This document shows, piece by piece, positions 1-64,000 of a stretch of 64,000 nucleotides of DNA (positions within the stretch are counted from its first letter, which is position 1; every line of letters starts with the position of its first letter). A program made the translations under genes and the position numbers. The notes below the pieces were generated by a model. That model did no database searches. It saw only the letters and a list, made by a program, of their open reading frames with translations, and was not told the DNA's origin. The stretch is from Apostichopus japonicus. Its lineage: Eukaryota > Echinodermata > Holothuroidea > Aspidochirotida > Stichopodidae. The stretch lies in NCBI RefSeq assembly GCF_037975245.1, contig NC_092579.1:30217666-30281665 (forward strand), given 5' to 3'.

Positions 1-538
1 CGGGCTTGAAAATGACCAACCAGATGTACACTTTTGCCTGAGAACCAAGTATTTCCCAATATTTTTTTTCCATCCATAACCTTTTTGAAGATGGTAACCA
101 GTCACACATCATGTTCGACCTCATTGCATGTCCTGTGGATCATTGCTTTTGTAGGTGATTCTATACGTCACGGCCCACAATATCCGAAAGCCTCACTTTT
201 CAAAGTTTAAAGCCCATTATTTGTTCAGAATTCAGAATTTTTTCACATTTCTCGTGAAGAAAATCACTTCAAAACATATACATAATGTTGCACAAAATTC
301 AATCTATGGACAACCAATATAGAAAAACCTCCTTCAACCCCTAACAGACAGGTCAAAATTGCTACGAGTAGAGGGAAGTATGATGAAGAATGATGGTCAG
401 GAATTTTTCGAAAATTCAGACACAGTTAATTTATTGGTGTACAAATATTACAACCTCTTATAACGGCAATTATAAAACTTGGTTGAAGGAAATGAAAAAT
501 AGCAGATATTTCCAATATCAGATATTTCGAACCCGAAC
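1..538. other. Intergenic, nothing recognised
   Basis: AT-rich sequence without a convincing exon, RNA gene or repeat structure. Frames are short and closed. Confidence 0.5.
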
Positions 539-550
539 ACTACACACATA

Positions 551-980
551 GGCGTAGGAGGCGGGGGCTACAGCCCCCCCCCCCCCCCAACCAAACTTGT
601 TCCCCTGAAAATTCGGGCAATATGCTGAGAATAAATGAATAGTTTAGAAATTATCTCCTTGATAATTAAAATAAAGTTCTAAGCTTGGCAGACTAATTCG
701 CCATAACTACTGTAAAAGAGAGTTTTGACATAATTGGACTTGTATGCTTTTTCTCCATCTACATAAGAAATTTCGTTGTTTACATTAGCACCCTGCGGAT
801 GACTGCGCAACTTTCACGGACCGTACGGTACACGATGCCATGCGATGTAATGACCTATGCTTGCTTATATGATATTGACATTAACATGTTGAACGCGCGG
901 TTCGCGCGCGAAAAATTTTGGTTATATTTTTCGGGCAAGTCGTTACAGCCCCCAAATCCAATTGGGCTCCTACGCCTTTG
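551..980. mobile_element. Non-autonomous DNA element, GGCGTAGGAG family
   Basis: The left end begins GGCGTAGGAGGCGGGGG and the right end finishes in CTCCTACGCC plus TTTG, so the ends are inverted. A C-run follows the left end. The same interior (CGCGCGAAAAATTTTGG, then TCGGGCAAGTCGTTACAGCCCC) recurs at about 3.8, 4.6, 5.3, 12.1, 16.0, 16.7 and 29.7 kb. A 12-bp direct repeat ACTACACACATA flanks it at 539-550 and 981-992. This is longer than the 8-bp duplications seen for other members, so it may be an extended or coincidental repeat. It has no coding capacity. Confidence 0.7.
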
Positions 981-1009
981 ACTACACACATAGATTTTTT
1001 AAATTTACC

Positions 1010-1135
1010 GCAGTTTTACCATGGTATTACCGCGGTAAAAGTATGGTAAAAGTGCGGTACATTTACTGCGGTAAATTTACCGCAGTTTTACCATGATATT
1101 ACCGCTGTAAAAGTATGGTAAAAGTGGTAATAGCA
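1010..1135. repeat. Palindromic TTTACCGCGGTAAA repeat cluster
   Basis: Two imperfect direct copies of about 60 bp, each built from alternating TTTACCGCAG, TTTTACCATG and CCGCGGTAAAAG blocks in both orientations. The stretch can fold back on itself. It is probably part of a small inverted-repeat element. Confidence 0.65.
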
Positions 1136-1152
1136 TTAACACCCGGAGTGCA

Positions 1153-1319
1153 TTAATCATGTGAGTAACGCACGCTAGACCGTTCATTAACCCCGTTCAT
1201 TCATACACTACCATTTGTGTGGGGGGAAATCATAAAACAAAACATTTTTGGTTACATATAACCAAAGATTTATTAAAGTGATGCCCCGTAATTTTACCGT
1301 GCGTTACTCACATGATTAA
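1153..1319. mobile_element. Short element with perfect 22-bp terminal inverted repeats
   Basis: The left arm at 1153-1174 starts TTAATCATGTGAGTAACG and its exact reverse complement lies at 1298-1319. The 167-bp unit has no coding capacity. No clear TSD was found. It is MITE-like by structure. Confidence 0.7.
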
Positions 1320-1786
1320 CCACGGTCAGCTGACCTGAATGGACCAATAGGATTTAGGAATCTTTACTAAGTATGAATGAACCACTGATTTATTTTCATG
1401 CCTTCATCACTTTAGCCACCACTCACATGGGACCTATTCTAAGTCTGACGATACATGCGCATGTGTGAGGTCCTGAAAACATAATAAAAGTTGTTTGTCT
1501 TGCTATCCTTGTTTTCAAATTTCATGTAAATGTATTCTCGTAGACCTAGCAACCTGGTTTAACATGCTGGCGCCAAATTTGCGCTAAGCTCGCTATACGA
1601 ACTCGGATATGGGCTGTGCCTTATTAGTTATAGTTATTTAAATTATTAATAATGGCGTATGAGGAAATGCACCATTTTGTGGTATGACTCCCAGGACAGA
1701 AAGTCGAGAAAATCACATGCAGTCGCGGCGGATAGCTTCCTTCGCCTATATGTCCGGGGAAATTTTGGGACATCGTTCCTATAGAC

Positions 1787-2146
1787 CAGGGGTGGGCAAC
1801 CTGCGGGCCACATGCGGCCCGCCAGTGATTTTTTGCGGCCCGTGAGATGTCTCAAGAAAAAGAAAAAAATCAATCTATTTTGCATCATCACCAAAAACGA
1901 GCTAGCTGCTTAGAAATTATCTGCACTTATGATGCTGTCAGGTTGGTCTATTATCACCATTAATTATCAACAGGACTGTATTGACATTATGGTTTTGTGA
2001 ATACAGATTAAGTACACACACCTATTGCTTGAACGTCCTCGGAATCAAAGGTTTGAAATCAGCAGCAGGCCGTTGGTTAGGTGCGGCCCTGTCAATCTTT
2101 CACTCCTAAAATCTGGCCCATTCATTCAAAAGGTTGCCCACCCCTG
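1787..2146. mobile_element. hAT-like MITE with 16-bp inverted termini
   Basis: It starts CAGGGGTGGGCAACCT and ends AGGTTGCCCACCCCTG, a perfect 16-bp terminal inverted repeat. Sub-terminal CGGCCCG motifs are of the kind seen in many animal hAT MITEs. The flanking octamers (CTATAGAC and CAATGGGC) match at only 5 of 8 positions, so any TSD is decayed. Length is 360 bp with no gene. Confidence 0.75.
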
Positions 2147-2175
2147 CAATGGGCCTATATCTGAGGCCCTGGGGT

Positions 2176-3568
2176 CAGTGGCGTCGTGCCCATTGGGGCC
2201 CGGGGGGCACAGCCCCCCCCAAGAAAAATCAAAGGTGTCATAAAATTTTGTCATAATTTTAAAAAAAAGTGTTTTCGAAATCGAAAAGTAGACTAAATAT
2301 TCAATTGCTCTTTGATGGTCGTTGCGGATTTTCCACACACCTCAAAGACCACATATCGGGATTAGTAATGCCATTACCTTTGAATATGTTTGTCCTAAGC
2401 TCGCGTTTGATACAGTCTCAATTAACCTGGAAAATAATCACTTCGTTATGGCGCGTTTTACCTTAGGTTTCGCTACTTTCACTTTTTCTGTCCATGTTTT
2501 CAAACGGCATGGCTTTTTCTTCACCCAGTCACCACTTCTCACGGGCATGGGCGGCAAGGGCGGCGGAACCGGGGGGCACAGGGTGCACGTGCCCCCACTT
2601 TTCCCCAGGTTAAAAATGTGCCCATTTTCTACATAAAAATTGAGGTGTCTCAAGTTAGCAAGAGGCCAGGGAACCAGAATGAACACTCGGGAAGGGCTTT
2701 TTTCCGGCCATCTGAGGGGTTTGTAAAACCAAAAATTTTCTACTATACGCTCTGCGCCAACCGATGGTGGCGCTCCGCTCAGATAGTCGTGCATACAACT
2801 TTGCAACTCCTGGCTACGCCTCTGACTCTTAGTGAATTTTTGTGGGTCAAACTCAAAGCTATTTCGAATGAAACAAATTTGTTAAGATATTAACAAGAAA
2901 TAAACTCTAATTCGGAAGATTCCTTCATTAGCAATTAGCATGATTTCGCCTCATTTTGTCTCAAAAGAAAACTTGTTCCTTGTTTCCCAATTTTCACATT
3001 GGATATTTCAGTGCTAGTATGCATATTTTCCTTGAGAGGCGGGGGGGGGGGGCGTTGATGGAGTGATGTGTGTACACAAATAAGATAATACAATAAGAGT
3101 TGTAAAGGGTACTAAATATAAGGCTGCATCAGTCCAATCGAATTGCTGCAGTGCCCTTTGATGTCGGTGCCCCCCCCCCCAAGATTAAAAGTGCTTCCGC
3201 CGCCCTTGATGGGCGGTGATCATGGATCAGCCAACACGAAAATGTTTCGATATCTTAAATGTTGGGCGCTTCTGGGAGACGAGGATTTGGTAAACTTAGG
3301 AATAAATGGCGATCACTTCCTTCGAGAATATTTCCCAAAATAAAAAATTGCCGGAATTTTTTTTTATCAATTTTAGGGGTGTTGCTTTCTGCCATAATGC
3401 ACGGGAAGTGCCGTTTCCTGCAATCTGAGGGGTCTGCCAGAAGAAAAATTTTCTTGTACGCTGCGCGCCAACCGATGGTGGCGCTCCGCTTAGATAGTAC
3501 TTACGGCCGGAATACTCGAATCGATTCCGTCCCCCCCCCCCACGTTTCAAATCGGATTGACGCCCCTG
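2176..3568. mobile_element. Possible outer hAT-like element containing a nested one
   Basis: The left end CAGTGGCGTCGTGCC at 2176 and the right end GGATTGACGCCCCTG ending at 3568 form a short imperfect inverted pair, and a complete second element (2555-3208) sits inside. No 8-bp TSD is evident. The right end abuts the start of duplication unit A (CCAATATGG), so the insertion may have defined or truncated the left edge of that unit. Confidence 0.4.
2555..3208. mobile_element. hAT non-autonomous element with perfect 8-bp TSD
   Basis: Left end CAAGGGCGGCGGAACC, right end GCTTCCGCCGCCCTTG (inverted), flanked by the octamer ATGGGCGG at 2547-2554 and 3209-3216. The interior includes CACGTGCCCCC near the left end, a block reading ACCGATGGTGGCGCTCCGC, and a G-run before GGCGTTGATGGAGTG. 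Related copies lie at 12.7-15.4 kb and 27.2-27.8 kb. It carries a fragment of the sequence found beside the hAT transposase relic at 13.2 kb but no open frame of its own. Confidence 0.88.
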
Positions 3569-4040
3569 CCAATATGGAAGGGTTTTAACACGGGAAATGA
3601 TTGTATGTTATTGTCATGCGATGTATATGATTATGATATGCACAGTACCGTGTTGAACTTATATCATTATCATCATAATTATTGTAACGACTTCCCTATA
3701 ATGATAACCAATATAGAAGGGTAATAACACGGAAAATGATTGTTTGTCATTGGCATGCGATGTAATATCCGATGCATGCCTATATGATATGCACATTAAG
3801 ATGTTGTACGCGCGAAAAAGTTTGGTTACATTTTTCGAGCAAGTCGTTACAGCCCCCCCCCCCCCAAATCAAATTGGGCTCCTATACGCCTATGACTATC
3901 ATAAAACACTGAAAACTGGTGGCGAGACAGATAGCAGTGGCTATTCAGTACTTATATAAATGGATACGGAGGTGCTTCTGATATGATGGCACAATGAGGC
4001 TATACCAGCAACAAAGACAATATGAAAAACACCCGATTTG

Positions 4041-4048
4041 TATAAAAG
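4041..4048 (+). promoter_or_regulatory. TATA box of thioredoxin gene A
   Basis: TATAAAAG lies 106 bp upstream of the first ATG. The expected transcription start is near 4071, leaving about 75 bp of 5'UTR. The same box is conserved in copies B (15466-15473) and C (29024-29031, minus strand). Confidence 0.7.
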
Positions 4049-4146
4049 TGAACACTCGTTTCAGTTTACTTATATTTATTACTTGATCCTAAGACATTAA
4101 CCGTCTAAAGAGTTTTCGTCGAAAAGTCGTTTCCTGAAGTCAACCG

Positions 4147-7100
4147 ATGATGAAGTTACCAGCAGCAGTCATATGCCTTTTAGCTGTTTTAATTTGTGGT
4201 AAGTTTTTTTTTATCTACATTTAATTCTAATACTTTTTTATTAAAAATCACCCATGATAGAGCGTTGGGAACGTTACACACTCCCAGACACACTCCCTTG
4301 ACATGAAGAGTGTAGTAACCATGTTATTATCACGATGTTATATCAAGCTATAGGTATCACTATAGGCCCATAGGAAGGGAACAGATATACTACACACGAT
4401 CTTAGCCAAACGGTAAGAGAACCCTCTGTCCTTAATCCCTTTCCTTTCTTCTACATCCCTCTGCATTGATGTGCATTGTTAATCCCTTCGCTAAGATCAT
4501 GGGTAAATGTTAAGTTAATGCTTTGGCTTGGGCTTAACCTTCGCCAACACCTTGTGTAAATTAAAGGGTCCTTGGTTTGCCTCAACGTCATAGGCGTAGG
4601 AGACGGGGGGGCTGGGGGGCAATATTCGGGCAATATGCTGAGAAATTTTCGAAAAATATTAGTTGTGAAGATGTAGCTATAAAGGAAATGAATAGTTTAA
4701 AAAAATCTCCCTGGTAATTAAAATAAAGTTTTAAGCTTGCCCGACTAATTCGCCATTACTAATGTAAAATCCTATATATGATATTTACATGAACATGTTA
4801 AATGCGCGCGGAGCTTGCGAAAAATTGTGGTTAATTTTTTTCGGGCAAGTCGTTACAGCCCACATCCCCCCCCCCCCCCAATCAAATTGGGCATCTGCGC
4901 GTATGCTCAACGTGTAATGCAATGTTACTTATCTGAAGTAGTTTTCGTTCCCAACATCTTTTGGTTAAAGTTCCTAATCCCACTAGAGACCCTTGTTGCT
5001 TCTGTCTCAGTAACTTTGTGGTTTGTGTATAGATATTTAGGCAAAGGTAAATAATGGTGTGATTTAATGGCGTGTTTAGGCTTTACGTGTGTTTGCATGC
5101 ACGTTGCCAATAAATAATCCACTTAAGATACCACTTGCTGTAATTACAACTGATAACCGGATATCAATGATGTTCCAACAAGTCATGTCACAAACTTGGA
5201 CTCAAGTCGTATTTTCTGGCGAGTTGACTCAAGACCACACCCCAAATAACTTTGACTACAGTCAAAACTAAATCGATTTGGCTCTACCGTCACTTGATTT
5301 CCAGCCATTGGCATAGGCGTAGGAGCCCAATTTGATTGGGGGGGGGGGGGGCTATAACGACTTGCCCGAAAAATATCACCACAATTTTTCGCGCGTACAA
5401 CATCTTACCGTGCATATCACATAGGCATGCATCGGTTATTATATCGCATGCCAATAACATACAATCATTTTCCGTGTTTTTCACTTATTACCCTTCCATA
5501 TTGGTTATCATTATTGGGGAACTCGTAACAATAGTTATGATAATAATGATATAAGTTTAACCATTATAAAACACATTGCAAATTATTTTTCTTTCAGTAG
5601 GTGACCGAAAATTTCTCAGTATATTGCACGAATTTTCACGAAAATATTTGGTTGGGGCTGCAGCCCCCCAACCCCCCTCCTACCCCTATGGTCATTGGCA
5701 AGTACGCTTGGCCATCTTTTATTAGATAGAACATATATTCTATATTCATTTTACCGTTTCTAATCATATCATAAATCAACACACCCTTACTGTGATAGCA
5801 GGCCTGTGCATTCTCTTACAGCAGTCATATTTTACAGTTAATTTCCTTACATGATAGGATATACCTTCAAACAAACTGGGTTCAGTTGCCCGCATATTTC
5901 TCTTAACCAGCTCTTTACTCAACAATCAATCAAACTAAATCGTGGCAGGGCGTATCTGTTTGCAATGGTTTAGAAGGATCTGGGACTAGGGCAGGTAGTT
6001 TACACGGAACAAAATGTAACTGACGGAGAGGTGGGATGTCTTGCTATCGAGACAAGGATCCAGGGCATTGTGTAATACAATCGCCGCCAACTGAACTTAT
6101 ATCATATCTAGAAAATACCAACGAAACTTAGTCAATAATATCTCAAGAGGGACTTTACTTTCCGAATTGAGTTTTTTGTTGGTCTTTGTATGGAAAATTT
6201 GCTTTAAAGCTACTATGTATTGCGGTAAACATGACCAGTACTTAGACCGGAAATCACAAATGGTCCCACAAATGCTACGAATATCGAGCACAGAATATGA
6301 ATTTACAAGATAATTTTACTTTTCTCCTTAATCCTTTACTGATTTCTTTCAGCAGGCTTCACAAATGCCTCAGCACCAATGACTCTTACCGACGCCACTT
6401 TTCAGACCGAGCTGGAAAAGGGAGACACTATGATGGGTTTTTTCTGGGCTCCTTGGTAAGGAGTATCATGGTTCACAAAAATGCTTCTAAAATGATAGGC
6501 ATCCAGATAACAATAACAAACTTTGAAACGATAGTCGGAATGTATGTAGAGACAGTGATTGCAGTCCGGTGTATAATAAAGATAACCAACTGAAAATAGA
6601 ACAATACTAACCCTTCTGAATATGGAACATGATATAAAACGGTCCATAGAGTGCATGGTTATCCAATAGGCAGAAAATAGCAAGTTTGGTCGAGGGGCCC
6701 ACAGTCAAGGTGCCCCACGGTCAAGATGCGCTACGATCAAGGTGCGGTGTGGTCAAAGGGCCCACGGTGAAGGGGCACCACAGTCAAGGTGCCTCACGGT
6801 CAAGGGGTCCAGTTTTAAGTAAAGCACTTCCATGCAAGACACATACCAACTTTTCATTTTCAGGTCGTGGGCTGATAAATCTTAACAAAGCCGGCGGGGC
6901 AAGTCTATGGTGCCGTCGGGCTCCAAGGGTGTAATTCTTGGTCTGGGATCAGTATGATAGCTGTAATCAGTAACTCAATCTTACTGTAATTTGTCTCCTT
7001 CTATGCCCTGATGATAATAATAATAATAATGATGGTGATGAAGATGATGATCCTGATAATAATGATCATAGTCATCATCACCATCGTCATCAGGATCATC

Positions 7101-7793
7101 GTCGTAATCATCATAATCGTAATCACCATCACGGAGACATTGGACCATGGACATTTGACATTGGACATTTGATATTGGACAATGGACAATGGACATTGGA
7201 TATGAATTATGAATACCAATATCACCATAATATTTACATTGACTCAATGCTTGATAAAGGGCCGGGGCTTTCGAGCGAAAGATGCGCAGGACAAAATACA
7301 TGTAAGTTTAATATGCCCGGTATTCGTTGTAACATATTATAAATAAATTCCTAACAATAAGCTATTTTTTTCTTCTTAAAGGTGTGGTCCGTGTAGAATG
7401 ATTGCACCCATGCTTGACGAACTTGTAGAAGAGTATGATGGGAAACTGAAGATCTACAAGTTGAACACCGACGAAAATCCAGTAGGTTTATTGCAATATG
7501 TAAACTCGATATACATGATAGAAATGTAACCACACGAAATAAAGAGAGATCAAACATACAAAGTTAGGCATGTACTAAATTAGAAGAAGTGTTAAAAGAA
7601 AAGGAATTAATTATTTATATTGTAAATAAAAAGAATTGATGTAAATGTTTTCTTTTTCTAGGTGATTCCAGTCACTTATGGCGTCTACTCGATACCGACG
7701 TTGTTGTTCTTCAAAATGGGTCAGGTAGTCGATACAGTACTCGGGGCCCAACCAAAGTCTAAAATTGCAAATATAATTGATCATTTGATGTAA
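4147..7793 (+). CDS. Secreted bacterial-type thioredoxin, copy A (4 exons)
   Basis: Exons are 4147-4198, 6356-6455, 7382-7481 and 7662-7793, all with GT-AG introns; the stop TAA ends at 7793. Two ATGs are adjacent (4147 and 4150); counting from the second, as in copy B, gives 126 residues. Residues 1 to about 22 are a hydrophobic signal peptide ([16 protein letters not shown]), so the product should be secreted. The thioredoxin fold follows: [14 protein letters not shown] with redox cysteines C51 and C54, KLNTDENP, and the cis-proline motif SIPT at P95. The wording is closest to bacterial and plastid Trx-m proteins, not animal Trx1/Trx2. The position of the buried acid (Asp26 in E. coli Trx) is Phe45 here, which may weaken catalysis. 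An NAS sequon follows the signal peptide. Expected role: thiol-disulfide exchange outside the cell. The physiological partner is unknown. Confidence 0.9.
4589..4905. mobile_element. GGCGTAGGAG-family element with perfect 8-bp TSD (intron 1, copy A)
   Basis: Left end CATAGGCGTAGGAG, right end CATCTGCGCGTATG, flanked by CTCAACGT at 4581-4588 and 4906-4913. Copy C has the uninterrupted site (one CTCAACGT next to GTAATGC, at about 28635-28650). Copy B has the same insertion. The 8-bp TSD places the family with hAT-like elements. Confidence 0.88.
5312..5700. mobile_element. GGCGTAGGAG-family element, 389 bp (intron 1, copy A)
   Basis: Left end CATAGGCGTAGGAG followed by a G-run; right end CTCCTACCCCTATG preceded by C-runs. 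The flanking octamers GCCATTGG (5304-5311) and GTCATTGG (5701-5708) match at 7 of 8. The corresponding site in copy C is empty; copy B carries the same element. Confidence 0.85.
6690..6815 (+). repeat. Minisatellite, AAGGTGCCCCACGGTC units (intron 2, copy A)
   Basis: About seven degenerate units of 16-18 bp around CAAGGTGCCCCACGGT. Equivalent arrays sit in intron 2 of B (19107-19230) and, on the opposite strand, C (about 26210-26370). Confidence 0.8.
7005..7200. repeat. ATC/ATG-rich simple repeat and GGACATT repeats (intron 2, copy A)
   Basis: Triplet repeats of ATA, ATG and CATCAT followed by short repeats of TTGGACATT. Also present in copy B (about 19376-19565). The long isoleucine and aspartate runs in translated frames are artefacts of these. 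Confidence 0.8.
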
Positions 7794-7814
7794 ACTGATC
7801 AAGTCATTGTTATT

Positions 7815-7940
7815 ATATTACATTTTATTGCATGGCACTTTATTGCAAGACACTTTATTGTTTGACACTTTATTGTATGCCACTTTATTGTATGCCACGT
7901 TATTGTATGCCACTTTATTGTATGGCATTTTATGTCAACT
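7815..7940 (+). repeat. 15-bp tandem repeat downstream of thioredoxin A
   Basis: About eight copies of CACTTTATTGTATGC follow the stop codon, probably within the 3'UTR. Copy C carries the same array inverted (25534-25650). Copy B has only two or three degenerate units. Confidence 0.8.
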
Positions 7941-8053
7941 GTGGTATTATTATTATTATGGTCTATATGTTATTAAAGATACAAACTTATTTTATAACAG
8001 CGTCTCCGAATTAGTGGAAACTTTTATTCAAAGTGGTTGCGTTCACGTGAAGA

Positions 8054-9640
<1,587 letters not shown>

Positions 9641-9659
9641 ACGAAAGGGAAATGTATTA

Positions 9660-9830
9660 TGTTGTTTACTTCTATGCTGTCTGTTTTCATGTTGTTGTCT
9701 CTTTTGATGTTGTTGTCTCCTTCAATGTAGTTGTTTCCTTCAATGTTGTTGTTTACTTTAACGTTGTTGCCTTCTTTGATGTTGTTGTCTCCTTTGATGT
9801 TGTTGTCTCCTTTGATGATGACGGCGCTGT
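9660..9830 (+). repeat. GTTGTTGTCTCCTTTGAT minisatellite
   Basis: About eight 18-bp units. An inverted, degenerate counterpart lies at about 11100-11285, also followed on its far side by a GCGCCATCATTTTC-like block. Open translation through the array reflects a period divisible by three. Confidence 0.8.
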
Positions 9831-10060
9831 TCACAATTATGACGTCAAAATACGTATACTATTCAAAATGTCCAAGAGGGACCGACTAGCCTATCTTGTA
9901 GGGCTAGGTTATGCGAACAAAAAAATAACAGAAATGATGGAATCTGTAAAATCCGCGAAGAACCTACGAAAGTCTTTGAACCTATAAGAAAAATAGATAT
10001 ATGTGGTCAAGTTACAGGTACGGACCTAGCCTAACGTTAGGTATATAATATGTATGTATA

Positions 10061-10240
10061 TTAGATCCTCCTGCAAGCAGGAACTCGCGAAGAAGCCTCA
10101 TTGGCTTATCAAAGCCGCAAGCTGACCGAAGTCAGTCTCTTACATCATATTTAACGTCCATGATTATGAATTGTCAATTGTCAACAACTCTGTAACTGGA
10201 CGACATACATTAATCTGGGAGTGACTCGAACCGGGGACCT
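10061..10240 (-). mobile_element. Candidate tRNA-derived SINE fragment
   Basis: Read on the minus strand, GGTTCGAGTC (10232-10223) matches the RNA polymerase III B-box consensus and is followed by a body ending in GCGAGTTCCTGCTTGCAGG. A second copy with the same order is at 26441-26680. No convincing A box was found, so the 5' end may be missing. Confidence 0.5.
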
Positions 10241-10325
10241 TATGATTGAAAGGGGACCTTATGATTGACCTCATGACCTTATGATTGACGTTATGACCTT
10301 ATGATTGAACGGGGACCTTATATAT
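10236..10325 (+). repeat. GACCTTATGATTGA short tandem repeat
   Basis: About five degenerate units of GGGGACCTTATGATTGA, abutting the SINE-like fragment. Confidence 0.7.
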
Positions 10326-10450
10326 GAAATATATAGCCTTAGTTACCGCTTTGCATGAATCAAAACTACAGGCTATGTGATGTTATTGTATGGGTAAAAA
10401 ATAAGGAAAGCACCAATCTTCGACCATAACTTTAGGCCCACCGCTTTGAA

Positions 10451-11095
10451 TTATTGTAGTGCGCATGCGTGCTACAATATTGGATTACTTGCCAAGATAA
10501 AGATACCTACATGACTGGACGTTGAAACTTCACGTTTCATATAGTCTATGTTCATTTGCAGTTACAGAGGCTAGCTATACGTATGCAAGTTATTCTGAGC
10601 CTGTCACGGCGCTCACAAGCACCCTTACTTTGAGGGTACCTACATGACTGTACTCCCTGGTGTGTCGTCCGCTGCAGAAAATAACACAATGAGCAACCGT
10701 AAAGTTCTTCCTAATACTGCAAGCACTCCACGCACACTACAGTACTACGTATTTGCATGTAAATACAGTTCTATTTATTGTAGTGCGCGTGCGCGCTACA
10801 ATATTGGTATTATGGCCAAGTGAACGGTACCTACATGACTGGACGTTGAAACTAAAAGTTTCAAATAGTCTCTGTACATTTGCAGTTTAAGAGGCTAGCT
10901 GCGTAGCCAACTAATTCTGAGTCTGTCACGGCGCTCACAAGCGCCCTCACTTTGTAGGTACCTACATGACTATACTCCCTGTTGTGTTGTCCAATCAAAA
11001 CTGACACCATTAACAACCAAAAAGTCCTTACTATAATTATACTGCAAGCACTCCACGCGCACCGTACAAAAATGCAGTTCTAGTTTGTATCCGTA
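10451..11095 (+). repeat. Two direct copies of a 324-bp unit
   Basis: Units start at about 10451 and 10775. Each begins with a near-palindrome TATTGTAGTGCGC(A/G)TGCG(T/C)GCTACAATA and contains CCTACATGACTGGACGTTGA, GAGGCTAGCT and CACGGCGCTCACAAGC. A partial diverged copy is at about 30945-31095. Confidence 0.8.
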
Positions 11096-11099
11096 TTTT

Positions 11100-11285
11100 G
11101 AAGTCATAAAAGTGAATAGCGCCATCATTTTCAAAGGATACAACAGCATCAAAGTAGATAACAACATCATTGAAGGAGACAACATCAAAATAACCATCAA
11201 ATGAGACAACGGCATCCAAGGAGACAACAACATAAAACGGCAGACAACATCAAAGTAAACAACATAAGATATAAACTTTTCGGCG
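11100..11285 (-). repeat. Inverted counterpart of the GTTGTTGTC minisatellite
   Basis: Degenerate GGAGACAACATCAAA units, the reverse complement of the array at 9660-9830. The two arrays and the 324-bp units form a roughly 1.6-kb inverted-repeat-bounded block. Confidence 0.7.
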
Positions 11286-11689
11286 TTCCATAACATTATG
11301 CCTGCTTGTAATAAGCTTTATGTTGTGACTTATTGAAGAATTATAAACCTAAAAGCAGTTATGCATGCTTGTACGTACCGTCAGTTATTCTACAATTATA
11401 CTTACGAAGTCTTTCATATGCCCCCATATGTCAAACTGTGCAACAATCATGTTCCTTTTCATGAAAACGTACTTCTGCTTCTACTCTTACTTGCTAATGT
11501 CTTGTATTAAATAACTGCTACATTTAGTACAAAGTCAGATACAAGCATAGCTACTTCAAGCACAAGAAAAGGAGCAAAAAATGAATTGGGGGGGGGGGGA
11601 GGAAGATGGGGGAGGAAAGTGGGAGCTAGTAAAAAGCCTTTTACATATACACAGCGCTTAAATACCTTTACATTAATACAGAGCTCACT

Positions 11690-12095
11690 CAATACAAAAG
11701 TTCTCTCTTTACATTAATTAACAATGATACCTTAATATACACAGTCCTTTAATGTACTTTACATTAACAATGATACCTCAATACAGTCCTTAATGTACTT
11801 CATATTAACAATGCTACCTCAATACACAGTCCCTTAATGTACTTCACATTAACAATGGTACCTCAATACACAGTCCCTTAATGTACTTCATATTAACAAT
11901 GCTACCTCAATACACAGTCCCTTAATGTACTTCACATTAACAATGATACCTCAATACACAGTCCTTTAATGTACTTCATATTAACATGCTACCTCAATAC
12001 AGTCCTTAATGTACTTCACATTAACAATGATAAATCAATACAGTCCTTAATGTACTTCATATTAACAATGCTACCTCAATACAGTCCTTAATGTA
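11690..12095 (+). repeat. 44-bp tandem repeat array
   Basis: About nine units of TGTACTTCAYATTAACAATG followed by MTACCTCAATACACAGTCCC and TTAA, with shorter variants that have lost a CACA step. No coding potential. Confidence 0.9.
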
Positions 12096-13222
12096 CAGAC
12101 GTAGTTGGTCGGTTGGGGCGGGGGGGGGGCTGGGGGCTGCATCCCCCCAAACAAACATTTTTTGTGTGAAAATTTGGGCAATATACTGAGAATTTTTCGG
12201 GCACCTACTGAAAGAAAAATAATTTGCAATGTGTTTTTCAACGGTTAAACTTATTATTATTATTATCATTATGATTGTAACGACTTCCCCCAAATTATAA
12301 CCAATATGGAAGGGTTTTAACACGGAAAATGATTGCATGTTATTGTCATGCGATGTATATGATTATGATATGCACAGTACCGTGTTAAACTTATATCATT
12401 ATCATCATACTTATTGTAACGACTTCCCTATAATGATAACCAATATAGAAGGGTAATAACACGGAAAATGATTGTTTTTCATTGGCATGCAATGTAATAA
12501 CCGATGCATGCCTATATGATATGCACGTTAAGATGTTGTACGCGCGAAAAAGTTTGGTTACATTTTTCGAGCAAGTCGTTACAGCCCCCCCCCCCCCAAA
12601 TCAAATTGGGCTCCTACGCTTATGACTATCAAAAACCACTGAAAATTGGTGGCGAGACAGATAGTAGTGGCTATTCAGTACTTATATAAATGGATACGGA
12701 GGTGCTTCTGATACAAGGGCGGCGGAACCGGGGGGGGGCACAGGGGGCACGTGCCCCCCCCACTTTTCCTCAGGTTAAAAATGTGCCCTTTTTCTACATA
12801 AAAATTGTACCCTTGATCACCTTATTAGGTCAGCGATATTTCAGTAAGAGATCTAATCCTAATTTAGAAATATCAGGGGCGTAGCCAGTATGTAGCACTG
12901 TAGGCCCGGGCCTATCGTTGATTAACAGACTTTATATGTACAGAGCTGCAGCACTTTGTTGCCTGTTGTTGTCACGATCGGCGTTCCAAGTTCCAAAACA
13001 GCCTTTTCGATAAACATTTGCTACAGTTGTATCAAAGACAATTACTGGCTATAGTTGCAACCAAGGGCGGCGGAATCGGGGGGGGGGGCACAGGGGCACG
13101 TGCCCCCCACTTTTCCTCAGGTTAAAAATGTGCCCTTTTTCTACATAAAAGTTGTACTCTTGATCACCTTATTAGGTCAGCGATATTTCAGTAAGAGATC
13201 TAATCCTAATTTAGAACTATGA

Positions 13223-13564
13223 ATGAATTTCTGTGGGTCAAACTCAAAGCTATATCGAATGGAAAAATTGTTAGTATCTCTCCTGTCTGACCACAATGAC
13301 ATTCGCCTGGCTATTCCGAATGTCCTCTGCCTAATACACTTATACCTACTGGCACCAATGAGCGCAGCCTCCGGAGAGAAATCCTTCTCCGTACAACGCC
13401 GGATGAAGACATACTTGCGGAGCACAATTGGTGAAAAACGGTATAAAAATATGCTAATGCTGCATATTCATAAAGCAAGAACGGACGGATTAGTTATACG
13501 GGACATCGCTAAAGAGTTTACAAAGCGAAACCCACGTCGAATGAAATATTTCGGGAAGTTTTAA
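13223..13564 (+). pseudogene. hAT transposase C-terminal fragment (dimerisation region)
   Basis: A 113-codon open frame ends in TAA. It contains APMSAASGEKSFSVQRRMKT, YLRSTIG, MLHIHKARTD and IAKEF, the C-terminal dimerisation region typical of hAT transposases, including the conserved A(A/S)(S/C)E-type helix and the S-x-RR-(L/M)-K-x-Y-L-R-S motif. The zinc-finger and catalytic RNase-H-like portions are absent upstream, where a duplicated transposon end is found instead, so it is a 5'-truncated remnant. It may once have mobilised the family whose non-autonomous copies are scattered here. Confidence 0.88.
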
Positions 13565-13590
13565 ATGTTTACTACCACAAGGTTTGTAAC

Positions 13591-13979
13591 CAGTGGCGGA
13601 GCGTCCATTCAGTCAGGGGGCGGATGCCCCCCCTGACGGACTCAAATGGACTGCTTGTGCCCTTTTAGCTTGTTACCACTTTTCACTTATTCGCGATTAT
13701 TGACTTTTTAATTGCGCTCTCATCTACCTATTGACATTTGTCACGTTTTGTTGGTGTAATTTTCTGACAAAATGGCGATGACACCTATTTATTCTTCGTT
13801 TATATGCAAATTAGCAAGGCCCGGAAAGGGTCATTTCCGGCGATCTAGGGAGTATCTTGACTCATAAAATTTCTGTACGCTTCGCGCCAACCGGTGGTGG
13901 CGCTCCGCTTAGATAGTGTCGAAAGCGCCCATACATACCATTCTCGACCCCCTGATCAATACCCCTAGCTCCGCAACTG
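13591..13979. mobile_element. hAT-like MITE nested downstream of the transposase relic
   Basis: Left end CAGTGGCGGAGC and right end GCTCCGCAACTG are inverted with one mismatch. The flanking octamers TTTGTAAC and CTTCTAAC match at 6 of 8. It shares the CCAACCGGTGGTGGCGCTCC interior with other copies. Length 389 bp. Confidence 0.7.
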
Positions 13980-14343
13980 CTTCTAACATTCTGGTGAATG
14001 CCATTATGCATATTCAATTTCAAAAACAAAATTCTAATGCATTTCCAAAATGCATTGCTATATTATATTGTAACTTTTTAATAAGCAGAAGCCATTTATA
14101 GCCTACTATGAATAATGAGTATAGTTTTAATATCCCATAACCTACCCCATCCTTTCGTATTTTGACATATTTCATTTGCTTTCATGCATGTATCAATCGC
14201 GTGTGCAGGGACTTTACAATGATTTCATCTCATTTTGTCTCGAAAGAAAACTTGTTCCTTGTTTCCCAATTTGCACATTGGATATTGCAGTGCTAGTATG
14301 CATTTTTTCCTTTAGGGTGGGGGGGGGGGGAGCGTTGATGGAG

Positions 14344-15250
14344 CATGGGCGTCAACAGGTGGGGGACGGGGGGGACATGTCCCCCCCACTTTCAAAAGTG
14401 GAGGGGATATCATATCATTTGTCCCACCCACTTTTCAGAGTAGTTATTAATAAAAATCACATGCATATGCGCGATTTTCTATTTAAGGTCAAGAAATCTG
14501 GACTCCCTGGGCCCCTACTATCTACCACTTGCACCGTCATTTATCTCCCATTCTCCCAATATCCTAAATCTGCCCATTTAATTCGTTCGGGGGGGGGGGG
14601 GGGAGACCATTCGAAAGTGTATTGAATCTTGCACACATGTTGTTTGTATGGGTTCCAAGGGATTAGGTAAGCCATACAGGTAGATGGTCTTGAGTTACTA
14701 TGATCATATCACTACCTCCAGTCCCTTGGATTGGACGGACGAATAGGGGTGTAGGGGTTAAGTAATTAAGTCTACATGTATTCGCCGGATATGGTAGATC
14801 TTTATTGTTGAGTGCCGGCTAGGCGCTACACACGCTCTGCGCGCGGTGCCTTTTTCTGATTATTATTATTAAAGTACCTGGGCACATAACAACTGACGTC
14901 TCGCACCTACATGCATGTATTATATATACCACTCCACTCATCCCGGAGGTGACGGCGCCACTTTTTCAATATTTCGTTTGAGATGGACGCTGTGTAATTC
15001 GTCTCCCTTGGTGTCAGAACGGCATCTTTCTACCAGTACTTTCTGTCGGAATTTAGTTTTGTGAGACAAAATTTCTCCTCACAGATCTGGTTCTGATGTA
15101 ACTAAAAACGACTCAGGAAGGCCGTCTCCTGCGATCTAGGGGGTCTTATGTACCCCAAATTTTCTGGTACGCTACGCGCCAACCAATGGTGGCGCTCCGC
15201 TTAGATAGTATAGTGTCCCCCTCACTTTCTGAAACCTGCTGACGCCCATG
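14344..15250. mobile_element. Nested hAT-like element with perfect 8-bp TSD
   Basis: Ends CATGGGCGTCAACAGGT and ACCTGCTGACGCCCATG are inverted over 17 bp with one mismatch. TGATGGAG flanks it at 14336-14343 and 15251-15258. The 2555-3208 copy of the host element has the uninterrupted site (GTTGATGGAGTGATG at about 3054-3068). Only short frames are present. Confidence 0.9.
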
Positions 15251-15465
15251 TGATGGAGTGATGTGTATACGCAAATAAGATAATACAATAAGAGTTATAA
15301 AGGGTACTAAATATCAGGCTGCATCAGTCCAATCAAATTTCTGCAAAGTGCCCTTCGACGTCGGTGCCCCCCCAGATTAAAAGTGCTTCCGCCGCCCTTG
15401 TTCTGATATGATGGCACAATGAGGCTATACCAGCAACAAAGACAATATGAAAAACACACGATTTG

Positions 15466-15473
15466 TATAAAAG
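15466..15473 (+). promoter_or_regulatory. TATA box of thioredoxin gene B
   Basis: TATAAAAG identical to copy A, 109 bp upstream of the ATG. The 2.7-kb hAT composite ends only 65 bp further upstream, so any upstream elements shared with copy A are displaced. Confidence 0.7.
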
Positions 15474-15574
15474 TGAACAGTCGTTTCAGTTTACTTATAT
15501 TTATTACTTGATCCTAAGACATTAACCGTCTAAAGAGTTTTCGTCGAAAAGTCGTTTCCTGAAGTCAACCGATA

Positions 15575-18500
15575 ATGAAGTTACCAGCAGCAGTCATATG
15601 CCTTTTAGCTGTTTTAATTTGTGGTAAGTTTTTTTATCTTATCTACATTTAATTCTAATATTTTTTATTAAAAATCACCCATGATAGAGCGTTGGCCACG
15701 TTACACACTCCCAGACCCACTCCCTTGACATGAAGAGTGTAGTAACCATGTTATATATCACGATGTTATATCAAGCTAGGTATCACTATAGGCCCATAGG
15801 AAGGGAACAGATATACTACACACGATCTTAGCCAAACGGTAAGAGAACCCTCTGTCCTTAATCCCTTTCCTTTCTTCTACATCCCTCTGCATTGATGTGC
15901 ATTGTTAATCCCTTCGCTAAGATCATGGGTAAATGTTAAGTTAATGCTTTGGCTTGGGCATAACCTTCGCCAACACCTTGTGTAAATTAAAGGGTCCTTG
16001 GTTTGCCTCAACGTCATAGGCGTAGGAGACGGGGGGCTGGGGGGGGGGGCAATATTCGGGCAATATGCTGGGAAATTTTCGAAAAATATTAGTTGTGAAG
16101 ATGTAGCTATAAAGGAAATGAATAGTTTAAAAAAATCTCCCTGGTAATTAAAATAAAGTTTTAAGCTTGCCCGATTAATTCGCCATTACTAATGTAAAAT
16201 CCTATATATGATATTTACATGAACATGTTAAATGCGCGCGGAGCTTGCGAAAAATTGTGGTTAATTTTTTTTCGGGCAAGTCGTTACAGCCCACCTCCCC
16301 CCCCCCCCCCCAATCAAATTGGGCATCTGCGCGTATGCTCAACGTGTAATGCAATGTTACTTATCTGAAGTAGTTTTCGTTCCCAACATCTTTTGGTTAA
16401 AGTTCCTAATCCCACTAGAGACCCTTGTTTCTTCTGTCTTCGTAACTTTGTGGTTTGTGTATAGATATTTAGGCAAAGGTAAATAATGGTGTGATTTAAT
16501 GGCGTGTTTAGGCTTTACGTGTGTTTGCATACACGTGGCCAATAAATAATCCACTTAAGATACCACTTGCTGTAATTACAACTGATAACCGGATATCAAT
16601 GATGTTCCAACAAGTCATGTCACAAACTTGGACTCAAGTCGTATTTTCTGGCGAGTTGACTCAAGACCACACCCCAGATAACTTTGACTACAGTCAAAAC
16701 TAAATCGATTTGGCTCTACCGTCACTTGATTTCCAGCCATTTGCATAGGCGTAGGAGCCCAATTTGATTGGGGGGGGGGGGGGCTATAACGACTTGCCCG
16801 AAAAATATCACCACAATTTTTCGCGCGTACAACATCATACCGTGCATATCACATAGGCATGCATCGGTTATTATATCGCATGCCAATAACATACAATCAT
16901 TTTCCGTGTTATTCACTTATTACCCTTCCATATTGGTTATCATTATTGGGGAACTCGTAACAATAGTTATGATAATAATGATATAAGTTTAACCATTATA
17001 AAACACATTGCAAATTATTTTTCTTTCAGTAGGTGACCGAAAATTTCTCAGTATATTGCACGAATTTTCACGAAAATATTTGGTTGGGGCTGCAGCCCCC
17101 CCCCCCAACCCCCCTCCTACCCCTATGGTCATTGGCAAGTACGCTTGGCCATCTTTTATTAGATAGAACATATATTCTATATTCATTTTACCGTTTCTAA
17201 TCATATCATAAATCAACACACCCTTACTGTGATAGCAGGCCTGTGCATTCTATTACAGCAGTCATATTTTACAGTTAATTTCCTTACATGATAGGATATA
17301 CCTTCAAACTGGGTTCAGTTGCCCGCATATTTCTCTTAACCAGCTCTTTACTCAACAATCAATCAAACTAAATCGTGGCAGGGCGTGTCTGTTTGCAATG
17401 GTTTAGAAGGATCTGAGACTAGGACAGGTAGTTTACATGGAACAAAATGTAACTGACGGAGAGGTGGGATGTCTTGCTATTGAGACAAGGATCCAGGGCA
17501 TTGTGTAATACAATCGCCGCCAACTGAACTTATATCATATCTAGAAAATACCAACGAAACTTAGTCAATAATATCTCAAGAGGGACTTTACTTTCCGAAT
17601 TGAGTTTTTTGTTGGTCTATGTATGGAAAATTTGCTTTAAAGCTACTATGTATTGCGGTAAACATGACCAGTACTTAGACCGGAAATCACAAATGGTCCC
17701 ACAAATGCTACGAATATCGAGCACAGAATATGAATTTACAAGATAATTTTACTTTTCTCCTTAATCCTTTACTGATTTCTTTCAGCAGGCTTCACAAATG
17801 CCTCAGCACCAATGACTCTTACCGACGCCACTTTTCAGACCGAGCTGGAAAAGGGAGACACTATGATGGTTGAATTCTGGGCTGAATGGTAAGGAGTATC
17901 ATGGTTCACAAAAATGCTTCTAAAATGATAGGCATCCAGATAACAATAACAAACTTTGAAACGATAGTCGGAATGTATGTAGAGACAGTGATTGCAGTCC
18001 GTATGGAAAGCCGTTTTAACATTTAATAAGGAATTTCAGATATCTCGAAATAATTTCAGATATCTCAAATTAAATTACAGATATCTCCAATTTATTTAAG
18101 ATATCTACAAATAATTGCAGATATCTTAAAATCAATTTCAGATATCTCGAAATACCAGGGAATTTCAGATATCTGAAATTGAATTCGAGATATCTCGAAT
18201 TCAATTTCAGATATCTCGAATTCAATTTCGGATATCTCGAATTCAATTTCAGATATCTGAAATAGAATTTTGGATATCTCGAATTCAATTTCAGATATCT
18301 CGAATTCAATTTCAGATATCTGAAATAAAATTTCAGATATCTCGAATTCATTTTCAGATATCTCGAATTCAATTTCAGATATCTCGAATTCAATTTCAGA
18401 TATCTGAAATAGAATTTTAGATATCTCGAATTCAATTTCAGATATCTCGAATTTCATTACAGATATCTGAAATTTCCCGATTAAATGTTAAAATGGCTTT

Positions 18501-20156
18501 CCATGCGTGCCATTTTAACATTTAATCGGAAATTTATGCATATGCATTTCAGATATCTCGAATTCAATTGCAGATATCTCGAATTCAATTTCAGATATCT
18601 CGAATTAGAATTGCAGATATCTTGAATTCAATTTCAGATATCTCGAATTAAATTTCAGATATCTCGAATTCAATTTCAGATATCTGAAATAGAATTTCAG
18701 ATATCTCGATTTCAATTTCGGATATCTCGAATTCAATTTCAGATATCTCGAATTCAATTTCAGATATCTGAATTAGAATTTCAGATATCTCGAAATCTAT
18801 TTTAGATATCTCGAATTCAATTTCAGATATCTCGATTTCAATTTCAGATATCTGAATTAGAATTTCAGATATCTCGAAATCTATTTAAGATATCTCGAAT
18901 TCAATTTCAGATATCTGAAATAAGAAACAATTTCAGATATCTAAAATTCCCGATTAAATGTTAAAATGGCTTTTCATAAGTCCGGTGTATAATAAAGATA
19001 ACCAACTGAAAATAGAATAATACTAACCCTTCTGAATATGGAACATGATATAAAACGGTCCATAGAGTGCATGGTTATCCAATAGGCAGAAAATAGCAAG
19101 TTTGGTCGAGGGGCCCACAGTCAAGGTGCCCCACGGTCAAGATGCGCTACGATCAAGGTGCGGTGTGGTCAAGGGGCCCACGGTGAAGGGGCACCACAGT
19201 CAAGGTGCCTCACGGTCAAGGGGTCCAGTTTTAAGTAAAGCCCTTCCATGCAAGACACATACCAACTTTTCATTTTCAGGTCGTGGGCTCCAAGGGTGTA
19301 ATTCTTGGTCTGGGATCATTATGATAGCTGTAATCAGTAACTCAATCTAACTGTAATTTGTCTCCTTCTATGCCCTGATGATAATAATAATAATAATGAT
19401 GGTGATGAAGATGATGATCCTGATAATAATGATCATAGTCATCATCACCACCGTCATCAGGATCATCGTCATCGTTGTAATCATAATAATCGTAATCACC
19501 ATCACGGAGACATTGGACCATGGACATTTGACATTGGACATTTGATATTGGACAATGGACATTGGATATGAATTATGAATACCAATATCACCATAATACT
19601 TACATTGACTCAATGCTTGATAATGGGCCGGGGCTTTCGAGCGAAAGATGCGCAGGACAAAATACATGTAAGTTTAATATGTCCGGTATTCGTTGTAACA
19701 TATTATAAATAAATTCTAACAATAAGCTATTTTTTTCTTCTTAAAGGTGTGGTCCGTGTAGAATGATTGCACCCATTCTTGACTATCTTGTAGAAGAGTA
19801 TGATGGGAAACTGAAGATCTACAAGATGGATGTCGACGCAAATCAAGTAGGTTTATTGCAATATGTAAACTCGATATACATGATAGAAATGTAACCACAC
19901 GAAATAAGGAGAGATTAAACATACAAAGTTAGGCATGTACTAAATTAGAAGAAGTGTTAAAAAGGAATTAATTATTTATATTGTAAATAAAGAGAACTAC
20001 TATATATGTTTTCTTTTCCTATAGGATGTTCCGGCCAAGTATGGCGTCCGCGGGGTACCGACGTTGTTGATCTTCAAAATGGGCGAGGTAGTCGCTACAA
20101 GTGTTGGGGCTTTGTCAAAGGTCGACATGGAGGCGTTCATTAACACCAATATATAA
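15575..20156 (+). CDS. Secreted bacterial-type thioredoxin, copy B (4 exons)
   Basis: Exons are 15575-15623, 17789-17888, 19747-19846 and 20025-20156, encoding 126 residues. The signal peptide is identical to copy A. A point change (ATG to ATA) removes the upstream ATG that copy A has. The core reads [19 protein letters not shown] with redox cysteines C51 and C54, then [14 protein letters not shown] with cis-Pro95 and VGALSK. This is strikingly like gammaproteobacterial TrxA. The buried acid is Glu45, a conservative change from Asp. It is the most canonical of the three copies and the best candidate for an active secreted thiol-disulfide oxidoreductase. The mature protein has no cysteines outside the active site. 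Intron 2 is lengthened by a 977-bp repeat element; splice sites are intact. Confidence 0.92.
16015..16337. mobile_element. GGCGTAGGAG-family element (intron 1, copy B)
   Basis: Orthologous to 4589-4905 of unit A, with the same CTCAACGT duplication at 16007-16014 and 16338-16345. G- and C-run lengths differ from copy A. Confidence 0.88.
16744..17127. mobile_element. GGCGTAGGAG-family element (intron 1, copy B)
   Basis: Orthologous to 5312-5700 of unit A. Flanks are GCCATTTG and GTCATTGG. Confidence 0.85.
18002..18978. mobile_element. Double MITE filled with 21-bp GATATC/GAATTC satellite
   Basis: Termini TATGGAAAGCCGTTTTAACA and the inverse of TATGAAAAGCCATTTTAACA are inverted over about 26 bp with two mismatches. 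AGTCCG (17996-18001 and 18979-18984) flanks both sides, and the site is empty in copy A (AGTCCG at 6563-6568) and in copy C. The inside is a 21-bp tandem repeat, AATTTCAGATATCTCGAATTC with variants ending CTGAAATAG. At about 18481-18530 two termini meet back to back, so this is two elements joined or one inserted beside another. Because 21 is divisible by three, several frames are open for 121 codons; they are not genes. Confidence 0.85.
19107..19230 (+). repeat. Minisatellite, AAGGTGCCCCACGGTC units (intron 2, copy B)
   Basis: Counterpart of the array at 6690-6815. Confidence 0.8.
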
Positions 20157-20315
20157 ACTCATCAAGTCCTTGTTACACTTTATTACATGGTACTTCATTG
20201 CATGGCACTTTTCTGTATGGCATTTTATTTCAACTGTGATCATAACCTAATAAGGAAGGCAACTCTAAAAGTAAAGTCTGTATGAACTTCATAATTAAAT
20301 TGTAGATCTACCACA

Positions 20316-20565
20316 GTGACTTCAGTTAAAGGCTGTGAAGACTCGCGCAAAAAGAAACGTTTAATGCCGGAAATCTGACCTAGTTTCGAATGAGGTGTAA
20401 CAGAAGTGTTAGATCCCATACACCATCGATCCCAGAGAATACGCACACAGCTTGCTACCTTCGGTAATTATACACTAGTGCACAGTGAGTGCATACAACT
20501 GCGGTCAACATACCCACAAGCACGGTGTACAAAAGATACAGCGATGGACATCTCAGTTGGTTGGT
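20316..20565 (+). repeat. Dispersed repeat of about 240 bp
   Basis: Shares a series of blocks (GACTCGCGCA, AATCTGACCTA, AGAAGTGTTAGA, CCCAGAGAATAC, GGTAATTA.ACACTAGTG, CAGCGATGGACATCTCA) in the same order and orientation with 34640-34870. It is non-coding and of unidentified class. A SINE is possible but no polymerase III promoter was recognised. Confidence 0.7.
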
Positions 20566-20671
20566 TGGCGTCTATTCTGGCGCAGAGTGCTCTATGTCCG
20601 GTGGACAGAGCGAAATATATGTTGAGACTATAGTTTAGACTAGTGGGAACACTTGAGTTGTCTGAAGATCG

Positions 20672-20672
<1 letters not shown>

Positions 20673-20713
<41 letters not shown>

Positions 20714-20714
20714 G
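20673..20714. repeat. (TA)n microsatellite
   Basis: Short TA tract with one TTTA interruption. Confidence 0.9.
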
Positions 20715-20849
20715 TAACTATCTCTTGTTTCAGTCACAGACTTTGAAAAAGGGTTACTGTTGTTTGTCTTAGGAAATATATAGACCTAATGTGAATTAAA
20801 CTGTATTGATTTGGTTTTCAGTGTGTCCGCGTAGCACGTTAGGGAACGT

Positions 20850-21480
20850 TCAACTCTTCCATTAACTTGCGTACGGGAGGATACTTTCACATTTGACCTA
20901 CGTGGTTGTCTGTTTGATTACTGGATTGTGTTTACCGAAAAGTTGGACTAAGCAAGGTGTTTACAGAGATATTTCAGTTGCTTCTACTCTTTAATATAGT
21001 TTTCATTCTTGTTAACAGATATTTGGGGTATTCCCCTCACATGCATGCCTTTAATTGTATTGGATTAAGCCTATGTTAGCATATAGCATGCATGTTTTAT
21101 GGCTGTTTATTAAACTCTTAAGTTACCTAGTTGTGAATGAAGCATCTAATAAGTCGCTTTTTCTTGTCTTTGATAGAACATATTTGTATGACAATTTTGG
21201 AGACATTGGTTTTGCTTCAACGGGGAATAAACTAATACCTACGCATTGAATGTACCTCAGTTTATCTCAATTATTTCTGTTAGGCATTTTCTTAACAACC
21301 TGCCCACCCCCCCCCCACCTTTCTGCCTGGCCTACATAACAATAATGAAAGGCTGTATAGTTCATATGTGACAGCGCATTGTGAAGTGACTTTCTGAATT
21401 TAGTCCGTTTTGGCGGTCCTTATGTGACCGCAGTGCAATTTGAAGTGACGTTGCCATTAACATATTGTGAACTCGATTCA
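20850..21480 (+). repeat. Arm of inverted duplication continuing past unit B
   Basis: Blocks such as CCATTAACTTGCGTACGGGA, GGGGTATTCCCCTCACATGC and CCTTATGTGACCGCAGTGCA recur inverted at 25500-24660. The B-C inverted duplication therefore extends beyond the thioredoxin genes and leaves an axis near 22.9 kb. Confidence 0.8.
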
Positions 21481-22870
21481 GCTTTTAATCCACTACGCCC
21501 TTGATAGTAACCACAATCGTCCAGTGGCAAGCTCGTCGTTCGGTCCTGTGCTAGAATGTTCACCTATGTGCGATTAAATGTACACTATATGTACAATTTG
21601 CACATTCGAAGTAAGTGTATATATTGTAATACAGTACGGTCTTCCCCTCACAACAGAGTACCGTCGCCTTAGCCAGCATAACAAAAACGAACTGCAATTG
21701 TTCGCAGAATATTGCTTTCTAGTTTACAAGGGATATGATAGATTAGTTTGACTGGTAATTCTAACACATTTTAAAGCATTTCAATACTTATATGTAATTA
21801 AACAAACACGATAACCAACAAGAAGATGTTCAGGTGATCTTTGTTGACAACTGTTGCATATCAATTAGCTATTTGTTGGCGATCTGTCACTTGATATTTC
21901 GTAACAAAACACACGCGAGCTCGATAAAACTACTGAACCAATCGGAACAGTTTTGGCATGGTTGTAAAGCTTTAGTCCAGTCAATGTATGGTTTAACCTC
22001 AAACTAGAAATTTATGATGTAGAAATAGAAAAAGTTTTGCTGAGAAAATGTTATTCTGGGTGTTCCTCATTGGCTACGGTACATCTGTATTACGCGGTTG
22101 CCAAGGTCTCACGTGCTCTACTGCATACGACATTATAACATTTCTCAAGTTGTCTAACAGGTAAGAGTAACCAGGGAGTTGTTATGGAATATATAACCTG
22201 CCTTGTCCATGAAATGTCCATGAAGAAGTTTGCCACATGTCGAATATTATCCTCAGGATTTGAATGTCAAACGAAGTGAGGTATTCTCCGTCCCTTAGCC
22301 TAACGTTATAGTGCATCTGCAATATTAAATCAGACGGCGACCGCGAGCCTATAAAGGTTATTAAACATCAAGCCGGAATAACGAATTAGACATATTTCGA
22401 AGCGTTTGACAGCACGACTTCAAGAGCGTTTATTCATTTATGATGTTAGGGTGTAGTTGCCGCACTTGGTCCAGCATCATGGGTTCAGAATCAGATCGTT
22501 CAACGGCGCTACTAGGGCTGTAGCCTAGTACAGTTACATCGCAATAGCTCTAACGTTCAGTTTGCTGGAGAACAGGGCTCCTGCTTGCAGCCCCTTTCAA
22601 TGCAATGGGATTTTGTATACGAAATTATAATCGTAAGGTCGTCATAATTTAAATCTATATACATGAATAATAAAACGTTTCTATGACAACAGTAAGTCAA
22701 TCTCCAGTGGTGTAAGGATGCTTGTGTATGCCATTTCGAACATATTCCTTTGCCAAACACCGTCGTCATATAATTGGCATCAACAAGTTTACATCATAAC
22801 GGGGATATCTATCATATTTAACTGACAGTTCCTGCTCACTTTTCACTCAGTATGCTGTATTAGATGTCGT
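21481..22870. other. Spacer between inverted arms, no gene recognised
   Basis: Unique sequence without recognisable exons. A one-armed copy of the CAGGGAGTTGTTATGGAA hairpin motif occurs at about 22171. Frames are short. Confidence 0.4.
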
Positions 22871-22889
22871 CAAAACCCGTAGTATATAT

Positions 22890-24646
<1,757 letters not shown>

Positions 24647-25668
24647 TTTCTTCGAAGGCAAACGCTTCTTTTTTCATTGCACTGCGGTCACATAAGGACC
24701 GCCGAAACGGACTTTACAAGTCACTTTCCAATGCGCTGCCACATATTGACTTTACAGCCTGTTATTACTGTTATGTGGGTTATGTAGGTTGGGCGTGAAC
24801 CGAAAAACATCGATAAAAACTGATTAACTTTCAATGCGTAGCTATCAATTTATTCCTTTAGCAGCAAAACCAATGTTACCAAAATTGTCATACAATATGT
24901 TTCAATAAAAAACAAGAAAAAGCGATTTACTCAGATGCGTCATTCGCAAACGAGTAGTACGGTAACTAAGGATTTTAAATAGCAGCCATAAAACATGCTT
25001 GCTATATGTTAACATAGGCTTAATCCAATACAATTAAAGGCATGCATGTGAGGGGAATACCCCAAATATCTGTTAACAAGAATGAAAACTATTTTTTAAA
25101 GGTAGCAGTGTTCAAACCACTAAACTGTTTGGCAGGACCAGAGGAAAGATTCAAGTTTATAACTAAAATCCTCTTAGCCACTCAAAAATAATAAAGCAGA
25201 TTTTGTTAATCAATATAAGTTGAATAGTGACTGTGTGTGACCAATTGCACATCTTCACGTGAACGCAACCACTTTGAATAAAAGTTTCCACTAATTCGGA
25301 GACGTTGTTATAAAATAAGTTTGTATCTTTAATAACATACTAGACCATACGCCATCCAGAGATGTAGGCTTAAGTGCAACTGAAATATCTAGCTATATAT
25401 ATCCACCTTGCTACGTCTTCGGTAATCGGTAATCAAACAGACAACCATGTAGGTCAAAAGTCCAAGTATCCTCCCGTACGCAAGTTAATGGAATATTTCT
25501 TATTAGTTTTTTTTTTACCACAGTTGACATAAAATGCCATACAATAAAGTGGCATACAATAACGTGGCATACAATAAAGTGGCATACAATAAAGTGTCTT
25601 GCAATAAAGTGTCTTGCAATAAAGTGCCATGCAATAAAATGTTATACAATAACAATGACTTGATCAGT

Positions 25669-28600
25669 TTACATCAAATAATCAATTATATTTGCAATTT
25701 TAGACTTTGGTTGGTCCCCGAGTACTGTATAGACTTCCTGGCCCATTTTGAAGAACAACAACGTCGGTATCGAGTAGACGCCATAAGTGACTGGAATCAC
25801 CTAGAAAAAGAAAACATTTACATCAATTCTTATTATTTACAATATAAATAATTAATTCCTTCTTTTAACACTTCGTCTAATTTAATACATGCCTAACTTT
25901 GTATATTTAATCTCTCCTTATTTCGTGTGGTTACATTTCTATCATGTATATCGTTTTAACAGATGCTGACATTTCTTACGTATTGCAATAAACCTACTTG
26001 ATTTACGTCGAAATTCATCTTGTAGATCTTCAGTTGCCCATCATACTCTTCTGCCAGTTCGTCAATAACGGGTGCCATCCTTCGACTCGAAGCATCCCTT
26101 TAAGAAAAAATAAATAAGCTTATTGTTCGGAATTTATTTACATGTTATGACGAATACCGGACATGTATTTCGTCCTGCGCATCTTTCGCTCTTTTTACTT
26201 AGAACTGGACCCCTTGACCGTGAGGCCCCTTGACTGTGGTGTCCTTTGACCGTGGGGCACCTTGACCTTAGGGCACCTTTGACTGGTGCAACTTGACCGT
26301 TGACCCCTTGACCGTGGGCCACCTTGACCGTGGGGCACCTTGATCTTGACCGTGGGGCACCTTGACCAAACTTGCCATTTTCTGCCTATTGGATAACCAT
26401 GCACTGTTTTATATCATGTAATATCCGTTTTATATATATGGTCATGAGTTCGAGTCACTCCAAGATTAGTGTATGTCGTTTAGTTACAGAGTTGTTGACA
26501 ATTGACAATTCATAATCATAGACATAATTCATAGACACAATTCATAGACACATAATTCATAGACACAATTCATAATCATAATCATATGAATCTAAGAGAC
26601 TGACTTCGGTCAGCTTGCGGCTTTTATAATCCAATGATGGCTTCTTCGCGAGTTCCTGCTTGCAGGAGGATCTAATATACATACATACCAACATATACAT
26701 ACTTCATTCAGAAGGGTTAGTATTATTCTATTTTCAGTTGGTTATCTTTACACACTGGACTGCAATCACTGTCTCTACATGCATTCCGTCTATCGTTTGT
26801 TATTGTTATCTGGATGCCTATAATTTTAGAAGCATTTTTGTGAACCATGATACTCCTTACCATTCAGCCCAGAATTCAACCATCATAAAGTCTCCCTTTT
26901 CCAGCTCGGTCTGAAAAGTGGCGTCGGTAAGAGTTATTGGTGCTGAGGCATTTGTGAAGCCTGCTGAAAGGAATCAATTTAAAAGGAGGAAAGGTAAAAT
27001 TATCTTGTAAATTCATATTCTGTGCTCGATATATTTGTAGCATTTGTGGGACCATTTGTGATTTCCGGTTAAGTACTGGCCATGTTTAATGCAATACATA
27101 ATAGCTATATTGCAAATTTCCATACATAGACCTACAAAAAACTCAATTCGGAAAAGCAAAGTCCCTCTTGAGATATGGGGGGGGGGCACGTGCCCCCCTT
27201 TTTTTCCACAGGTTAAAAAAGTGCCCTTTTTCTACATAAAAATTGAGGTGTCTCAAGTTAGCAAGAGGCCAGGGAACCAGAATGAACACTCGGGAAGGGT
27301 CGTTTCCGGCCATCTGAGGGGTTTGTAAAACAAAAATTTTTCTTGTACGCTCCGCGCCAACCGATGGTGGCGCTCCGCTCATATGGTCGTACATACAACT
27401 TTGCAAATCCTGCCTACACCCATGACTCCTTATGAATTTCTGTAGGCCAAACTCAAGCCATTTCGAATGGAAAAAATTTGTTAAGATATTAACAAGAAAT
27501 AAACTCTAATTTGGAGGATTCCTACATTAGCAACTAGCATGATTTCACCTCATTTTGTCTCAAAAGAAAACTTGTTCCTTGTTTCCCAATTTGCACATTG
27601 GATATTGCAGTGCTAGTATGCATAATTACCTTGACCGGGGGGGGGGGGGGGCGTTGATGGAGTGATGTGTATAAGCAAATAAGATAATAATACAATAAGA
27701 GTTATAAAGGGTACTAAATATAAGGCTGCATCAGTCCAATCGAATTTCTGCAAAGTGCCCTTTGATGTCGGTGCCCCCCCCCCCCCCCCAGATTAAAAGG
27801 ATATTATTGACTAAGTTTCGTTGGTATTTTCTAGATATGATATAAGTTCAGTTGGCGGCGATTGTATTACACAATGCCCTGGATCCTTGTCTCGGTAGCA
27901 AGACATCCCACCTCTCCGTCAGTTACATTTTGTTCCATGTAAACTACCTGTCCTAGTCTCAGATCCTTCTAAACCATTGCAAACAGACACGCCCTGCCAC
28001 GATTTAGTTTGATTGATTGTTGAATATAGAGCTGGTTAAGAGAAATATGCGGGCAACTGAACCCAGTTTGTTTGAAGGTATATCCTATCATGTAAGGAAA
28101 TTAACTGTAAAATATGACTGCTGTAATAGAATGCACAGGCCTGCTATCACAGTAAGGGTGTGTTGATTTATGATATGATTAGAAACGGTAAAATTAATAT
28201 AGAATATATGTTCTATCTAATAAAAGATGGCCAAGCGTACTTGCCAATGACTGACATTAAGTGACGGTAGAGCCAAATCGATTTAGTTTTGACTGTAGTC
28301 AAAGTTATTTGGGGTGTTGTCTCGAGTCAACTCGCCAGAAAATACGACTTGAGTCCAAGTTTGTGACTTGACTTGTTGGAACATCATTGATATCCGGTTA
28401 TCAGTTGTAATTACAGCAAGTGGTATCTTAAGTGGATTATTTATTGGCAACGTGTATGCAAACACACGTAAAGCCTAAACACGCCATTAAATCACACCAT
28501 TATTTATCTTTGCATAAATATCTATACACAAACCACAAAGTTACAAAGACAGAAGAAACAAGGTTCTCTAGTGGGATTAGGAACTTTAACCGAAAGATGT

Positions 28601-28925
28601 TGGGAACGAAAACTACTTCAGATAAGTAACATTGCATTACACGTTGAGGCAAACCAAGGACCCTTTAATTTACACAAATTGTTGGCGAAGGTTATGCCCC
28701 AAGCCTAAGCATTAACTTAACATAATATAATAACATGGTTACTACACTCTTCATGTCAGGGGAGTGGGGCTGAGAGTGTGTAACGTACGTAATTGCTAAT
28801 ACAAATTCGTGCCAAGCTCTATCATGGGTGATTTTTATTAAAAAGTATTACATAAATGTAGATAAAAACTTACCACAAATTAAAACAGCTAAAAGGCATA
28901 TGACTGCTGCTGGTAACTTCATCAT
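25669..28925 (-). CDS. Secreted thioredoxin-fold protein with lost active site, copy C (4 exons)
   Basis: Minus-strand exons are 28925-28874, 26960-26861, 26097-25998 and 25800-25669, with lengths and intron phases equal to copies A and B. Frames are open to the TAA at 25671-25669. The signal peptide matches copy A. The core is VEFWAEW then DASSRRMAP: both catalytic cysteines are gone (positions 51-54 read D-A-S-S), as are the neighbouring Met and Ile. The cis-proline motif SIPT, the IYKM strand and the C-terminal helix are kept. The mature product has no cysteine, so it cannot be a thiol-disulfide enzyme. Intact splicing and frame argue against a simple pseudogene. A structural, chaperone-like or decoy role is only inference. 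Exon 4 is nearly identical to that of copy A. Confidence 0.85.
26210..26370 (-). repeat. Minisatellite, AAGGTGCCCCACGGTC units (intron 2, copy C)
   Basis: Inverted counterpart of the arrays in copies A and B, with a few extra degenerate units. Confidence 0.8.
26441..26680 (+). mobile_element. Candidate tRNA-derived SINE fragment (intron 2, copy C)
   Basis: AGTTCGAGTCACTCC (B-box-like) is followed by the same body as at 10240-10061, interrupted by an ATAATTCATAGACAC micro-expansion, ending GCGAGTTCCTGCTTGCAGGA. Not found in intron 2 of A or B. Confidence 0.5.
27177..27800. mobile_element. hAT non-autonomous copy with eroded ends (intron 1, copy C)
   Basis: Interior matches the 2555-3208 element from GGGGGCACGTGCCCCCC to GTGCCCCCCCCCCC AGATTAAAAG, but the outer CAAGGGCGGCGG ends are missing. 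The host sequence GAGATATTATTGAC of copies A and B is split, with GATAT on both sides. Confidence 0.8.
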
Positions 28926-29023
28926 CGGTTGACTTCAGGAAACGACTTTTCGACGAAAACTCTTTAGACGGTTGATGTCTTAGGATCAAGTAATAAATAT
29001 AAGTAAACTGAAACGAGTGTTCA

Positions 29024-29031
29024 CTTTTATA
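29024..29031 (-). promoter_or_regulatory. TATA box of thioredoxin gene C
   Basis: TATAAAAG on the minus strand in the same position as in A and B. A 474-bp foldback element begins about 40 bp further upstream. Confidence 0.65.
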
Positions 29032-29071
29032 CAAATCGGGTGTTTTTCATATTGTCTTTGTTGCTGGTATA

Positions 29072-29545
29072 TACGGAAGCGTAGAAGAGACATTGCATTG
29101 ACGAGTTACCAACTTGACAAAACGACAATTATCTGCAAATTGACGAGTTGACGAGATAGTAACGTGACAAAATTCAGAAAATTGACGTTTTGACGAGATA
29201 TGTTAACTCGTCGAAACGTCAATTTTCTGAATTTTGTCATCTTGTCGAGATGGTAGTAAGTGTGCAACTCGTCAATTTGCAGAAAAATTGCTGCATTGAC
29301 GAGATCCGTTAACTCGTCAAAACGTCAATTTTCTGAATTTTGTCAACTTGTCGAGATGGTAGTAAGTGTGCAACTCGTCAATTTGCAGAAAATTGATGCA
29401 CTGACGAGATCCGTTATCTCGTCAAAACGTCAATTTTCTGAAATTTGTCACGTTACCATCTCGTCAACTCGTCAATTTGCAGATAATTGTCGTTTTGTCA
29501 AGTTGGTAACTCGTCAATGCAATGTCCCTTCTACGCTTCCGTTTG
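29072..29545. mobile_element. Foldback element, TACGGAAGCGTAGAAG termini
   Basis: Arms of over 100 bp are inverted: the left begins TACGGAAGCGTAGAAG, then CATTGCATTGACGAGTTACC, and the right ends with the complement. Inside are alternating ACTCGTCAATTTGCAG and TTTGACGAG blocks in both orientations. TATA lies on both sides (29068-29071 and 29546-29549), whereas copies A and B have a single CTGGTATAGCC. A second copy begins at 63652. Confidence 0.85.
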
Positions 29546-29649
29546 TATAGCCTCATTGTGCCATCATATCAGAAGCACCTCCGTATCCATTTATATAAGT
29601 ACTGAATAGCCACTACTATCTGTCTCGCCACCAATTTTCAGTGTTTTAT

Positions 29650-29760
29650 GATAGTCATAAGCGTAGGAGCCCAATTTGATTTTGGGGGGGGGGGGGGGGC
29701 TGTAACGACTTGCTCGAAAAATGTAACCAAATGTGGGGGGGGGGGGGGGTAGAGGTACAG
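29650..29760 (-). mobile_element. GGCGTAGGAG-family fragment upstream of thioredoxin C
   Basis: AAGCGTAGGAGCCCAATTTG, a G-run, then CTGTAACGACTTGCTCGAAA: the inverse of the element upstream of copies A and B, truncated by a second G-run. Confidence 0.7.
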
Positions 29761-30338
29761 TTGGGCAAGAAATGACAAAAGAAATGACAAAAGAAATGAC
29801 AAAAGTTTGTTCTCTTTAAGCCTCTTTAACAAATAAGTACAAGATCTATAGTAGCAGGTAAATGATACAATACAACACACGCTATAACCTGAAATGTTTG
29901 ACACGTGGGAACTAACTTAACTGGTCATAAAACGTCAGCAGGGAAAATAAAGATTTTTGGAAGCTTATAAATTATAAGACTTCGTGTGCGAGCCACGTGA
30001 CTTTGTGAATGGTCCTCGCCACACATGTTTGCCGTTTTCCTTACTAATTGGAGGTCCGAAAATGCAATAATGTAATGAACATCCCTACATATAGGCACTA
30101 CGCAAGTGCGTTAAGTTATTCCCATAACGTACGATATTCCTATTCCGCGAATGACACAAAATGGTCCACACTTTTCGCCAGCAAATATCCATAAACAATT
30201 TGTGTTTGTTTGTTTAATTTTGCGAAAGAACACGTTTCCTTTTACTTCATGCACTTTCCGTAGGATATATCCGTAAAACTTATGCCTAAATAGGTATGCA
30301 ATGAAATCCGTGCATCTAAATATGAATATTCATGAAGA
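29761..30338. other. Intergenic, nothing recognised
   Basis: Contains a short AAATGACAAAAG tandem repeat at about 29769-29808; otherwise unremarkable. Confidence 0.4.

Positions 30339-30419
<81 letters not shown>
30339..30419. repeat. (TA)n microsatellite
   Basis: About 40 TA units. Confidence 0.95.
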
Positions 30420-33119
<2,700 letters not shown>

Positions 33120-33213
33120 ACCTACCAGTTATATAGTCCTCAATTACCAGTCATATTGATAGGACTTTTTCCTGAACAACTTTTTTTGGCTGTTGTATAG
33201 TACAGCGACAGAG

Positions 33214-33242
33214 CAGGGAGCTGCTACTCTAACAGCTCCCTG
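33214..33242. repeat. Perfect hairpin CAGGGAGCTG / CAGCTCCCTG
   Basis: 10-bp perfect stem with a 9-nt loop. Confidence 0.75.
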
Positions 33243-33446
33243 GACAGAGAATGTAAATTTGACCGTTTTTTATTTTGTGGGGATGGGGGGGTGGGGGTGG
33301 GGGAGGGAGTGCGGCGAAAACTAGATCCAAGCCTGGAACTTCGGGATTTATTAGTGTTCAGCCGTACAACGACCTTGATACAACGTAACTCGCATATACC
33401 CACATAAGTTCGCAGGTCTGTCGAATACAGAATCAGTCTCTTGAAC

Positions 33447-33478
33447 CATGGAGCTATAAACAGATTTATAGCTCCATG
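33447..33478. repeat. Perfect hairpin, CATGGAGCTATAAA arms
   Basis: 14-bp perfect stem with a 4-nt loop (CAGA). Nearly the same hairpin is at 35071-35103. Confidence 0.85.
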
Positions 33479-34639
33479 CTTGAACTAACGAGCTGATATT
33501 TATTCTAGTTCTCAATACCATCTCCCCGATTGGGACACTCCTCTCAACCTCCGGTTTATCCATGCATGGACTCTCTTTCATTTTAATAAGGGTAGCCTCG
33601 TTTATACCAATAAAATAAAATCTGGAGTACGAAATGTTCCCAGATAGTGAGGGCGGTATGAAGAAATTAGCATGCATAGACTACGGATGTGTGACCACAG
33701 CGTAAGATTTGTCACAGGGGCTTTACTCGTAAATGCGTATAAGGTTGGCATGTAATGTACATTTTTGAGTAGTCGAATAAGAACTTTATTTTAAAAAACA
33801 TAAACAAATACGTGGGTTCCTTATATATACGTCTCCTGTCGTGCAAGCAATTATTTTCGTTATAGATATATTTCCACGTTTGTTTTATTTTAAAGCCAAC
33901 TTACGTGACCCCTTCCAAACAATGGTACTAACCAAGGCTTCGGGTACATGGACTATTGCAATAGGGGGTTAGCAATTTGTGTATCAAACACAACATATTT
34001 TACATTTATAGACATCTTAACTACATTATATTATCAAAATTTACTAATTAAATACACTTTAAATGTTCCTTTGATAATCTTATTCTACCTGTTGAATGTC
34101 TTTTCTAACATTGACAAACAGTGCAGAAAACACGAAATTGGTAATAGTAACCTTTCAGAGGAATGATGGTCTCCTGACGCCTGGCCAAACAAAGTCTTCG
34201 GCTTTGAGTACAGCGTTTCTGCATATTGGCGTGTTGGGCGAATCTAACCGTAATAGGAAGTACTGACTTTGTGATCTGCGTTATATTCATTGCTGACTTT
34301 GCAACCCGCGGTCACGATCACAATTTTGCAAGGTCAGTAAAAGAGACTCTATAGTTTCCCTTTCAGGGAAACTAAAATTAGGGTTCAAGCGTGCAAGAAT
34401 GCACGCTATGATTGCCCAACATTTCCATATGGTGTTTGTCTCAAGAACATTGTAATGATCCTGCCGTGAAATGATTCAGAAAGGGCAGGGAGGAGGCATA
34501 GGGGCAAAGTTAACAGGGAAAGGAATGGGACAGAGGTATAGGCAGGGAAAGAGGACATGCAGGAGCGAATTGACCAGGTTACGGGCCGGGTATATAGAGG
34601 CCAAGAAAAGGGGCAAGGCAATGGCGGCATACCACCGCC

Positions 34640-34870
34640 GCTAATTTAAAGGGACTGGAGACTCGCGCACATAGAAACGTCTGATGCTCGTAATCTGACC
34701 TATAGTGTCAAATGAGGTGTACCAGAAGTGTTAGACACCGCCATCTATCCCAGAGAATACTTACACAGCTTGGTACCGTCGGTAATTAGACACTAGTGTA
34801 CAGTCAATACATGCAGCTACGGTCAATACCCACAACACAGTGTATATAGCAGCGATGGACATCTCAACAG
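34640..34870 (+). repeat. Dispersed repeat of about 240 bp (second copy)
   Basis: Diverged copy of 20316-20565, same orientation. Confidence 0.7.
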
Positions 34871-34892
34871 GGAGTTGTTATGGAACTCCCTG
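34868..34892. repeat. Hairpin CAGGGAGTT / AACTCCCTG
   Basis: 9-bp perfect stem with a 7-nt loop at the 3' end of the 240-bp repeat; related to the stems at 33214 and about 22171. Confidence 0.7.
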
Positions 34893-35070
34893 ATCTCAGG
34901 TCCAGATCAAAGATAACAAAGTATCACGTTTCATTACTGTCTGCATTTTGTAGCGACAAGAAGAAAACTTCACATGCAAGCAACGGAAAGTTAGCTTTAC
35001 AGAGGGCGGCATGCGGTTTGGGGCGATTCTTCAATGCCTTTAAGTGATATATGTAATCTAAACTATAGAC

Positions 35071-35103
35071 CATGGAGCTATAAACCAGGTTTATAGCTCC
35101 ATG
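35071..35103. repeat. Perfect hairpin, CATGGAGCTATAAA arms (second copy)
   Basis: 14-bp perfect stem with a 5-nt loop (CCAGG). Confidence 0.85.
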
Positions 35104-36020
35104 TATAGACCAACAAAATTAGACCACTCTCCTCTGGAAACTGTCCCGCATTTCATAGATGTGTGAAAGTTACTAACACTAAAGTAGTGCACAAAACATG
35201 GCCGGAAAACAGAAACGGTATCATATGATGTTATATGAACATCAAAGCCAACAATATGCATCTAAACATTAAGTTTACTAAATCAAAGTAACTTCTTAAT
35301 TCGATATGTAATAGATCTCCCCCCCCCCCCCCCAAACAACTCGCCCAGTTCTGAATACTGTGTATATATAACACTTGAGGTTGACTGCCTAGCATTTCGA
35401 ACAATTGATAGAAATCTTCCGAATCCTCATAGCACTTTATTTTATCGCGAAGAAAGAGAAGTGACATATGCACCACCCTACAGGTTTAATAAACTCATTC
35501 ATGAGTTTTGTAACACAGTCTGTGAACACCTGAATCACCGCATGTCATAGACCTAACTTATTTTCCCGTAAACATTTGGACAGACACAATATTATCACCT
35601 GAATAGGTATAACGTGTTAAATAACATATCTGCAACTCCTATAACAACAACGCCCCCCCCCCCCCCCCTCACCCAAACAAACGTAAACTCTTCCTTTATG
35701 CATAATTGGACAATCCACCTACAGTTAGCAGTATAGAGATGTTCAATCACTATGTTTACTCTTCATTTCACATCTATACCATCCACGCCCGTCTCGTAAC
35801 CAACCCCGCCCCCCCCCCCACCCGCCCTAATACAAACGTGTAGCGATCGTGCTATTGGAAGGGGGAGGGGGGAGAGATACTCGTATATTGGCACATACTA
35901 CCTACTGTGTCGTAAAGTTGTTGGTAGCATATATACGCGTTCCAATAAATAACCAACACACTGAATAATATTGCCTATAGTTCACTCTCTAATAAAACAG
36001 CTTCCCCGTTTCTAATTTTA
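35104..36020. other. Intergenic with C-runs, no gene recognised
   Basis: Three poly-C tracts (about 35319, 35653 and 35809) in otherwise unremarkable sequence. Confidence 0.4.
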
Positions 36021-36021
36021 G

Positions 36022-36179
36022 AACGATCACGTCATATGGGATTGCAAGACAGACAGGAGGCCACTAGGAAATGTTGTAACGAGGTGGTTTCCATGTCCAC
36101 CGCTGCTTGGTTCGCCGTGAGTTATGTACAGGAGAAGATAAAAGCCATTGAGGAGTTCGGATCTTTTTCAGAAACATGA
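36022..36179 (+). CDS. Doubtful terminal exon (51 codons), function unknown
   Basis: A plausible acceptor (TTTCTAATTTTAG) precedes a frame open from 36024 to a TGA ending at 36179. The peptide looks protein-like (KCCNEVVSMSTAAWFAVSYV followed by an amphipathic QEKIKAIEEFG stretch), with even codon use and no repeats. No upstream partner exon or homologue was recognised, so this could be a chance frame, a retained exon of a lost gene, or the last exon of a gene whose other exons I did not find. Confidence 0.22.
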
Positions 36180-37125
36180 TGAATTTGACGAAGTAAATTG
36201 GTTGACAATTTGGAGCAAAGAAGATGATATAATAACATTTGATAATTCAGCTGCATAATTTCAAGTTAATTTTAAAATATAGTTTCATTTATTTAATAAG
36301 GCTTGCTGCACATTGATGAAAGGAACGCATATCACAATTTGTAATTTAGCAATTCTAATTTAGACATTTACAAATATAAGCGGTGAGTAAACAATTGACA
36401 TATTAACGTGATAAAAAATCAACAATCAAATTCGCCAAATATTTAAATTACACTTTAGGCATAATTCTGCAGAACTCATAAATTGTCAGTACCAAATTGA
36501 TGCAATAAATCAAGTATGAAACTCGATCCTAATGTCAGTTTACCAATTTGAGTGAGGGTCTAGTTGAAAATTGTTCAGTCTAGTGGGTTACAAACAACAT
36601 GCAAAGTAACTACCTCTTCAACCTTTACCAGGAAACTTTGATCCTTGAACAGTGAATCTTCAATACCCAGGGGATTAGAGAGAAAAATGGGGGGGGGGGT
36701 GAAGTGAATTTTATGGGCAAATTTTATAATTCAACTTATATATATATATATATATATACACAGAAAGATGAAGAAACCTTGGAGATTTCAAATTTCACGG
36801 TTTGAGAACATTGTTATCGTATAGTGTATGCAAATATGCAAATTAGGACACCATTTTGAAAATTTTGAGTGGCTCCCCAAAACAGATTTGTGGTTGTCAT
36901 AAAAAAGAATTAATAAAAATTACGAAAGACAGTCGCTTTGTTATTTTCGGCGGCGGCACCTTAATACTCCCATACTTATTATTGCGAAATAGGGGAATGT
37001 CGATACTGGAACTGATGACACTTGACGCTATTTTAACACTTTCATCGTGCAATCTAATGTGATTCTCAGCGTTACCGTAAACTTCTGAAGATAAACATTA
37101 TATGGTTTGCTCGTTCGCTGTGAGG

Positions 37126-37135
37126 TATATATATT
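37126..37135 (+). promoter_or_regulatory. Candidate TATA box of SEMA gene 1
   Basis: TATATATATT about 110 bp upstream of the ATG at 37238. It implies a start site near 37156-37166, which argues against using the in-frame ATG at 37163. Confidence 0.45.
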
Positions 37136-37237
37136 TGAGAAATAACCTCAGACTGAACACTAATGCCAAAATACTACACATCAAAGACTACAACTTTGAA
37201 CCCGTTCCAAGTGAAGTGTATCTTTTCTGCAAGCAAC

Positions 37238-39982
37238 ATGAAAGCTTTTCTTAACGTGATGTCGAAGATCTCTTCTACGGTCCTCGTGCTTCAGATTTTA
37301 CCGTTACTAGCCTCGTCGACTACGTTTAAACTTGAACCTTTTGACTGTCCACAAGCTGACTGTGACAGTATCGTAGCTGTCTCACAAGCTCGAAAGTCGG
37401 GAAATGTTTATGTCACAACAGAGAGAAGACTGAAGGTATTGGACGAAGACCTTTTCGAGATACTCGACAGAAGAACAACTTCTCATCCTGATGAGCAAAA
37501 CGTTTTCACCATTTTGAGAGGCTCTGAGCTCCTCAGCTGCAAGAATTATTTCAACGGAACCAGTAATTGTGCGCTCCGAAATTGTTCTTCTTTGGACGTT
37601 ATATCTGGAGAATTAACCCATCAAGCAGGGCTCGTTTTTCCACTAGGAGGGGGTCCGATACTTGGTTGGATTCACGATAGTCCGTGGGGAGACGATTTAC
37701 TTACTCTCGCCATTTCAAGCAAGGACAGGGGAGAGGACGTGGACCCCTTACCTCTGGTAGCGACTCTAACTTTACCAAATGGGAGTTATTCAGCGGCTGG
37801 GTTTTTAAAATTTCTGACAAATGATTTCAATATCCCATCTTCATTTTTCCAGTCTATGTCATGTTTGAGTATCGACGTTGAACCAATCTATGGATTCGAT
37901 ACCGGAAGCCACAACTACATTCTAAAGGTACACACTGACAAGAGTGGACAGAAGAAAGAACTTAAACTAATCCGGATTTGTAAAGGTAGTATCAACTTCT
38001 GGTCCTACATGGAACTTCCTATCGAGTGTAAGCAGAGCGAAACCGCCGTGGACATCGGCCGGATCGTATCTTCGACTGCTTACTTTACCAACGATGTTTT
38101 ATATGTTTCAGTGACGAAGAATATTGGTGAAGGAGCTGAATCTCATATCTGTAATTTTACTATATCGACGATCAATGAGGCATTTACTGAAAGACGCCGG
38201 GAGTGTTTGGAAGGGAAAACAGACAGCACAGAACTCAAATGGTACCAGAATCAATATTGTCCACAAAATGCAACATCTGGACAGGTAAGATTGGCAGTGT
38301 TCTATTACTATTAAAAGCTTCTTAACCATGTCAAAATACCAAAAAAGTCGACTTATTCATGCTCCATGACTCACTCTCCCTCCAACCACCCAAACCCCAT
38401 TGACACCCAATCGGCAGGAGCACCCTAACGCACATTTCAATGTATAGGCTTATATGTAGAGTAATCAAGTTTTCAAATTAGGATAAAATCTGGAAGACGC
38501 TATTATTATGTTTGTCGGTTTATTTTGTTCCTTTCTTGTCCAACAATGTTATTCAAATGCTTTAACATTCTTAGCTCTAACTATTCTCATGCAAATCTTG
38601 TGTAAATTGGTATTATTTAAATTATTTATTATTAATTAAGGATATTGTATGAATATGTATAACAAATTAACGATCAAGGGGTAAAACACAGTTGTAATTG
38701 AGGGGAAGGGGGGGCGGAGTTGGTGTTAATATTAACAGACTATCTGATTTGGAAATGAGATTTATGGAATAGAATACGTGAAACGCCAGTGATTTCTTAG
38801 ACACGGTGTCACTGTTTAATGCTATATATGATGATAATAATAATTGCCATTATTGAAAATAATTCACCAACTGTAATTCCTAATGTTAGAACATACTTAT
38901 AACGTGACTGTTTTCCTTAATTGTTGTTTTTTCTCTCGCTCCGACAGTTTAATTTTTCTCGTCTAAATGACCCGGAGTACTGCTATGAAGAACCATACGC
39001 CCAACCTCTAGGGGGTACTAAACCGATCATTGGCGTTGCCATGGAGCAATTGACAATACACACTACCGTTACTGCGATGCTAGTAGTGGAGTCGTACGAC
39101 ACTGGTGACTACATCGAATACTTTCTAGGGGATAGGGAAGGCAACGTACATAGGGTAGGTATATATTACGATAGGACGATTTCGTGTTTTATCTTGTGAA
39201 AAAAGGGGATGGTCGTGAAAAGATTTTGGGCGGGAAAGACAGAGTGAATAGAATAGGGGCGGGGTTAGACAGAGTGAAAAATATAGGGGCGGGGTTAAGA
39301 TCAGAGTGAAAATAATAGGGGACGGGTTAAACAAAGTAAAAAGGTAGGGGCGTGGTTAGACAGAGTAAAGAGAATGGTGGAGGGGTTTGACAGAGTAACA
39401 AGAATAGGGGCGGGGTAAGACAGAGTGAAAAGAATAGGGGCGGGGTAACACAAGAGTGAAAAGTGTATAGCATTTCACATTCTTTGGGAATTTTGTTTTA
39501 TCTTTTATCCTTCCGTACCCATCTTAGCTGGGAGCGAAAAGGCAGAAAATATTTGTCACGATGCTTTTATTTATGCCAAGTTATGCTTCCGCCTGCTTTA
39601 TGTTTGAATAACAATCTTTACTCTATTCTCTTTAGAATTATGAGCATTTAATGTACCTTACATAATAGTAGTTGTTTCTGCAGGGTCTAATTATCATGTG
39701 ATCATAGAGCAGTGAAGATGGCTGGGTTTGTGTTTCCTCTAATGATATAACTTCATTCTGAAACGTTTTTAACATTGAGCGTACCACATACTGTCTGTTC
39801 CAAATAGATATCAAACGCTGGACGAGAAATCAAAGTCGTGGACGAAGGACACGGCATTCTGCAGGGTCGCAGTAGGGGCCTCCTCCTCAGTCCCAGTGGG
39901 GACCACGTGTACGCATCGAGTAATAGAAAGGTAAATGTTACATATCTCTAATGAATATGTGTATTCATGCATACTGCTGCTG

Positions 39983-40050
<68 letters not shown>

Positions 40051-40149
40051 TATAATATATATACATATAGATATATATATACATATATATTTAGTATATA
40101 AATGTAAATATATAAATATTTTTATGATACATATATATATGTATATATT

Positions 40150-40194
<45 letters not shown>

Positions 40195-41216
40195 GGCGAA
40201 GATAAGAACCGAACCCTGTCACAGACCTAAGTTCCACTCAGCCTATAGCCACAGTGATGCTATACTGGTGTGAATGCGTATTATAGGCTTTCTATATATA
40301 ACTGTCAATGAGTGCGTTACCACTGTACAGAGTCCTTCCCTGGTGCTGTTGAATATGACAATGTACACTGAATAACCATTTTTTGAGGCCAGCCAAGCCA
40401 TATTGATGAAATAAACCAGTTCCCAAAGGCGCAAACATTTTCGATTTCATTTAGCATACAATACACATTTGCGTTCCGCTACACCTCCCAGTCGGCTACA
40501 CGATTGTATATATTTTGTTACAACGTAACTTCAGTTCCTCATAAATCTGTACAATTTGTCACATGTTCCTTTTGGAAGCTACCTATATAAGGCGTATACA
40601 CCCCTGTATGTCATAACGGGGAGGGGAGGGGGGGGGGGCTCTAATTCGATGACCACAACTGTCATTGCACAGTACTTTCTACAGGCATGTTCACGAAATG
40701 TTTGTACCGAATAGTTTTGCTAACCAGAATGTTTTATACCGACTGGCCCAGCGGTTCATTGAGATTGCATTCTGGTAGTATTAACCTTAGTAATACACCT
40801 AAAATATTAAATAAGACCACAGACCAAGCTTCACTTTTCCCTAAATGAAGTAGTACAAGGTATTCATCATAAATGGAGTGTGTGACGTCACTAACGTCAA
40901 TAGTAATATAGTATACTCCATGATATGATTAATACTACAACACGAACTATACCATTACAACACTTAACGATATTAATGCCATATCTGTTTGTGTTCAATT
41001 CCTTAGATAATGCAACTGACAGTAAAAGAATCTTGGATAACTGCGCAGCCTCCGACAACACGTGACGCCACCAAAGACGACGATGGGGAAGATGAGAATT
41101 TTCAGTATCGCTTGTTAATATACTTTGTTGGCGCCGTTATTATAGTATTAGCTTGTATAAGTTGTATAAGTTGTATTACATACAAAGCAAGAGATGCGGG
41201 TTCACCTCCGATTTAA
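37238..41216 (+). CDS. Plexin-type SEMA-domain membrane protein 1 (4 exons)
   Basis: Exons are 37238-38284, 38948-39154, 39808-39930 and 41007-41216; every intron is phase 0 with GT-AG ends. The open frame reaches back to an ATG at 37163, but the second ATG starts a clean signal peptide ([10 protein letters not shown] then a hydrophobic core) and lies at a better distance from the TATA motif, giving 528 residues. A SEMA domain of about 460 residues follows. Plexin-like landmarks are [14 protein letters not shown], the Cys-rich [15 protein letters not shown] strand, GGGPILGW, and [12 protein letters not shown] in exon 2. Exon 3 ends the last blade ([10 protein letters not shown]). Instead of PSI and IPT domains, exon 4 encodes a short acidic stalk, one transmembrane helix (about [18 protein letters not shown]) and a 10-residue tail. 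Likely a cell-surface SEMA receptor or ligand lacking signalling domains. Confidence 0.9.
39205..39465 (+). repeat. 28-bp minisatellite with GC boxes (intron 2 of SEMA gene 1)
   Basis: About nine units of AATAGGGGCGGGGTTAGACA plus GAGTGAAA. Most contain GGGGCGGGG, the Sp1-type GC-box core. Confidence 0.85.
39988..40195. repeat. TA-rich compound microsatellite (intron 3 of SEMA gene 1)
   Basis: TA tracts interrupted by AAATATA and ACATA. Confidence 0.95.
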
Positions 41217-41333
41217 AATCGTAAATATCTTCAGTATTGCCTGAACATTTTAATATATTTATAATTGCTTTAATGTTTTCAAGACTATTTTCCGGTTGGA
41301 TAATTGCCATCATTCCCACAGCCTGATGAAGAG

Positions 41334-41339
41334 ATTAAA
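41334..41339 (+). promoter_or_regulatory. Possible polyadenylation signal of SEMA gene 1
   Basis: ATTAAA, a common variant signal, 118 bp after the stop. No AATAAA was seen closer. Confidence 0.3.
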
Positions 41340-43090
41340 AAGGAAAACTGTGAAGCCGGGTTGTCATGTCGTCAGTCCAAAGAAAAGTTAAAGTTTGACG
41401 ATATCTGGTGGCATACTCCTAGAGTCTAGGTCCATCCGCCCAATTGTTCTCCTTTAGGAAAAGTGCCAAAAAGCAGCAGGAGAACATTTTTTGACCTGTT
41501 ATCAATCGTGATCTAGTTTTTTCTTTTGGCTTGCATGTTGAAGAGCATGAATGGAAATACATGTGCTGTAAAAATTTGGTCAGTTGAGGCAAGTTTAGAC
41601 CCCTTTAGGCCTCCCAGGAGCAGCGTACGAAAATTGTTTACTACTGAACGAAGAGGTTTGTTTACGTTTGTTTAAGTGGCGAAAACTTCCGGCTCGGATA
41701 GCCAAAAATCTGCGCAGTCATAGTACGGAAAATTGTATGCGCCATGAAAGGCCAACTTGTCAGCTATCCGGTGATGTGTATATATGCGTTTAGCTATAGT
41801 GAAAACTTCTATCTAGACTTAAATATCACAATACTTTTGTGATTTATTGTGTAAGTCAATGGGGCTTTTAATGGGCGAATTCTGCCATCTGGCCTTAGAT
41901 GACATTTTTAGCATATTTAAAGATATATGTAAATGACCTCTACATTGAATGAAAGATAACAGTCTCTAACGGTAACGACGGGTGGGAGGGGACAGTGCTT
42001 GGTGGAGGTTGAAGTAAGAGGTATAGTGGCGAGGATAATAGTAATAACTCGATCGTAGTGTTGACAAGTTGAATGAGAGTATTGAGGATGTAAAACGGCT
42101 GATTTGTTAGTCTAAGGGTAGGCAAAGTCATTATTTCTTTCAAAACAGAAACTATGAATGAAGCATTTTGCGATTTATTTTTTATTTTTTATGACGTATC
42201 TTAAAAGTATTGTTTTATTTGCTCCTTGTTACATCTGATCGTATGATATTAAACTATTTTTAATGAAATTATGGATTTATTATCCTCGACCCAGGATATT
42301 ACCTATATAGGAGAGACTTTAGGTTTTTAAAACAGCCGTTTACGGCTAAATGGACTTATCATCTATCACCTTTGAAATGATTTACCAAGTCTCAAACATC
42401 TCATACTCTCTGGTCCTGGTATACTACGTGACGTAATGATAACGTCAGAATGAATTGATTGGTGGCTGTCATGTACAATAATCGCGTTTATCTACTCATT
42501 TACCATAAATAAGTTAGTTTTGTTTTAGACTTGACCGTTTTATCACAGTAACGAAGGTACTATAAAACATTAACTGATGAATGATGACGTCACAGTCAAA
42601 CACGGTGATAACGGGACAGTTTACTTTGATCATAAAATATACCTTTTTTTAACAGTACTGAACGTATATCTCCATCCCCACTCCTCAAGAAAAGATGAAG
42701 CATTGTTAAAACTGATCTGGGGGGTGGGGAGATGATGGGACGGGGAGGGGAGGGGAGGAAGGGGATTCTAATCTAAATGCGTAAATGAAGTAATATGTTT
42801 GAAGGAGTTTCTATACATTGCTCATGAAATCTAACGAATAAACGAATAAAAATATTGCTGCGCTCATATTAATCCTTATGGAATTCCGTATAGCACATAC
42901 GTTTTTAATTTTAATTTTCAAGTACTATATATCTTACCTGTTTTATCATGTAATATGTCACTGAATATTAATTATCATACTCATCACATGTATGCAATAT
43001 CATTTTTAAATTAACTTTCATTTATGCATTATTTGTACATATTGTGATATGCTGCCCATTGTTTTATGTTAACTTGCCAATAACGTCTAT
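41340..43090. other. Intergenic, nothing recognised
   Basis: No exon-like frame with splice context. A G-rich run (GGGGTGGGGAGATGATGGGA and neighbours) is at about 42719-42765. Confidence 0.4.
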
Positions 43091-43098
43091 TTTATGTG

Positions 43099-44399
43099 CA
43101 GTGGCGTCGCCAAGGGGGGGGGGGGGGGCCAGGGGGGGCACGTGCCCCCCTGGAAAACCTAGTGCCCCCCGGGTGCCCCCCCCCCATCTGAGATTTGGGT
43201 TGGTAAAAAAATATATATATATTTTGTTATATTCAACTCCCATCATCTGAGTTGGTTTTTCATAAGGACAAAGAAGCACAGTAATTCGTATTTTCTTCAA
43301 ATGAGCTGCGAAAAAATTAACAAGTTTATCCTTGAACGTCGGGTATCGAAGTCGTAACCCGCGCCATCACAACAGGTGTCGATATTTACATTGAATGTGT
43401 CAGTGCTCACGCCATACCAGCGGATATACAAGTCCGCTTCGCGAGCTACATGACTGTGAGAAGGGAGGGTACTGCAATATGTTGCCTTGGTCTGAGGTTG
43501 ACAGGTTAGGAGCTGACGAAATGTGAGAATGTGAGGGTCCGCAGGCACCATACTTGCCTATATTTGTGGACCCATATATTAACCCTGTTGTGTAAGGGGT
43601 GCAGAGGTCATTTGAGGTCAGATGCTTGTAGGAACAAATGGCGAATGTTCACACCTGCATACTGAGCCATACTCGATGTGTGATCAAACTTTGGATTGCA
43701 TGGTGAGATCCCTGATAGGAGCCAATAACGATGCTGGAACCTGTTACATCTTAATAGATAATGGGCGAAAACGAGAAGGACAAGAAAGGAGTCGGGGTCA
43801 TGCACACATTAATTCAACAAATGTAGCTTCTATTGATAGGGTTAGGCATAATATCGACAGCATGTGGTTCATATCCTCCGCAAAATTCTGCGCCTTGTTA
43901 AAATCATTACCTCAAAAAGAGCAATTTCTGGAGATATCTTCAGATCGAATTTAGCATCAAATGTGGCAGCATTTTGCATCTAGCCCATCCTCCGTATGCG
44001 AAAATTTTCCAAAGGGGAGGGGGGCAGTGGCGGCGGAACCGGGGGGGCTTGGGGCTTGCAATCTGAGAAATTGCAGGCTTGAGACCCATATTTTAGGGCT
44101 ACGTATTCGCAGCATAAAACACTCGGGAAGTGCTGTTTCCGGCCATCTGGGGGTTTGAAAAACCCAAAATTTTCTTGTACGCTCCGCGCCAACCGATGGT
44201 GGCGCTCCGCTTAGATAGTCTCTACACATTAGTCCCCCCCCCCCAATAATTTTCCCGTTCCGCCGCGCCTGGAGGACCACCCCTCCCCTTAGACCCCTCC
44301 CCAGGACGTTGATCCGTATCCACCTAAGTGCCCCCCATCAAATGCTGGTGCCCCCCCTGTGCCCCCCCCCCCAGACTGAAAAGTCTGGTGACGCCACTG
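43099..44399. mobile_element. hAT element with perfect 8-bp TSD
   Basis: Left end CAGTGGCGTCGCCA, right end TGGTGACGCCACTG, inverted with one mismatch over 14 bp. TTTATGTG flanks it at 43091-43098 and 44400-44407. Sub-terminal G- and C-runs enclose GGCACGTGCCCCCC. A 110-codon frame at 43622-43954 has no transposase motif. A further hAT-like unit is nested at 44025-44271. Confidence 0.9.
44025..44271. mobile_element. Nested hAT-like MITE
   Basis: CAGTGGCGGCGGAAC at the left and GTTCCGCCGCGCCTG at the right are inverted with two mismatches. The interior carries the CCAACCGATGGTGGCGCTCC block of the 2555 family. Flanking octamers match only partly (GAGG). Confidence 0.75.
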
Positions 44400-44407
44400 T
44401 TTATGTG

Positions 44408-47400
44408 CGTGTATGTGTTGATGAAATTTACAAAAATAAATACTTAGTATTCGTTAACAAGTTCTTCCGTCCTGTATTCTTTTATTATTTCATGATAAAT
44501 CTCATGAGTTTGAAGTTGACCTCTCACTGTTTCAAGGTCGTCATTATTTACCCCACATAGTCGAGAAAGGCAATAGACCTAATGGTCACTCGGCCTAATG
44601 GTCACTCGGGTGATGAAACTTGAAGAAGCATTTTGTTGTACAAGTTCCTTCCCTTCAATTTAAGGGGTTTTGCCTGCCGAGTTAGTGATTTAATCCAATA
44701 CGTGAACACGGCTCGGTATTCTGGGGTTAATTTATTTCGATTATCTGAATATGCATGTTGAAATGATTTCTGAAGAAAGAATTGACCACTCTTAGCATAT
44801 TAACCTGTTTGGCCATTTCCTGGGTCTCTAAATATTCATGAAGCCACTATTGCGTAATGTCAACAAGTCTTAGGATATACACACGGTATGGAGCGACTAA
44901 CAGTATGATAGGTTTACAGGAATACAATTTATCGTTCTAAACGAATGGATATCACATTTTTACACAAACATGGATTCAGCCCTCGGTAAACTTTATGAAA
45001 TTCAGGTAAATATTTGTCGAGCATTACTATCTTTGAAAACTCAGTTTGTTTTCTTAAAGCATATATGCCCAGGCTATAAACATATATGACACAAACACGT
45101 GTATAACGTTGTCTGTGCTACACATTCCTAATAGGTAGGCTATAGTCATTGCGCGAAAACATATCGTACCATGTGTATTAGTGCAGTATATATATAGATC
45201 TAAAGTGTTGGTAAATATGCAAATTAGTTCATTAATATTCATTAGGTCACACATTCATAGCCCGTCTTTTTGACGGATATGTTGGTATCACAGGTTCGTT
45301 TATGTTTAAAGAACAACCAGGACATATTTTTTTTTTGAAACAACGTTTTTATTTGCTCATCCTTTACGGAGAGCCCTAAATGATTCTGCGAAAACCTCGT
45401 TATTTTGACGAGGTTATTGAAGGAATTTGATCAGAACCTACAAGTTTGAAAGTCACTATATATTTCGTGATGCTTATATGATGTTGATATATAGATATTA
45501 TTATTATGATTATGATGATTATTTTTTTCCCCTCCGTTTATTCATCGTTATTCATCGATTCCGTTTCCTTTGCCCTAGTATTCTGCTATATACTTGCACA
45601 TGTACTCGAAAAGTGGTGTTCCATGTAATATATATACTAAAAAAAAAGAAGTTATGTAACAAATCTAAAGCAGAGGGAGATTACTTCATTTATCGGTGAG
45701 CCGGGAAACTATTTGGAGAGTTGCGGACAAAATGGGCATCAATGTGAGTCATTTATTATTTATTATCGCCTAACACAGTGGGTAGCATTACCGTACTGAT
45801 ATCCTAGTATCTTCCTAACCTGAGCCTAGTCTTTTCACTAAACGTTAACATAAAAACAGTTGATCTCAGGTGTCATGGCAGAGGTGCAGCAAAACTTCTC
45901 CTTTAATTTAGGGTGTCCCAATGCTTTTGCAGATCCTACTCTCTGATATTTTTTATTGTTGGGGATGGGGGGTGGGGTGGGGGAGGATGCGTTTATTTTG
46001 TTTCCTAACCCCCTCTAACTACCGCCTTGTGGCTAAGCCACTTTGTAATGGTCAGGTGGCGTAGATTACAAACCGTCATCAAACCAACAGTTGAAAATAC
46101 AAAATTATAAGTGAATAGAAGAAAGACCATGTTTGTGACAAGTTTAATCTTTTCATGGTTTTCATGGTGACGTAACATTGAACAAGTATTGACTGCATAG
46201 TCGTATGATCAAGGGATGCATAGTACTGTTTAGTTATTCTTTAAACCAACTTATCTTTGTAACACTTATCGCAGCTACAGCTTGTATTAAAAGATTGTGA
46301 GTTGTATTGTTGTTAATAGCTCCTCATATATACTTGCTAGAATCATCCTCAAATGACCCTGATCAAACAATTTTATGATACAAAACGTATGACGTTATGC
46401 TCCTCACAGAGGTAGAAATAGCACTGAGACTTATATAGATGTAATCTTACAAACAATATGGCTTCTTCCGTGAGACAAATAAGGTCGTGAACCATTTCCC
46501 CTTCGAATTAAAGGTCGCCTTAGAAAACGTATTTAATAATATTAATTACTAGCGATGTGGTGATAAATCTCTTAGTCTATTGTTCACTTATTTCACAAAG
46601 TTTCTCTCATTGATAAACATAATTATATATTCTTATCGGCCCGATATACAGCTCCATTAAACTGCCCCATCTTGTCTTTCACTGGCATGCTTGAATCAGT
46701 ATAATATCGATCGTTGTTCTGCACACATAATATCCTCTCTCAAATGCTGCAGTCGGATATATCCGCTTAGCTACAATACTGGGCATTTTTAAAGGGATTA
46801 TGCAAATTACCTACACAATGGTTGAGAAATGTCGGGTTCTCGCCATAACGGTTGAAGTGCAACGGACCAGTCGACTGAAGTGGCGGTGGATTGAATATTA
46901 TCGCAGAGAAATTTCAGATATGGTGGGGCAAAAATTGTGTTCGATCCTATACCAGATCAAGAATTGTATTTGCTACATTTAATTTACGTCTACCTCATTA
47001 TAAAGTGGCCAAACCATTTAAGGCGTTGGCATAATTTTATCATAAAAATCGAGTTTCCAATTTCTATATTGCGCATTGTGTTCCCTTACATATAATTTAA
47101 GTCCACCTCATTGTAAAGTGGCTATACCAGTAACTTGGACGCTGGCATAAAATTTTATATCTAGACATATTTCAATGTTCCGTCAAACTTATATGACAAT
47201 ATCTTTCATGAGTTGTGCGCACTTATATAGTTGAGAACTAGGTTTCAAGGTTCAAGAGTTGTATAGCCGTCACGTATAGGCTGGATTCAGATTTTCTCTG
47301 CGACGTCAGAGTCCCTTACAGTATTTTGTCTATGACGTCACTCGGCAATTTTTCAGAGGGATTACCGTGACGAACATCTGCAACGTTCTCTTTTAATATG

Positions 47401-47800
47401 GCGAACAGCAGATGAACATTAGAGAAAGAACACATAAAAACCCTATGTAAAATGACACTGCTGTCAAAACTTTTCGGTGCAAGAAAGAAACAATACAATC
47501 TGTGCTGAAATATCTAAGAATTGAGGGAGATGTTACCTTGGCAACACAATCTGTTAAGGGGAAAATCAGTCGGGCCTATATACACTGATACAGCAAAATG
47601 GAGAATACTTCACTAACAATGATCGTTCGTCATATTAGAAAATATACTGTAAAGTGACTGAAATATCTAAGATAACTTTTAATATTAGTGTAGGATAACA
47701 TACTAAGAAGAAGCTGCATGGCAAATCAAATGCAGCCAGTAATTGATGGTTACATAGAGCAATTTCATGACAGTTGCATCGGGTTTTCTTTTTCGGTTAT
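44408..47800. other. Intergenic, nothing recognised
   Basis: AT-rich sequence with short frames only. Minor features: a 20-bp direct repeat of GACCTAATGGTCACTCGGCC type at about 44575 and a G-rich tract at about 45961-45985. Confidence 0.4.
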
Positions 47801-47804
47801 GTCT

Positions 47805-48255
47805 GAGCCAATGTGGAATAGAAAGTCAATGCAGCTGATTGGTGAATTTACTCTGTGCGCCAATGCGCAATAGAAAGTCAATGCATCTGATTGGTTAATT
47901 TAATCTGTGCGCCAATGAGAAATAGCAAGTCCATGAATCCAATTGGTTAATTTAATCTGTGCGCCAATGAGAAATAGAAAGTCAATGCATCTGATTGGTT
48001 AAGTTAATCTGTGCGCCAATGTGAAATAGAAAGTCCATGCATCCCATTGGTTAATTTAATCTGTGCGCCAATGAGAAATAGAGAGTCAGTGCATCTGATT
48101 GGTTAAGTTTAATTTGTGCGCCATTGCGAAATAGAGAGTCCATGCATCCAATTGGTTAATTTAATCTGTGCGCCACTGAGAAATAGAAAGTCAATGCATC
48201 TGATTGGTTAATTTAATCTGTGCGCCAATGCGAAATAGAACTCAATGCATCTGAA
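47805..48255 (+). repeat. 52-bp tandem repeat with CCAAT motifs in both orientations
   Basis: About eight units of GCGCCAATGAGAAATAGAAA followed by GTCAATGCATCTGATTGGTT and AATTTAATCTGT. Each unit has GCGCCAAT on the + strand and ATTGG (CCAAT on the - strand) about 26 bp later. No coding frame runs through the array. Confidence 0.92.
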
Positions 48256-49750
48256 AATTTAAATTTAAATTAGTACATTCTGTAATTAAGAACCCATGTG
48301 AGTGGAAACGAAACCTGTATAATTGAGTTGTTGCATAAAACCAGAAAATAACTGCCCCCCCCCCCGCCAACTAAACAAAATGGCCGCCTTGTCAATTAGA
48401 ACGGACCGTGTCCGTCGATTAGAATGGACCGTAATGTCCCCATTGACGTCATTATTCAATGCTGTTAATTGAAACAATGTACAGAAACTAAAGTAATCAA
48501 GTAATAAAACAAGACATTCCTTAGATTGCAGCCTTTCTTTATTACTTGAAAACATCTCGACAAAAAGTGCAAGTAAATAACCAATTAAAAGATCACTCCC
48601 TGATCACGTGATATCACTGAATGTGATATTTAAGTACAAAATAATGCTTATATATAGTACAGTTTATCTCGTTGAATGAACTATGGTACAAGTCAGGCTT
48701 CAAAACTTTCATTTGACTGTGGAAAGTATTAAAGAGAAGTTGGTGATAAACGAGGTTGCATGTAATATTTATATCAATTTTATCATTTCTTATTATTCTT
48801 TTTATCCTGTTGGCTGTGCCATGGCAATGTTTTATATATAAATCTACCCAGAAAATCTGGTTTGGGTGAGGATGGGCTGGGGGTAACTACCCCTCTTATT
48901 TGTGACCTGTTGCTATGGTAATATATACAGTAGCCTACATAAGAGGTCAGTCAATATCGGATAATATTTTAATTGTATATAATAAACTTTTTAATAAACT
49001 TTTTGGAAAAGATTATGAAATTATGTCATACATTATATATTCAACCATCGTCTCTTGCATTTAACGACGGGACTTTGTTGCCAAAAGATGACGTCATAAT
49101 TAAACGCAAATAACAAACTAACTAACAAAATAATAACAAACTATAAATAACAAATAACAAACAGTAAGATCTCCGGGATAATTCCGGTCGTATACAATGT
49201 TAAACTAATATTGAAGAAAACATATTAATATTCCACATTGTTAGTTGAACACACCCCATCTTAATATCTCGTCCCTGCAGACTCTAGATATGGTTGATTC
49301 AATGTAGCCTATCCGGACTGTAGCCTATTAATGTAGCCCATTAATGTAGCCAATTAATGTAGCCTATTAATCAAATATAGCCTATTTGGACTAGCCTTAT
49401 CACTCCAAGAAGTAGACCACGTCAGGTGGTCTGTGACGTCATCCAGGCAGGTGGACCGTCAAAAGCTTGACTTCGCTATTACCATCTTCTTATTCAGTTT
49501 TCCTTCGATTGAATTTGATGTATTGTTTTAATATTTCTCTGTATTTAAAGTATCATCAAAACGCAAATCTTTTGTAACAAATTACTTTTCTCCTCTGTGG
49601 ATCAATGATTAAACTTTACCAAAGATATTTCCGTCCAATTGCCTTTATAAGAACAGCCACTCTCCTTTTGCCAGATGTTTCAATATTTTAACAAAGTTAT
49701 GACAGGTCCTATTCCAAACGACTGGATTACACGTCTATACCGATATGACC
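48256..49750. other. Intergenic downstream of SEMA gene 2
   Basis: Contains a 15-bp ATGTAGCCTATTA tandem repeat at about 49303-49385. No exon recognised. Confidence 0.45.
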
Positions 49751-49753
49751 TCT

Positions 49754-51253
49754 TCATACCCTGATGAAAATTATGGTAATTGCAAGAATTACTGATGAAG
49801 CCAAGTACCGCAGTTTACAAAACTGTCGTGAAATATTGCCTCCATTTCGATCTTCGGTTGTAGGTTTATAGATTGGGAGCTTAACAATCTGTGAAGAAAA
49901 ACACACAAATAATTAAGAGAAATTTAAAAATATTATAAGAAAAGATGAAGCAGATAAATTAATTCACAGGCAGTTTTAGGAAAGCATTAATCCAGGAAAG
50001 ATCCATCTTTACAGTTAGATAATAAAATGATTCCAATTTGCACAGTAGCCTTATGGGCCTGTGTGAAACAACTGCAAAAGATACATTCCTCATTGGCATG
50101 TATACACTTAGGCGTCGATTGGCGGAAAACGTATGGATGACAGGTAAACCCACCTCTACCCTCCGCCCCCCCCCTTCACCTCCACCCCCAGTCTCCGTTT
50201 GCCAGACCCCTCTCCAATTTTCGGTGAACTAGTATTTCAGTATAGAAATTATATTGAAAGACAAAAGGATGAAGTAAATCACATCGACTTGCGCTTTTAA
50301 TACAGTCACTGCACTTCCTCATATATCACGTAATGTATATGATATGCATGGTCAATACAATTTTGATATATTATGTGAGTTAGACCATACACTTGTAATA
50401 ATATATATTTGTATATATTATCGCATGTATCGATGTTTATTTTTGACTTGTAGTATGTACCTGTAAATATTATGTGAATTTTATATGATATACTTGTAAT
50501 ATATATACTTGTATATATTATATGCTGTATATGACATACTTGTAATATATATATACTTGTATATATTATATGCTGTATATATTATACTTGTAATATATAT
50601 ACTTGTATATGTAATGTGAAGTGTAGTTTATACTTGTAATATATATACTTGTATATAGTATGTGATGTTTATATGATATACTTGTAATATATATACTTGT
50701 ATATATTATATGCTGTATATGATATACTTGTAATATATAAACTTGTATATATATGTGTGATGTATATGATATACTTGACATATACAAGTTGTAAATATGA
50801 TATACTTGTTATATATTATTGTTCTATATCACTTATTGTTTATAATATACTCGTACTACGTACATAAATCTTTCAAGATAATGATTTATTACAGACACGG
50901 CGAAGCAATGTTTAGTTTATATACCAGCAAGACTGTCAAGTTAGAACGGTGATGATAGTCACAACTTACTGTTGCAGAGGTTCTCACAAGACTCCTCTCA
51001 CCCCCTCCCCAAGCTTTCCTTCCCCCTCCCCTTCCCCCACAGAGAGTATATTTTCCAAGACAACCAAACGTACCTTTCTTTCACCTATTACGTAAAACTG
51101 TCTCCGATCTTCATGCAGCAGAAGTCCATTTCGTTCAAGAATACCACCTTGAATGAATAGAGTCTCCCATACATTAGCTGTAACCTGCGAATTGCAAAGA
51201 AATATAAACATAATAGGCTTATTACACTTTCACCTTGATCAATAAGTACACAT

Positions 51254-51294
<41 letters not shown>

Positions 51295-53305
51295 AACATA
51301 TAGAATAGGGCCCATTATGATTGAAATAATACAAACATAGGCTAATTACACATTGACTCTGATCCGAGAAGCTAATAAGTAAGCACACATACATGTAAAA
51401 GCATACATAGTGCGCAAAGGTCTAGGTCAAAGGTCAAGGCCAACCTCCACCCTCCATCGTCCCTCGGCGAAAAAAAAAGACGTTCAGTCGAGGGATTTTT
51501 TTCCTTCAAAATTTAAAGGTATTTATTATCACAATCTTGCGTTTAGACCTAATTATAGAGGTAATTTATAGTCTAAATATGCTTCAGATTGCACCATTTG
51601 ACGTTTGAACTTTGACCCCAAACTCTCCTACATGAGTGTCACCTTCATACACCCTAGAGTCGTATCCCTCTTGATAGAATGTTTGATCCCTTTCCCGTCT
51701 CCATCTCTGCATATGCACATTCCTATCTACCAGAACTACATGCCTGGAATGTTTTAGCACTGCGCGCCTACACATTTCACTGCAGGTACTAAGTACTGCA
51801 TGTACCAGGCAAAGATACAGCACAATATCTGGTTGTTATCAGTTGTAACGTAAAATGTAACGTTACCTTATGAAGGTTCTCATTCGAATCGCCAAGCATG
51901 ATTATGTCTCACCGCGGTAGGTCGGTGATACGATCAATATATCACTACGAAATCCATCCGTTGTCAATGGAGACATTGCTGTTGCTACGATGGATTTACT
52001 CCCTCCAAGTGGTTGAGCTATAGACTCATTGTAACAGTAGCTGGGATCATCAAATCGAGAGAAATCAAGCTGCCGAGAAACAGAATAAATGAGGCTGAAT
52101 ATTTCTTGATAACGAGGGTAGCACTATTTGCTTATTTAGCTAAGGACAATAACCTATCTAAGAAAGCACACGAAGGCAGATATAACGCAAGTTAACATTC
52201 TAATTGTTTTAAAAGTTCTACAAAACAAACCAACATTTAACATTAGTTCCTTCTTTGATAATAATTTGATGAACCTTACCTGCGGTGGTGGGGCCTTTGG
52301 ACAATAGTTTAATCTGTGCCAAGGTATTTCGGTGGTTTTCGTCACACCCTCCAAACACTCCCGTCGTCTGTTGTTAAATCTGTTATTTATGAAGTCAATG
52401 TTGTACTGGCAAATGTACGTTTTAATGGTATGGTATTTTTTCTTTGTGAAGGAAACATACAATACGCCATTAGTATAATACGCAACAGACGAAACGAACT
52501 CCGTCTGTCCAGAAAGACCCTCATTGTGCCCCTGACACTCCAACGGCAGTTCCATATATGATCTATATGTTTGGTCATTTTTACACAGACGAATGAGTTT
52601 GACTTGCGTTACACCGCGTTCCTCGGTAGGCCTATGTGTCTTAAGGATGTATCGGTAATTTCCCGCCGTAAATCCATAAAATGGCTCAATATCGTCTGCT
52701 AAGCAAGGACTTGGTTGTAGGTAGGAAGACGGGACAAACTGATGGTCTACGAGAAGTTCCAGCGTTCGAAACGTTCTTGTCGATACCAGAGGTAGTGGTT
52801 GCGCGAAATGTACCCTCTCCTTAGTTGAGAGGGCGGTTGTGAGAACCGTCTCGTCACCGATATCATTATCAATCCAACCTACGATCGGACCACCTCCCGG
52901 ATATGTGACGTCACTTCCGGTTATCTCTTTTGATATTTCTTTTAGTGACGACGAATCTCGTAGCTCACAGGTTCCGCTGTTGTCGTTTTTACAGTTAAGG
53001 ATTTCCGACCCTCTCAGAATAGTTAACACATTGTTGTCTCCAGCTGTCATTGATGTGTTGACCTCTTTGATGAGGGTCAAGTCTTCTGCCAAAATCTTCA
53101 GACTTCTTTGTGTTGTGACGTAAATGTTTAGCGACGATTTGTCTTGCGTAATGCTTACAATTCTATCGCAATCCTTACTATCACACTCTGGTAGCTCGAA
53201 ACGGGAATAAGCGCAGACAGACGATGATTCTATGTGAAAAATTAAGATTAACAATGTAACAGACACAGTGGGCAATCTCCAATGATACAAGTTTGTGAAT
53301 GCCAT
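49754..53305 (-). CDS. Plexin-type SEMA-domain protein 2, frameshifted in exon 2 (4 exons)
   Basis: Minus-strand exons are 53305-52280, 52069-51867, 51184-51074 and 49888-49754; intron positions match SEMA gene 1. The ATG at 53305 begins a signal peptide (MAFTNLYHWRL then a hydrophobic core). The frame extends to an earlier ATG at 53407. Exon 1 encodes most of the SEMA domain (NIYVTTQRSLKILAEDLTLI, CKNDNSGTCELRD, GGGPIVGWID). Exon 2 is 203 bp where gene 3 has 204, and the frame hits TAA at 51904-51902; beyond the lost base the other frame resumes family sequence (LGDSNENLHK). Exons 3 and 4 are open and family-like. Exon 4 ends in a hydrophobic C-terminus (YLASSVILAITIIFIRV) like a GPI-attachment signal. 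This is a recent pseudogene, an assembly error, or a gene using an alternative donor in exon 2. Confidence 0.82.
50380..50840 (+). repeat. TATACTTGTAATATATA tandem repeat (intron 3 of SEMA gene 2)
   Basis: About ten degenerate units around ATACTTGTAATATATATACT with TGTATATATTATATGCTG spacers. Confidence 0.85.
51251..51293. repeat. (CA)n(TA)n microsatellite (intron 2 of SEMA gene 2)
   Basis: Short compound dinucleotide repeat. Confidence 0.9.
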
Positions 53306-53409
53306 TTTGATTAGATTTCTTTCAGCAATGCCACTCTTTTCTCGATATGTATACAACACCAGTAATGTAGGCTGTCTGGTTTTCCCAGTGCACCAGATTC
53401 CATGCAACC

Positions 53410-54332
53410 GTAATTGCTGTTGATAGGCCTGTCGTTATGAAAAAATATGTTACACTGGGAAGATACATCGAACCTCGTTCACGTTAGAATGATAGTATAG
53501 ACTCAGTCTGTTCCGACATACCATAATAAGTGACTAACATCAACTTCTCTCATTATGTGGCTCATGGAAATCCCCTTGGTTCATTGCCATTACGCAACTT
53601 GTTCGTAATCTAAACGCTTTGTTCGGTTATGTTGCAACCTTGCATAATTATCAATAACAGAATGGTGCAAGACCAATCTTTGTCTCCATAAAATATCAAC
53701 AAAGGTCAAAAGGTTAGAGTTGGTACCGAGAAAAGAATGGTTTATAGCCTACACCCAAAACCTTGTACGCACATGTTGCAGGGTGATACTGAAAGCCCTG
53801 GAGAGACTTTATACTTCTACACATTGATTCTACAAATTATTTTTAGGGAACAACTTAGATGAGCACCTGCGTACAAAGTGTATTGTAGACTATACTATGG
53901 CAGGTTCACGCGGTAATGTCAGTATATGTACGCAATATGTATTGGTGAAGTTTGTGTGTAAACAGAGCAACACATTATCAACATTGTGTTTATGTTTATT
54001 TGTATTTTTTTTTTATTGTGGTCGTTTTATGATGATGCTATAATTGGCTTTAATTCTTGGTTTACTCAAATAGTTTGTGTTTAGTTTTACGATGCCTGAT
54101 GTCTTAACATGCCGTGTGCTGAGTAATTGTGGCATTACGTTTGGTGTTGTTTAAATGGTATATACTCTCTAGCAGGGTGCGAGGAATTTTTTGATTTTTT
54201 TTTGAAACAGATAGATGCATATAGTAGTGTTCGGGATGTGTATGTATATACAAAGGCAGAATATATTAGGGCGGCAGGATGGGTGTGTTGGGTTAACCCC
54301 CTATCGAGTGCTTATAGTATGGCAAGTATTAG
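53410..54332. other. Upstream region of SEMA gene 2, no gene recognised
   Basis: Likely holds the promoter and any 5' leader of the gene, but no clear TATA box or CpG-rich stretch is visible. A 70-codon frame at 54127 has no support. Confidence 0.35.
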
Positions 54333-54340
54333 TCTCTAAT

Positions 54341-54707
54341 CAGTGGCGTAGGAAGGTACTTTTGAGTGGGGGGGGGGCTGAAGACTGATGGCCGGCCTGG
54401 GGGAGGGGTCTAAGGGGAGGGGCTGTCCCCCTCCCCTTTGGAATTTTTTGGCATTTCCAGGTGGCCCAGATGCAATTTGGTGCAATATAGCACACTTCAA
54501 CCCACCCACTCCATTTTGTAAAGAATTTTGCATTTTCACCTGGCCTTAGATGCAATTTGGTGCTTCAAATGAGATTTTTTTCTCATTTGGAAATGAAAAA
54601 GGGGTTTTCTCACTTGCGGAGCGGGGGGGCGGAACGATACTTCCGCCCCCCCATATTTTTCACTGGGGGGGCTGGCGCCCCCCAGCCCCCCGGTTCCTAC
54701 GCCCTTG
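54341..54707. mobile_element. hAT-like MITE with perfect 8-bp TSD
   Basis: Ends CAGTGGCGTAGGAA and TTCCTACGCCCTTG are inverted (12 of 14), flanked by TCTCTAAT at 54333-54340 and 54708-54715. The ends resemble both the CAGTGGCG and the GGCGTAGGAG families, linking the two. 367 bp, non-coding. Confidence 0.9.
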
Positions 54708-54744
54708 TCTCTAATCACTATCGTCATACTACTCTCAGCGAGAG

Positions 54745-54800
54745 GAGAGAGATGGGGGAGGGAGGGGGAGGGGACGGAGGGGACGGAGGGGGAGGGGGTA
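54745..54800 (+). repeat. G-rich tract, potential G-quadruplex
   Basis: More than ten G-runs of three or more separated by one to three bases (GGGGGAGGGAGGGGGAGGGG and following). Confidence 0.7.
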
Positions 54801-55889
54801 TTTGTAGTAACAAATTCCGAGTTTGTAACGCGATGAGAAAGAGAGAGAGAGAAAACTCTGACAAAACTTGATAATTTTTATGTAAAGAGGAATCATCCTC
54901 TGTGTACTAGAGATGTATTGCATTATAATAAAAGCATTATATAACGATGGTCCGCATAAATATGTGTTTTATATTCAATTTATTCTAACAATATAACAGC
55001 GTTATAGAAGAGTGGATTGGACTTAAATACCATTCAGTAGAATTTAATAGAAAAAGGTGAGGAATATTACGTTTGAGAAGAGTGAAAATATGAATATGAA
55101 ATTAAGTTTTCAGACAAATGAATGCAGCCAGTTAAAAGTGCAATAAAGTTATATACAATTCTGAGTAATTCCCATTCAGCATTTTCCCTTTCCTCCCCTC
55201 TCTTATCTTTCCTCACATCTCAGCCTCTCTCCGTCCTAATTCACTACCCCTCCTCTCCTCTCCTTTCCCTTCCCCTCCCTATCCCATTCCTTCCATATCC
55301 CTCCTCTTCCCCACACGCTCCAATCCTCGTCCATTTCCTTACCTCCATCCACCATTTTTAAAATTGATTTTTTTTTCTTCGTATAAAGCCTTCAAAGAGT
55401 GACCTCGGGTAAAAACAGTACATGTATACCTTACCTAACCTGATTTGATTACAAATATAATTCTCAATTTCAGAAACAATGTAAAATATTTTACCCCCCC
55501 CCCCCCTTCCTTCTTCCTCTTCCTTGGAAGAGTATTCATTTATTAAGGTTTTGTGTTTAATTGCATAAACCTTCATGAATGACTACGTTGATACAGTACA
55601 AACATAGCTTACACTATGAGTTGATTATCATTATTATTAATATGATGATGATGATCATCATCATCATTATTATCCATATTAAAAAAAGATTAATTAAGCT
55701 CAAATAATAAACAAAGGAGTAATCAAAGGCGCTGTACAAAGTCAAATATGATCAAACAAATCAAGGCAACCAAAGAGAAGAAAAGAAACCAAAACATACA
55801 AAAAGAAAACAAACAAGCGTAAGAGTATAATTAAACTGCAAAAGATAAATACTACTCTAAATCAAGGCGATAAAAATAAGCGACCGCAA
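54801..55889. other. Intergenic; CT-rich tract, no gene recognised
   Basis: About 55180-55345 is almost pure C/T on the + strand. ATC/ATG triplet repeats are at about 55620-55670. Confidence 0.5.
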
Positions 55890-56330
55890 ATCCTTAACAT
55901 AGCAAGGTCCCGTACAGAGTGCTGACAGAGTGCACTAACCACTGGTCCTTATGGACAGCCTATCTTAAAGATAGCAAGGTCCAATGGCATTAGCTGACAG
56001 AGTGCACTAACCACTGGTCCTTATGGACAGCCTATCTTAAAGATAGCAAGGTCCAATGGCATTAGCTGACAGAGTGCACTAACCACTGGTCCTTATGGAC
56101 AGCCTATCTTAAAGATAGCAAGGTCCTGTGCCATTAGCTGACAGAGTGCAATAGCCACTGTTCCTAATGGACAGCCTATCTTAAAGATAGCAAGGTCCCA
56201 TGTCATTAGCTGACCGAGTGCAATAACCACTGGCTCTAATGGAAAGCAAACCCTAAAGATAACAAGGTCCTGTGTTATTAGTTGACCGAGGGCACTAACC
56301 ACTGGGCAAGTGGGGATTTGGTTGCTGCCA
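55890..56330 (+). repeat. 72-bp tandem repeat array
   Basis: About five and a half units containing GATAGCAAGGTCCAATGGCA, TTAGCTGACAGAGTGCACTA and ACCACTGGTCCTTATGGACA. The last units are more diverged. The minus strand is open across it because 72 is divisible by three. Confidence 0.92.
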
Positions 56331-56640
56331 CAGTAGTGGAAGAATTTGACATATTTAGCTTGCACGCTAATATTCTAAATTTCATGAACAATGTTCATAT
56401 TTACACAATGTGGGAAGATTATCATTATAGTCAGGCACCTACCCACCATGTTTGAACTTGATAGAACTTAGGTTCTTGGAGGAGTTCGCGACATACTTTT
56501 GTTTTTGTTTACGCACACACTCACGGGCTCACGCATTCACTTACTCACACACACACTTCATCACATTGTTGATGTGGGGTGAAGTACAATGTCCCTATAT
56601 ATAAACATTACATGTAGGGAGATGAGATAACAAATATCTT

Positions 56641-58215
56641 TTATGTCCAAATGAAGGACTTAATCGACAAAACCACCGCTAAGACCAGGAATCCACACTG
56701 CCGGGTTTCAGCCCCACTGTTGGTTTCTGTGCTTGGCCTTTTGAATGTTCGCCTGGTTGTCCTTGGTTGCACTGTGGTGGGTCGGGGCTCAGTGGGTGAG
56801 GCCTCATAGAGTGGGTGCTTGAAAATCTAGGATAATGAAGAGAAATTCAATGCAAAGGTTAAAAGTTTAAGAACATTGGTGAATGTAAGACGAGATAAAT
56901 TATTGGTAAGAAGATACTCAGGTTTGTTGACATTATTGGTATGAAGATATTCAGGTTTGTTGACATTATTGGTAAGAAGATACTCAGGTTTGTTGACATT
57001 ATTGGTATGAAGATACTCAGGTTTGTTGACATTATTGGTAAGTAGATACTCAGGTTTGTTGACATTATTGGTAAGAAGATATTCAGGTTTGAGGAAACTT
57101 ATACTAGGTAAATTTGACAATTTGGTGAGCACAATGAGATGAAGGTTTAAAAGTACATTATTGGTAATGAATGGTAATAATCGTGAATAAGTAGAGATAT
57201 ATTTAAAGGGCATGTGCTGTCAGTGCAGGAGTGCACGTGGTTTCCAAGGTGGGCGGGGAGGGCATCTTCAACAATCATCCTCGACTGGTAGGGCCAGTCT
57301 TTTTCATGGAACAGCCAGAGGCATAGCAAGGATCCTAATTACAGGATTAAAGCCGACTCCCATGGGAAGGGGAGGGGGTCTATCCCCAGTAACAAATTCC
57401 TCGCCCAGTAACAAATATCAAATGTTGAGGCATATTTAGACGATAAATAAGTTCTATATAAGAAGCTCTAAAACGCAAGATTGAGCTAATAAATTCAAAA
57501 TGTTCTCCTGACTGATTCGGGTAGGTGACTGAACCTTTAGTTGAGCGCCAGAGGCGACGGAAGTAATTTATATAGAGGAATGTGCTGCCCTGGGGTAACT
57601 GATGCCGGCTCTCGTGATATGGGGTGAGGGTGTGGGGGGAGGGGCTTGTGAGACGTCAAACAGGTGCATAAGTACATGATTTCATAAGAAGCAAGGTTGT
57701 GCTAATGAATACTTAATGTGAAGTAGAGCAAATGAGAGTGGGGGGGGGAGGGGGTTGCACACCCGGAGTAGTGATCTTATATTTCCTCAACTGAATGCAA
57801 ACAATCTTCCGGCTAAACTCCCCCCACCCTCCCTTGCCCCCCCCCCTTACATTGCACACGCCACTGGATGAGACCAACGCTCGTAAGACAGATCCAACAA
57901 ACTTCTGTCAATTATTAATATAGGTATAATATCAGTCATGTTTAATGATTTTACCTCTGTCTCGGTCACTACATAATAGTGTTCTTCATCGCGGTGAAGT
58001 AGCAAACCGTACTGTTTGAGGATGTCAGACGGAACGGACGTAGGGGTATCTTCTTCCCAATTAGATCCGTCACTTGATACCTATATGGATAATCAACAGT
58101 TAAACATTATGTTCATACGTTATGAACTCGTATCAACATGCCGGTATTCCAAAACATCACATTCCTAACACATAAAAGACACACATACATACAACGATTA
58201 TACACTACACGCAAC

Positions 58216-58265
<50 letters not shown>

Positions 58266-60668
58266 ATATATATATGTGTGTGTGTGCGTGTGTTTGTGTG
58301 AAGCTGTCACCGCATTAGTTACCTTACGAATGCTCCCACTATTGTCCCCGAGCAGGTACACCGTGTCACCGCGGTATGTGGGTGCCACGACTAGCAGGGC
58401 AACAACCGTTGCTTCAACTCTTGGGTGAGCTAGAGCAGTTTGTACGATGGCTTCATTCCCTCCGAGTGGCTGGGCGTGAGGTTCACTATAGCAGTAGTCC
58501 GGATCATCAAGCAGAGAGAAATTAAACTGTAAAGACAGAAAAAAAAAATAAAGTAGCCGTTTACTGCAGAATCGTTAGATCGTCACAACTTTAAAACAGA
58601 GTATTTTAAAAATTGTGAATTGAGAAGGCAAAAGTGAGATAAGACTCAGTCTGGAAAGGGAAGGAGGGGTGGGGGAGGGCAGGGGGGAGGTGGGGTGGGC
58701 AACGAATATTTGAGCGCCGTCTGCGACGTGGTTCTTTGACTCGAGGGGCTTAACCACAGAGATACCTCAAAACTCTCCAACAACGTGGATCCTCTATGCA
58801 TTCCATTCCACACAATGTTTGTTTTCCACAAAAAGTACATAATTCTATGTTTTCACACAACATTACGCACACTTTTACGTACTTTTACGTACACATATTT
58901 TATTGCATTTTCTAATTACGTTGAGGGAAACGATGTACGTTGTATTATCAACATCGGGTACAATCTAATTTTCAAGTTTGAGGTTTTACATATTGGGAGG
59001 GCATTGAACCCCCCCCCCCCCCCCCTTTGACGCCATTGAAATTCACCCTGCCCAGATCAACAGATAAACGATGTTTGTATAGCCATCCATCGGGGTGTGA
59101 GGGAGAAAAAAAAGCCATTTTTTTGCCCCACTTTTAATTGTCGCTATATATTGATAACACTTTTCATGACACCATGTAGGCTATTCCCTCTGTTACGAGT
59201 TCTAATTTTGTTTTAAGGGACGAGACAACTAATTTTTCTGACGTTTGTTTGGGTAGGGGTTAAAAGTTAGGGGAGGGGTTTAAAAGTAGGGAAGGGTTTC
59301 CACTTCTCTTTGGAGATTTGCTTTCGGTGAGGGGACTTAGATGTAAATTGGTGCTAACATTACCGTTATTTCACTTCATTTCTTTCATACGAGTTTACGT
59401 GTATGTGTAATGGGTATCGTTTTAGCCATTGGGGAGAACGTTTGGGGAGAGGAGGTGAGCGTAGGAGACACTTGCCCCCATGCCCCCTGCAGTGGATGTT
59501 TATAATTAGTGTCATATATTGGTCAAATCACGTTCGAAACTACAATATGATGGATAACCCATTTCTTCATTTTGATGAGTAAAACTTGACCTCTACCAAA
59601 ATGTTATCAACTTACCTGCGGTGGTGGGGCTTTTGGACAATAGTTTAATCTGTGCCAATGAATTTCGGTGGTTTTCGTCACACCCTCCAAACACTCCCGT
59701 CTTCTGTTGTTAAATCTGTTAGTTATGAGTTCAATGCTGTACTGGCAAATGTACGTTTTAATGCTTTGGTCTGCTTTCTTCGTGAATGTAACGTACAATA
59801 CGCCATTAGTATAATACGCAACAGACGAAACAAATTCCGTCTGTCCAGTAAGACCCTCATTGTGTCCCTGACACTCTAACGGCAGTTCCATATATGATCT
59901 ATATGTTTGGTCATTTTTACACAGACGAATGAGTTTGACTTGCGTTACACCGCGTTCCTCGGTAGGCATATGTGTCTTAAGGATGTAGCGGTAATTTGCA
60001 ACCGTAAATCCATAAAATGGCTCAATATCGTCTGCTAAACATGGACTTGGCTGTAGGTAGGAAGACGGGACGGAATAATCGTCTGTGAGCAGTTTCAAGT
60101 TACCCCCATTTGATGATGACGAATTTCCGCGGCTTGGAAATGTTCTTGTCGATACTAGAGGTAGTGGTTGAGCGACATTTACACTGTCCTTAGTTGAGAG
60201 GGCGGTAGTGAGCACTGTCCTCCCATCTAGACCTTTGTCAATCCACCCTACGATCGGACCACTTCCAGGATAGGTGACGTCACTTCCGGTTATCTCTTTT
60301 GATATTTCTGCTAGTGACGACGAATCTCGTAGCTCACAGGTTCCGCTGTTGTCGTTTTTACAGTTAAGGATTTCCGACCCTCTCAGAATAGTTAACACAT
60401 TGTTGTCTCCAGCTGTGTTGACCTCTTTGATGAGGGTCAAGTTTTCTGCCAGAATCTTAAGACTTCTTTGTGTTGTGACGTAAATGTTTTGTGTCGTTTC
60501 CTCCTGTGTAACGCTCACAATTTTATCGCAGTCATTATCAATACATTCTGATAATTTGAAACTAGTTTGCGCACAAACTGATGATGTATCGAAAAGGAAT
60601 AGTACGTTTAACAGTAACGGTAAACTTAAAATGAATTCTCCTCGGATATGCATTTTTCTGCAAAACAT
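56641..60668 (-). CDS. Plexin-type SEMA-domain protein 3 (4 exons)
   Basis: Minus-strand exons are 60668-59616, 58526-58323, 58080-57955 and 56826-56641; all introns are phase 0, GT-AG, and at the same positions as in the other two genes. The frame reaches an ATG at 60740; those at 60668 and 60653 precede the signal peptide (MHIRGEFILS plus a hydrophobic run) and give about 522 or 517 residues. SEMA landmarks: NIYVTTQRSLKILAENLTLI, CKNDNSGTCELRD, GPIVGWID, and CYSEPHAQPLGG in exon 2. Exon 4 replaces PSI/IPT with a Thr/Pro/Arg-rich stalk (PTEPRPTTVQPRTTRR) and a C-terminal hydrophobic segment (CGFLVLAVVLSIKSFIW) with no cytoplasmic tail, suggesting GPI anchoring as in semaphorin 7A. Fully open. 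Likely a surface-bound guidance or recognition protein. Confidence 0.9.
56905..57093 (-). repeat. 33-bp tandem repeat (intron 3 of SEMA gene 3)
   Basis: Six units of GACATTATTGGTAAGAAGAT followed by ACTCAGGTTTGTT. The minus strand reads as an 11-residue repeat (NKPEYLLTNNV), but the array sits inside an intron with no exon signals. Confidence 0.92.
58219..58300. repeat. (TA)n(TG)n microsatellite (intron 2 of SEMA gene 3)
   Basis: Compound dinucleotide repeat only 23 bp from the end of exon 2. Confidence 0.93.
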
Positions 60669-60740
60669 TTTGATCTGATTTTCAATACAGTTTATTCTGC
60701 ACCAAATTATATTTCCCGTGAAAAAGAGTCCAGAAAGCAA

Positions 60741-62997
60741 GACCTATATTTGTAATACCTTGGTTGTCTGCTAGATAATGTGTCACTGCTTAAATATCCA
60801 AATCGACCGTTCAATACTATATAGTAACTGTGAATAAATGCGCGACTGGGAGTTGCTCTTCCTGCTGATGTATGTGCTATATATTAGCAGTGTAAAACAT
60901 GCATGACGACACAAATGAAGTTAGCAAAAACAGTACTATAGCATTTCCCTGTTGCAACATATGGAAATCCCCGATTGCTTAAGACCACAGAAATGTTTAC
61001 ACAGAAGCCACTTTTGGGCTTGTCGCTTGCAGTGAATTGAAGATCAACAGCTCACACACAAAAGCGTTCAACTATACACTGCTATTTTACGTAGAGCCTT
61101 TACGTTAGGTATTGAAGTGCCCAATTAATTTTACAGATTGTAAGAAATCCTTAAAATAAAAAAATAAAAATAAACAGAATTGTGAGCAACTTCTAATGGT
61201 ATACGTGTGCGGGATGGAAAAGGAAACGGAATAATGATCATGTTTCTATTAAAAAAAAACTTGGTTCCACCAAACAGTTTTTTACTGATCGATCTGAACT
61301 GGTGAGACGTAACAACACGTAACAGTGCCTCTACAAGGAAGCATAATGCATGTTTAACGACGTTTTCTAGGTTCCAAGAAATTGAAATGTGGCATTTCAC
61401 TGAACAAATATACAACTCGTAGAATGTAACCGAAGTTTTCATTGATTAGTCTTATATTACCGAAAGACTGCGTCTGACCTTTGGCAGTTCACTGACAGTG
61501 ACACAGACGGGCGATAGCATATGGCTTGTCTAGCCTCGCTACAAGTTGACTAGAACTGACTACTACGATAGTATAACTATAAAGTTATCGTTGTATTAAA
61601 GCTACAGTAGTAACTATAGGCCTAGGCTATATATCCAACTGCTAGAATAGGAAAGTAGAATTCAACTGGCAAGAAATGGTTATAAAAAACTTTGTTGGGA
61701 CTGAGATGGCCGTCTGCTCTTGCTGTTTGCCTATATTGGTCTAACTGCTAATTAAGAAATTGCTGATTATTTAACATTGGAACTTGAATATTCTTCTATA
61801 AAAGTATGCCCATTGTAAAAAATAGAAGCAGCTGCATGTCAATCATTATTAAGTGTCATTTAAAACAAAAACAGATCATTTAACCATTTACTGGGGGAGG
61901 GAGAGAGGGTGGGGAGGGGAAGCGGAGGGGAGGGGAGGGGACGGTTGGATCTTTTAAGAGAGGTTATCTAGCTGCTATTTCTTTTCCCAAGTTGATTTTT
62001 ATTTTGAAAGTATGTATAAACTGTATACCAGTTTTCATTTGGACAATCCGATACAAAATATTGAAAATAGCCAGAAAGTAAACAGAGAAATATATTTTGG
62101 GAAGTTAGTCGTTTTGCGTTTCGACCTATTTTCCAAGCACCCGCATCATGCATCAACTAGTTATATGCACAGCAATAATGGCATCTTGGTTGTTTCATTA
62201 ATGTGTGGTGCCTTTCAGTAAAAAAACTGCAGCAACTTTTTGAAGATCTTTCACTGAGCTTTAGCTTTTGTAGACTTAAACTGCCAGAAAATGTTTTACC
62301 TCAGCATGACGTCATAACCTCTAGTGTATATATCAGTCTTTATCTTAATTCACACGATATGGCTTCTATGTAATAAATTTCTTTGCTTCACACTCTGTAA
62401 TACGACCACAACAAAACAGCAGTTGAAAGGAACTTGGTTTGGCATTCTTGCACAGTTTCAGGAAATAGGTTTATATTGGTAATGTGGAAATTCCCCAGGT
62501 ACAAGCTTCGTTTACGTGGTTGGCGCTGTCTTGTGTACGTAAGTTCGGTGAATATTAATAAGGCTGAAATACACTAAGTAGCATTGAGAGAGAGAGCATG
62601 CCTGGCGCCATTTGATCGCTGGAAGGAGGATATATATATTGTTGTTTGAGGGTGGGGTGGGGTGGGGGGGTGGGGTGGAGACCAGCTAGCTTTGTAGACG
62701 GGGACAGACTTCGAGACTGGAGTAGCAAAGTTTTTTATCTCGAAATGAGGGCCAAACAAAAATGATAAGGAAGGGATGGGAGGGGAGTGTTAAAGCTTTC
62801 CTGGTGTGCACAGCACGCGATCATTTGCACTATAAATGTAACTGACTCATTTTCAGAACCATGGCGCGGGTTCGGGGTGCGAAACCCCGGATGCTGTATC
62901 ATTTGCAGAAACTTCGTGATTTTCTCGTTGCGAATTTCAATCGCAAAGAGGATGTACTACTCTGACATTAAGTTCCCCAGACCGGAGTTTGTCAAGA

Positions 62998-62998
<1 letters not shown>
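60741..62998. other. Upstream region of SEMA gene 3 and intergenic DNA
   Basis: No further exon recognised. TATATAG on the minus strand near 60820 is a weak promoter candidate. G-rich tracts are at about 61890-61942 and 62648-62682. Confidence 0.4.

Positions 62999-63056
<58 letters not shown>
62999..63056. repeat. (TA)n microsatellite
   Basis: About 29 TA units. Confidence 0.95.
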
Positions 63057-63059
<3 letters not shown>

Positions 63060-63650
63060 CCGTTGTGATGTATCTCCTTTGTGTTTGTGTGTGTTTGCGA
63101 GCGGCGGGGCTCAGGGGATATTTCTGTGGGTAAGGAGAAGGGATGAGGGAGGGAGATTGCAACTTTCAGTTCTGATTTGAGACCCATTTCTGATTTCCTA
63201 TTGGGTTTATACTACAGTGCCACCACATCACCTCCCCGTATATAACCCCCTTACGAAGAGCTTGGGTATTTGTGCGCAACTATGTAACAGTCAACGACAT
63301 TATGATTTGCTTGAAATCTATCAAATTATTTTGATTTCACAATCTGTGGGCACAGAAGCCCAATTTGTATAGTTTTCTTCTCTTAGGGAATCGGGGTGGG
63401 AGGGAGGGAGGTAAGTGGTGCGGAGGGAAGAGTGGTGGGTGTGGGAGTTAGTGGTGAGGAAAGGAAATGTACAGAAATGAGCATTTGATGACAGGTAATT
63501 ATTTTCTTACATACTGGTAGAGCGCCATCTTTATATATTGTTTATATCAGAGCCAGTTTTACATACTAGTAGAGCGCCACCAAATGGTACTGTCAGCAGT
63601 ATGAGTTTTATATATACAAACCAACAATTGTAGACCCGCTGCTTCTAAAC
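63057..63650. other. Intergenic, nothing recognised
   Basis: G-rich stretch at about 63397-63460 and a direct repeat of TAGAGCGCCA at about 63519 and 63570. Confidence 0.4.
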
Positions 63651-63651
63651 C

Positions 63652-64000
63652 TACGGAAGCGTAGAAGGGACATTGCATTGACGAGTTACCAACTTGACAA
63701 AACGACAATTATCTGCATATTGACGAGTTGCACGCTTACTACCATCTCGACAAGATGACAAAATTCAGAAAATTGATGCATTGACGAGATAACGGATCTC
63801 GTCAATGCAACAATTTTCTGCAAATTGACGAGTTGCACACTTACTACCATCTCGACAAAATGACAAAATTCAGAAAATTGATGCATTGACGAGATAACGG
63901 ATCTCGTCAATGCAACAATTTTCTGCAAATTGACGAGTTGCACACTTACTACCATCTCGACAAGATGACAAAATTCAGAAAATTGACGTTTTGACGAGAT
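63652..64000. mobile_element. Foldback element, left part (cut by window end)
   Basis: Starts TACGGAAGCGTAGAAGGGAC like the element at 29072-29545 and continues with the same GACGAGTT and TTGACGAGATAACGG blocks, including an internal tandem unit of about 125 bp (63720-63965). The right arm is outside the window. Confidence 0.88.

Follow-up and report, generated by a model that had tools for sequence, protein, structure and literature searches.

A cysteine-free thioredoxin copy in a diversifying gene family of the sea cucumber Apostichopus japonicus

Introduction

Thioredoxin is among the most conserved enzyme folds, and a thioredoxin gene without the cysteines of its redox site raises the question of whether the copy is decaying or whether its fold has been put to another use. 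Such a gene, here called copy C, lies in a stretch of 64,000 nucleotides (bases 30217666-30281665 of contig C19 in the 671.6-Mb Apostichopus japonicus assembly), referred to below as the window. An earlier sequence-only reading had compared C with two neighboring copies, A and B, described the replacement of seven consecutive codons at the active site, and taken the change for a repurposing of the fold instead of random decay. Our analyses indicate that the change is real and belongs to a family-wide process, not to the oddity of a single copy, and that repurposing is better supported than decay. We think it probable that C is a secreted, redox-dead binding pseudoenzyme of thioredoxin fold, within a young and diversifying family that loses its cysteines stepwise. 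Among the papers screened by title and the start of the abstract, we found none on this family.

Results

Copy C is an intact gene

The altered segment, 25998-26097, is precisely exon 3 of a four-exon thioredoxin gene on the minus strand, with three introns and a span of ~3.3 kb (Table 1). The sequence-only reading had held the gene to be intact and the cis-Pro loop to be kept, and both observations stand: the reading frame is unbroken, the introns have GT-AG splice sites, the cis-Pro (SIPT) is present, and we counted zero stops, frameshifts or broken splice sites. The product has 128 amino acids and ends in IIDYLM, without an ER-retention tail; as read from the gene, it appears to be a short secreted-type protein, with a signal exon followed by a single thioredoxin domain. 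Over a stretch of 91 bases that takes in flanking sequence, exon 1 is identical to that of A and 98.9% identical to that of B. At the tandem acceptor of exon 2, the second CAG is the one used in the proteins P0001-P0006, all of which read CGFTN. The PF00085 profile scores C at 80.1 bits, A at 96.4 and B at 107.5, against a curated cut-off of 23.5, and a search of C for a second domain at E up to 0.001 found none besides PF00085.

Table 1. Coordinates of the thioredoxin copies and of the elements around copy C. Positions are those of the window unless given on C19.
Feature	Position	Strand	Remarks
Copy A (CGPC)	4147..7793; exons 4147-4198, 6353-6455, 7382-7481, 7662-7793	+	NCBI protein P0002
Copy B (CGPC)	15575..20156; exons 15575-15623, 17786-17888, 19747-19846, 20025-20156	+	NCBI protein P0004
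Copy C exon 1	28874..28925	-	Signal peptide, hydrophobic, judged by eye without a predictor
Copy C exon 2	26861..26963	-	Runs to split Trp codon TG|G; tandem CAGCAG acceptor
Copy C exon 3	25998..26097	-	(W)DASSRRMAPVIDELAEEYDGQLKIYKMNFDVNQ; without active-site cysteines
Copy C exon 4	25669..25800	-	cis-Pro kept (SIPT)
TATAAAAG box upstream of copy C	29024..29031	-	Block also present upstream of copies A and B
Palindromic (MITE-like) insertion upstream of copy C, ~470 bases	29073..29542	.	Self inverted repeat, 79% over 471 bases
Copy D (NGPS)	C19 30204146-30210553, outside the window	-	
Copy E (NGPS)	C19 25621574-25625496, outside the window	+	

The database protein P0001 (127 amino acids, from an ENA contig of 531 bases) shares 98% identity with copy C and retains DASS, reading NIDENQ where C reads NFDVNQ. 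As the C gene takes up ~3.3 kb with three introns, this short contig is probably a cDNA or transcript, which would imply that C is expressed. A structure prediction, one of the checks that the sequence-only reading had proposed, confidently yields the thioredoxin fold for P0001 (AlphaFold2, mean pLDDT 89.6, pTM 0.79), with the strand and helix order of thioredoxin and a block pLDDT of 96-98 from residue 31 onward.

Upstream of the genes, the pattern GTATAAAAGTGAACACTCG, with at most one mismatch, occurs at 4040, 15465 and 29014 (minus strand), against a mean of 0.00 in shuffled sequence. The MITE-like insertion sits between the upstream promoter block of C and the distal flank and is missing at A and B, whose upstream sequence aligns with that of C on both sides of it (for B, the distal side comprises 30 bases only).

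Stepwise loss of the redox site

At the active site, A and B read TGT GGT CCG TGT AGA ATG ATT (CGPCRMI), and C reads GAT GCT TCG AGT CGA AGG ATG (DASSRRM, in the context WDASSRRMAP); the codons specific to C are GATGCTTCGAGT. The replacement without length change is confirmed: all seven codons and six of the seven residues differ, the fifth codon (AGA to CGA) being silent and keeping Arg, and between A and C the change amounts to 8 of 21 bases with zero indels. The WCxxC redox site is thereby missing in C (WDASS), and its mature protein is free of cysteine, as claimed earlier: the predicted mature part holds no Cys in C, D and E and two in A and B. That the change is clustered was borne out in part. 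The first seven codons of exon 3 are enriched for change (permutation p 0.0045 against A and 0.002 against B), while the unbroken run of seven is borderline (p 0.077 and 0.047, respectively); exons 3 and 4, however, vary along their whole length, and among the 33 whole codons of exon 3, A and C differ in 17 and B and C in 16. Exon 3 changes fast in general, most densely at the active site.

The idea of a single clustered replacement specific to copy C did not survive the comparison with the wider family. Both cysteines are missing in three of the five copies, C, D and E; the last two read NGPS, with the codons AAT GGT CCG AGT CGA AAG ATG (NGPSRKM) in D and AAT GGT CCG AGT AAA ATG ATT (NGPSKMI) in E, and C lies one step past a D-like state. 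The comparison that decides is with copy D, beyond the window: at the active site, C and D differ in 4 of 21 bases, each of these one-base steps changes an amino acid, and D is intermediate between CGPC and the DASS of C. Judging from the bacterial relatives, CGPC is most likely the ancestral state of the family and, on that assumption, the simplest route would be stepwise, from CGPC through NGPS to DASS. An origin of DASS by frameshift or microinversion was considered and ruled out: the ungapped codon alignment needs base substitutions only, and D provides an intermediate.

A genome search with exon 2 places at least five genes in the family, all on C19 (5 of 5 scored candidates matched, a lower bound). 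Copies A to D have zero stops and zero frameshifts; in copy E, the signal exon carries a 1-base deletion and the NCBI model has its start at an ATG farther on, which shortens the signal. Copy A keeps CGPC and reads, in exon 2 near the split Trp codon (6353-6455), WAPW against WAEW; it also has Phe at a buried acid position, which we take to be residue 26 of E. coli thioredoxin, where B and C carry Glu, and its activity may be altered as well. P0005, an A. japonicus protein from a separate contig (609567 bases), reads CGPCRTI and is absent among the five copies, so that copy content may differ between individuals or assemblies. A query with the N-terminal 50 residues against 5.8 billion sequences returned six candidates, all six accounted for by P0001 and five A. 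japonicus proteins, and thus no orthologue from a second named species; in our searches, the family turned up in Apostichopus japonicus and as the one database sequence P0001, and nowhere else.

Coding change outpaces intron 3

The variable exons 3 and 4 are separated by intron 3, and we compared the nonsynonymous divergence (pN) with the synonymous one (pS) and with that of the intron; the gene pairs are non-independent and the p values uncorrected for many tests. For exon 3, pN exceeds the intron 3 divergence in 10/10 pairs, the bootstrap interval lying above zero in 8/10 (not in A-B and C-D); for exons 3 and 4 together, both hold in 10/10 pairs. In the cleanest pair, C-D, pN over the two exons is 0.182, pS 0.087 and the intron 3 divergence 0.085 (one-sided Fisher, p 0.0047 against intron 3 and 0.0025 against intron 3 plus synonymous), and exon 3 taken alone has no significant excess (p 0.14). 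In the pair A-C, exon 3 has a pN of 0.208 against 0.051 for intron 3 (p 0.0003), its pS being likewise high at 0.179, and for the two exons together the test against intron 3 plus synonymous changes gives p 0.052.

The acceleration has clear bounds. Across the five copies, exon 2 does not outpace intron 3 (15/103 against 28/176 columns, p 0.86), and other intron stretches exceed intron 3 in variation, with 106/267 columns in the first 300 bases of intron 1 and 24/102 in the last 120 of intron 2; the intron variation near exon 3 is mostly due to the own sequence of copy C. A conserved signal exon combined with mature exons outpacing the introns is a pattern confined to exons 3 and 4 when intron 3 is the reference, and it fails for exon 2 and against the other intron stretches.

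The excess of coding change in exons 3 and 4 over the change in intron 3 argues against neutral decay, and the earlier judgement that random decay fits C poorly is supported across the ten gene pairs. The competing explanation would be that C, along with D and E, is a recent redundant duplicate turning into a pseudogene, the loss of cysteines reflecting relaxed constraint. The duplicates are indeed young, exon 1 being identical in A and C; the deletion in the signal exon of the sister copy E and the palindromic insertion upstream of C would fit such a course, and the expression of C is presumed from P0001. Decay alone, however, does not raise coding divergence above that of an intron lying between the same exons; furthermore, copies A to D are without stop or frameshift, P0001 keeps DASS, and the fold is predicted with confidence. 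We consider this explanation unlikely. The earlier claim of repurposing finds partial support in the intact gene, the coding excess over intron 3, the presence of DASS in a second sequence and the predicted fold, while the function itself is something that we infer.

Exon 4 versions and exon exchange

Exon 4 comes in two very different classes, one in A, C and D and the other in B and E. The between-class dS is 0.32-0.65 (A-B 0.62, B-D 0.65) and the divergence of the intron 3 sequence alongside only 0.05-0.10; in the pair B-D, 51 of the 132 exon 4 positions differ, compared with 9/176 in intron 3 and 6/150 in the bases past the stop. With a dS this high between the classes, point mutation and selection together do not account for everything. 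The copies also group inconsistently, C pairing with D by exon 3 and with A by exon 4, a sign that exchange of exons probably shaped the copies in addition to point mutations. The 3' flank is similar only within A/C and within B/D.

One could go further and assume that recombination did most of the work: old, diverged exon versions would have been shuffled by gene conversion and the introns homogenized, with little selection on new mutations. The two classes beside a nearly uniform intron 3 and the shifting partners of C are what such a process would leave, and the within-class pair A-C indeed has no nonsynonymous excess in exon 4 (dN 0.041, dS 0.035). The other within-class pairs do have one, however (C-D dN 0.257, dS 0.08; A-D 0.224, 0.138; B-E 0.234, 0.149), and conversion alone would not spare the exons while homogenizing their neighbors. 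An account mainly by recombination therefore seems improbable to us, and we retain selection for coding change, accompanied by some exchange of exon versions, as the better reading.

Origin of the family

Copy B shares 58% identity with a TrxA of Rhodoferax and 62% with one of Nitrosomonadales, two named betaproteobacterial sequences, over 79% of its length (among the best 120 of 7988 matches), and ~40% with the Trx2-like exon of the same genome. When 80 bacterial and archaeal loci are combined in a tree with the own Trx2, the family falls inside Pseudomonadota (98/88). A clade with the own Trx2-like exon, which sits on a very long branch, is unrejected, with p-AU 0.056 and then 0.582 in a second test, in which the likelihood was higher for the tree that keeps the two together. 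The identities thus suggest horizontal transfer but do not make a clear case for it, and a bacterial origin by this route is plausible.

Other features of the window

Intron 2 of copy B contains, at 18032-18916, a unit of 21 bases (AATTTCAGATATCTCGAATTC) repeated ~42 times. The minus strand carries two long reading frames of a single exon each, 52154-53407 and 59607-60740, which are 80% identical over 329 aligned positions and give weak Sema-domain matches below the cut-off. A frame of 383 amino acids at 37163-38314 (plus strand) has weak similarity to a plexin-A ectodomain (best E 4.3e-07) and matches no Pfam family at E up to 0.001; it may belong with the two Sema-like frames.

Discussion

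Without cysteines, C cannot perform thiol-disulfide exchange, and any function would have to work without that chemistry. The retention of the fold and of the cis-Pro loop in a cysteine-free protein favors noncovalent binding outside the cell, and we envisage the following course: from a CGPC ancestor, one branch would have lost both cysteines, giving the NGPS of D and E, and C would have proceeded to DASS. Under a conserved signal exon, selection for coding change in exons 3 and 4, together with some exchange of exon versions, would have produced differing protein surfaces, and the product of C would bind a protein partner through its thioredoxin fold, possibly in competition with the CGPC paralogues A and B.

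A more specific variant would make C a dominant-negative or decoy: with its docking surface retained, it would bind the same partners as A and B and modulate a redox signal outside the cell, on oocytes or immune cells for instance. What speaks for it is that CGPC-bearing and dead copies stand side by side and that thioredoxin can act externally on holothuroid oocytes (PMC8388914). The docking face itself tells otherwise. We take it to comprise residues 33, 34, 60, 73, 74, 75, 91 and 93 (the face and its E. coli numbering being assumed), and all of these differ among the copies, which argues for different partners; on the substrate face, again in assumed numbering, variable residues are not significantly enriched (10/13 against 44/73, p 0.36). 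We regard the decoy as very improbable. Rather more speculative than the binding pseudoenzyme itself is a comprehensive scenario, conceivable though doubtful, in which a thioredoxin of bacterial type acquired a signal peptide and introns, diversified in the manner of venom or recognition genes and dropped its redox site step by step, yielding secreted binders for gametes or immunity.

One genome holds copies with CGPC, copies at the intermediate NGPS and, as the end point, a copy with DASS, and the family offers a traceable and testable path from enzyme to binder. Among known systems, the bacterial TrxA (PF00085) resembles C in its one Trx domain, its cis-Pro and much of the surrounding sequence; unlike it, C has a signal exon and three introns and is without both cysteines. 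Redox-dead thioredoxin folds that work by binding are found in the PDI family, where ERp27, ERp29 and PDILT are ER residents and mostly multidomain; C shares with them the loss of the catalytic cysteines but is a lone domain with no ER-retention tail. The chaperedoxin CnoX/YbbN of E. coli, which has an SXXC site and combines a Trx domain with a TPR domain, acts by binding clients (PMC11241051). C is like it in having a Trx domain with an altered active site; CnoX, however, keeps one Cys of the motif and has the TPR domain (PMC11241051), whereas both are missing from C, which has a signal exon.

Closer to the animal itself is Trx-REES, an 18 kDa echinoid thioredoxin that triggers holothuroid oocyte maturation, thought to act via CGPC; E. 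coli thioredoxin is reported to trigger the maturation too, and the authors raise a holothuroid thioredoxin as a possible natural inducer (PMC8388914). Trx-REES and C have in common the echinoderm setting and an action, presumed in the case of C, outside the cell, a likeness by description and not by sequence, and the effect of E. coli thioredoxin makes the role of the sea cucumber's own secreted-type thioredoxins a direct question (PMC8388914). In its mode of change, the family resembles the snake-venom genes for which ASSET was described, with a conserved signal exon, mature exons faster than introns and switched exon segments (PMC2711939); the B and D versions of exon 4, lying between flanks that are ~5% different, form a similar pattern. 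The proteins and the animals are unrelated, and the comparison is an evolutionary analogy only, implying no venom role; what was described as exon acceleration in snake venoms (PMC2711939) is seen here in an echinoderm family with secretion signals.
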